Source: Nymphaea colorata (lineage: Eukaryota > Streptophyta > Magnoliopsida > Nymphaeales > Nymphaeaceae). Taken from it: DNA of 64,000 nt. Shown one piece after another: positions 1 through 64,000 of the stretch (the first letter of the stretch is position 1; the number at the start of each line of letters is the position of its first letter). Location: assembly GCF_008831285.2 (NCBI RefSeq), contig NC_045141.1, forward strand, positions 23,094,742-23,158,741. The letters are read 5' to 3'. Under the pieces are notes generated by a model that was given only the letters and a program-made list of their open reading frames with translations, searched no databases and had not been told where the DNA came from. The translations under genes and the position numbers were made by a program.

Positions 1-1467
1 TACAAGTCAAAATGCAAAATGCATTGAAGCTTTAGACAACTGAAGATATTTAAATGACCATATTTACCGTCAAATCAAAAGGATATTGAAACTAAACAAT
101 GCAAACAGAATGGAATTTAACAAATAAGTGTTTCGAGTGTAAATTTAGAGGCATGAAAGAATAAATGTGCACGATCCATGAATACCATATTATATTAAAA
201 ATAAGTACAGGAATTAAACTTTTTGAGGAAGAGTATGGTTGCGTTGAGCTTGGGCCCTGATAACATATATAACATGAAGTTATATTTATTTTTTTATTCA
301 TTTTTATTTGCAAATACCCTATTTCTATATTAAACATGAATATTTATTTTCTTCATTAAAATTGGATCGAGTCAAGCTAGATTTGGGTTTGGATCTTGAT
401 GATCAGGCCTGGGGTTCGGCCATGGCATAGGCTTGTAGGCTTGTTAGAGCCTGATCCAAGCCGATGCCAACACTACTTGACACTTTGTTAATGTGATATA
501 AGAGTCGTTCAAAAAATAGAACGACCCGATCTGCTGATTTTGCTAGACTCTAGAGCTAACTCGTCTTCCTAGAATGGTGAATGAAATCTTCATCCATCAT
601 GGCATTCAAACGACATAAATTCTTAATCTTTTCCGTTTGTAAATATATTGATGTTGAGTTGAGAAGATAGTTGGCTTGTGTAAACATGTATTGTGCAACT
701 TTTTACTTATTGGATCAAATGAGAAGTTGCAAGGTAATCAAATCTATAACTAATCATCATTTGTGAATTCTCGAGGTTTTGAAACCTAAGTTAAACCATC
801 TAGTGTTTGTATTCTATGGTGATGCTTCTCTTCTTTATTCCTTTATTATCATATGGCTAAAGCCTACATATTATATTTCTTTTAAGAGAACTACCATTCG
901 TTCTTTTGTTCTCTGCATATCATAAGGGTGACATGCAAAGACAACACATACTTGAGTGTTTTGAATATCCATAGAGCTTTCAACATGTCATTTTCAGTTA
1001 TGATAGATATGGAAAAAATTGAGTGGCTAAACTTGCTTCTAGTGTTTTGACATTTCTCCTTTATTTGATTCTTGGCATGCATGGAAATTCTTACATTGTT
1101 GACTTGATAAGTTGATTGGCTTTTTATTCATTTTCAAGTTAAGAACATGGGTGCTATCTATAGTCTATTTATCATCAATAAATCTAGTTGACTATTATTT
1201 TATAAGGTAGCTATCTGTTTCTCTTTCTTATTTTCTAAAAAACTATCTTTCATGATTTGGATAGTTGAGGTTTGTAGGAAATCAACAGTACTTGTTATGT
1301 TTTTGTATAAAGAAGCATTTGATTTGCAAACTGTAGTTTTTATTTTTTAACTCTTTCATAATCATTGATCTACTCAACGTCCAAGATTATGGATCAACAG
1401 GACTCATGGTTACAAATGATGGCTTGTGAATAACAAGTCTCTACAGGTAAGTTTAATGTCTTTTTAT
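1..1467. other. Intergenic AT-rich DNA, no gene seen
   Basis: No open frame here resembles a known protein on either strand. The stretch is AT-rich, with a somewhat more GC-rich patch around 360-480. It could be decayed transposon or intron sequence belonging to the terpene synthase remnant at 2454, but no further exons of that family were recognised in it. Confidence 0.5.
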
Positions 1468-2451
1468 TAAACATGCATGTTTTTCATCATAGAAGGCCAC
1501 CATGAGCCTTGGTTACACAATGCAGCGAACAAGCTTAAATATTTGAAGTTTCTATAATCTTGGCAATGATAAACCTGAGAAACTAAATCTGATTTTAAAT
1601 TTTTGTGGAAAGATTTTCTTTTTCCTTTATCATTAATTTTAATTGATCTTGTCGAGATTCTTTTTTTTAATCTCTCTAGAACGGTTGTCTTTCAACCTTA
1701 TCGTTAGCATCCTCTCTCAAACTGAATGATGAATTTAAAATTCTAGGTTTGTTGCACAACTTTATAAAAGGTGATCATGCCATCTCTTTGGCAGTGATAC
1801 GGCGAGCCCAAATTTGCTTCATGAAGTTTTTTGTAAAGGTAGATCAGGTTTTGGCAGTGATTCAGAAAACTCAAGTATGATTCCTCAAGATTTTCTTTAC
1901 ATGATCGAATGTTCGCTTTGGTGAAGAAGGTAACGATGTATTTGGTCGTCTACAGACCACCTATAGGTTTCATTCTTCTTCGTTAAGCATCATGCTCTGA
2001 TTCCAAGTTAAAAAATAAAGAAGCAAAACAAATAAAAACCAGCAATGAAAAGATTCTTTTCATTAAATGTGCATGATTTTTCACCATGGAAGGCCAGCAT
2101 GAGCCTTGGTTATACAATGCATAGAATGAGCTTAAATAGTTGGAGTTCTTATAATTTTGGCAACGATAAACATAGAAAACTAAATCTTATTTTTGTGAAA
2201 AAAATTTTCTTTTTCCTTTATTATTAATTTTGATTGATCTTGTTGGGAATTCTTTCCTTAAATTTTTCTAAAACGATTATCTTTCACCTTTATCGTTAAC
2301 ACTATAATTTTGGCAATGGTAAACATGGGAAACTAAATCTGATTTTTGTGGAAAGATTTTCTTTTTCTTTTATCATTAATTTTGATTGATCTTGTGGGGA
2401 TTCTTTCCTTAAATATCTCTAAAACGGTTGTCTTTCAACCTTATTGTTAAC
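1468..2451 (+). repeat. Three diverged direct repeat copies
   Basis: Related segments occur at about 1468-1710, 2063-2301 and 2302-2451. The first two share blocks such as CATGAGCCTTGGTTA and ACAATGCA. All three share TTTTGGCAA-type starts, AAACTAAATCT, a TTTTCTTTTTC tract, TTGATTGATCTTGT and an end resembling CTTTCAACCTTATCGTTAAC. The third copy runs straight into the splice acceptor of the terpene synthase remnant at 2453, so the repeats are probably amplified intron sequence of that gene. Copies are clearly diverged, so the amplification is not recent. Confidence 0.7.
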
Positions 2452-2453
2452 AG

Positions 2454-2720
2454 AACGAGACAAATGTAGCAGAGGAGCAAGCACGACAACACGTAAGGGA
2501 CTTGTTAAGAGATGCATGGAGGAAGCTCGACAAGGAGCTGCTCTCGGCTCAGCAGCAGTAGCAACAGACCGCCTTCTCTCGTTCTTTCATGAAGGTGACT
2601 CTCAACATTGCGAGGGTCTCCCAATGCATGTACGACTATGAAGATGGCGTTGGTGTCTTGCAGCATGAGTCCATGGAGTGTGTCAACTCTCTCATTGTTG
2701 AGCCCATTCAGACTACCTAA
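2454..2720 (+). pseudogene. Terpene synthase last exon, broken by a stop codon
   Basis: After a TTAACAG acceptor, an 89-codon frame runs to TAA at 2718-2720. It reads EEQARQHVRDLLRDAWRKL near its start, then SRSFMKVTLNIARVSQCMY, then YEDGVGVLQHES, and ends SLIVEPIQTT. This is the C-terminal exon of plant terpene synthases, which convert prenyl diphosphates to mono- or sesquiterpenes; the last exon carries the end of the alpha-domain, not the DDxxD motif. An in-frame TAG at 2559-2561, inside a Gln run, interrupts it, probably from CAG to TAG. No upstream exons with DDxxD or NSE/DTE motifs were recognised in the 2.4 kb available to the left, so the gene looks truncated; more of it could lie outside the window. 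Family call is firm, product class is unknown. Confidence 0.82.
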
Positions 2721-2835
2721 GCAAACTATCAATCGTTGTGTTCCACTTTCAACCATGTTCGTGCACATTAACCGAATCATATTTATAATGTTATGTATCA
2801 TCATATAATAAAATGAATATATTAATACATTAAAT

Positions 2836-2841
<6 letters not shown>

Positions 2842-2868
<27 letters not shown>
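2842..2868 (+). repeat. (CT)n microsatellite
   Basis: A pure CT dinucleotide run, just downstream of the terpene synthase remnant. Confidence 0.95.
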
Positions 2869-2872
<4 letters not shown>

Positions 2873-5410
2873 GTATGCACCTAGTCATAATTTGTTTGCC
2901 TACGTGCTTCTAATCTCACCTTTCCTGTCATTAGAACTATTTGGATTTAGATGAATGGTGTTCTTGTTTGATAACATGGAACCAAAAACTAATTTGATCT
3001 TGTACAAATAGGTCTAGTAGGTCAAAGGTAAAAAATACTAACAAACCATATATATACATAACTATATATACATAACGACCAATTATTATTTTAACTCAAA
3101 CTTTATTAATCTTTATGTTTTACACTATGAGAATCAACACAAAAGTGAATTTTATAAGCTTAAAATGATGTTATTGACTTAAGAACTTATTTCTACATCA
3201 CAATGCCACTTTAATTTTTATTATTTTAATGACTGAGATTTATGTCTACATTTTGTACGAAAATGGTATAGAATGTTAAATATTGTAGAACATTGTTTTT
3301 AATCATCTTTTGCAAGAGACCTCCCAAAAGCACTAACTTCCATAATTCATGTCCAAAGCAAACAAAAAGTGCCTCTCCAGGACAACCTGACCTGACAGGT
3401 ACAAAAAGCAAAAGGAGAGACGACTCCTTGTAGGCATGCTTGTTAACATATTGTGAAAAACTTGTTAAATTTTTACTCAAATGTCATGTGGTTTATCTTT
3501 ATAATGATTTTTTTTAGAATAAGAAGATTTAAAAAATAGCTTGAGAATAAAGAGCGGCATTTTGTAATTTAAAAAAAATGAAAATTTTAATTTGTTATGA
3601 ACAATCAAAGGATACCCTTTTTTAGTCAAAATATAGATTTTTATTATTTTTGACAATGATAATACATTCAAAAGCACCTTCTTTCACCTTGCTAGATTTG
3701 AGGGCAAAGTAGAGATAAAAAACAATTTATAAAGCAGCCAATAAAGCTAGAGGGCCCACACTTCATCGAGGAAAGTATTCGAAATTAATAATTTATTTCT
3801 GCATACAAAATCTGCAAGCAGAGCAAATTCCATGATTGTCCTGGGTTTGCCAATACTCATCAGGTCAGTCGCTCATAACAGTGTCAGACTGAAAAAAAAA
3901 AATTATAAATTAGGTTTACGTTTTTTTCTATCATTTTACAATACTTCAAATTAATTTTTAAATAAGAAAATTTGAAAATAAACCTATGCGCCTCGATACA
4001 AAGTGGACATAACAACAGTATGTAACTAAATCATATACAAAGTGGACAGTCATTGTTCCGAGTAGTACTAGTACTAACCGAAACATTGCAATCACACCAT
4101 TCACTTTGAAGATTGTGACCTCAGCCACTGGGAAACTAAAGCCTCTCTCTCTCTCCCCATATATATATATATATATATATAATCCGCAAACCCTTTAATG
4201 ATGGGATGAATACCACCGTCAAATTTTTCATCCTAAGGCAATTTTGATTTCTAAAGGATTAATATACAACATTGATAGGGTAAAAAAGAGAACTTTTACA
4301 AGGGTAATTTTTCAAGGAAGAATACCAGATGCATTTTGGAGACAAAACGTTTAGAAGACCCGAAGATTCTCCAAATAAAGAAAAAAAAGGTTCCAAGAAT
4401 TTCCTTCTTTCAGTATTTGATGCGTGCCTGCAGCGTAGAGATCATTTTCCCAACAAAGTAGGCCTTCAAAAGCTTTTATTGATCATCAACAACCCCATGG
4501 ACGATGGGGAGTGAAGTGGTTTCACAAGTCCTGAAAAATGTCAATCCATGTGGCAAAAATATATTTTGCCTCATGGGAGGATGGGAGAGGACCTAGTAGA
4601 CAATCCGAAAGAGATGGTATGGAATTGCTGCATTTTATGGTCAGGCTTAAAATTGAGACATAAAAGATATCTTGGCGATTTGGTTGAAGAGAGTAGTGAC
4701 CAGACGTGGAAACAGAAAGACAGCAGTGGCAGTTTTGAAGTGCCATGGTGTAAGATGGTCAGGTAGGTGAGAGTGCTGGCTAGGGGGTGGAACTGTTCCT
4801 TGACAAGTCTTTTCGCAGCAAGAATGGAGTCTGATTAGGCAGTTGAGCAGATTTGTTGTATCGAGTGAGAAAAGCTGGAAGGTGGCAGATTGGTGTTGAT
4901 CTGGAGACATTGACGGCAGATATCATCTTTGTTAGCTGTTGGAATGGGCCAGAAGAGCGTCTTAATGGCTTGTATAAAAGGGCTTTGTTTTACAGGTTAG
5001 GGCTACTGGATTGAAGTAGCCAGTTGGCTGAGAAAACGCCTAAAATTAAAAAAAAATGCAAAAACACGAAAAAAAATGTTTTTTCTCGTGTTCTTTTTTA
5101 AGTTTCAAACGGCTGACTTATTTATCCCGTTTTATACACTCTTTTTTTTGGAAAAAAAAATGTTTTTTAAGACTATGTCAGGACTCCAGACTTCATCATC
5201 GTCCTTGCCAGAAGTTGTGCCAAAAAATGTTCTAAATACATGCCCACACGAAAGCAACCATGAGCTTTAGGTGAGACGCAAATGATCATACATTTACTCA
5301 TATAAACTTCTTGGTAATACAAAAGGCTAAAAGCTTATGAGAAATCTACTCACGGTGCATTCTTTTCGCATAACACAAAACGCTTTAGTAAATTCTGCCT
5401 CCTCGGGCCC
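2869..5410. other. Intergenic DNA, ending in the 3' flank of the CHR10 gene
   Basis: No convincing gene. A short (AT)n run lies at about 4159-4181. Several homopolymer and AT tracts occur. Open frames at 4329-4514 and 4522-4910 show no recognisable domain. The right-hand part, up to 5410, must contain the 3' UTR and polyadenylation site of the minus-strand CHR10 gene. Confidence 0.5.
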
Positions 5411-8400
5411 TCATGCAAACCGACGAAAGTAGTACCTGCAAGACAGAAAAACAATCGTTATTATAATAAGAATAGATTCCCATTCCCGCTAACATAATAG
5501 CACCACACGGTGTTAATTTATTTTAAATGGTTGGTTCTTGCGTTTAAATTCTTTAATTTTATGAAGAACTTATTTATAAGTTAAAAGTAAATATTTTCCT
5601 TCTCCTTCACAAGGATTTTTCACTTTTCCGCATGCATTTCAGATTTTCACCATGCCAACATCAATTTACCAATATCTCAAGCGTCCCTCTACCACCACTT
5701 TTCACCATTAACAGTTATAAGCAACATCCCAAGCATAATAGCACCAGACTAGTAACCACTCGACCATCACAGAATCACTACAAACATCCAATACCACCAA
5801 TAAGTAGAAATCCAAATGCACAATGGCTGTGCAATAATATTGGAAATTTTCCCAGATTCATTCCGGCTTATCAGCATGTGCATATCCAAGATAAACCATC
5901 CTTTTGACACGCTTTAATCATGCTTAGCAGCTTAAGTAGCAAACACAGCCAGCATAATGGGTTTATAAAATTCGGGCAATATTTTGAAGCTATTTTACTT
6001 GATCACTTCTTCTTTCAGAGTTAATCATGTCATTCCATTTGAGAGAATTTTTATTCGCCAGTTTTAGCCATGAAATAATTTGGAATGCTTATGGTAAATT
6101 TTTATTGGCTACTTTAACCACGAATAAATTCTGGAATGCTTAAGTAAAAGGTACCATCTTCTGACAGCTATATTTAGAGATGTATCTCCATAACCCATAT
6201 GGCAAGGTACAGAGATGGCATGCAAAACCTAGATATATAAGCATAAAAAAAACAATAAACTAAAAACACATTCCAAAATATTTACCTACTTGGCAAAATA
6301 CGCCTCCACCATAAGAAATGAAGTAACAAAGATAAAAATGAACTATTCATGAAGCACTGTTTTTCTCATGCCTTGGACAGCTTAAAAAGTAGAAGAAACA
6401 AAAATTTGTCAGACAAGGAACTCACACAAAAATTTTTACACCATAAGCTGATGCATATTTTCTTAGGAGTCGCTCAACAGTATACCATTCCGTACGTTCT
6501 GATCCATCCTGATATCCGATGCGAGGCATATGTATTGATGCTTTCACAACATACAAAGAAACCAGCTAGTTAGGCTCAATTACTTAAGTGTGTAGAATAT
6601 TCAAGAATCAAGATGCAACCAATGTAAGCCTGGACAGTTCCGGGGAGAAAAAAAAACGGCCATTCAGATTTGGTCATAGATGGCCAAAAATGAAATGCCC
6701 CGCTCATGTAAGAAAGCACCTGAAAGACGGGCAGCTGAGAAACAAGCTTTTCTGATGCACTTTTCCAAATCAGGCATAGATATGTTGCTGCGCGGCACTT
6801 TACGCCGGGGGTTATATGACTGTACAACAGCAAGAGCAACCCACTGTGGACCGTCACCAACCGCTTCATCTTTCTCTTCCTCATTAGTTCCTGAAATGTG
6901 AGAAAGTTTCATGAACAGACATGATTATCCTGTTACTCCAAAAGCACAAAGACACCATGCGTAACAGTGAACTAATTATACACAAATCAGCAGTTGATTG
7001 TTTCTTTTAGTTACCACAATACTTAGAAATATAGCCATGGCTAACCAACAATATGCAGAGATCATATAGACGATCTAATAAGTGCAACAGCTCATGGACT
7101 GCTAGATGAAAGTTATGTCAAGATAGAAGCAAAGCAACACGCTCAAAAGATTCTGAAGCAGACAACAGTAAAGACAAATCACCATTGATTCTGACAAAAT
7201 GAAGATCACCCAAATGAAGGTCTGAACATTCAGAAGCTTTCTTGTATGAATCAGGGACAATAGAAGAGAGATTTAACAGTGCATCAAACATTCCACCTCT
7301 GCCCCATATGCCAGAGTTATCAACACAACTGCCAGAATCAATGTATTCCAGATTATGAGCAGAACTATCATAATTCTGACAATAAAAAAAATAGTCGGAA
7401 ACATAATAAAGAATGATAAAACATTATAAGGGAAAACTTAAAACATTCAATAAAATCAGTTTTCTGCGAGCAGAAGCACCACAGGATTTTGGAAGTCATC
7501 ATAACACACGCTCTATACTCTTTCACGAAGATGTCCAGGTGATGCTGCAGAAAATGCAACGTCCTGGAGATAGCTCTCAATGGATAGGAAGGGACAGGAG
7601 CAGCAAGGACTTCGGAAGACAAATTGAGAAGCTTCAATCAATATTAATTACTACAACACTCATTACCTGCACGGTACCAGTACGACACTGGTACCGGTAC
7701 GGGTATGTGGGTGGGTACACTAGAAGTGCGGCATTGACCGTATCGGGTGCGGTCAACGCACCCAAGGTCATATTCGACCGTTTTCAGACTCGGTCAAAGT
7801 TGACCGAGTTTAAAGTTGTCCATTTTCATTTTAACGCTTTTTAATATTTTCACGTTTTAAACCATTTTAACGTTAAATATATCAAAACCCTAAAACCATT
7901 TTTGTTTCATTTCGTTCATTTCTTCCTCTCTCACGAACGGCGTTCCTCTCTCACCGACGACCATGCACAGCGACGGGCGAAGGCAGGGGCAGAGACCGGC
8001 GGCTGCAGGCAACAAGCGGCGATGGCAAGCGGCGACCAATGACGGCAGACGATCTCTGGCGACGGCGGGCAGCGAACAGCGACGGTATTTGCTTTTTTTC
8101 ATCGTTTTCTCATTTTCTGTCGATGTGCTGAGCCTTCCATCGTCTCCGGTGCCGGCAGACGGCGCTTTTCACCGGCGGAGCCTTCCATCGTCTCCAGTGC
8201 CAGCAAACGGCGCTGAATCCTTTTTCTATTTGTCGCCTGCATACGGTTCCTTCTTTTTTGTTCATTTCCTTTCTTTTTTGTTCATTTCCTTCAGCTGGTT
8301 CCCTTTTTTTTGTTCCTTTTTTTTTCCTGTTCCGTGTTTTTTTTTTGTTCCTTTTTTTTGTTCCATGTTCCCTCTTTTGTTTGTTCTGTTACTTATGTAA

Positions 8401-11400
8401 AAGTGTATGTTATTTTGTTTGTGCTTCTGCTGTGATTGCCATTGTCATAAGTTAATTGTTATAAACTTGCGGATGTTGTAGACACCTTCCCTTTGATGAA
8501 ACTGACTGCTATGTAGTTCATGGATTGTTTTTCACTCCAAACTGAAAATTTTTACTGATTGTAATAAGCACATTAAGCGAATTTCTGCAGCCACTTGACC
8601 GTACTTCTTACTTTTGTTCAGCTTCTGTATCTAGTTCCTTGTTCGCCCCTTAGTCTCTCGTCAATTCCTTCCTACATCTTATTATTCAGGTGGTACTTTA
8701 TGTGACTGAGAAAAATGAGAATCAAGACTGATAAATTTTGGATTATGAATTATGAATAATTTTTGTTTGTATATATGTATATGTGCATGTGTGTGTACGG
8801 CCGTACCCCCGCACCCAAAGTTTTTTAAAAATGGTCTGTACTTATACCCGCACCCGCACCCGTACCCGTACCCGTACCTATGTGACATAGATCATAAAAA
8901 ATGTATCTTGTAATCATGCTGCACACAATACCTAAGTAAAATTTTCCTTAAAATTCAACTTAATATATTTAAGCATAATTCTCTCGCTCCATATTTCATT
9001 TTATGGTGTAAAAACTATTACAACAACTTTTGCTCCCCGTTTAAGACTTAACAAGAAACATGACAGGCACCCTTCATCCATGCCCATCTTTAGACTGTTA
9101 CTTTTAACTTGTAGAAAACCAAACATTATCCCCATAAATCCTGGAAAAAAAGATCCCAAGAACAAGCCTGCTGATGGAAACTACACTTTAGACTTTAGAG
9201 CAATGGAACATGCAAATAAATTAAGACATGATAGTCTTATTCCTACCTCCCTACCGTTTTAGGATAGATAATCAAGGTGATTAAACTTGCAGCAGCTAAA
9301 TTCAGATGTATTTGCACAGAAAATATGATAGCGGAGTGCACCTAAAAATGACAGTTGGCTCAGATGGACATCTCTTTGCTGGCTTTGTGCAATCTCCGAA
9401 GACAAATTCAACAGATCCAGAATCTGATAAAGCATTCTCACCGATGCTTTGAGGAGGTTCCTCCACAGCTAAAGACTGATAACCAAGGGCTTCCCATTTT
9501 CTTAATCTTTTCTCTTCCATCTTCTTCTGCTTATCTGCTTCAAGCTCGGAAACCTTTTCTGCCAATAACTGTTTCCTCAAGTTTGTGTCAGAAGAGCTTT
9601 GTGAAGGCATGTCAGCATCTTTAAATTTCTCAAGCCATGAAACATATGAGGCCTCATCAAATCCAGGATCTACACTTGCAGATGCATAATTTCTTTCAAG
9701 ACGTAACTTACCTTCATCTAGCACATTCATTGGTCCAATTTCATACCCCTGGTCAACTTTTTTGCCTGAGTCATCGAAGCGTGCTTGTAAGACAGTCTCA
9801 GCCAAGGAATCCACTTCACTCATATTTCCGTCATTGAAACTCTCTTCAAGTATGTCCACTGGATCAAACTTGTCTAACCCAAAAACTATACTGGATTTGA
9901 GGTCCGCATTTTCAACATTTGCCTCTGTGTCACCATTATTGGTGACATACTCTCCACCAATTACATTCTGGCTGAGTTGCAATTTACTTGCTGCACTTCT
10001 CATAATTACCTGATTGAGGTTTCACTGTTATGATCCCCCCACGTTCACCATAAAAGATAAAAAAATAAAATCTAGCACACCTTTGTTCCCTGTATAATGC
10101 CGTAACATTAATTACTCACCTCCTCAACGGTGCCAGAAGTTACTAAGTTAATCGACAGAACATGTTTGATCTGGCCAATGCGGTGAGCACGCTGCAAAGC
10201 CTGTTTATCCACTTGTGGGTTCCAATCCTGCTCATAGAATATAACCTGCACAAAAATTGCCATCACTCATCAGTGTAAGGATAGACTTTTTATTATATAA
10301 CTTTGAATCCAAAAAATAAATAAATAAATAAAAAGAGAAAACTTCAGGTTTAGTAAGTGAAGAACACATTAAAGGGATAATCAACTCATCAAGAGACACA
10401 CAAACAAGTATACAATTTGGACACAGCAGCCTTATACTCTTACAGACATTAACAGTGGATCATATATATACAAGCAACTCACAGTATCAGCGGCAACCAG
10501 ATTTAGCCCAACACCTCCCGCTCTTGTGGAAATCATAAATACAAATGCATCATCTTGCCCAAGATGTGAATCAGAAGACCTGTCCGATGGTTGTTCACTG
10601 AACCTTCTTATTGCAGCAAACCTCTCTTCTGCACGAACAGATCCATCCAGGCGTTCATAGGTGTACCTCCTCAGCTCCAAAAAATCCTATACATATTAAG
10701 CCAACAAAATGTGGATTACACAGAAGTGCTAAATACATTGGAAAGCAGCTACCAGACTGCAGAAATTGCCTCCATGGCACAGAAAAGAAATTTGACCTGA
10801 AGAATGTCAAGTGTTTGAGTCATCTGCGCAAACAGTAGAACGTGATGGTTTCCAGCAGAGAGCTTCTGAAGTATTTTGTCTAGAACAATAAGTTTGCCAC
10901 TAGCCTGCTTAAACAAAACAAACAGGAGCCATATAATTAAGAACAAAAATATGAGTAAGATTACTCGTGAGTATAATAGAACAAGCACAAACAACAAAGA
11001 TTAGAAAATTATTTAACAGCAGGAGTCTTACCAGCACCAAATGCTCACCTTCAGAAAATGGTTCCGGTTCAATTCCACTGAAGAGATATGGATGGCTGCA
11101 AGCTTTTCGAAGCTGAATAACCTAATAAAACAAGCAAATGACAATCCAATTGGTCGGAACTTCTTTTCAAGAACCAACAGAAGACAAACAATATTTTAAG
11201 GCATACTTCTTTGATCACACATTGGTGTGTCATTTTACAGAAAGACAGAATAGCATGTTTGTAAATCAGGCCACAAACAATCACAAAAGAAACAGGCACA
11301 TTGCCTTCAGAAGGGCAAATCAGTAATTTTAAAACCCAGCCCAAAACTAGCTTTCCCACACTTCAGGAGAACGGAATTATATTGATGGGGAACTTCACAC

Positions 11401-11619
11401 AAAGAAGACTCTACAGCCATACATAATACATGGAACTTAGTCCCTTATTTGCGGACAAAAACACAAGAGCAAGATGAAGGAGTTAACTAGAAAATCTAGA
11501 TGTTGGAACCAGCCAAGATCTAGTTCCATCTCAGCTGAAGGTTCAGCTGAAACATAAAACCAGTACGATAAATCCACAAAAACATTTAAAAAATAAAAAA
11601 AATACATAGAGACCTATGC

Positions 11620-11682
<63 letters not shown>

Positions 11683-14600
11683 AAATCATACATAGACTAA
11701 ACACTAATTGTATGTGCATAAACATATATGTAGAGTCAGCAAGGTACAACAAGACGTGTGTGTGTGAGTGTGCTTACATCTATTCTAACAATGTTATGAT
11801 GCATAACTCAATCCATAAAGATATAAAAAAATTAGAAAATATAATAGCCAAAATAACCAGCAGAACTTTTATAGTTTCCAATAGGAAATAATGCCAACCA
11901 ACTTTTGCCTTCCAATTGAAGGAATCAAAGGATATATTATTGCATGCATGCATGTGGACATCCAAAAACAAATGCATGCACGTATATGAAAGCATGCAAC
12001 GAAAAACAAATTGCGGAATGGTAAAGGAAGAGAGCTGTGACTAATATGATCACAATATTCACTTTAAGGATGACCTACCATTTAACATACCGAGTAGGTC
12101 AATTCACCAGATTGATACTTTCATTACATAAAATCTATGGAAATGTCAATTGTGCTTATATATCAATCAAGAGGCCACCAAAAGCATCCAGATTATATTA
12201 TATTTTTAGTGAAAGGAAAAACAATAGATTCTTCTACTAGTATAACTTAAGATACCGTAATACGTTTGACAACATCTAACATTCGCTGTTCTTGAAAATA
12301 AATTACTTGGCTATTGTTTGAGTGTCATTCCTCTTCGATAAGCATTTCTGCTACGCTGGTTAGCTTTTAGTTCAATAGATATGTAGGATGTAGCTGATTT
12401 ACGAACTAAATGTGACCATATAGCCACTTCAAAACAGTGCAAGGCTACTTAGGACTTAGGAGTAGATAAACACCCCAAACAAATGATTCGCAATGTGATT
12501 CTTGGCATGATATACGATAGTCAGATGTCAGACCATATCAGAAGGACTCTTAAATTGCTTCAAGTAACCATGATCTTCACATGCTATTCAACCACAATCT
12601 AATGCAAACTGGAAACACAAAAAATAATATCCAGCAACCTAGTAAAATTTTCACTTCTGCAACTGAAGGTTAAAAAGTTAGAAAATACAATGTTCTGTAA
12701 AGCATGTTGACTTGGAGCACCAGATGAGGATGCAAGAATTTTTGGAAGTTCCCGCCTCAGTATTGATACATAAACCCTTTTTTGCAATTGCACAAGAGGC
12801 ACCAACCTGTGGACATAAACAACAAAATGATTCAATGAAGTAAATCCAAGTTTGGAAGTACAAAAAATGAAAAACTAACACAGTGATCTCAGTCGGAGGT
12901 GGCAGTAAAGAGGGTGCCATTTTCCGTAAGCATTGCCTTTGTTGACAACAAAATGATTCAATGAAGTAAATCCAAGTTTGGAAGTACAAAAAATGAAAAA
13001 CTAACACAGTGATCTCAGTCAGAGGTGGCAGTAAGAGGGTGCCATTTTCCGTAAGCATTGCCTTTGTCCTCCGCAACAAAAATGCTTTCAGTATATACTT
13101 CAATGCTCCAAATTGACTAGTGTTTTTGCCTGCAGAAGAGTATGTAGTACAAAAACCAAAGGTATTAAACATCAAGGTCAGAGTTATTTATTTGTGGCCT
13201 TGAATGTGTTTTGCCATTCTCATAGATATCAACCTCAGAGGCTCCTCAGAATGGCAAACTTCATTACAAGTAAAAAAAAAAAAAAAAAAAATTAATTAAA
13301 ATCGTGTGTCATAATAGCTGAGAATGAAACTTTGAAAATTATTGTAATTTCATCATATAATATAATATAAGATATTAAAAGTCTCACAATCTATTATCAA
13401 GTGCATGACTTAAGTAAAACAGAAAAAGAGAGGGAAATGCTTAGGCCATTTGACCACGAGGAAAAATTCATAGAAAAATGCCATACTAGCATGCAAAATT
13501 GTTCTAAATATCTAAGCAAAAACCTACCTATTGAAAATTTCAAACCCAATATACAGATTAACAAGACCTGAAACAGGACCTCCGGCTTCCTTGAACGCCT
13601 CAACAAAATCATCCAGTGATCCAAACAGAAGTGGCATACAAAAATGCAATAAAGCCCAAAGCTCAGAAATATTGTTTTGAATTGGTGTTCCTGTCAACAA
13701 CAGCCTCCTTGGCAGAACAAACTGGCTCTTGAGAACATTATACAAGACCTTCAAAAAGTGGTTAGGAATGAGATGTATAGTCTAAGCAGTCTTGCAAGAA
13801 TGACAATACATCAACAAGCATAAAAAGCATGATGCTGTGTAATAATTGACAATTGCATTGCAGATTTCAAATCCACAACAAGATAAAGAAAAGTCCATCA
13901 ACAATAATTCCTTCCAAAGTAGTATAAGCATATGTGCATTACTTACCAATAATCTTCATTCTACCAAATGTGTTTAATAAGAAACAAAGTGGTGAATCAC
14001 CACATAGGATAGAAATGATGTCTTCAATCGTCATTTGTGCACTACCCTAGCATTCCCCATCTTTTTCTCTCTCCAACGTGTCCTAGTAAATTGGAGCCTT
14101 GTTCAACCATGCAGCCAACCATGAAAAAAAGAACTTCAACGGCGTATTATTCGAAAACGTGTCTTATTCGAAAAAAACGCATTAAATATGCGAAAATTTA
14201 GTCAGCCGCAAAAAACGGAATTAGACGCATCTTTTTAAAAAAAAAACTTCAGAAAATAAAAAACTTGAAAAAAATTGTGTATTATACGTGTTTTGTCACA
14301 TTTTTTTCGTATTTTGAATTATTTTTATAATTTTCTGGTTTATTAAATGTTTTAAATTTTAAAAAAAATTGCTGATATTTTCCCGAGATATATAACTTTG
14401 CCGTATTATACCCGAGAAATTCCACGCCATATAATACCCCTACACGATATATGTAACAATTCAACATTTTCGCATGGCCTTCTCTTATTGTTTGAACCAT
14501 TATACTTCCTCAACCAACAACCTCATTGAACTGGACCAAAACTAACAACTTCTACATGAGAAGTTTCATTATTGAAACTTGAAAAGATCTACTCATAAGT

Positions 14601-17600
14601 AATTGTGAATACCATCTAACCAAACCTATCAATTACAACAATTGCATACCAACAAGGTGCCAATCTATGTCTCTAGTCATTTGAATTCATAACATTTTCC
14701 TATGATGTAATAGCATCAATAAGTTAAGGCTAGAGCAGAGATGCATTCTACACCTAATAGCATTTCAATTGTATCAATTTCATTTAACAAAAAACTGAAC
14801 ATTAAATTTTTCACGTTGGATAGACATCCAACTAATTTTTTACAAAAAATATTTAAGCAATTAAGCAAAATACTACAAAAGTTTAGAAGACTAAGTGCTC
14901 GAGAAAGAAAGTGTGAATTTTCAACTAAGAAAAATATGGAAGGTTTTAAAATGACGAAGAAGTTAATGAAAAAATTAGAAAATTTTTTTAGTAGTTAGAT
15001 AAACTTTAAAAAAGTAAAGACTGTTGGTAAGAAAGTAGTGAAAGCTTAGAAAAAGCATTACTTTTTATGAGTTCATAATGTCTAGGAGTGTTTCCAAAAA
15101 CTATGTTATGAATTTATCTCACTTTTTAATAAAAATCTGAAATCAATTTATAAAATGCTTTCAAAATATATATTAATTTTCATCAAACCGCGAAAACCAA
15201 TAAAAAAATAGGTAAAAATTTCAGACACTTCTAAAACTTCTAAGAAAATTAGTACAAGCCATAAAAAACATACGATGATTGGAAAGAATTTACACTTTTC
15301 AAAGACATGAAATTCACAAAATAATGAGCAAAGGCATTTCAAAATCATTCACGCAATTTTTTCTAAGCAGTGACTGAAAATTCATATATCTCGTCAAAAT
15401 GATTGTAATAATGTCTTACGTGAGGAAGGTTTGCAAAAAAATATTTGAGAAATCAAGTAAAAAGTTTTCAAAATATAAAAAAATGTGTCTTAAAAAAAAA
15501 CGTCTAAGTTTTTAACCAAAATAATGCATGACCCTGGCTTAAAACATCCTAAACATTGACGAAAATGCAAGACAATTTTTCAATCGTCAGACAAATTTCA
15601 AAAATGTTTGCAAATGTTGGCAAGGAAGTCGTGAAGGTCAAAATTGAAGAGACTTTAACTTAGAAAAAACATTTAACAAATATTTTCAGAGGATTGACAG
15701 AGCGCATATAAATGCAAAAAAAAAATTATGACATTTCTCAAACATTTAAAAAAGCTTATGCAAGTTATACGAAGAAAACATAAAAAATTGAAAAAAAAAT
15801 AGCAAAACTTTAAGAAAGAAAATAAAGTTCATAAATGTTTATTGAAGTCATTAATAATTATTTTCAAAAATATTTTGAAACAATACTTTGAATTTTATAA
15901 AAAAGTTTTCAACACAAGTTAGGCAACTTCTCATTCATTAAGACATTTTATTTACAGAAGATTTTCAAAACAGTGCAAATTTTCAAAAAGTCTAAAAAGA
16001 AAAGAAAGCTACATGACTTCAAAAAATTCTTCTAGTTTTAGTAAGAAACACACGCAAACGTAAAAAATGAACAAGTTACTTTCCATGGGTGCATAAATTC
16101 TGCACAAGAGTCTATGAAATATAAGTAACAAATTTTAATCTTTTGTCATAAATGCTTAAAAAAACTTTTCAAAAGTTTTAAGGTTTGTCAAAATTTGTAA
16201 AACACATGTACATAGTTTTCAAAATTTATATAGCAATTCTCGTAAGACATGAACCATCATCCAAGTATAACATTCACATGTGCCACTATCTCTCCACGTA
16301 GCCATTAGGCGACATGTCTAGACAATTCTGAATTGAAAAACTTGGCTCATTCTAGGCACCCGCTCCTGTTTTGTTTGAAACTTTGAAACATTACTTCCTA
16401 AACCAACAACCTCATTTACCAACAAGGTGTCAATCTATGGCTGTAGTCATTTTGCTTCATAACATTTCACTCTGTTGTGATCTCATCAATAAGTTGAGCT
16501 AAGAATACTCGATAGACAAATACTACACCTAGCAGCATGTCCATTGTATCAATTGTTCTTAATTAGAAGCCAAAAATTAAATTTCTACATTGAATAGACA
16601 TGTTAGTGACATCAACCATCAACCCAGTACAACATTCACATGTCTCACAATATCTCCAAAGAGCCATTGCAATTTCACATATGCATGGTTAAAACGGGAT
16701 ATCTAGTCAACAATGGAAGAACTTGGTTAATTCTAGGCACCTTCCTCGTTTTGTTTGAACCTTTATTTCCCTGCAACCTCATTTACCAACAAGGTGTCAA
16801 TCTATGTCTGCAGTCATTTTACATCAAACATTTCTCTCAAATGTAATAGCATAGAGCAGAAATGCAATCTATGAGGAGTCGTATACTAAATAACTTTTTA
16901 TTACGAACAATCATTGCTTCATTATTCAGAAACCATGGTTGTAACCATCCAATCTTAATTGTTGCTTTGGAATAACAAAAACTTGTTTAACTATATCTCC
17001 TAGAAACCAAGTATGTCCAAAGGATTATGAAAGCACAAATTCTTTCCCAAGTAGCATTGATAGTAGTGGTAACTTGTCAATCCATGGTTGTAGCTTGCAA
17101 TTGTTTCACATCTTACAATATTTTGTCTTCCTTGCACTAGCATCAACTAAGTTCAAACAAAATTGTAAGCATGCACGCATTCATTATTTACCAGTAATCC
17201 GCATTCTATCAACTGTATTTAATAAGGCATGAAGTGGTGAATCATCACAGAGGATAGAAATATTGTCATCAATCATCATCCATGCAAACCCCTCACTTGC
17301 CCTATCTCTTTCTCTCTCCATGGTGTGAAAGAAGTTAAAGCATTTTTCAAACACACAGTCAACCATGAACAGAAGAACTTGAACATCCTTGCACAGTCTG
17401 CCCTTGTTGTTTGAACTTTGAACCTCTACGTCCTCAACCAACAATCTCATCGACTTTGCCCAAAACTAACAATTTCTGCTTGATGAAGAGTTGCATGATT
17501 TACTAATAGGCAATTGTGAATATCATCTAACCAAGGCCATTACAATCAAATTCATAGCTAATGTTCAAATCAACATAAACTAGTCAATGATGACGGTTGC

Positions 17601-20600
17601 ATACCAACAAGGTGTCAATCAATAGCTATAGTCATTTTACTTCATAACGTTTCACTTTGTAGTAATAGCTTCAATAAATTAAGCCAAGATTAGAGCATAG
17701 ACTCACTTTACACCTAATAGCATTTCCATTGCATCAATTGCATTTAACTAAAAACTGAACAGTGAATTTTCACGTTGGATAGAGATCCAAATATATTTTA
17801 CAAAAATATTTGAGAAATTAAGCAAATTTCTATTAGAAGACTAAGTGTTTGACAAAAAAAGTGCAAATTTTCATCCAATATCATATAGAAAAATCCTAGA
17901 AAAAAATTTCAATATTTAGATAAACTTAACAAAATTGGTAAAATATATGAAAGTCATAAAATATTTAAAATTTATTCCCGTAAATTTTTTCTTTAAATGA
18001 CTCGGAATTCATATATATTTCCAAAATGACCGTAACAATCTATCATAAATCATGACCCCATGTGCGAAGAAGGTTTCCAAAAGATATTTGAGAAATAAAA
18101 TAAAAATTCAAAAAAAAAAAACAATGTGTCCAAGTAAAAGCTTACAAGTTTTTATCCAAAATAATGTATAACCTTGGGTTTAAAACGTCATAAATGTTGT
18201 CAATATTACAAGAAAAATTTTCAATAGTAGCATAAAGTTCAAAATGTCTACAAATGTTGGGAAAACAGTCAAGAAGGTCAACAAAAAGATCGTTGCTTTG
18301 AAAAAACATTACACAAATATATACAAATGATTGACAGACCTGTTTTTCTCAAATATCTACAAATGATTGAGAGATCAAATAAAAATGCAAAAAGAATTAT
18401 AAAGTTTTATGACATTTCTCAAACATTTAATAAAACTTGTGCAAGTTAGACGAAGAAAATATAAAAAAAAAAAGTTTGTCAAAGAAAATAAAGTTTCTAT
18501 TAAAATTATTTTCAAAAATATTTTGAAACTATTCTACGAATTCATAAAAAAAATTTAAAAAGTTTTGATAACTTCTCGACATGTTCTTTATAGAAAATTT
18601 GTAAAATATTAGTGAAATTATTCAAAAAATCCACAAAATACTAGAAAACTGCAAAAGAATAAAAAGTTACATGACGTCAAAATAAGTATGCAATTTTAGT
18701 ATGAAAGCCATGAAAATCTAATAAAAGAACATATTAGTTTTCATATGCAAATAATTGTGCACAAGAGTCTATAAAATTTAATAACAAATTTTTAAAACTT
18801 TTGTAGCAAATGTTTAGAAAATTTGTAAAATATTTGTACACAGTTTTCAAAACATATGGAAGTTTCCATTTAGGGTAGCTTCTCAAAGCTATGCCATGTA
18901 TTTACCTAAATTTTTATAATAAAAATAGAAAAATCAATTTCTCGAATGTTTTCAAAAATATATATTAATTTTCATCAAACAGCACAAAACTACACAAGAA
19001 TTTGTAAAAATTTAACTATTTAAGACACTTCACAATACATGTCATATAAAGACCATATATAGATTCAGAATATTTAGTGACAACATTTCAAATCATCCTC
19101 ATAAATTTATTAACAAAGTGTCTAAAATTCATATAAATTTATAAAATAATCATAACCACCTGAGGTAAGTCAATGACATCTTATGAAATGAAGGTTTGCA
19201 AAAAATATTTGAGAAATCAAGTAAAATTTTAACATTTCAAAATCATTCTAACGAATTTTTTCAAAAAATGACTCAAAACTCATACAATTTTTCAAAAATA
19301 TTGTAAAAACATGTGGTAAATAATGACATCTTGTATAAGGAACGTTTGCAAAAAATATTTGACAAATCAAATAAAAAATTTAAAAAGATAAGAAAACAAC
19401 ATGTCCATGATGAATATACAACAGACCAAACCAAAGTAGATTACGAGTATGTAAAAGATGGATATCTTCTAGGAGTTGTATCCCTGACTCGTTTGTCCAC
19501 CAGATATCAAATTTGATAGCTTCTATCCAAGCCACTCTCATCAACACTATTTGATGTCTAGTGGATGAAGTCTCAATAGCTCAACCATGTCATTTGGGAC
19601 TAGGATAACGATATTTACATTGCAAGAGATTTATTTTTAAGCTTATTAATTTTGACGCAAGAGAAATTATTGTGTTTTCTGCTTTCGCTATGGCAGACAT
19701 ATAAATTAATTATTATTCTTTAAATTAGCTTCGCCATAAGCTAATAACCTCCTAGCATGAACGTTACTGTGTTCAAATTGATTTTGTTTTATGGCTACTG
19801 TATCTTATTACATAAGTTAGTTCACCAATATTACAAGCTAACACATAATATATCATGGCGAAATCAACTCTTACAGAGTTTAGGGTGAAAAGAGAAGAAA
19901 AGGAGACTTTTTAATATCTCTAATGCTAAACCTAGAAGGATTATCCTCTGGCAAATCCAGCCTAAACATGAACAATCAATTACACTGGAAGTTGATACCT
20001 AAGAAAATAATTGGCAAGTAAACTAAACAAGAAACAATGAAATAATAAACATGAAGATTCACTTGGTTCAAAGTTCAAACAGCGTTGTAGTGATATACTG
20101 ACACTGGATGCATTCTTGAGCCGTTGAGCTTCGTCAATTACCGCAAAGCACCAGGGCATTTGAGAAAGAAATTCCTGATCCAGTATTGCAATGTCATATG
20201 TCGTTAAGAAGGCATCAAATGGTAAAGTTGGCTGCAAAATTATAACAAAACATTAGCATTTGACACAAAAAAACATAGCAACCTAATCTTGTTAATAAAC
20301 CAAGACAAGGAACCATATATATGTTACCAATCCTTATCACTTGCCTACTGCTACTGTAAAAAAATAACACTAACACAATATAAATAGCAGAACAACTTGC
20401 AATCAGGTAGATCAATCTCACTTAAAGAAAGAGAAAGCACAGCAAACTCTATGTAAACCAGACTTATGAAGTTGAGTCATACATGCCAATGAAAACCAAA
20501 TCCTAGAACCCATCACAATCAAGGTACAGGACAATCAGCTCCAAAACCTATTTGGACCTTGGCATAGCATAGTAAAACACATGCAAAGGAGTAATATGCT

Positions 20601-22800
20601 ACCAAAATTTCTCACAACCAAGCTATCAATCAATCAAACAATTATGATACGGCATTTAGTATCTTCAGTGGCAAAGAAGCTCAAAATCGAGAAAAAAAAC
20701 TTACATGTTTAAAATTAGTGCAAATTAATAAATTTTTAAAGAGATAGAGGGAAAGAGAGTTACACTAATGACAATGAATTATTTAGGCATCATTTAGGAT
20801 GTACCACAATGAATTATGCATAGCTTGAACAGAGTTGGTTGTGCACAATTGGCAATTACTACATAAAGTAGATACAATATAATTAACTTGGAGTTAGTGA
20901 ACAGGAATATTCATGCACCAGTATAAGACTTACATTGCCTTTACATCGCTTGCTAACATGTTCTAGCATCTTCTTGCGCAGGAGACAACGCAGCACTTTG
21001 TCACCAACATATCGCATAACTTTAAGATTTGGTGAAAATGTGGCAAACTCTGACATCCAACCATCTGTGACACTGAGAGGACATAATATCACTGCAGGAA
21101 AAGGTAGTTGAGCATCAATAAAAAGTATCACATATGTACCTGGCCCATCTATAAACTTCGCCACGAGTAAACGAGGTAATCAAAAGAAAAGATCAGAAAT
21201 CTAAACTTACAAAAAGGCCCAGGTATTTTCTGTTCAAATTTTAAATAGCTCAGAAAACAAATAGCTTGCAACGTTTTTCCAAGACCCATCTGCAAAACCG
21301 CATATCAGATGTAGACTCCATAAAACATAATTATATGGATAGACTGCAGAAACACAAGAGACAAAGGGAGAATGATCTTTGTACAGAAAAAACTTTCTTG
21401 TTGAAAAAGGTGTGTAGGAGTTTTGGAAAAACTATGCACACCAGTCATAAAGTGTCATCAAAGAACCCTTGAAAATTCGTTCAAACCTAATGACTTTATT
21501 AAAAGGTTAATGAAAATAAAAATAGTAACATGCGGCAGAGCAACAAAATTACATAGCATTCAACCAAAGATTTGCATTAGTTTTATAGCATTTATGAATC
21601 AAGATAAAAACTAAAATTACTTAGCACAGAGATGCATGGGACCTAACGCACATCAAAATTTTGTGTGCAATAAGCGATATTAGAAGTTGTAAGGAAAAAA
21701 TGTTCTTACACTTAATATTTAACGAGTGATCGAAGGTCCAAGAGTAGCCACCAACAACGATATGAAAAATCATAGGCAAATAGAAAACAAGTATAACACA
21801 CCAATATCCTAGCCAGGTGGCCCAACTAACAAGTAGTCACTCATGATGATTGAAGCTAATTATGACAGAGGGCACGCATGACCAAATTTTTTGCCCTAGA
21901 AAATAAAAAGTTCGACTATATTCCATCCCCCATGAAAACCCACGAATTACAAGCGTATCAGAGCAAATACAATGTAAAGAAATATACCATTTCCCAATTT
22001 CTTGCGGATCAAAGTTTTCATCTAAAACCCCTAATGAAGCAAACCAATCGCAGGAGGAACAGAGACAATAAAATAAATGAATAAGCATCATAATTCAAGA
22101 TATTCTAACGAATGACAATTTGCATCCAACACCCTGATAAAACCACCTACCACAATAAAAGGGCATCTGTATCAAAATGAATAAACACATTGTCGATGTC
22201 AATTTCTTGAAAACCATAGCTTCAGTTAAAATCCGTACATGGAATACAGTAGTTGCAGGCAAAGAGGCGTCAATAGAGAACAAATAATACCATCACAGTT
22301 ACCAATTCTCAAGAACGAGGAACCAATAGCTACAGTAGAAGGAGCCGATACAGAACAAACAAGTCATCCTTGAAATCGAGCCAGAACTTCCACAAAACAA
22401 ACCCTTAAACCTCAAGAAAATAGCAATCTGACTGATAATCCATCAATTCCCCCATGCAAAGAACGCAATGCTGCCAAATAAACAAGACAAAGAGAAAATG
22501 ACCAACCTCGTCTCCTGCAAATCACAAAGATTGAAACCCATCAGCAAGTTGAACAAAATTAAGAGAAAAAAAGGAAATGAGAAGGTGGAGACAGAGAAGG
22601 CCAATACCGAGGATAACATTGACGCCCTGCTGATATCTGCGTATGAGCCACGCGACGCCCTCCACCTGATGAGGTTTCAGGGTACCTGAGACACCCCACG
22701 CCGCTACGTCCACGTGATGGTCAGCCCCCTCCTTCCGATCCTCGTCGCCGGATAAGATTGTCCGAGCGGCCACCATAAGCCTCCGCATGTACTGCACCAT
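5411..22800 (-). CDS. CHR10: SNF2 chromatin remodeler with macro domain (ALC1/CHD1L type, CHR10-like)
   Basis: Nuclear ATP-dependent nucleosome remodeler; in animals the macro domain binds poly(ADP-ribose) and releases autoinhibition at DNA damage. Seventeen coding exons (minus): 22608-22800, 22507-22514, 21211-21289, 20934-21091, 20103-20231, 13568-13748, 13006-13129, 12689-12806, 11032-11121, 10797-10904, 10483-10686, 10120-10245, 9342-10009, 7183-7328, 6720-6890, 6426-6540, 5411-5435. They sum to 2643 nt, 880 aa plus stop, close to the Arabidopsis length as I recall it. Motif I GDEMGLGKT is at residues 65-73, motif II is DEAQ near 179 (DEAH in many relatives), motif [12 protein letters not shown] near 207, motif [12 protein letters not shown] near 449, and motif [10 protein letters not shown] near 482. 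An acidic linker follows, then a macro domain from about 712 ([31 protein letters not shown]) to YYFRRFA. The start ATG at 22800 is the first in frame after a CT-rich leader; M5 is an alternative. Apparently intact. Confidence 0.93.
5436..6425 (-). other. Last intron of CHR10
   Basis: Donor GTGAGT (read on minus) follows the exon ending in ATTTTTGT, and acceptor TTGCAG precedes GTACTACTTTCG. Joining restores the IFVYYFRRFA ending. If the intron is retained, the frame stops at once (GTG TGA), removing the last seven residues. An open frame at 5632-5907 on plus has no recognisable similarity. Confidence 0.85.
7664..8890. mobile_element. Candidate inserted element with GTACC-rich ends, in CHR10 intron 14-13
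   Basis: Both ends are built from GTACCG/GTACCC motifs in opposite orientation: GGTACCGGTACGGGTATG near 7690 and repeated CCCGTA hexamers at about 8846-8880. Between them lies DNA unlike the AT-rich intron, with GC-rich stretches of GGCGACGGC type near 7960-8090, and T-rich tracts near 8240-8390. The open frame at 7963-8400 is low complexity and not a recognised transposase. The structure suggests a non-autonomous DNA transposon or an LTR-like fragment; no target duplication was established and the class is unknown. Confidence 0.45.
11622..11678 (+). repeat. (TA)n microsatellite
   Basis: An uninterrupted TA run of about 57 nt inside a CHR10 intron (between exons 12689-12806 and 11032-11121). 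Confidence 0.97.
12820..13067 (-). repeat. Tandem duplication containing part of a CHR10 exon
   Basis: Two tandem copies of about 123 nt lie at 12820-12942 and 12946-13067. Each holds the 3' half of a CHR10 exon with its donor and part of the next intron. The copy at 13006-13067 is continuous with the upstream half of the exon and reads [16 protein letters not shown] in frame. The other copy has one extra base (GTAAAG versus GTAAG on plus), which shifts the frame, and it lacks the upstream half and its acceptor. It therefore looks like a dead exon fragment within the intron. Confidence 0.9.
13749..20102 (-). repeat. 6.35-kb CHR10 intron filled with diverged long repeats
   Basis: The intron separates the exons encoding NASS and [10 protein letters not shown] segment starting near 13945 (TAATCTTCATTCTACCAA) recurs near 17190 (TAATCCGCATTCTATCAA), and similarity continues through the following 1-2 kb. 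A sub-motif ACCAACAAGGTGTCAATCTA occurs near 14650, 16410, 16780 and 17610, each followed by TAGTCATTTT-like sequence. Much of the rest is A/T-rich with recurring TTTGAGAAATCAAGTAAAA-like phrases. No reverse transcriptase, integrase or transposase frame was seen. A duplicated or nested non-coding element family seems likely. Confidence 0.75.
22507..22514 (-). other. CHR10: 8-nt microexon of CHR10
   Basis: GAGACGAG (minus) is flanked by TTTGCAG and GTTGGT. It bridges the first exon, which ends in ATC CTC G, and the third, which begins ATG GGT, giving ILG-DEMGLGKT. It therefore supplies most of the Gly-Asp-Glu of the Walker A region. Without it the frame is broken, so it must be included for a functional ATPase. 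Confidence 0.88.
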
Positions 22801-23560
22801 TTCTTCTCCTTCTACACAGAGAGTGTGTGGGTGAGACAGAAAGAGAGGGAAATATTGAAAAAGGAAAGCGCGCGCCCAATCAAGAATTCCTTCCGCACAG
22901 GGAGTGAGAGAGAGAGAGGGGGGGGGGGAGAGGGACATATTGAAAAAGAAAAGTGCGCGCCCGCGAGTTCTTGTAAGACCGAAGAGAGAGAGCACACGTG
23001 TCTCCACTTGCCTAGGTGGGCAAGGTCTGCGACACATGGCCCAGGCGGTTCTTGATATTTTGTATCCGTTGTTGTTTCGATCAAGGAAAAGAGCGGCCAG
23101 CTACTTAGAAATAGTTCATATGAATCTAATTTTCTAATTGTTGGTACGTGTCTTTGTTTCAGTGAACCGAACAACGAACGAGAGTGAACAGAGAGGAAAG
23201 GGAGAGGAAGAGGAAGGGAGGTCGGGCTAGAGGTCGACGCAGCTCTCGCCTCCGCCACAGAGAAAGAGTGGGAGAGAGCGAGTGCCAGGGACAGAGATTC
23301 ACATACCTGTCCGCCGGAAACCGCTGGTGAAGAGGGGGCACTGGGGCTGTAGAGGAGGAAGGGCAAGTCACTGGGGAGGGAGAGAGAGAGAGAGAGAACG
23401 ACAGCTGCGTCGGCCATGACCAATGCAGCTCTTGCCTCCACCGGAGACAGAGATAGAGAGAAGGAGAGAGAGGCCTGGGAGAAAGGGAAAAGGCACCGCC
23501 GGAGGAAAACACTCGGTTAGTAGCGCCGGTCAGCAGAGGGAGAGTACAGGTGAAGGGGGG
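22801..23560 (-). promoter_or_regulatory. CHR10 leader and promoter region, CT-rich with short tandem repeat
   Basis: On the minus strand this is a CT-rich tract of the kind found in plant leaders. A roughly 80-nt unit containing GA-rich sequence, ATATTGAAAAAG and GCGCGCCC occurs twice, at about 22822-22885 and 22903-22975. Further up, GGTGGAGGCAAGAGCTGC near 23435 and GCGGAGGCGAGAGCTGC near 23245 are also near-repeats. Long minus-strand open frames here are Ser/Leu/Pro-rich low-complexity sequence and are not called as genes. No clear TATA box was found. Confidence 0.4.
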
Positions 23561-26500
23561 AGGCAGATTCACGAAACACCTGCATATTGTTCGCAAAGCC
23601 AAATGGCCCCATGCAATTCCTTCCTCCAAATCTTGTGCACTTTCTCACCAACTTTTTCATCACACGAATACGTATGTTGTTTTTTTGTATGGCTGTGAAT
23701 TTCAAACGACCCTGCAGCAGGCATCCGGCCATCGTCCCCTTATGAAGCTGCCAGAGAATCATCTCCCTAGTTTCACGACCATGGAGCATTTAAAGAATAT
23801 GTGAATCTATTGTTTCCATCTGCGCATTACAAATAAACCACTCCTCGGCAATGGCAATGCCTATCGATTTCAGTACTGGGGAGGAAGTCTTCCACTAAAA
23901 TCGATATAGACAAACCGATTTGCCCAAGAAACAGATTCTGTAATCCAACTCGCCTTCTCTAAACTTTTGCTACAAGGTCACCACACCACTTCACCAAATA
24001 CTGTATGGACAAGTTGTCCACTGATCACCATGTCAATCAACATGAGCGTGTTCCTCCCAAACAAAAGATAACAAAAGCATTCTTATCTAAAAACGGTTTT
24101 AGTTTGTCCAGAGACTTTGCTTCCCAAATTAGGCGTCAAATTCCCACCCAGTATAGGAACTGCAACAGCTTGCTGCTCCAAGGTTTTAGCGACCTTGCAG
24201 CAGAGAATTTCCATTACCACCCAAACAAGAAATGGGAAAATTGAGTCTCATTGCCTCAACTCTCTTCTCATCTCCAAGTAGCTTCCAAGTAGAATATTAA
24301 TTATAATACGTCTACTGATGCCAAGGACACACACCTCATGGTTCTGTCCAAACATGTCTCTCCAAACCGCAAATCAATCAGGGCCTTACGAGGGAATGTC
24401 CAAGTCACTGTGTCGTGTGATTTTGCCATATCTAGCTTCAAGCATAAGGAGCCGTTTCTTGGGTCACCTTTTAATCAAAGATGACATTGTCAATAAAGCT
24501 GTCTATAAAGACAACCGGCATTTGCTCCTTTCCATTACCCAAAATCAACTCAATTCATGCGATTGGCAAAAAAATTAGACACAATTTTTCAGAAAAAAAA
24601 AAAATGAAAGTAACAATTGAGGCGTCCGATCTATCCTTTGTTGTTGGAATGAATGGCAAGAGGGGTCGGGCAGGTGGAAGCATGGCTCCCCCCACTTGAG
24701 AATGTCAAATTATACATCATCCACACCATCACATGCTTCTAAAGACAACGCTTAGTAAAGGCCATTTTACTGGCCGGCGAGGTTGAAGCCACGAACGAGT
24801 ACTATACGGCCACTCCTAAGTAAAGTAATAACATTTTAAAATGTTCGAAATTTTATTAAAGAACAAAGAATAATAAGTGAAAGCACCATCACCATGGCTC
24901 GGTTTCGTATATTAAAGTTGTCAACTTCTCGGGTGCATGACAAGCATAAGAAATGCAACTTGAATTTTTTAGAGCCGGTTGGTGGCGGAACTCATAAATT
25001 TTTTATTATATTTACATATAAAAGACTTGATTAATTTTTATTTTTTTTACATATAAATATCTTTTAAAATTTAGCCTGCCGTGCCATCTCAATATTAATC
25101 AGATGTAGTCTAAACCTAAAATATCTACAAGATTCTCAATCAAGGTGCGTCTAGGAAAAAAGACAAACGATCGCTCATTCTTATCCACAAGACGGCGATC
25201 TAAAAGGGGCTGAGCCTTCACCTACCTTTGTTGTCGCTGCTCATTATTGATCACCTCCACCATCTTCTTCCTACTCTCATTGAAATTCGTATTTGCTCCC
25301 ATTATCTATGAAGGAATAAAAGATACTCCAAGGCGGCCGGTCAACAAAATATCAAATTTAATTTAATAGGAAAGTTGTGTGGAACTTCTAACGAAAAAGA
25401 AAAGGATCCCATTGTAACCTTTCTCGAGCCCCAATTGCCGGTGAATCTGTGTTTGGAGGTATTTTTTCAGGCTCCCTGGTGCTGGGTTCAAGTTCATACT
25501 TCATAGCCACTTTCTGTCCAAATAGATGGGGCTCGGCAGCCTTAATGTACGATTCGCATGGTGTTTCACCTTTTGTGGGTTCTGACCTCAACTCATATTT
25601 TTTCAAGTTTATATGTAAATTTTAAAAAAATTTACTTGTTTTACATTAAAAAATAATATTTAATTATAATTAAAATTTAAAAACTTTAATTAAAAACATA
25701 AAAAAACGCCACAGATTGTCTTATGCGAACTAAAGGGAAAGATTAAAAAACGTCCAAGGCCGATGACTTGTTCAGAAGTGGTTGACTAGACTCTTCTCGT
25801 AAAAGTAGAAAAGTTTTAAAACTAAGGTTTTTTTTGGAAATAATGCATAATATGCGAGTCGATTTTGAAAATTTGGTGAGAGGGGAGCGCTTGTCGAGCC
25901 CTACCGCCTTTCCTCTCTTTATTTTCTGACGAAAACCGAGAGGGTTGAAGAGAGTGAGAAAAAGAGCGGGAGAGGTGAAGAGAGAAAGAGGGAGATCGAG
26001 AGAGAAGAGACGAGGCAGGAAGGGAGCAGACGAGGGATTGAGAGATAGAGGTGAAGAGGGAGGGTGGTGGAGGTAGGTCTTCCGATTTTCATTTCATTCT
26101 TCAATTTTTACATTCCTTCTAAGATTAGAAGTTTGAATCTCTGTCTTGTTAATTTATGATTGAGAATATGGTTCTTATCACTCTTAGGATGAGGTTCTTG
26201 ATGGAGATGGTAATTCTTGACTATAGAGGACTGAATGAATCATACGGTTAGAATATTTGGAGACTTCCTCAATTCAGTTAAGGGTTTGCTTGGACAGGGA
26301 GAAACCGAACAAACTGAGCTTAGAGAAATTGATTTGCAGTATAGTTTAAGAGGGAACATCCTTTTTGGGCTAGCAAGGGGGCTGTGTTACGTATGGTTAG
26401 CCCCTGGAGTGCTTTTCTAGTCATCTGCAGATTGGTAATTCTTGAGGTTTTATCTGAAACTGAGATGTGTATTATTCTACCATTGATAAGTTGAACGGGG

Positions 26501-27700
26501 TGAGCTTGAAGGAGAAGTTTGTTTCAGCATACAGTAAGGGAGTTAATATTGTCGTTCTCTTGAGGGGGCTATGGCAGCGTGCAGTCCCTCCTAGAACCTT
26601 ACTTAGAGTTTGTATGTCATTGTAAGGGCTGGAACCTACTTGCATAGTAATGGTTTGTATCTAACTCTCGTTGGGGCTAGATTTTAAGCATTTGGTCTAG
26701 TATGTCGAGTTTCTAATTATACTGTCTAATTGTCAATAGGTGGGCTGGATTGGGAAACCACACCCAAGGAGATGCCTGGGGAACGTACTGAATAGTATTT
26801 CCTTCTTCTGTGAGCAGATTTTAGTATGGTTCATCTAAAGTACATATTCTTGATTGTTTAGTTTGTTAATGCATGGATTTGTTCAAACATGCAACAGACT
26901 GTTAGCATAGCTGAATTTTAATGTTTGGTTATAAGATATTTAATTATTTGATATACAGATCATGAAAGAGATAAATATAGCAAATGGAGCATATTTGACC
27001 CCTTGTTTAACCGTGAATTGTTGAGTTATATGCCAAATATATTTAAAATATTTAGGTGGTCATGGCTATTTGAAGTTGTTTAAAGCATCTGTTAGGATTA
27101 TCTCATTATATTATGTATGATTGAGTTGTTTGATGAAAGAATTAAATTAAGTGTACAAGCAGGGTTGGAATTATGATTTAAAAATGGCTATGTTTACTTG
27201 TTAAGAAATCAGTCATTCGATAATTGAGGCAAAAATTCAGTTAATAGAAGTTGATATATTTGAAAGCAAGTAGTTGTAATGAGAAGACAAATTTATCAGA
27301 ATACTACTAAAATCTTTTAGCAAGTCATGATCTCTGATTCTCTATCATGACTGCTTGCAACAGCTGCCTAAGGATGGTGACCAACGATAGTCTGTCAAGC
27401 GGCGTGTCCTCTTAAGGGGCCGTTTGATGGCCAGAAAAAAATTTCTGGAAAAAAAATTCCAGAAAAAAAATTCTGGAATTGAAGAAACGGAAAAAATTTT
27501 CCATTTTTCCAAAACCCGTTTGTGTCCTGAAAAAAAAAGAGAGGTCACCAGTCGTTGCAAAGAGTGGAACCTTGAGTGGGAGCGAGTCTCTTTTGCGGTA
27601 ATATAAACAAACTCCAAGAAAGAGATTGATACATGAAAGCTACAAGTCTAATAGCAGTCAACTAAATTTTAAGTGAGTTCAATGGTAAACATTTAAGTTC
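23561..27700. other. Intergenic stretch, no recognised gene
   Basis: No frame here could be assigned. Minus-strand frames around 23517-23789 and plus frames at 24005-24578 look like decayed coding sequence but carry many stops and no motif I recognise. A purine-rich block lies at 25920-26070 and ends in AG|GTAGGT, a possible 5' leader exon on plus. Near 27413, GGGGCCGTTTGATGGCC followed by alternating AAAAATTTCTGG and CCAGAAAAA blocks resembles one end of a MITE, but a matching opposite end was not found. Confidence 0.4.
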
Positions 27701-27740
27701 CAAGCGTAAAACAGCTCTAAGAATTATGCTTCAATGCTTG

Positions 27741-27750
27741 TTTATATAGA
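27741..27750 (+). promoter_or_regulatory. Possible TATA box of the acetylglutamate kinase gene
   Basis: TTTATATAGA lies about 205 nt upstream of the start ATG at 27951, in reasonable position for a leader of roughly 170 nt. It competes with a second model in which TTTCCCTTTTTCAG ending at 27836 is a splice acceptor for a leader exon further upstream. Confidence 0.4.
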
Positions 27751-27950
27751 GTGATCTCTCCACTGTCTTTCGATTTATATGATCTGCTGCTTAGTGAGTC
27801 AGCAGGACTCATCACTTGTGTATTTCCCTTTTTCAGCTGAGAAAGAGAGAATTTCCGGAGCGATAGAGTTCCTTAGCGGCTTTGTTCCCCTCAAGAATCG
27901 GCTTCTTCCTCACAAGAACCTCTTGCTCTCTTTGTTCAAGAACCATAGCC

Positions 27951-29054
27951 ATGTTGGCGTCTGTTCCCAAGGCCACCACCTACCTCCCCACATGCCAACA
28001 CTCACCCCTGAAGAAAAGCTTCCTCCCTCCTCGAACTCTCCACCTCCCCACCAACGGCCAGCATCAAACCAGAACCCTCTTCACCACCACCCCTAAATGC
28101 ACCTTCCAGAACCCTAAACCAATTCAGACTGCCGCTGCCGCCGTCACAGCATCTAACACCGTCGCTACCCCTTCCGATGCCGTCGGCGTGTCCACCTTAT
28201 CTTCCCCTCAAGTTCGGGTGGACATCCTCTCCGAGTCGCTCCCTTTCATCCAAAAGTTCCATGGTAAGACCGTCGTCGTCAAGTACGGAGGAGCAGCGAT
28301 GAAGTCGCATGCCCTCCAGCAGGGCGTCGTCCAGGACCTTGTCCTCTTGAGCTGCGTCGGCCTGCGACCGGTCCTCGTCCATGGCGGCGGTCCAGAGATC
28401 AACCAGTGGCTTCAGCGACTCGCAATCGAGCCCCAATTCCTCAACGGCCTCCGAGTCACCGACGCCGCCACCATGGAGATCGTCGAGATGGTTCTCGTCG
28501 GTAAGGTCAACAAGGCCCTTGTTTCCCTCATTAACAAGTCCGGCGGCTCCGCTGTCGGCCTTTCTGGCAAGGACGGCCGCCTTCTCACCGCCCGACCAAA
28601 CCTTGCTGCTACGGGTCTTGGCTTTGTTGGTGACGTTGCTAGCATTAATCCCAAGATCCTCCATGCTCTCATCGAAAATGGCCACATCCCTGTGGTGGCT
28701 TCTGTTGCTGCCGACGAGGCGGGTCAGGCGTACAACATCAATGCCGATACGGTGGCAGGGGAGGTGGCGGCGGCGGTAGGAGCAGAGAAGCTGATATTGC
28801 TGACGGATGTGCCGGGGATCCTGATGGATCGGACAGACCCGGGGACAATAGTGAAGGAGGTAGACCTCAAGGGGGTGAAGCGGCTCATAGAGGAAGGGAA
28901 GGTCTCCGGCGGAATGATACCCAAGGTGAACTGCTGCATCCGTTCGCTGGCTCAAGGGGTGAAGACTGCAAGCATCATCGATGGCCGGCTGCCACACTCT
29001 CTTCTGCTCGAGATCCTCACCGACGAGGGTGCTGGCACCATGATCACAGGCTGA
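27951..29054 (+). CDS. NAGK: N-acetylglutamate kinase, plastid
   Basis: Phosphorylates N-acetylglutamate with ATP, the controlled second step of plant arginine synthesis, in the chloroplast stroma. Single exon, 367 aa including a Ser/Thr/Pro-rich transit peptide of roughly 70 residues. The mature part starts with the N-terminal helix [20 protein letters not shown], followed by the amino acid kinase fold: [16 protein letters not shown] for substrate and phosphate, [36 protein letters not shown], and the C-terminal SGGMIPKV and GAGTMITG. The N-helix and C-lobe are those that bind arginine and the PII protein in Arabidopsis. The ATG at 27951 (GCCATG) is the first in frame; the frame also continues upstream without an ATG. 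Strongly GC-biased third positions compared with the surrounding DNA. Intact. Confidence 0.97.
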
Positions 29055-32000
29055 GATTCGTGTCATTTTTTCTTTTTCCTTTTAGCCGTCTGATTCTTTC
29101 TCCCTTTCTCATTTTGCCCATCCTTCTGAGATTTACCTGGTGACTTTTGCCGTATTGCTTTAGGGCAGTCACCACAATCTAGTAAAAGGGAGGAAGATTG
29201 TAATTTCTGTCATAACTGGCTGCCATTGATAAGGTTTAATGGTATTGTACTGTACCTTTATCGTTAGTGGGGATGAGAATGAGCAAATTTGAAGGCAAGG
29301 AGCTTTGGTTTTCTAGCTACTTGGTAATTTTTTTGATGACCTCTGAGATTGCTGATCTTGGTTATTTTAGTTGTGGGAGTACGCTGAAAATTTTCTAGGA
29401 GTTTGTTTCTGTGTGGAGTACCTATCGGTACCTGGCGTGCTGAAGAGGACCCATGAGCAGAAAGGACAATAAGTACTGAAATATCAAAATTTTCCGAATG
29501 TTCAACTCCAGGTTCAGATTCGATTGTAATCCAATTTTGTAGTCAATAAATCAGTTTAACTCTCCATGTAATTTATTCATATTTAGATCTATTTGTCTTT
29601 CTAATAGATTGTATGACATAGAAGGTTCCTCCCCAGACCACAGCCGTCCTCTTTCTCTCGATCTCAACTTCTTTTTCATTTTCTCCTTCACCTTCAGTCA
29701 CCAGTGGTTGACAATTCACCTGGCGATCTTGGCTCATTTACTATTGGTGGTGGGTTTGGGAAGAGCGTATAATAATCGTATGTTCAGAAACACATCAGTG
29801 AGTGTTGCTTTAGTTGGATGCAGTGAGAATGCAAATGTTCACCTTGCTCTTCTTATTGGGCACAGGATGACTTCTGCCTCTAACTAGTTCTTTTTTTCTC
29901 CCATCCCCCCACCCCCTTATTGTCTTGTTTTGTTTATTTGCTCTTACTTTCTTTGCTTATGTTTCTCTTTTGTCATTTTCATCTGTTCTTTTTGTTACAG
30001 TTGTTTGGTGACGCCACTATATTTTGTTATGAACTTTCATTTTTTTTCTCTCTCTCACTCTGGTTTTTTTTTTTTCAAACCATTAGTTGGCTTGTACCTA
30101 TTGATTTATAGACAAATTGACAAAGTATTGCGGTTGCGAATGGGCCAGATTTGGTTTGAGGACTTATAATTTTCTATGCTACTGGATGCGGTCCTGACCT
30201 CACCTAACAATGTATTTAATCATCCCAATTCGACCCATTTGCAAACCCAAGTTGTTTTCCATTTAGCTTGCCGCCTGCTTCCTTTTCTTTTAAATATAAT
30301 GAACCGTCTTAAAAGTTAAGAATTATGGATACAGGCACCTGAAAGTTCAGAATCAGTGAACGTTTTAGACTTCAATTGTTGTTAATACTCGGTCAAGTGC
30401 GTGGCAACTTGTGACTTAGCAAACAGAACTAAGGCCTGCATTTGTTCAGATCGGTCTGGAGTGTTGACAAGAGAGGAGAAAACAAATAACCAACAGCCCT
30501 CTGCTGAGGCCCTTGCATAAGACATCCATTAACAGATCGAGTACGTCATTGCCATGCTAAGCGTTCAAGTTTTATCTTAGCGGGATTTTTAATCCCTTCT
30601 TATGGGGACTCACGTATTTGATTTTCCTCGTACAGGATTCAACTGTTCTGACTACTGCCAGAAAAGGGCCGTCATCATGACATGTTAGAACACGTGAAAG
30701 CTCGTATTTGCCAACATTGTGCTTCTAAGTTTTTTTTCTTTTAAACCTAAAATTATTTTTTTCTTTTTACTTTTCGTGAAAAAGCACATGAATGCCATTT
30801 TCTTCGCAGACCAGGCCAAGATAATGCTTTTGAGAAAGATAGGGTATGAAATTGTGGCCAAGATTATGGTCCCTTAAATGAAAATTTCCCCTTATCTTGT
30901 TGGAACACGGGTTGATGCTACACCATATGAGCTGAACGTACTGTTTGTTTTTTGGTGATCGGTGCATCAGAACTCTGGTTTAAAAGAAAAGATTGATATT
31001 TCACTCAAAAGCAAGCGCAACTCTCTGCCACAATCTTTTCTTAGGTGACCGTACATCACATTTGTGATTCCGCATTTTCTTCCGGCTGCAATAAAAAGCA
31101 AATAAATCGGTGCAATTTGTGGACAAACTTATCATCCGCTAAATTAAGCCCAGGCTTGTTCAAGTGGGGGGTTTCAACTCTAAATTAAGCGACGATTTAA
31201 GACAATAAAACTTGGCAATGATGTTTTTTCCGTTTTCACTACAAAAATAAAAGCTGCCACAGGCTTTTACGTGTTTCGTGATTTAACTCAAGTCTACCTT
31301 TGACGATTGTTAGAAAAAAACAGACAAGCGAGGCGCGTATCTGAAGTATCCATAAATATGAATCCTTTTTCAGAAAATGCTTTATTGTTTAAAATACTTC
31401 CGGGTATGAAGCAAATAGGTGTTAGGCATTGAATATATTCATAAGTCGGTTTTGTGGAAGTCGGGACACATGGGAATGGGCTGTGCTACCCGTTGACTGC
31501 TTTTTTCTTAACTAAAATAGCTAAATGAGAAAGTGTTCTTCTTTTCCATCAGTAGTTATCTTGATGATAATGCAGAGTATGAAATTTTGATTTCATTCTA
31601 GTTTGAGGAGAAATTATGATTCCAGAATCAAACCATCAACGCCCTCTTTTCAGTCTTCTTTCTCTTATTTGACTACTCTAGAACTGTTTTTGTAATTTTA
31701 TTGCAGTTTGTTTGCCTGGCAATTATATGCTTTATTATGTAACATGACATATAGATAAGTTTCGATGTCATAACAGTAAAAGTTCCAAAAGTCCGTTGAC
31801 ATCAAAAAGGGTAAATTATAACAGGTGCCACCATATTGAATGCCTTTGTGGAAGTAAAGATCCTTGGACCATATTGAATGCCTTTGTGGAAGTAAAGATC
31901 CTTGGATCGATCCATGGAATTGACATCACCATAGACTATCAGAATGCAAATCTTCTGGAATGAAAAGACACCATTACTGAAAGGGTCTATATCTTTGAAC

Positions 32001-33344
32001 TGAGTTCTAAGAATTTGTACACACAAACACATATACAACCAACCAATTATGGAACAGTCAAATAACTCCTTATCTCTGCCGCGAATGCTCAAAAGAAACT
32101 GTTTATCTCTTACGAGCATACATAAGGGGAGATAAAGGGAGTTGTTCCAACCATTACCTCGCCGATGTGTTCATAGTGTTGAAATAAATTCTCTGGATGA
32201 TCACCCTCATCGACCATAAAGTGAGAACATGGAAGCTTGTGAGGACACAATGAAAAACTGGATTATAATTTATATCAAATTTTTTTCCTTTTGTACAAAA
32301 TAACAGGAAGTTGGAATGATTTACCTGGCCGTCTCATGACTATAGACCAGGTCAGATGCAGCTGACCTGGTGTGCAAAACCACCAGGCCGACAGACTTCC
32401 TTGTTGGTGTAACATGAGCAACAGAATGACAACTCAGCCAGTGACTATGGATCACGGCATTTTGTACCTGAAACACCAGGCCCTGATCTCACTTCCATCT
32501 ACCATGATCTTGTCATCACATAAAGCATGGCCACCAGGCCTGCAAAATTTCAAGTGAATACATATGCTAAAGACAGAATGGAACCCAATACAAGCTTCAT
32601 TAATTCTATGCCTAGACTTGCATTTACTAGGAGCTAGTTCGTAAGTCCTTTTTCCTTTTTTCCCAAATCGGGCACCAACTACATAACAGAGTAACGTTGA
32701 GCGGCGGCGATCACAGGAAGTTGATTTAGAAGTTGGTCATGGCAATAGGAATAGGCCACTGATATGGATCATAGATTACAGGTTCATGTATCCCATGCCT
32801 TAGCAACTAATATGTATGAAATACCCTCCGTTCCCTCACCTCATGTAGCAAGAAATATCTAATCATGAGATTTAAGGTTCAAGGGCAAGAATCAGCAGGA
32901 AAACAACTACGACACGTGAATTGAAGCTGGCTATCAGCACCTAAGCCACAAACATTTACAAGGGGTTTCTGATGTGATTTTTGCAGCAGTCTTTAGAAAC
33001 AAAACCTCCAAAACATGGTTGTTAAACTGTGAGTTATTTGAATAAGTTCATCTATCAATAATCGTTTAACAAAATGCCATTCATCGATTGCTTAAGGAGC
33101 ATTTCCTAAGTGACGAATGTTACCCCAGTTAAACAGACTAAGTTCACTTTAATCAAATAAACAAAGAGAGTAGTATACCTTAAAGTAAAGAGGAAGCCTG
33201 TAGACTCCACGCCCCTGTCAAGTATGATTCCCCTGTACAACCTCCATATTCGTCAGCTAATTCTGCGATCCAAGATGTGTAACGATAGTCCTCTTCCACT
33301 CTGAAGAACTATCAAACTGAAAGATGGACACTGTGAAAGGGTAA
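29055..33344. other. Convergent intergenic region
   Basis: Lies between the 3' ends of NAGK (plus) and the GT47 gene (minus), so it holds both 3' UTRs. T-rich tracts occur near 29890-30070. A perfect 38-nt tandem duplication sits at 31830-31905. Short open frames (29609-29887, 31802-32119) resemble nothing known. Confidence 0.5.
31830..31905 (+). repeat. 38-bp perfect tandem duplication
   Basis: Two adjacent identical 38-nt copies, each starting ACCATATTGAATGCCTTTG and ending AAGATCCTTGG, at 31830-31867 and 31868-31905. Lack of divergence suggests a recent slippage or repair event. Confidence 0.95.
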
Positions 33345-36300
33345 TCAAGATTGAATTTGGTTCAATCTGTTGAACCATACAGAATGCAAAATCATGTGGA
33401 AGATGTCATATTTGACAGGTTTGCTGTGCCATAAGAAATGTTTTTGCACTTGCTTAACATTCTTCTGCAGAGCAATGTACCTCCTAAGAGGAATAGCCAT
33501 AAGAATATCCTTCAACTTGGGTATGTCCTTCTCTGCCACAACCACTGAAAATTCACTCCAATTTAAAATGTCATCAAAAGGTAGCACAAAATTGTCTGCT
33601 ATTATCACAGGAACACACTCATTGTAAATTGCCTCAACTATCCTTGGGCTGTTAACCTCATAACCCATAGGGCAAATACAAAACTTGCTTGATTTCATAT
33701 GCTGAACATAGGACATCTGTCTAGAAACTCGATTTGGTAGAGGTCCATAGATTTTCATGTCTTCATCTTTATCAGACCAATACTTTAGAAGTACTGGCCG
33801 TACTCGTCCATGCATGTTTCCTGCAAAGAAAGCAAGGATTGACCGCTGGGATACAGGTCTTCCACCAAGGTATCTGAGGGGTCTCTTTGGAGTGCGGATA
33901 GTGGTTTCCGGGAGTGAGACATCTTTCCCACGAACGAAAAACCCTTCTGACAGATCGGCGTTGCAAAGGGCCTTTATGGTGTTATGACAAAGTTCTTCGT
34001 GTTCCTTCGTAGTGTATGGACCCTAGAGAGAGAGAGAGAAAGAGAGATCCATGAGATGTAAGGAAGATTTGAAAATGTTCAAGCCAAAAGTAGGATCACA
34101 GAGTTTCAGATAGATTGCTGGCAAAATGATGCTTACCCAGTCATGGCAAGCGACAAGAAAGTGATCTGCTCCTCTTGTTCGATTCCAGAACCGGTACTTT
34201 GATGCAATTGTATTCACATAGTCCCTCAGATAGATAGAAAGTGGGCGCATATTGTGCGAATTAGGAACATACAAAGCTAGCTCTAACTGATGAGAGCCAT
34301 AAGGTAAGTAAAACAAGTGTGCCTTCTCTGGGTCCTTCACTACGAATTGTCTGTTCTCCTCCATCAATTTCATAAACCATCCTTCAGATGCATAAATTCC
34401 TTTCAGCTCTGGTGTATGGAAAATTGGTCTCTCTCCATCTGGGTATATGTAAACTTTAAGTATCTTTTCCATGAGCTCATAGCTCCTGAATGTTTAGAAA
34501 TGGAAAAACAGAATGCTGTCATGAGTTTTCATAGAAGAACAGGTGATAAAAGTGGAAAATATACATGCATGCTTTCAGAAAATAGTACATCCCTATCTTT
34601 TGCCAGGTAGGTGACAGGGCCAGAAGTAAACATTCTGCCATATTAGGATGAATCATGTGGAGACAATAAGGAGCAAAGACAGTTCAAAATTCAGTGCAAC
34701 TCAAAAGTAGAGAAAGCACTATGTGGCCATAGTGCAGAACTGGAAATCACTATCAGAAGTGCACTGCCCATATTAGATTGACCACATAGACATTGAATGT
34801 CATCAGAACAATTGTGAGTATGTCCATTTATCGTATTCCAACAATGGACATAGCTGGTTACTATATTTCCTTGCATACATGATCTTCAGGTTCAGTATAG
34901 AATATTGAAGTTTCTAAGTTATTCGCAGTGCAAAAAAATACAAAAAACAGTAGTAGTTGTAGTTCTACTAATGATAATAACGATTAATATAATATAACAA
35001 CCATAATAGTAATACAGAAAAAAGATAATGGAGTGGAAGCCAAAACAGTTCTCACCAATTTTTCCATTTTCCTTTTTCCTTATTTGGTTAGAAGATACTC
35101 TAAAATTTTTTCCCGGCTGTGTAAGCAAAGTGAAGAAAAATAGACCTGCTATTGCCAAATAAATAGAAATTTATGTCTCTCATTTACATTTTAAAGATAC
35201 TGATACTTCCACAATTGCTAATCCTATGGCCCAACAAATTTTCCCATTGGCTAGTGATATTTAACATGTAATTTCTAAAACAAAAAGTTTGACAACACAT
35301 GCTATATTCAGAACATCACTGCACATAGGTAAGTCCATTTCTATTCTTCACTATGTTCTCACTTGCCTTTTTCCTTTGTCACGTGAGCAAATCCACCAAG
35401 CTCCCCGCTGCCATACTATTACATGTTGTGTAGACAATGGTTCTGAACCTAGACAGATTTATGACAAGATTTCGGCTACATAACACAAGCCTCCTTAGTC
35501 CTTACTGGTGTCATACCAACAGATGCACTTGGTACCAGTATGGGTCAGCCAGTTTTTGAGCTTAATTCAATCTATTTTATCTTCCCACCACTGCACCAGA
35601 CATGTAGCCTGAGACTGGCATAACAAATATCCGGTTCTAACTTTGTAACATGCAAATTATTTATGGTGCATGTACTTGCATGCTTCAAATGCGTATATAT
35701 GTTCTATGCCTAGATAGAAGCCCTGTAGGTGCTTAGTTATATTCGACTACATAATAAAGCTTCTTGAACATCCCTAGTAAGCTGGAAAATTTCCATGCTT
35801 TGTACGATGAACTCCACGGAAAACTGATTTCTTATTACAGTGGAACATACTGTTAGCATCTTCCAAGCTCATTATAATGACATAACAGGGATAAGAAATA
35901 TCCACCCATCAAATTCAAGCATGTAAGGAACCTCTCAGCATGCAGCATATTTCCACCAGAAGTAGAGCTCCTAAATACAGGTCCACATATCCACCCCACA
36001 ATTTAGAGCAAACTTAAAACCAAGATGCATATTAAGTAAAAGCATCTCATGGGTGAAACTGTGTAACAGAATTGATCTAGGAAACCATGCCGTCCTCTTC
36101 CAAAATAACTCTGCGACATGGATTATAGAAAATACCTAGCAACCAGGAGTGGAGACAGCGTCAGAGAAGCCTGACCTCTCCTGACATATTGAGAAATCCC
36201 AAAAAACAAATACAAAAAATTGAAAAGGACATTTGATGGTCGCCATATCATAAGATACTATCTCTTATAAAAATTTTACAAAGCACATGGCCCTCCTATA

Positions 36301-38030
36301 TCTCTTTATAAAATTGGAACACTTTCCATAAGATAATTTGAAAAGTCCATGCTTCAGCTTTTCCTTTTTGAAGTTTTCAAAACCTAACCCCCAAAAAATG
36401 CCCAAAAACCACAGACTCACCATAAAAAATGAACAATGAGAGGCCACTGCTCTCTCTCTCTCTTTCTCTCACACACACATCTGGCTGCTGGTGGCCAGTG
36501 CACATATCCATGGGCCTGAGTGAATGAAAGGTCTAGCAATCCCTTGGCCTTGATAACCAGAAACCATATATAGCTGGCTCCCCTGTAATAATTTTCTGGT
36601 TCAGTCCCTTCTAGCAACCTAATTACCTACATTTTGTGGATCCAGGAAATAGCGTAAATAAGATAATCCTCTTACCATCCTTCATCCATTAGCATGGGTG
36701 CAAGCAGAAATGATAAGTAGGCTACTCTATCAGGCTTAAATTACATGGTTTTAATATGAAAAAATACTCATGTACAAGAAAAACAAGGGCAAAACTGCTC
36801 ATCATATCTTTTTATCCCTTTCTAGAATAACAACTTTAAATTGACAACAATAATAATGTAGTTACTAAGTGGGGCATTTTGGGGTAACAGGAATGTCTGA
36901 CAACCGCGAGCCTCTATATTCTTTTTTGATGTTTTTTTGTTATTTCACAGTTATCACAAAAAAGAAAAGGAATCATCATGCAATGATTATTCAACAGATA
37001 TTTTATTATTGTGGAAGAGTGAAATTATATGCACAATCAAGTATAGCAGGTGACCACTAATGCTTCATCGGATAGACCGGCTTTTTAAATTTCTAGGATA
37101 AGAAAACAGAGAAAATAATGCCCTTTAAAAATGGAAAAGGCTTAACTGTTTAAAATGCTGAGTATTTGGAATGGACCTTTTGAAGGTTGAAACATTTCGG
37201 AATATTGGTGGGTGCAGATCAGGATCATCTGTAACTATAGGGGCATTTTGAATCTCGTGCTTGGCATATAGAAGAGCCTGATCTGGGGGCATAAATCCCA
37301 CTTCATTCTACAAGTCATAGAAACAAAGAAGAGTGTCCTTCATAAAGCTCATCGTGTCAGTCAAGCAACGGTATCAACACTAGACTGTATTCACCTTTGT
37401 ACGAGAATCTGCCCGAGTACGTTTAGGAAAAGACAACGCTGTAGGTGCTTTCAGCTTCGACTTTGGTATGTCATTCTTCGGACGGATTGTTTTATTCCTA
37501 TTTGCACCTATTGGAATGAAATTGGAGCGTGAATTGGACATCCTTGAACCTTCCAGAATATTTTGTGCCAACGAAGAGCCAGAAGCTTCCTGTTTACTGG
37601 AATTTTTAGCAGTACCGTTATTCTCATAAACAATTTCTGAAACAGGTTCAGCAAAATCTGACACTCTAAGACCATCATCGCTTGGTGGCGTATTGGGGCT
37701 TGTAACACTTGTTGTGTTAGATATAGTGGAATTGAACAAAGTAATTGCCTGAGGTGCTACCCGTGTGGCCTGGTCTGCAGGCTGGTTCACTGGAAACGAT
37801 ACTGCAGGCAGTTGTTCATCTCTAACATTAGAAGGCACAGTTCCACTCTTCCGTGTTGTGTTGTTTGGAGTCTCAAATGTAGTAACTGTAATTACAGAGA
37901 ACAGAGGCCGAAATGCTGCTGGATGAGGAAGTGAACAAGTCTGAAGTACGGCACCAGCAGTAGTCACAATTGCTATGACTAAGATTATTTTCTTTGTCTC
38001 AAATCTCCAATGCATTGGATGAAACTCCAT
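33345..38030 (-). CDS. GT47 exostosin-type glycosyltransferase, Golgi type II membrane protein
   Basis: Plant GT47 enzymes build cell-wall polysaccharides and glycoproteins in the Golgi; the sugar and acceptor here are unknown. Four coding exons (minus): 37395-38030, 37177-37307, 34137-34485, 33345-34022, total 1794 nt, 597 aa. Residues 1-13 are cytosolic, a membrane anchor follows (KKIILVIAIVTTAGAVL), then a Ser/Thr/Pro-rich stem with NTT, NGT and NSS glycosylation sequons to about 210, then the exostosin domain: KVYIYPDG, EKAHLFYLPYGS, RTRGADHFLVACHDW, GPYTTKEHEELC, and near the C-terminus SSKFCICPMGYEVNSPRIVE and AIYNECVPVIIADN, the conserved donor-binding part. The protein belongs to the At5g03795-like subgroup by overall sequence. 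The start is the first ATG of the exon, shortly after a possible splice acceptor in the leader. Intact. Confidence 0.93.
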
Positions 38031-38386
38031 TTTTACATCAGGGTGAGATTTTGCCTACCTCATCGCAGGAACCTGGAATTATGTAGGAATGAGATGAATT
38101 TCTAAAAGGCACGTGGTATAGCTCATTAAAACGCTTGCAGATCAGAAATCCATCAAAACATCAGAGAAAAACATTAAATATGCTCCACAGTCAATGTTGT
38201 ACGGAGGACTCCCTCGATGCGCAAAAAAATCAAACAAGGAAAAATAATGAAATCTACATCATGAACACAGGAAACAGTTGAACAAGAAACAGGCCGGTCA
38301 CAAGGATGTAAGAATTAACCAAATGCAGAATTTTGATGATTCCTTCAACTGCAAGATAACACTTGTTGGAGTATAGGTCATGCATA

Positions 38387-38402
38387 CACACACACACACA
38401 CG
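38387..38402 (+). repeat. Short (CA)n run
   Basis: CACACACA repeat in the presumed leader intron of the GT47 gene. Confidence 0.85.
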
Positions 38403-39700
38403 TGCACAAACACGCATGCACAGAATATAAATGTATTATACAAATGTAAAAGTAAATGAATAGATGTTAAAGATATATTTTGTTAAAATAATGCAAATAA
38501 AAGGCTAAACTAAGTTGTTGATAATCCTCATGTATATCAACAGGACAAAGCAACTCGAGCCATGAAATAGCCTAATTAGACTATACAACCAATTGACTAT
38601 AGCAAAGATACTCCTTTTATATACATATGTATGTGCATATCGATCTTTAGCATTCACTAATAGAAAAGAACGATAGGAGTACAAAGAAGTGGCCATTCTA
38701 ACTAGATCTTGCAAACTATATCTATACTGACTGTACAGAAACGTAGGAGGCTAATTCCTAAAGAAATTGAGACCCCGGTCATTCAGACAGTTCACTACCT
38801 CAATGAATTATACTAATAATTGTAAAATCTACAACACACAGGTAAGGCAGAATAGAATGAAACTACTTCAAAAAGCAGCAAATCCAGAGAATTTAAAGAA
38901 AAAAAAAAGTGGTAATGCACATAGGGTAAAACTTAAAAGGAACATGAAGCATGAGGCACGATACTGTAGATTTGTACACTTCATAGAATAAACATACGCA
39001 AAGATCTAAGTCCTGAAAACTAGAAAACAATGAAAACTAAAATTCCTCGGTGAAGAAACAATCTATTCCACGCAGGAACTACAAATGATACAGAAACAAC
39101 GACAGGTTATAAAAGCCGACCAACTAAAACACAATTTCTACCCTACAACTTGAACCAGAAATGAAAAAATAGTAAATAACCAACAGGTACATGTACTGCA
39201 AGCGATGCACGTGATTATTCCGCAACGAAAACTGAAAGAACGTGAAGATTCCATGAAAGGACATGTGAACGAAGATAGAAGCACAAAGAACAGAGAAAGT
39301 AAACAACCTTGCAGCACTTCCCTCACCACTTGATCCGTAATTTTCATCTCTTTAGCAGACAACACGTAGAATCTGAAGCTTAGAGATCTAGAAAAGTTAA
39401 GCAGATCAAGAAATGGAGAGCTAAAAAGAAGAAAGACCGATCACCGGGGATCCCTCTAGCGATCTTCTGCTTGCTCGAGAGAAAAAACACAGGAAAGAAC
39501 ACCGACCTCGGAATTAAATCGTGAAAAAAAAGAAAGTTGAAGTCCACCAAAAAACTTAGATGGAACGAAGTAAATGTAGAAGTTGAAAGCTAACGGTGGA
39601 AAATAAATAAAACGAAAAGGAGGAGGAATGTGGGGGCCAGCTCACAATCGGAGGGGAATTCGGTTGCATGCAAGAACGGAAGAGTCAGCAACGGCAGCCA

Positions 39701-39708
39701 TATTTATA
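39701..39708 (-). promoter_or_regulatory. TATA box, probable GT47 promoter
   Basis: The minus strand reads TATAAATA in a GC-flanked context (GGGAGTATAAATATGGC). A start of transcription near 39675 would give a leader exon down to about 39308, where AAG|GTTGTTTA could be a donor, and an acceptor near 38075 (AATTCCAG|GTTCC on minus) just ahead of the ATG at 38030. The leader intron is inferred only. Confidence 0.5.
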
Positions 39709-39903
39709 CTCCCGCGAAATCCTTCTACAACCAGGCCCGGCTTGTCTTTAAACCACGTAAATGCCACTCTGCTTTCAGATCTGGTTCACGCACCCGTGGA
39801 GCGTGGATACTAGTCCAGATCCACTGGACCCGAACCTAGCGATATTTGAAATGACGAGTCTCGGTTGGTCTGATTTTAACTTGTGCATTGTATTAGTCTA
39901 TTT

Positions 39904-40200
39904 GGGCGTTTGATGAGGTCGGGATTGTAGAATTGTAGAAATAAAATTCTCATCTTTTATGAAATAAAAATTGCTTTATCAAACAAAGAATATTGATTCC
40001 GAAATTATAAAATCTACAGTTCATCAAACTAAGGATCGTAGGTCTTACCTACTATCCATACTTAAGATCCTTATTTTGCTTTTTTATTTTACTTTTTTAC
40101 GTTGAAGAATGCCAAATTTAATGTTAAAGGAAGGAGAGTCTGTTCTTAAACCATGATTCTCAAATATAAAAGATGTTAGATTCGAAACCATCAAACACCC
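39904..40200. mobile_element. Candidate MITE of about 297 bp
   Basis: Ends are imperfect inverted repeats: GGGCGTTTGATG at the left and CATCAAACACCC at the right, differing at one position over 12. The interior is AT-rich and has no open frame. The GGGCGTTTGATG-type end is common in plant hAT- or Harbinger-like MITEs. A target site duplication was not evident, so the superfamily is unresolved. Confidence 0.6.
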
Positions 40201-40645
40201 TCAACAGCACGGTTTTCTTTCGTTGGAATGGAAAGGAGAAAAAAGAAAAACAACTCCTACGCCCGACTTGATTACACTTCGAACGTTCCCCAAGTTCGAC
40301 GGTCAAACACGTCATTGGTATTGGTCTCAACAGATGGGCTGGGCTGGACCGCTGGTGCAAAAGCGGCCCCAGTATGTAGAAGGAAAAATGAAAATATTTC
40401 ACCTGGAGCCCTTTCTTCGATCATAATTCTGAAGTGGGAAAATAGTTTCCTTAATTACATGCCCCCACTGGTTTGCAGAAATTGGATTTTAAAAGCAGAA
40501 AATGTATAATTAATTTTTAAAAAAATCTTAATTTTTTTTTAAAAAGTTGCAAAATAATTTGAATTGGCTGGCGAATCGGATTGGTTTGCCATCGATCTGA
40601 TTCGAGTCAGTTAATTAAAACTGAGGCTTTAAGATAAACGTTGTT

Positions 40646-40710
40646 GTTATAGAACTCACAGCAGGTAGAACGGCCGCCATGTGAATCGTCATAGTTTGAT
40701 TCTCATCGGG
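40646..40710 (+). repeat. tRNA-like (SINE-head-like) sequence
   Basis: CAGCAGGTAGAACGGC resembles an A box and AGTTTGATTCTCA, about 35 nt on, a degraded B box. Typical of old tRNA-derived SINE heads; no cloverleaf is supported. Confidence 0.25.
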
Positions 40711-41458
40711 CATTCTGCCTTGTTGGAGATGAAGTTACAAGTAAAGAGGTATACTCAAAAGAGTTCCCTTGCTGCTTCGACTTCTGCCGTTGCTTCAAGT
40801 TTCTGTTTCTAATAAATATTTTAAAGAAGACGTGGGATTTGGAAAACATTGAGAAGGCAAGACACGTTTTCCATATTCTTATCACAAGTTAGATCCAAAG
40901 ATTCCAAACTGAACTGAGATCTCCCCTATAAGATAGGGTCTGAACCCGGTTTTGGCGGATCTGTGGTTGAAGTCATCACGATCTAGGTCCAGGTCCAAAA
41001 CCGAGGTCTGACCCGAACTAGTTGCACGTCAAAACCAGGGGCACGCAGACAAGCTACTAAACATTTTTGGGATCCGGGAAGCGAGGAGGAAGGTGACCTT
41101 TCTTACCCTTGGAACACGCAGTCCATTCGGTTGGTAGTTGCTACAAATGCGGGGTAATCGGAAAAGCATGCACTTTAAAGTAAGATACGTGCAAACATCC
41201 ACATAGCCTGAACTCCGGAAACAAGAGAAAGAAGAGGGGTAGGATCTTGACTCCTCATAATGGCTCTCAATTTTCCTGGTTCAAGTATTCCAGTCACACT
41301 ATGTATCAGAAATACTTTCATGCATAATAAGCACCATGGTCGACCATTTCCCTTTCTCTCGTTTGCGAAGCTACAAGGATGAAAAACCAACTTCCAGCAT
41401 TATGTACATATAAATCTTTCTTTAGAATCAGAAATTACATTGTTCACTTTTGGCCATT

Positions 41459-44400
41459 TCATGGTTGTTGGCAGCCATTGAACAAGCAACTTGAACGGTG
41501 ACTACGTGAAACAATTACAATAAGAAGGACAATTACTGAAAGCATGAATGAGGATCTCACCGCCTCTTCAAAGGCATCTTCCTTCTTCCCCTTCTCTAAT
41601 GGTTGGAAAATATCAGCCAAGAGATCAGCAATTCTGTCAATAAACTTCATGACCCTTTCCTTTGCCTTCTCCAAAATCCACCTCAGAATTTTGATGGTTG
41701 GATCCTTGTCTGAGCTGTGGTTATCTGGAAGTTGATTTCCATCTTTCCCCCACAAAATCATAGTGAAGCATAAATCAATACACATAATTTATTTTCGTGA
41801 AAGACGAAGGAAGAGGACATGAGATTGAAGGACAAGAAATAGACCTGCGTAAAATGAATCTTGGAACTCCCGTACCGCCTCATTTTTCATAACGGCATCC
41901 CAAACTGCCTTGTCGGAAGCTAAAGAAACAACCATTTTCTGCACGTAAACAAAGAGGCTCAGAATATCGAGAACATTAATTTTTATGAAAATCCAGCGGC
42001 CAAAAAGAGAGATGGCAAACACATATGGTAAAAGTTGCTTAGAACAATCAAGAAAGCTTGAATATGTTGCTGTAACTCTCATTTAACTGCCAAGGTTTTA
42101 AACCACCTGGTTGGCCCGTGGGAAAATCCCAATACAAAATATCACAAAAACTGTGCCTGATACCATGATTACTGGAGACACTTATTTCAGAGCATTTTCT
42201 AAGAAATAACCGAGTTGAGCAGAGTATCATAACTTCATAAGTAATTATGCCACCTGGAACTAGACACCTATTTATACACTTGTTTGGGAAGAGAAACTAT
42301 GATTGATATAGTGGGTTGCGTTTTAGTTGTCCTCAAAGCAGTCGGAGTTCAAATCTCATGAGCACCACCATTAGGCCTGGTGGTGTGGTGGTGTGGGTAC
42401 TAGCCTTAGAGTTTTACATACGGTTTGACCAAGTCTCATGTTCCAGTGCAGCTTTTCTCATGTTAGAAACGAGGAAAAAAAAACATTTCAGCTGACATTA
42501 CAACTGTATTTCTAGTAATTCACGAAAACATCACCATGTCCAAAGGTAGTATGTGTTGCATACTGGAACCTTTCCCAAACTTCGATAAGAGAACCTGGTC
42601 ACTGGTAGTGGTGTACGGTGTACTTACCTTAAAGATCTATATGTTATCTGTTAAAGCGGTCTCCTGGAACTCCAGCATAAGTATAATGTATAAGTCAAGA
42701 CTCCAACATGGTTTCTCAGATCGCTCCCTTTTTTGGGTTTTCCTTGACTCAAGAGTAGCCAAGTGAAACCATTGTCACCACTAAGAGCCATTTGACTTGT
42801 AAATAAGTAGCAACTTGCCTTCTTTCTTTTGAAAATGTAAACATTTCTTTCTATACGACAGAAATTACTTCATTCATCAGATAAAACAGGTTCTCAATTT
42901 TATCACCAACTATTATGCTAAGACACTTTATGAAGCTTCCTCAACTTTTTTCAAACAGGATGAACCTCGTGGTTGGCTTGCTTGATCATTGCTTTGATCA
43001 GAAACCAGTGCATAAATGGAGCTCATTTCATTGACTACACCAAATCCAGGTAATCCTGGCATGCTGTCAGAACAAAGCCTCAATTTGCATGGTTCACTCA
43101 ATCGTCAAGCATCACAAACCATAACTTATAGTAACTGCAATCCAAGAAGGCTGCATGAAAATACTGGAATCCATTGACGTCGAAGGCCTCTATCTAGATT
43201 CAATACCATAAAGGGTGCCAAGTTGCAGTTTCTATAGTTGAATCAGTTGGACCATACTTCTTACTATAGCTACAGGCCCTCAACATGAATGCAAGCAAAA
43301 TCTATCCATCCTGTAATCCCTGATAGGATACTTTTTCCATTCAAGGAGGCACTTGTCAGAACTTCGGATGCAAGCTCTTGTATATGCAGAAAGAATTATT
43401 ATAGTCTAGTGTAACCAGTTGAGTGTAAATTGTGGTAATGGACGAAATGAAGCAGATTCCGCAGCCATCAGAAATTTTTTCACTAAGGGTAAACATAGCT
43501 CCATTCTGAGGCATTCGTGATGGTTCTATAGCAACGTAACATTTAACAGTTAACTCCAATTGAGCAGTGTAATGTATTTGGTATGGCCATATAGGGAAGA
43601 AGAAGCTCTAATTAGTCATCCTGCAGCAATGCCCTATTTATGAGATCTATCATGCTGCAATAACCTGGTGCCGAGAATGTTGGAGATGAAGAGTAGAAGC
43701 ATGACATCAAGTTGTTTCCATGATTGGGGCAGTCAAATGCGTAGCAAGTAATGTATTAAAAGCCTTTCTCTGATCTTTTGCATGACACCAAGTGCCAATA
43801 AATTGAAAGCTATAAAATAAATTTGGTCCATCAGGCTTTGGCTGCCACATGGGAAGAATAGAATAACTCATTGGATTATTGAAGAACTGATACTACCACA
43901 ATACTCAAGCCTACAAGTTTTCATATGAATACACCCTAATGGCCTTTGATATAAGATTATAAGTACTTTGCTAGGTATCTAGTGCTGATTATTAGTATAG
44001 TTTATGCATTGATAGCAACGCTCGGGAACCAAACATAAATTACTCAGAATGTTAATTTTGTGATGTAGAGTCCCTTCACAATTATTACAGCTGTGAGTTC
44101 CAATTTTAAATCATGCAACCCGACTCTGGCGATAGTATGACATTAATGTGATCTCATATTGCTAAATTAGCTAACTCTGTTCTTCTTACCACAGCCATTG
44201 TTAGACGTTTAGTTTATCATGCTTCTAAACGTTTATATACCTCTAATTGCTAACACAGACTCAGTCTCAGAGTCAGTTGGGAACAAAAAATTGACAGCAA
44301 TTTAAGTTGGAAATGGGATGGCACATGAAGAACCCAACCTGAACAGAAGGATCTGTATGCAGCAAACGAAATGCATCAAGAACTCTCTTACATCCATCAG

Positions 44401-45337
44401 CTTGCAGAATTCGGGGATTCTGGATATGCAAAGAAGGTTCAATCCAATCCAACTCTGTCTCAGAGGAAAAAGAACTGCTTGGGGAGGCGGCTGGATAGAC
44501 TCCCTGATCATAGACAGATTCTTGATTTCCCCATCGAGAATGAAATCCAGCATCCGAGTTTTCTAGACGCACAACAGGCAAGACAACACTAGAAAACCAA
44601 ATGCAACAAAAAAGGAAATAGATTAATCAAGTACCACGTTGGCACAATTTTTATTCAACCATGGTTAGCTAACACGGCAAAAATCATGTAAGAAGGAAAT
44701 AAATCAAACTCATTTTATCATGAGCAAAAGTTCAATACTGATTTAAGAACGGCGTCCGGTCTCTCCAATAAACAAACAACGCCACCATTTCAGCAATAAA
44801 AGGAAAACAGAAAAACTATACCAAAAAAATCCTTAGTTTGGTATCAAACCATGGAAAGCAACCAGGCTAAGCAATTGAGAGAGAAAGCGAGAGAGAGGTC
44901 AATTACTGTTGAAGGGACGCTACGGCTTGCTCTGCTTCGTCTATGGAAGGCACTGGCCCGAACTCCAGATACTTTGAGGAAGCACCGTTTTGAAATCCAC
45001 AATCGACCTCTTCGAATCCAACTGATTCCCAGTCCTCAGCATCAGAGAGGAAATGGGCAGACGGGCACCACCCTGTGTTCGACGATGCTGAAGCATTGGC
45101 ATGGACAGGCAGGATGAGCATGGAAGAAGATGAAGAAGAAAGGGAGAGGAGGCTCTTGGCGTGCCTCTTAACCGTGAGCACGCCGCCCACAAATGGCTTC
45201 TGAGCGCCGCCGATGGCAGCTCCAACTGCCCGGCCGGCTGTCCTCAGCATCCCGTCGACTCCACCTCTGTGCTTCCGATCTTTCTTCTGCCAACAGCCCC
45301 GCCCTTGGACTTTTTTCGCCTTATCCTTCTTCCCCAT
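41459..45337 (-). CDS. Uncharacterised plant protein with C-terminal membrane anchor
   Basis: Four coding exons (minus): 44907-45337, 44339-44588, 41845-41938, 41459-41742; total 1059 nt, 352 aa. The phases 2, 0, 1 match at every junction. The N-terminus is basic (MGKKDKAKKVQGRG, KKDRKHRGG), then a Gly/Ala segment, a Ser run, an acidic stretch (SDAEDWESVGFEEVDCGF) and Ser-rich sequence (PAASPSSSFSSETELDW). A well-ordered conserved-looking block, KMVVSLASDKAVWDAVMKNE followed by AVREFQDSFYA, occupies its own exon. A charged amphipathic helix follows (ILEKAKERVMKFIDRIADLL), then a hydrophobic anchor FMLSVIVLLIVIV near residues 324-336 and a short basic tail. This organisation suggests a tail-anchored protein facing the cytosol. 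I do not recognise a named family; function unknown. The ATG at 45337 is the first in frame. Confidence 0.82.
42310..42375 (+). repeat. tRNA-like (SINE-head-like) sequence in an intron
   Basis: GTGGGTTGCGTTTTAGTTG followed by GGAGTTCAAATCTCATG, the latter close to an RNA polymerase III B box. Lies in an intron of the uncharacterised gene. Old SINE head is a guess from spacing and motif only. Confidence 0.3.
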
Positions 45338-46475
45338 GATGACAAGAGAACTCAAACGGTAAGCCTATGCCCTATGAATTGACTGGCACGGATAGTTTCC
45401 TACAGTTCATCTTTAAAACAAAGTTGCAAGATTCCGTATCATTTTCTACAAGATCCCGTATCATTTTGTAAAACCAGTTTGACATGTTTCATCATTTTAT
45501 AATGATCGTTTTTTCTTTCTCAATTGATTGAACCTTATTAACTATCATAGATTTTATTTGTGTCGTTAATTAAGTGTTTATATGTATAAACAGGCTTACA
45601 TTACGTGGGTGACGCACATAAGCTGATACGCCATTATTGACAAACCGATACAGAGACAAGGGACAACAGCGGAACATCTAATAAACCGTTCAAAATTTTC
45701 TCCTACTCTTGTAACTATTTGCAAGTTTTAACAAATTCGTCCTTCTAATTCTATGTGAGCATATGTGGTAGGACCGAAAAGTGAATGGTGCCAAGCTTTT
45801 AAAGACCTGAACCAAGAAGGTTCCATCCAATCAAACAAGATGGCTAACACAGTTAGGATGTGATTGTCTGATTGATGCCTTTCATGCACGAGGGGAACGA
45901 TTGCAAAATGATTAGAATGAAGCCACAGACGGAGAGATCCAGAAGGGGAAGGAAAGGAAAACCAGTTTTGATTCTAGAAGTCAGTCTCTATCATGGTCTT
46001 TAGCGTCACCAGCACGTACCCTTAACCATATCAGCTGTATAATTGATAGAGAGCAACAAGTTATCCTGTTGGAGAAGTTCCTGGTTAGGGGGAGCCAAAA
46101 TTTTAACTTCAAAGCAAGATGGGTGCCCACTACAACAACAAACATACAACCTTCAAATATAACCCTTGTCCTCTTTCATTGTTTATTTTTTATTACATAA
46201 GTCATTTCGTAAAGAAAGAGATGGAAACAATCGTCTTGGGATGACGTATTTATAGGAGCCAATATACACGTTTCGTTGCACGTCGCAACACACAATCTTG
46301 TTACAGTTAAAACGGACAACTCATAAAAGTTTAAATCTAATCATTATAAATATGAATATTGCAATCACAAGACACAAAGGGACTATGTAGGAAAGGAAAA
46401 TTCATACAATCCTGAATTTTTTATTTTCCCACAAACATGCTTATCGTTTCAGAATTTAGGCTTTGTGCTTAACTT

Positions 46476-46712
46476 CACGTAGCAGTTTATATGTTTACAT
46501 ATAAGAGATGAGGGCGTGAAAGCATGTCTCACCCTCTGGACATGCGTCACGGCATTCACATAGCAGTTTATATGTTTAGGTATAGGAGGAGACAACATGA
46601 AAACCCGTCCCACCCTATGGACAGACACCCCAACATTCACATAGCACTAGCAGTTTATATGTCAAGTAGGTGAGGGCATGAAAGCCTGTCCAACCTATCC
46701 TATGGACATGTC
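46476..46712 (+). repeat. Minisatellite, three copies of about 81 bp
   Basis: Copies at 46476-46556, 46557-46637 and 46638-46712. Each begins CACRTAGCA with GCAGTTTATATGT, and continues with a GAGGGCGTGAAAGC-like and CCCTATGGACATG-like block. The copies differ at many positions, and the third is rearranged at its start. Confidence 0.88.
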
Positions 46713-47159
46713 TTTTCCTCCCTGGCTACTATGTGATAATTTCAAATTCAGTTTACTATTTATGTATAATGTGATTATACAAAAGATAAATTTACCGTTT
46801 ATACTCACCAAGTTAAAGTTTCTGATGTGGCCAATGCTTGCTTGGGTTTATATACTTAAATTTCGGAACTGCCCAAATAAGTTGAAACGCCTGTTCTGAA
46901 CAGTCATCTTCTGTAGTTCTGTTCCCGTTCATTCCAAGATTTCATAAGCCAGTCTATCGTAAAAGCCAAAACTTACCAGACCAACATGTGAGGGTCGCGT
47001 CTTTTGCCGAATCTCTTTCCTGTAAACTCCAAGTTAGAGATGCTAGAATGCAGGAAAGCAGTGGATGTCAACAAAGGGGCTGAATAACAAGAGGAAAAAA
47101 AGAAGGTAATTTAATATACGGTTTGCTTGAATTAAGATCTCATGAGTTGGGTAATGCAA

Positions 47160-47215
47160 TCAGTTGGGTTGAGTGGCGTGTTGTAGCTATGTTCTTAGTT
47201 CGATTCTTAAAAGTA
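47160..47215 (+). repeat. tRNA-like (SINE-head-like) sequence
   Basis: TTGGGTTGAGTGGCGTG resembles an A box and TAGTTCGATTCTT, about 35 nt on, resembles a B box. Probably an old SINE head. Confidence 0.3.
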
Positions 47216-48419
47216 CCATCTTAATGGTGTATTGAGAAATAGTGCCATTATCAAGTCAAGTGGAGGGGTTCTTGTCCCACTTCTTTTGTCTCTTTCCACT
47301 CCTCCAGGTGGACCAAAAATACGAAGGCAGGTGGACATTGAACCATTTTTGAAGATCAGGAAAAACATATCTCTTAAGTCAGAAGATGAAAAAATCTACA
47401 AGAGCAGAATAAGACCACTCATTTCATCATGCTCACGGCTCACCCTCTAAATAAAAGAAAGCCACACATAGGAGACTCCCACGCGTTGGAGAAAGAAAGC
47501 AATGAATTGTGGCGAGGGTTGGATGATGAAAATACTGAGATGTGTTTACATGTGAACCCTCCAAATTCAACAATGAATATAATAGTGGAGAAAATGATGA
47601 AATAGATAGCTGAAATACTGGAATAATAAAAGATAATTCAACAATGAAATTAAAAATGGAGAAAATAATTGCATTCCAGGGAGGAGGAAAGGCATTCTTA
47701 TTTTTGACGGCCTTTTTAGATTTGTCTGCAAATTTTAAGGTAACATAACGTTTATCGAACAGAAAAATGTCGCTTTCACTCATCCGAAGATCCAGGAGAC
47801 ATATTTATACCGACGCCGTGCCGGCGTGCCCCCGATTTGATTCGGCACGGACACTGTGTTGACGGAAGAGGAGGTCTTGACAAAAGAAGGCCGTGCAAGG
47901 TGAGCCTGATTTGAATTCCGATCGGAAGATCTCAGGTTCAGGGTTTCTCGAATTCAGTGTTGGAGAAACCCTCTTCCCCCGCTGCAACGAGGATTTCTCT
48001 CTCCCTCTCTCTCTCCGCGCCTTGCCGGTAAGTCCGTATCTCTCTCTTAGCCGGCCTAGGATTTTGCCGGTCGAAACCCTCGGCTATCCGTCAGCGTTCC
48101 GTCACAGTCTCCATCTTCACCAGCCGAGGGTTTCACCCTTTCAACGCGCCTTCGTAACAAAGACGCTCTCCACTCGTAAAGCTTTTAACCGTCACTCTTT
48201 TTGTTTCCTTTCCATCTAAAAAGATTCAGTTAGAAAAATGAGAGAAAGTGCGGTGTTTATGACATTATGCCTTAAGCTAGGGGTATTTCAGTAAGAAGAC
48301 TTCGGCTTAAGTCCAGCTCACCCAGCCGACGGTCTGGATACTCCACATCAAATCGGAGAAAGGAGGGCCACGAGGGACGAAGAGCAGGACGAGCAGGAGC
48401 TAGGGTTTCCGAGCCGACG

Positions 48420-48423
48420 ATGG
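48420..48423 (+). other. RPL15-like first exon (ATGG), presumed start of the cytochrome c1 mRNA
   Basis: The sequence GGAGCTAGGGTTTCCGAGCC, ACG, then ATGG|GTAAGC matches the leader, start and donor of RPL15 at 58670. Similarity upstream and downstream is patchy, so this copy is older than the one at 49209. It supplies only Met and the first base of the next codon. Confidence 0.6.
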
Positions 48424-51400
48424 GTAAGCGATTCCCTCCCCCCTTCTCTCTTTCTCTTTCCGTTCTCCTTGGTTTCTCCATCGTAGATGAGAAGATCATC
48501 TGACCTTGGAGAAATGCATCCCTTTTCAGTGGACGGATTGCGGTTTTAAGTTTTCGATTCGTCCGTTGTCTTACAATTTTCTTGGAAACTACTGGTGGGA
48601 TTGTCTTCGATATTATCCTCGTGATTTTTGCTTCTTGTTATATTTTTTCGTTGCTTGCTAGTTGTTTTGCACGACTTCTATTGTATATGTTGTCTGTATA
48701 TGAATATTTGGTATTGTGCTATTAGTACATGAAGTTACATTCATAGTTCATATCGTTATCGGTTCCCTTTCCGCCGTATATAGGGTTTGGGATCTGCAGG
48801 TATCTGTTTTTTTGGGATTACTGTTAGAAAATTGTTGTTTGCTGGAGAAATGGTGAGGATGAATATACTCCATCGTATGGTTTGATTATAATGGACAGTC
48901 AGTAATGATTGATATATCTGAATGAAGTGTTGATATATCACTACGTAAACCTGTAATTGAATAATTTTAACTAAAAGTAAACCTGTAAAACGTCGTCGCG
49001 TTTCTGAAATTATAACCGGGGGCAACCTCGATGACAAAGCAGTGCACCGGGCTCAAGCAGACGGCCCACATCCGGTTCAAATCGGACGGACATCGTTCAT
49101 CTAAAACCAAAACCCTGAAAAACCTAATAAAGCGTCGCGGGCGTCCGCCTCTTCCCCTCCGTTCAGGCACAGGAAGAGGCGGGGAGGTCTAGGCTTTCTG
49201 AGCTGACGATGGGTAAGCTCTCTGTCTCTCTGTCTCTCTCTCACACACATGGACGAGAATTGTCTCGATACCGTCCTTGTCTTCTTCATCGTGTTTGAGG
49301 ACTTCTCATTTTGGAGAAATGCAATTCCTTGCTAGTCAATTATGATGGTTTTTTATGCGTTTGTTCTGTTTACTGACCGTCGTTCAGGGGGTGGGATGGG
49401 TGGCGGGAATGCTTGTGAAGTGTCTTCACCGAAGTCTGTTGTAGTTTCTGCTGCCTACCTTACCTCCTCTTTGATAAAGGTTTCCCACCATTTGTCTTGC
49501 ATTCTCTTTTGTGATTGGTGGCCGTGGCGTTTCTTTCCTACTGTATCGATGCGTGATCTTACGATATGAGCTTGGGTTTGTGGTTCCATTGACCGCCGTA
49601 GTTTTCTGTGGGTTTGATGCATATTACCTTTTTATTTTCGGCTACATATGCTTGTTTTTAATGTGTTATTAGATTAAGATTTGGTTTTCTTTGTTCCCAT
49701 GTGTAGAATTTCGTGGCAGTTTTGACTTGAAGTGTCATGCTTATTTGATTTTGATTTTTCATTTTATGATTTCCGTAAGACTGCTGTTGTTTGGCCAAGT
49801 AGCGATCTTTGAAAGCTGAGACGTGCACTGATATTCTAAATAGATGAAACAGCTGATTTGTCTTCTCTTTGTGGTTTTGTTGCTTTTAGATTATTTGTCC
49901 TTGTCCTGCTGTGCCGCTTGGGAACTCTTCAATGAGTTCTTAGTGATACATCTGCTGATTGTTCGATCTGCTTTTGGTGGATATTGTAACTTTGCATTCT
50001 GTATATATTTTCTTTAATACTTGCTGTGTGTATGTGCACACTGACACAAACATGTGTCTACTTGAAGATGTTGTTGCATAAGAAGCCTCAATAGGTGAAG
50101 CACTGAAACCTAATCAAGGTTTACGTTCTGTCGTTTTGCCCTCAATGGTTGCTATTAGTCTCTCGGTCTCGTTATTAATGGTGGATGATGTTATGTTATA
50201 TTAAAACTACATTTTTGAAATTGAAAATAACTTGAATGAATTTAGGGTACCAATGCATTTTGAACTGGGTTGAGAACATTCTCATCATCTAACAAGTCGG
50301 GTCTCGTCTCCTTTTTCAATAATGGTTGAATTTTTTTTTGGTTGTCAAGAAGCAATGAGTAGGAATATATGTAGTCTTATAAGTATTATCTGACTGCACC
50401 AATCTATCTGTAGTTGTATTTGTTAGACAAAGGGTGAAGGATGAAATTTCAATTTTAATCTGCAAAATAATGAAATGACAGTTTCTACATTTGTTCAATT
50501 GGTTCTACCTTGGTCCGGACGGTAGGATCATTGGGTTTCAAGGAATGTAAACTCCATATTTATATATGAGGCTGAAGGGACAATAATATGTCATAGACTT
50601 GATTCAGGAGTTTAGTATCCTCATGATTCTGAAGTGACAATAATATGGCATTGACATAGATGATTCAGGAGTTCACTGTCCTCATTATTATGTTATGTTT
50701 AGGGGCTTACAAGTATGTCTCCGAGTTATGGAGGAAGAAGTAATCTGATGTCATGAGATTTTTGCAAAGGGTGAGGTGCTGGGAGTATCGCCAACAGCCT
50801 TCAATTATGCGATTAGGACATGAAGTTAGGTTCATAGTTCAAATCGTTATCGGTTCCCTTTCAACCTGTATATAGGGTTTGGGATCTGCAGGTATCGTTT
50901 GGGATTACTGTTAGAAAATTGTTGTTTGCTGGAGAAATGGTGAGGATGAATATATTTCATCGTATGGTTTGATTATAACAGATTGGAACGAAGTGTTGAT
51001 ATATCACTACTTAAACCTGTAAGTGAATAATTTTAACTAAAAGTAAAAATGCCGGGAAAAGATGCAAATGTTAAGAGGAAATAATGTTACATTGGTGTGG
51101 TATCCAAAACCATGCGTGGCTAGTCATATTGGATAATATGAGATCGGAGAAACAAAATGCAGACCGTAACATCAGCCTTCGATTATATTATTAGACTTTT
51201 AAATCCAATATAATGTCGAGAAAAATGTTATGTTATCACTCAACAGGCTGATCTGGTCTTTCGCATGGAGTTATCAAAATTTATTTAGATTTTAGAGTTT
51301 AGACTTGTTTCAAACATTTTTTTCTTTTAAACTGAAGAGATTGTTGTGTCAATGAAAAAAATGCCCAAATGATGCTCAATTGAGATGAAAGCTGAGACTT

Positions 51401-54400
51401 TACGGCAGTATTAGGTTATGTATGGCTGTTGATTTATATCCTCTTTTAAGTCCTAATCAGTAGGAAACTGTTTCTTGATATAACTGCTGATTGTTTGGTC
51501 TTTTGTTGGTGATGTACATTGGGGTGCTTGAGTGTGGATTTTGTATAATGTGCAGAGTGAACTTGGTCATGTTTTTAATTGGGCTGAATTCTGAGTCCAT
51601 TCTGATCTCTGATGAAATTTCTATCAACATGTGAATTGAGCTCCTTTTTCCAAGGATTCTTCCCAAGTAGTTACCAAGCAAAGAATGTTTGTGTTAAAAT
51701 TTTTAAAGAAGAAAATGATAGCAAGGATTTTGAGTATCCTAGACACTACCCAATTGTTTGATGGAAATGGGACACCGCCCCACCAAAAAAGATTGAGCAG
51801 GGGCTGAACTTCCTCTTAGTTTCTAAAGGAATAAAATGAAAATTTACAATCTATTAGACTCATTACGTATTCTACTTATGAACCTGTTTAGGAAATGAAT
51901 TACTTGACTTGTGGTATATTCAGGAACCTACAAGTATGTCATAGAATTGTGGAGGAAGAGTGCTGACAAGGCTCGCCATTTAGGCTACAAAGCCACACAG
52001 GTAATTTTCTTATTATTTACTGCTGTGCAGTTTCAACATTACTTTTTTCAGATGTTGCAGTATGAAAACCTGTTTGAAATTTAGTGTTTTTCCACTTAAT
52101 TTCTATATTGCACTTGTGATTCAGACTAGTATTACTACCTCTACTTTGTTTTATTGACTATTGCTCGTGAATTGTGATTGAGGCGGCATTTGGAAGGCCT
52201 TGTGATCATTGGATTTCCTTGAGCTTTTAGAAAGAAAAAAAAATGTCCTTTCGAAAGTTGAAGCTTCTTACAAGCCTGATCCTGTCATCACCAATCTCAG
52301 TTTTGATTCCCTGTTCATTTTTGTGAATGCCGATGCTGCCTGATTGAGCAAGCATTGTAAGAATTTGCCCATTTCTCTGCTGTTTCCTATCTTTTCTGAT
52401 TGAGGTTCTTGATTGCTCTGTATGTTAATAATTGGCAATGTTTCTATAGCTGCTGCTACTCTCTTGGGGACATTGATTTGTTTTTTAATGCATATTTCAT
52501 TTTGGATTTCTACCAGTGATTACAGAAAAAGAAAAGTTGAAAGGGGATGCAAAAAATATAATATTCATTTTCTAAAAAATTCTGCAGTATCTCTTAATCA
52601 TAGTCCCACATACTGAACTCAGTTATACATTGGCGAGCCAGAATTTCATACCAAATCTCAGAAAATGTAGGTAAAAAGTTTAAATATGAAAAAATTGCAA
52701 AACATACTTGATCAGTGGGCTATTATGCACTCTTTCAAAGATGGTTGCTTCGTTTCAAACCTCCTGTTTGTCTCTGCGCCTTACCTCCTTTATCTCCTTT
52801 ATCACTGGGCAATCATTTTGGGGCCTTAGCTGATGATATGTGCTGCTTCCCTCTTGATGATGAAGCTTATCCCTGTCTATGAGCGATAATAAAAAAAAAA
52901 TAATGAGAAGAAATAAGGAACACTGTTTCTATTATATAAGAAAGAAACCAGAAAGTAATAAGCAAGTTATGAAAACAGTTTACAAAAGGCTGTTACATTT
53001 TCCCTTTGATATTGTTTTAGGAAAATCTCACTTTGATATTGCGATATTTTCAAAATATCACTTATCTGTGGCACACTCTTAGCTTGACATTTCATTACCT
53101 TGAGGCTTTGCTAATTTATTATATTTCTGATTTAGTGGAATCAACTATTATTGTTTTGCTATTTCGTTGGTGAATAAATAGTAGTCGAGTTAATTTATAT
53201 TTCAATCTGCAAAAGCAAGTGTATTTTGCTCAGCATTGGCAACATATGGAAGGGAAGCAGAGTCAATTTCCAAGCATATCATACCAGTTTTAGTTTCATC
53301 TAGTCCCATAACAAATTAGAGCTCTCTATGCAACACCTTTTTTGTTTATTTGGTTTATGTCCTTGAAATGCATGCCTCACATGGCAATTTCTTTGTTCAC
53401 CTTTTTGAGTGTACAAACTTTGCATTATTGGACAGAAACAACTATAGTATCCAATTGTTTCTAGTCTGCATGTTTCTTGCTGGCTATATGTAGAGGTTTG
53501 TTTTCAGTTTGTCAAAGATTTTGTATATGATGTGAATGCAGTCAACTGTGTATTCTACTTAGAGATTTATGAAAATGTTAAATAACAGGATGGATGTGCT
53601 CTCTATTCTGGTGTCAGTTATGTTGGTAGTTTGGTCATAGAAAGCCACTGCCAGCTTTTGTCCAAGCTCTATGGGACAAAAAATTTTAATCATTGTGACG
53701 GCCTTGCCTTTTTTTGTTTTCCGTTTGTTCAAACTCTGAAAAAAGGTATTAATTCCTGTTTTCTTTTGTACGTTTTGTACCTATAAGCTTGAGTTTTTAC
53801 CTTCTTTGAGTCTACCAAACTTGGGTGCTTCCACAGGAATTAGGGAATCAGTGTCCATATTTATTACAGAAATGGTGATGTGGTTCCTTCTTTTGCAGGC
53901 TCATCCAGTTCCTTCATCTTTTGTGTTGAAGCAAGAGCATGGTGATGCTTGGTCTGCTGGTTCAAAGTCTCTAAGGGCATTGGCTTTTCTTGGTGCGGGA
54001 ATTTCAGGAATTCTAAGTTTTGCAAACTTGGCTACCGCTGATGAGGCAGAACATGGCTTGGAATGCCCAAGTTATCCTTGGCCCCACAAGGGGATACTTA
54101 GTTCCTATGACCATGCATCGTAAGAAGATGCTTAATCTTTGTATATTCTGTTATACCTTAGGAAAGAAAATGAAGAAACCTTTCTTGTTAAATATACAAT
54201 TTAAGTTTATCAAGGTCCATGCATTATCAATTTTCCGTAAGTGCAAGGTCATGCAATTTTGATGCTTGGAAATGCTTGGACATTTTTTTGCTTCCTGTTT
54301 CTTTAACTTGATGTTAGATAACTCTTCCTATCCATTTGCTTTTCAGGATATTTATTTGTAGGTTTAGCAGTCTTATGAATATGCTTGTAGAATATTTATG

Positions 54401-55813
54401 TTGCCTGTAACACACAAATGTAGGATTCGTCGAGGTCACCAAGTTTATCAGCAAGTTTGTGCATCCTGTCATTCAATGTCTCTGGTTTCATATCGCGACC
54501 TTGTTGGTGTGGCATATACTGAAGAGGAAACAAAGGCGATGGCGGCTGAGATTGAGGTTGTTGATGGTCCCAATGATGAAGGTGAAATGTTTACCCGACC
54601 TGGGAAGTTAAGTGATCGTTTCCCCCAGCCATATGCTAATGAACAAGCTGCAAGGTTTGCTAATGGTGGGGCCTATCCCCCAGATTTGAGTCTTATTACA
54701 AAGGTGCAATTCTCATTATGATGCTTGAAGAGCCTTCTGGGTTTTCCTTCAATCTCAAATCTCTCTTACTGTGTTACCTCTTCTCGTTTTCTTGGGTGTT
54801 GTGCAGGCTCGGCACAATGGTCAGAACTATGTTTTTGCCCTTCTCACTGGCTATCGTGAGCCACCAGCTGGCATATCGGTAACTAACTAACTCTCTTGCT
54901 CATAAGTTGTGTTGTTTATGCTTTTTCTATATTTTCCTTGGTGATGATATCTATAATGGAATTACAGATTCGAGAGGGGCTACATTACAATCCTTATTTC
55001 CCAGGTGGTGCCATAGCCATGCCACAAATGCTCATTGATGGTGCAGTTGAATATGAAGATGGTACACCTGCAACAGAAGCACAGGTAATATTATTTATGT
55101 TTTACCCAAATTTTCTAGTTTTCTGCTTTCCTGAGAGGAATATAGAATATTGAATGTTTCTTTGGTTGACATGTTGATCATGACTGTCAAATATGGCCGG
55201 CCTTGTTGCTGTCTACTGTAAAGAGAATTGTGTATGGAATTGATAGATGTTTCACTAGTAAGGGCCTTAATTGACCAAAAACTGCACTCTGTACTTTAAG
55301 CAATAATAAGATTAGCAGAATTAGCGGAGGTGGGATGTTTGATTCAGAACTTGGAATATGATAGAGAGAGAGAGGGAGAGAGAGAGAAAGAGTGAATGCA
55401 AATGTGTGAAATTGCATACTTCCATGTATAGTAGCTGCCATTTTCTATCTTAGCACTGCTCAGAGTATCTGCAATTGACATTTGAATGATGAATTCTGAA
55501 CACTAACTCAACGAGTGATTCTCAGATGGGGAAGGATGTGGTCACATTCTTAGCATGGGCAGCAGAGCCTGAGATGGAGGAGCGGAAACTGGTAAAGTTG
55601 TTTTGGCTTAGCAGTAATTTCGTTTGATTTTTATTATCTTTCATTTGCTTGATGGATGTGCAGCTTGATTTCTGGTTATGATATTTCTTCATGCAGATGG
55701 GTTTCAAGTGGATATTTGTTCTCTCGCTTGCTCTTCTTCAGGCTGGTTATTACCGCCGGCTAAGATGGTCTGTACTCAAGTCACGCAAGCTTATCGTCGA
55801 TGTTGTTAACTGA
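48420..55813 (+). CDS. CYC1: Cytochrome c1, mitochondrial, with RPL15-derived first exons
   Basis: Haem subunit of respiratory complex III (bc1), passing electrons from the Rieske centre to cytochrome c in the inner mitochondrial membrane. Certain exons: 53899-54119, 54424-54703, 54807-54878, 54968-55084, 55526-55591, 55697-55813. They encode the bipartite presequence's hydrophobic sorting part ([17 protein letters not shown]), [16 protein letters not shown], the CASCH haem site ([10 protein letters not shown]), the axial-Met region and the C-terminal anchor [20 protein letters not shown], ending DVVN. The usual first exon (MxGGG...LRRKL in relatives) is not found. The exons 48420-48423 (ATGG) and 51924-52000, both derived from RPL15, join in the exact phase, giving 954 nt, 317 aa, a normal length. 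The added N-terminus, starting [13 protein letters not shown], is basic and has few acids. Family call is near certain; the 5' end is inferred and needs transcript support. Confidence 0.85.
48726..48985 (+). repeat. Left copy of a direct repeat flanking the younger RPL15 fragment
   Basis: About 260 nt from CATGAAGTTACATTC through TAGAAAATTGTTGTTTGCTGG to TTTTAACTAAAAGTAAA. A close copy without some insertions lies at 50817-51047, immediately after the truncated RPL15 fragment. Confidence 0.9.
48990..50812 (+). pseudogene. RPL15: Truncated second copy of RPL15 (promoter, exon 1, intron 1, part of exon 2)
   Basis: This segment is closely similar to 58447-60225 over its whole length, including the promoter, leader, ATGG at 49209-49212, donor, the first intron and about two thirds of exon 2. 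Exon 2 begins at 50703 ([13 protein letters not shown]) and has a TAA at 50741-50743 where RPL15 has CAA for Gln. Similarity ends in the exon after QQPSI, replaced by the direct repeat at 50817. It cannot make eL15. Its promoter and ATGG exon look intact and could still drive transcripts spliced to 51924. Confidence 0.93.
50817..51047 (+). repeat. Right copy of the direct repeat flanking the younger RPL15 fragment
   Basis: Near-identical to 48726-48985 (ATCGTTATCGGTTCCCTTTC, TAGGGTTTGGGATCTGCAGG), with a short deletion near the middle-right. The arrangement repeat, RPL15 fragment, repeat indicates a duplication or unequal exchange event in the intron. Confidence 0.9.
51924..52000 (+). other. 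RPL15 exon 2 with 90-nt in-frame deletion, used as presequence exon
   Basis: Seventy-seven nt between TATATTCAG and GTAATT, the same phase and donor sequence as RPL15 exon 2 (60121-60287). It reads [11 protein letters not shown] then [14 protein letters not shown], against [11 protein letters not shown] and [13 protein letters not shown] in eL15. The 30 codons between are gone without a frameshift. RPL15 exons 3 and 4 are not found between here and cytochrome c1. Preserved frame, borders and lack of stops argue for selection. Confidence 0.72.
52001..53898 (+). other. Presumed intron between the RPL15-derived exon and cytochrome c1
   Basis: No RPL15 exon 3 or 4 and no typical cytochrome c1 presequence exon was recognised. 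The acceptor CCTTCTTTTGCAG at 53898 is strong. An in-frame ATG at 53872 lies just ahead of that acceptor and would give MVMWFLLLQ as a start if the intron were not used; this seems less likely. Confidence 0.5.
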
Positions 55814-58446
55814 TCTCATTCTTGGAGGATTCTTGAATATTTTCAATCGGCAATAATGTGCACCCTTGGTCTGGTAAAGCACACATTGCTACTGTTAATG
55901 TTATATCTCTGTTTTGCTGGCAACTTTTGCTACATTTGTGCAGTCTGCCTTCTGAAACTGTTAAAACCAGTATTCTAGAATGCCAATGGGCAGGATCCAG
56001 TTTTTCTATGGAATAATGTAGCTTATTTTCAATTTTTGTCTCCAAAAGAATAAAATTTATGAAGACAGGTCTTACCATATTTGCTGCTCTGCATACTGCC
56101 GTCTGGGTGCTTGAGATGATGCTGGATATAAAAACATTCCGCTTAGTTTTTTGTTTCTTTCGATAATTAGAGAATCATCCTTCGGGCAGTAAACCTGGCT
56201 TCTTTGGTTTAAACTGCTGCACCTTTGGTCAACTTCCCAACAGTGTAAAAATTTGAACTGAAGGCCCCATCTACCCGAGAACCTTTACCCAGACAAGCAC
56301 TACCTTCTGCCTCGCAAGGCCCCATCTACTTTGGTTATTGATTTAATGTCAATCCCAGTGTTTAACTGTTGATGCTGAAATTACCACCGAAGGTCCGAAT
56401 CGCGGTGGTTACTCAGCGAGTTATCCGACATCACATAACCTCTTAATTACGCATGTTATACAGGGTCTAATTTGTGGCGTCAAGGCTCTTTTGGCAACAG
56501 CAACAAGTGGTTTCACGAATCTGTTCTAAAAGTTGGGGCAAATTGGTGGAACATTGTAACAATGCTTTTTAACTTTTACTCACGTTTTGGAGTAGGTTCA
56601 TGGAACGGTAACAACAGTTGCCAAACAGACTGACCTTAAAACTCCCTCCTTTCTTTAGGGCCAGTGCTTTTGTTATTTGGCCTGCGGGCTGTGGTATGGA
56701 ATTCTTAAATATGTACGTATAAGAATCCTGTAAGCTCATGCCAGTTTCACGAAAGTTATTCGATAGTTTGAGCCAAGGCGGTGATCGTACTAGCGTGCTA
56801 TAAATTTCAGGGTCGGTTTTAGTTTCACTTGTTTTAAAACGAAATTGCACGTCAAAGTCCAGCAGCATCTCTAATTGAAATCACTTGTGAAGTGATCGTG
56901 TATAGCAAAAACCTCTTAACTTGTTGGAGGTCTCCAAATTGTAATATTTCAACTACTGAGCTTGCAGGTTGTCGTATTAAAGTGAATTTTATGTCTCCAC
57001 CGGCAGTACGTCTGGTTCATTTCTAAATTGCAGATTCAAGGCTAACAATACAAAACCAAGATCATGGCGTCAATGCTCATGCCGTTGAAAATTCTTCAAA
57101 TGAAAATGTTCTTGCGTGAAGATCATAGTCATGTTTAACCTTCGTTGGTTTTCACTCTTTCACGAGTCAAGCCAATGGATGTGTCAGCTGGGTTTGGTAA
57201 GGTACACTCAAAGAGCTTTACAACCGATTCTTTCTGTCAATGCAAAGTATTGGGTGTTGCTCTCGTGAATGGTTTATGACCATTTTGAAAACTGAGGTAT
57301 TCTCCAAATGATACGGTATGTAAGCGGCATACCCAAGTATTGAGCACTGGTGTAAATGAATTGGTCATGGTCTTATTTATGTTGGGCAGAGTTACCCCGA
57401 AAAAACCGAACTCGTCACCAGGGCCTAGAGCTGCTTCAAGACGAAATGAAACCGATGACCAAACTTTCACCAGTCCAACTAGTTATGCTATGCCCTTCAA
57501 GACATTGTATACTATTGATTGCCGGATTTCACAACTTTTTTGGGTGCAAGCTGGTATCAGCTACTATATACCATTTTTTCAGGTACTTTTTCAGATCAGA
57601 CCACCAGATTTAGTACAAGAATCAGATTCAATGCTCGAACCTAGGAGAGTGCTTTGTCAAAAACAGGGTTGAATCTAGGTCTGAGTCTCGCCACCTAAAA
57701 GAGGGTTGAATCTAGGGCAAAGTCCGGTACGTTGATGATGCATGTGCTTAAAGGGTGGTGGATTATAACATGCCTGTTTTAGGTTTATATTTGTCATGGT
57801 CAAAAAAAGTTTATAAATCTGAGTGTCGTTCTACTGGTGGTTAAGGTGAATTATAAGCGAGGGCTGCATGGTCACTCACGGTGACCGGTTTGTGGACGTC
57901 ATTGAGTTGAGAATCTTGAGATCCTTGGGGAACTTGAGACCGATCGAGGCGTTAACTTTACTGGAAAGGTAGATGGTTTTTACTAATGAATGGAAAATGA
58001 ATGTAGGTAGACAAACATGATTACGATTAGAAAGTAATCTTATATATCAAAACTAACATTAAAAGTAGGAAAAACATATAAGTTTAAATTATTGAACATT
58101 TCAAAAAGTATGAAATAAAAGGAAGCCTTAAAAATTCAAAAATATGAAAATCAATAACAGTGTAGAAGTTTCAATCAACTAAAGTTCATAATTAATAAAA
58201 ATGTGTTAAAAAAGTCGATTACAAATTGAGTTGATTTACCTAGTGCAACTCTTTCCGATAAATTCGATTCCAATCAGGCGGTGCTATTCAAATTTAAGAT
58301 ATCTCTGGTATATGCAAGAACTTATTATTTTTGTGCTCTTAAAAGTTTAAAATTTGAAGATGTCACGATGGGTTTCGTGTGGATTTCTGATGTAGTTACT
58401 GCCTAAGCTGTCCTGGGTTCGAGCTTTCTCAAAGAAAACTTATAAA
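55814..58446. other. Intergenic region, cytochrome c1 3' flank to RPL15 duplication border
   Basis: Includes the cytochrome c1 3' UTR. No gene recognised; open frames at 56569-56868 and 57237-57672 have no family features. Near 58390, CCTGGGTTCGAGCTTTC resembles a B box and lies about 45 nt before the point where similarity with the second RPL15 copy begins. Confidence 0.5.
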
Positions 58447-58669
58447 AAGTCATCGCGTTTCTGAAATTACAATTGAGTAAGGGGGCGATCTCGATAAGAA
58501 AGCACCGGGCTCAAGCAGACGGCCCAGATCCTCCGGGTCAAATCGGACGGACATCGTTCATCTAAACCCAAAACCCTGAAAAACCTAATAAAGCGTCGCG
58601 GGCGTCCGCCTCTTCCCCTCCGTTTAGGCACAGGAAGAGGCGGGGAGGTCTAGGGTTTCTGAGCCGACG

Positions 58670-62021
<3,352 letters not shown>

Positions 62022-64000
62022 TTTGTTCCTCATTCTGGTTCATCCAGTGCTTCATTTTTGGTGTATTGGACTTTTTTGGCTGTCGGAATTTTTATGATTT
62101 GGTGATCATGGAACCCGAATTTCTTAATGCTTTAAGTTTAGGCACATGCCTTGAACAATTTGAATTGACGTACCTTTTTTTAAAATTATGTCCAATCATT
62201 TTGATATGGTACCCAATTAATCTCGTCCATTCTCTTCTCTCTGGTTTCTCCTGTATTTTTTTTTTTTGCAGGCGGTCCGATGCCTGCCCATGTCGTGCGA
62301 TGTTCCTTTGTTTATTGTTTCCTGTCTACCAAATGGGCGATGGATGGGTGAAGCAATGCTACAAACAGACTATGCCAGCACAAATGCCTCCTCCGTATTA
62401 ACGTATACATTACTTGCGGTGAACGATGTTGAATCAGATAGACAAAGTTTAATATACATGGCACGTATTTTACACCTACCAATTGGTGCGTCTAGCCGCC
62501 TAGACCTCCGTAGTATAGTATGTCGAGTGGCGGATTGTGCGATACTAATGAAAAGAAAATTGAATGGAGGTGGTTTGAGGTTTCACCTTTCTAATAGGAA
62601 ATCATATGACATTGAAAAACTTTCTATGAAATACTTTTTTTGGACTTTAATCGTCTAAGCTGATTTGATTGCTTGGTAATTCTGATGTTTGGTTTTGATG
62701 AACCGAAAGTTCTAATCGTGATTTATTGCACACGAAATCGTTTAATTGAACTGAACATTTCATTTCTCTAAGAAGTTTTATATGGGACTACTAAGTCCTT
62801 AGCCTTCTTCTTAGGGGGGGCTGTAAAACCCTCCACTAGGTCTTCCCTCGTTTTAGAGAGTCAGCCCAGACTTAACTTGCAAAAGGAGGTGCGCCCAATG
62901 AAAATCAAGCTACGTTTGCCTTTTCTTCTTTGGGTACTGCCATGGTATTAAGGTCACTTTCTTCCTCTATTGCCTAACCCAACGTCGCTTCGTCTACTGT
63001 CTGACTGGTTTATAACCAATGCGAACGCATCTACATGAGGCATGATGAAATTGGCTGTGATGCGGACGACTAGATTATGTTGATTGGCTTTCAAATCTTA
63101 CTTTTCACTATTTGGATATAAAAAGCAGCCATTCATCCCTTGGGTGGTTAGCACATCAAAGTTCATAAATTAGAACCCTAGGAGTTCAAATTCTATGGTT
63201 GTTTGGAATAAGAAAATATTGGTTTTTTTTTTTTTTTTTGGGTCCACGTTCTTCTCTTGACCAGATTTCTGAGTGATCCTGCCCCTGAAGAGGTAAGCAA
63301 GGGAGAGCGAAAGAGAGAGGTGAACACAAGAGAATAAAATACGTCTTATCTCTTTTCTCCTTATCCCCTGAGCGCCTGAGAGTACAGTCTGGGGAAGGCC
63401 GTCCGGTGAATGCGAGCTGTTACATAGATGAAAGAAAATGGTGGCAACGAAGGGATTTTCCCTGCCAGCTGATTAGAAGGTCAATTTAGGACCTTCAAAG
63501 TGAAGGATTTAAAAGTACGACCTCTTGGGCACCTCTTTTGCACAATGTGGTGTTCACGATGAAGAAAAGGAAGCAAAATGTGAATAAAACGATTGTGGAG
63601 AACGATGATAAGCACTTTAGAACGGCATGAAGCTCATTCCATTAACAACTCTTTCTACTGCAGGAATTATGGAAAAATAGAAATATTATCCAGAAAAATG
63701 CCCCATCCTTCGTTTTTTCTTGATTCCGAACACTTTGTTTGGCAAAAAAAGAACTTCTTCAATCTTGAGGGAAACCAAAGGGCGATCTCTCCACAGGTTT
63801 TCCCCAGAAAACCAGTATCAGAAGCTTGATGGAAGCACAAACAGACCACGCAAAACCACGCCCCTCGTTACATAAAACAAATTCTTTGTGATCAATAATA
63901 ATTGCATTGTGAACAGAAAGGGAGAAGAATTCCCTCTTAGAGAGTGGCATAGCTGAATTACTTTCCTTTCCTTTCTAGCTATTCAGAGTTCAGAATGGAA
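62022..64000. other. Right-hand flank, no gene recognised
   Basis: RPL15 3' UTR at the left. A tRNA-like sequence (GGGTGGTTAGCACA ... GGAGTTCAAATTCTATGG) is at 63138-63205, followed by a T run at about 63221-63239, the arrangement expected of a SINE remnant. Open frames at 62266-62658 and 63593-63829 show no family features. Confidence 0.5.
63138..63240 (+). mobile_element. Candidate SINE remnant
   Basis: An A-box-like GGGTGGTTAGCAC, a B-box-like GAGTTCAAATTCT, and a terminal T run within about 100 nt. Structure fits a short tRNA-derived SINE with a T-rich tail; no target duplication was determined. Confidence 0.35.

Follow-up and report, generated by a model that had tools for sequence, protein, structure and literature searches.

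A probable leader from shuffled RPL15 exons on one of two cytochrome c1 genes in Nymphaea colorata

It is an open evolutionary question how proteins acquire or exchange their mitochondrial address. A cytochrome c1 gene in the DNA analysed here (a stretch of 64,000 nucleotides, hereafter the window) raises it in a concrete form: from which exons does this gene take its presequence? The initial annotation had joined an ATGG exon and the remnant of an exon 2, both of the type found in the ribosomal protein gene RPL15, to the cytochrome c1 exons downstream (Table 1). Splicing in silico agreed with this model, as the eight exons yield an open frame of 954 nt that encodes 317 amino acids without an internal stop, and 7/7 introns have GT-AG borders. 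The 4-nt exon 1 ends in phase 1, and its donor scores 6.6, exactly as that of the intact RPL15 exon 1 does in our approximate score table. The 90-nt in-frame deletion described for exon 2 was likewise borne out, exons 1 and 2 encoding 27 residues as against 57 in the intact gene, so that 30 codons are missing. The predicted product is a plant-type mitochondrial cytochrome c1 (PF02167, E 9.1e-100) with a CASCH haem motif (CxxCH), a full C-terminus with membrane anchor and, in the leader alignment, the hydrophobic sorting segment before DEAEHGL; its cytochrome c1 is matched by 42 distinct PDB sequences. Judged from the sequence, this gene very probably uses a presequence that was made from RPL15 exons 1 and 2 by exon shuffling, a reading that is well supported yet unproven.

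Table 1. Position of the chimeric cytochrome c1 gene, the RPL15-derived insertion and the intact RPL15 gene within the window
Feature	Position	Strand	Remarks
RPL15-type 5'UTR end, ATGG exon 1 (48420-48423) and GT donor of the chimera	48400..48429	+	29/30 identical to 58650-58679
Chimera intron 1	48424..51923	+	1434 nt without the later insertion and flanking duplication; intact RPL15 intron 1, 1447 nt
Duplicated block	48713..48981	+	Second copy at 50804-51047, across the insertion; 5.8% mismatches, same as insertion
Later 1.8-kb insertion, an RPL15 copy that runs from the promoter side through exon 1 and intron 1 into exon 2	48971..50806	+	Source 58428-60224; 89.1% identity with gaps
Second ATGG exon, within the insertion	49209..49212	+	Donor 6.6; joined to 51924 it would yield the same protein
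Dead RPL15 exon-2 copy, within the insertion	50703..50806	+	In-frame TAA, truncated, donor lost
Chimera exon 2, RPL15 exon 2 minus 90 nt in frame	51924..52000	+	77 nt, phase 0 at end
First cytochrome c1 exon: presequence end, hydrophobic sorting segment, mature-protein start	53899..54119	+	Splicing and leader alignment
Five remaining cytochrome c1 exons up to the stop codon	54424..55813	+	54424-54703, 54807-54878, 54968-55084, 55526-55591, 55697-55813 (splicing); PF02167
Intact RPL15 gene	58670..62021	+	Exon 1 58670-58673, exon 2 60121-60287; PF00827, E 4e-92

The leader exons share homology with those of an unrelated gene. A 4-nt ATGG exon would be meaningless alone, and it is linked to RPL15 because the 30 nt around it are nearly identical to the 5'UTR end, ATGG and donor of the intact RPL15 gene, which sits 3 kb downstream of the chimera. 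This gene goes beyond the initial annotation, as do the second ATGG exon and the stop-bearing exon-2 copy of the insertion. When the genome was searched at the DNA level with 51860-52080, the best candidates scored comprised two places, the query itself and the intact RPL15 at 60252-60294 of the window. The upstream copy does not encode a complete L15e protein, being restricted to exons 1 and 2 with 30 codons gone from the latter; a search upstream of cytochrome c1 revealed nothing of RPL15 exons 3-4, and chimera intron 2 resembles its RPL15 counterpart weakly at most (z 1.9 for 200 nt, 2.8 for 60 nt). Compared with the RPL15 genes C4 and C12, the leader copy has a dS of 0.62 and 0.44, respectively. 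The 5' intron of the chimera is closer to that of C4 than C12's own is (z 5.1 versus 1.4), whereas the 5' flank points the opposite way with respect to C4 and C12 (3.8 versus 6.4); the comparisons thus disagree on whether the chimeric copy branched off RPL15 earlier or later than C4 and C12 parted. The intact downstream RPL15 is probably the closest relative of the leader donor.

The position of the junction also argues for exon shuffling. RPL15 exon 2 and the first cytochrome c1 exon meet within an intron whose two flanks share phase 0. In the alignment of plant leaders, P0052, one of the annotated relatives, has 8 additional residues resembling a retained intron, and from that column onwards the first cytochrome c1 exon matches most of the other leaders gap-free; a phase-0 first intron at this place is therefore probably ancestral. 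Thus, the RPL15 exons appear to enter cytochrome c1 where plants usually have their first intron. The leaders of P0004 and P0030, which we take to be GapC-like, join near the same alignment slot.

If the RPL15 pieces were a neutral pseudogene relic, the true first exon of cytochrome c1 would have to lie elsewhere upstream or further away, perhaps divided into several small exons. We consider this unlikely. The usual plant first exon encodes a presequence of the type M-x-G-G-R-x-I-x-Q-L-L-R-R-K, and a 58-sequence profile detected no such standard-type exon on the plus strand between 45000 and 53899 (best score -3.9). This leader does not define the family, since leaders vary among plants, and a non-standard one could escape the profile: the upstream exon of the second cytochrome c1 gene of this genome, C3, is unlike the standard one and stays outside the profile's five best in L002, so the negative result has to be read as no standard-type exon rather than as no exon. 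A C3-like leader was, however, not found near the window gene either, the best tblastn match in the window, at 42006, having an E of 0.14. Two apparent candidates were rejected, namely the best profile score of the window (10.2, at 33073), which lies beside a stop codon and far off, and a stretch at 49398 that looked by eye like a relic of a usual leader and recurs in the intact gene at 58840, within RPL15 intron 1. Protein searches returned no record with the N-terminus of the chimera, which is uninformative because the gene's own next exon was not recovered either.

The RPL15-derived leader itself is basic and amphipathic, with a net charge of +4 and a hydrophobic moment of 0.58 that 1.4% of 5000 shuffles equalled or exceeded; the 45 ordinary cytochrome c1 leaders have a median moment of 0.41 (range 0.18-0.79). 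It contains 2 acidic residues among its first 25, as against 0 or 1 in the ordinary and GapC-type leaders scored. The hydrophobicity scale and the splice-score tables are approximate. By comparison, the other single-exon starts, 24 pairs of an ATG and a donor, are poor, which speaks against a relic: eight have a net charge of at least 2, with moments of 0.30 or less, and 0/24 are both basic and amphipathic. This list covers single-exon leaders down to 4 codons; a stricter version of 18 pairs, which admitted no leader under 8 codons and no more than 1 acidic residue, would have dropped the RPL15 leader with its 2 acidic residues. Translation might instead begin at an in-frame ATG at 53872 just 5' of the acceptor, with a promoter in intron 2, given a frame that stays open from 53806 onwards into the exon. 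Such a start seems very improbable: with a net charge of -1 and a moment of 0.15 the resulting leader lacks basic character, and the gene's top acceptor would be read through (5.4, the highest of 7 in the approximate score table, with two acceptors scored at wrong coordinates).

In favour of a relic, RPL15 fragments do decay locally, as the copy at 50703, with a stop and without a donor, illustrates. The leader exons have instead kept an open frame, matching phases and their splice sites despite high divergence. The RPL15-type intron 1 of the chimera is barely alignable to that of RPL15 (z 3.5 for the whole, 5 for the first 200 nt and about 1.3 for the middle and the 3' end), while the leader codons remain 81% identical to RPL15 (15 differences in 81 nt). 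In a simulation that required ATG, splice dinucleotides and open frame to be kept jointly without a frame-breaking indel, with a factor of one third for the deletion, neutral retention amounted to 1.3% at 0.15 substitutions per site, to 0.06% at 0.3 and to 8.8% if the copy were young (0.06). The small number of changes is as such unremarkable at 0.15 substitutions per site (0.65 for exon 2, 0.07 for the ATG region). The low pairwise dN/dS between leader and intact RPL15 (0.138/0.622; bootstrap dS 0.25-1.46) takes in the branch of RPL15, which is constrained. Of the changes assigned to the branch of the leader itself, 8/11 alter residues and there is thus no sign of constraint; the changes after copying include S8I and the 30-codon deletion.

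The body of the gene is constrained, the mature parts of the window copy and its C3 paralogue differing by a dN of 0.018 and a dS of 0.73 (dN/dS about 0.025), and the window gene therefore needs a presequence. A search with one 101-aa query counted two cytochrome c1 loci in the genome. In C3, matches were obtained for 6/6 of the exon pieces used as queries, which cover residue 36 onwards, and the 281 codons contain 0 stops. Given this second gene, the window copy might be a decaying duplicate with a functionless leader, C3 supplying the cytochrome c1; the low dN/dS between the copies and a window copy that is open throughout make this most improbable. The upstream exon of C3 differs from the leader of the window gene as well, so that the swap touches one of two loci, and no RPL15 piece was found near C3. 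The RPL15-derived presequence that had been proposed for the lineage is thus the best-supported reading for a single locus, based on the junction at the usual intron, the lack of a standard exon at 45000-53899, the poor single-exon alternatives and the retention of exons next to a decayed intron.

It might be envisioned that an old partial RPL15 copy, comprising promoter side, 5'UTR and exons 1 and 2, sat just upstream of cytochrome c1. Transcripts would start at the RPL15-type promoter, and RPL15 exon 2, which ends in phase 0, would be spliced to the acceptor of cytochrome c1 intron 1, likewise in phase 0, so that the ancestral first exon would be replaced. The leader of 27 residues, an amphipathic and basic helix that pre-existed in RPL15, may then act as the matrix-targeting half of a bipartite presequence, and a retained segment of 24 residues as its half for sorting to the intermembrane space. 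Transcription, splicing and import of the chimera, as well as this order of events, are inferred from sequence. To our knowledge, the donor has stayed recognisable in few cases. The present genome contains the recipient and a donor relative together with a failed copy and the un-swapped paralogue, which renders the steps testable: one may ask whether a cytosolic ribosomal protein perhaps had a cryptic targeting signal in its N-terminus beforehand, and what effect S8I and the 30-codon deletion had.

A presequence derived from GapC exons has been described for plant cytochrome c1 (Long et al. 1996, as cited in passages of PMC2031878 and PMC6198282). Both cases involve the same recipient gene and the reuse of exons for a cytosolic protein as a mitochondrial leader by exon shuffling, but here the donor is RPL15, a relative of it lies next door, an RPL15-type start region is included and the lineage is another one. 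Similarly, passages in PMC8317393, and on rice rps11 as cited in PMC2031878, describe transferred mitochondrial genes that took presequences from other nuclear genes, some of them for non-mitochondrial proteins. There the leader was likewise borrowed from another nuclear gene and was gained by a gene newly moved to the nucleus, whereas in the present case a new leader appears to have replaced that of an established nuclear gene. If this is true, plant cytochrome c1 is a gene in which one intron has served for a leader swap at least twice. Tentatively, and with slightly less than even confidence, we would go further and regard the first-intron slot as a recurrent site of leader exchange, which received ordinary, GapC-derived and, in water lilies, RPL15-derived leaders, the last with a ribosomal-protein promoter; the later insertion, which brought this promoter side and ATGG exon a second time, may have reinforced this arrangement, so that a respiratory subunit would be driven like a ribosomal protein. 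This insertion differs from its RPL15 source by 5.8% mismatches and 18 gap events.

Assembly of the eight exons gives a 954-nt reading frame of 317 aa, interrupted by seven introns with GT-AG borders throughout, exactly as the initial annotation had proposed in joining RPL15-type exons to those of cytochrome c1; the chimeric gene structure is real. Its body represents cytochrome c1 in full (PF02167), and the best solved-structure matches were chains named 'cytochrome c1-2, heme protein, mitochondrial', which we take to be from plants. The 27-residue leader encoded by exons 1 and 2 corresponds to residues 1-13 and 44-57 of RPL15 (cytosolic ribosomal protein L15), the 30 residues in between being missing, and codon-by-codon comparison with the intact RPL15 revealed 15 differences in 81 nucleotides and seven residue differences. 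An RPL15-derived presequence, the swap claimed in that annotation, is with good confidence the best explanation at this locus; the claim does not extend to the second cytochrome c1 locus on contig C3, which has a different upstream exon.

Mature cytochrome c1 codons of the window gene and its C3 paralogue yielded a dN of 0.018 and a dS of 0.73. As a functional cytochrome c1 requires a presequence, this constraint suggests that the RPL15-derived leader is probably in use as such. The exon at 53899 begins at the alignment column of the apparent first intron in other plants, where plant protein P0067 reads ...AALQ before and ASPALSP after the column and P0052 has eight extra residues, ending in LQ, that resemble a retained intron. 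The leaders of P0004 and P0030, which we take to be GapC-like, join near the slot of the chimeric leader. No standard first exon was detected at 45000-53899 with a profile built from 58 ordinary ones. Single-exon alternatives of at least four codons, each beginning with an ATG and ending at a phase-0 donor whose quality is similar to or above that of the gene's weakest, numbered 24 within 45450-53850; eight had a net charge of at least 2 and hydrophobic moments no higher than 0.30, and the only one with a high moment (0.52) had a net charge of -1. The RPL15 leader has a net charge of +4 and a moment of 0.58, a value reached by 1.4% of 5000 leader shuffles. The moment of unmodified RPL15 is 0.59, indicating that the helix predates the leader.

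Most likely, an RPL15-type promoter would drive the chimera, exon 2 would be spliced to 53899, the basic helix of the leader would guide the protein onto the mitochondrial import pathway, and sorting to the inner membrane would depend on the hydrophobic segment that has been retained, as in other cytochromes c1. The same working principle applies to the plant cytochrome c1 leader derived from GapC (Long et al. 1996, as cited in PMC2031878 and PMC6198282). The chimera would belong with exon-shuffled presequences, already known as a class; searches of an open-access library listed no RPL15-derived cytochrome c1 leader. Donor relative, recipient and by-products are all preserved at this locus, an unusually full local record.

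On the leader's own branch, eight of 11 assigned changes alter residues; one of the eight, F-to-Y, may be the ancestral state, as judged from other RPL15 proteins. This pattern is what relaxed or altered constraint would produce and is no proof of function. Of 7989 cytochrome c1 relatives, the 120 that were listed all lacked the leader N-terminus; in a protein database clustered at 90%, a query of residues 1-58 gave two candidates, neither scored, and a 101-aa query no protein with this N-terminus. Such absence says little, since both queries also missed the gene's own exon at 53899 and the database was clustered. Neutral retention was simulated by requiring the start codon, splice dinucleotides, an open frame and no frame-breaking indel (indel ratio 18:102, from the insertion alignment), the 90-nt deletion being counted as a factor of one third; the joint probability was 8.8%, 1.3% and 0.06% at 0.06, 0.15 and 0.3 substitutions per site. 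Considered separately, no more than 11 changes in 77 nt would occur with a probability of 0.65, 0.28 and 0.019 at 0.15, 0.2 and 0.3 substitutions per site, and no more than one in 30 nt with a probability of 0.07, 0.02 and 0.002; thus, the low change count argues for constraint only with a long branch. The branch length is rough, as bootstrap dS between leader and RPL15 spans 0.25-1.46, half per branch.

Searching the genome (407.8 Mb in 783 contigs; window at C4:23094742-23158741) with RPL15 protein gave seven matches, three each in the intact C4 gene and the C12 gene and one in a stop-bearing copy (see table); in local tblastn, exons 3 and 4 of RPL15 had no match upstream of cytochrome c1. 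On the plus strand, old RPL15 exons 1 and 2, with a newer insertion in their intron, are followed by cytochrome c1 and the intact RPL15. The newer layer, 48971-50806, was copied from 58428-60224 (5.8% mismatches); with it came another promoter-side region, another ATGG exon (49209-49212) and an exon 2 that is truncated and contains a stop. This layer is flanked by repeated blocks, 48713-48981 and 50804-51047, which also differ by 5.8%, so that insertion and duplicated block probably stem from one common event, resembling template switching during repair. Exons 1 (at 48420) and 2 (at 51924) make up the older layer. Without the newer layer its intron 1 measures 1434 nt, that of intact RPL15 1447 nt; similarity between them reached z 3.5 overall, z 5 in the first 200 nt and about 1.3 elsewhere. 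This residual similarity is comparable to that between the C12 and C4 introns (z 1.8 and 1.4), suggesting that the leader copy is probably old. The source RPL15 of the insertion lies ~9.5 kb downstream, and short runs of letters are shared at the joins (ATTGT/ATTATG at one).

The predicted upstream open exon of the C3 gene, read from the sequence, encodes MNSSRMMGLCRALANGFGRSSYSSSRGLCSETAGIRP and may be either a standard exon that has diverged or a further swap. Around this gene (9.0 kb plus 9.6 kb further upstream) there was no convincing RPL15 similarity (best E 3.6), and the chimeric leader as query gave a best E of 0.031, in a match outside the gene's exons. The swap is therefore limited to one of two loci and, most simply, later than the whole-genome duplication. 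The dS was 0.83 for the RPL15 pair (C4/C12) and 0.73 (mature) or 0.77 (all 281 codons) for the cytochrome c1 pair, both compatible with paralogue divergence in Nymphaea colorata, for which the genome paper gives a duplication peak at KS ~0.9 (PMC7015852).

Features located in the window and at the paralogous locus
Feature	Position	Strand	Basis or remark
Amino-acid kinase PF00696, single open frame	27882-29054	+	domain match
Exostosin-type GT47 domain PF03016	33345-33815	-	domain match
Stop-bearing RPL15 copy	50699-50824	+	genome protein search
Chimeric RPL15 exon	51923-52000	+	added by local tblastn
Intact RPL15	60117-62018 (protein matches), ATGG at 58670	+	genome protein search
Second cytochrome c1 gene (L011)	C3:24776500-24785500	-	leader-like exon upstream, differing from the standard type

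Upstream of the chimeric ATGG, 47900-48419 contains five AAACCCT/AGGGTTT words, which we take to be telo-box-like, and zero words of the kind we likewise presume to be site II; 58200-58669, at the intact RPL15, contains two and one, respectively. The PF00696 gene is presumably of the acetylglutamate-kinase type.
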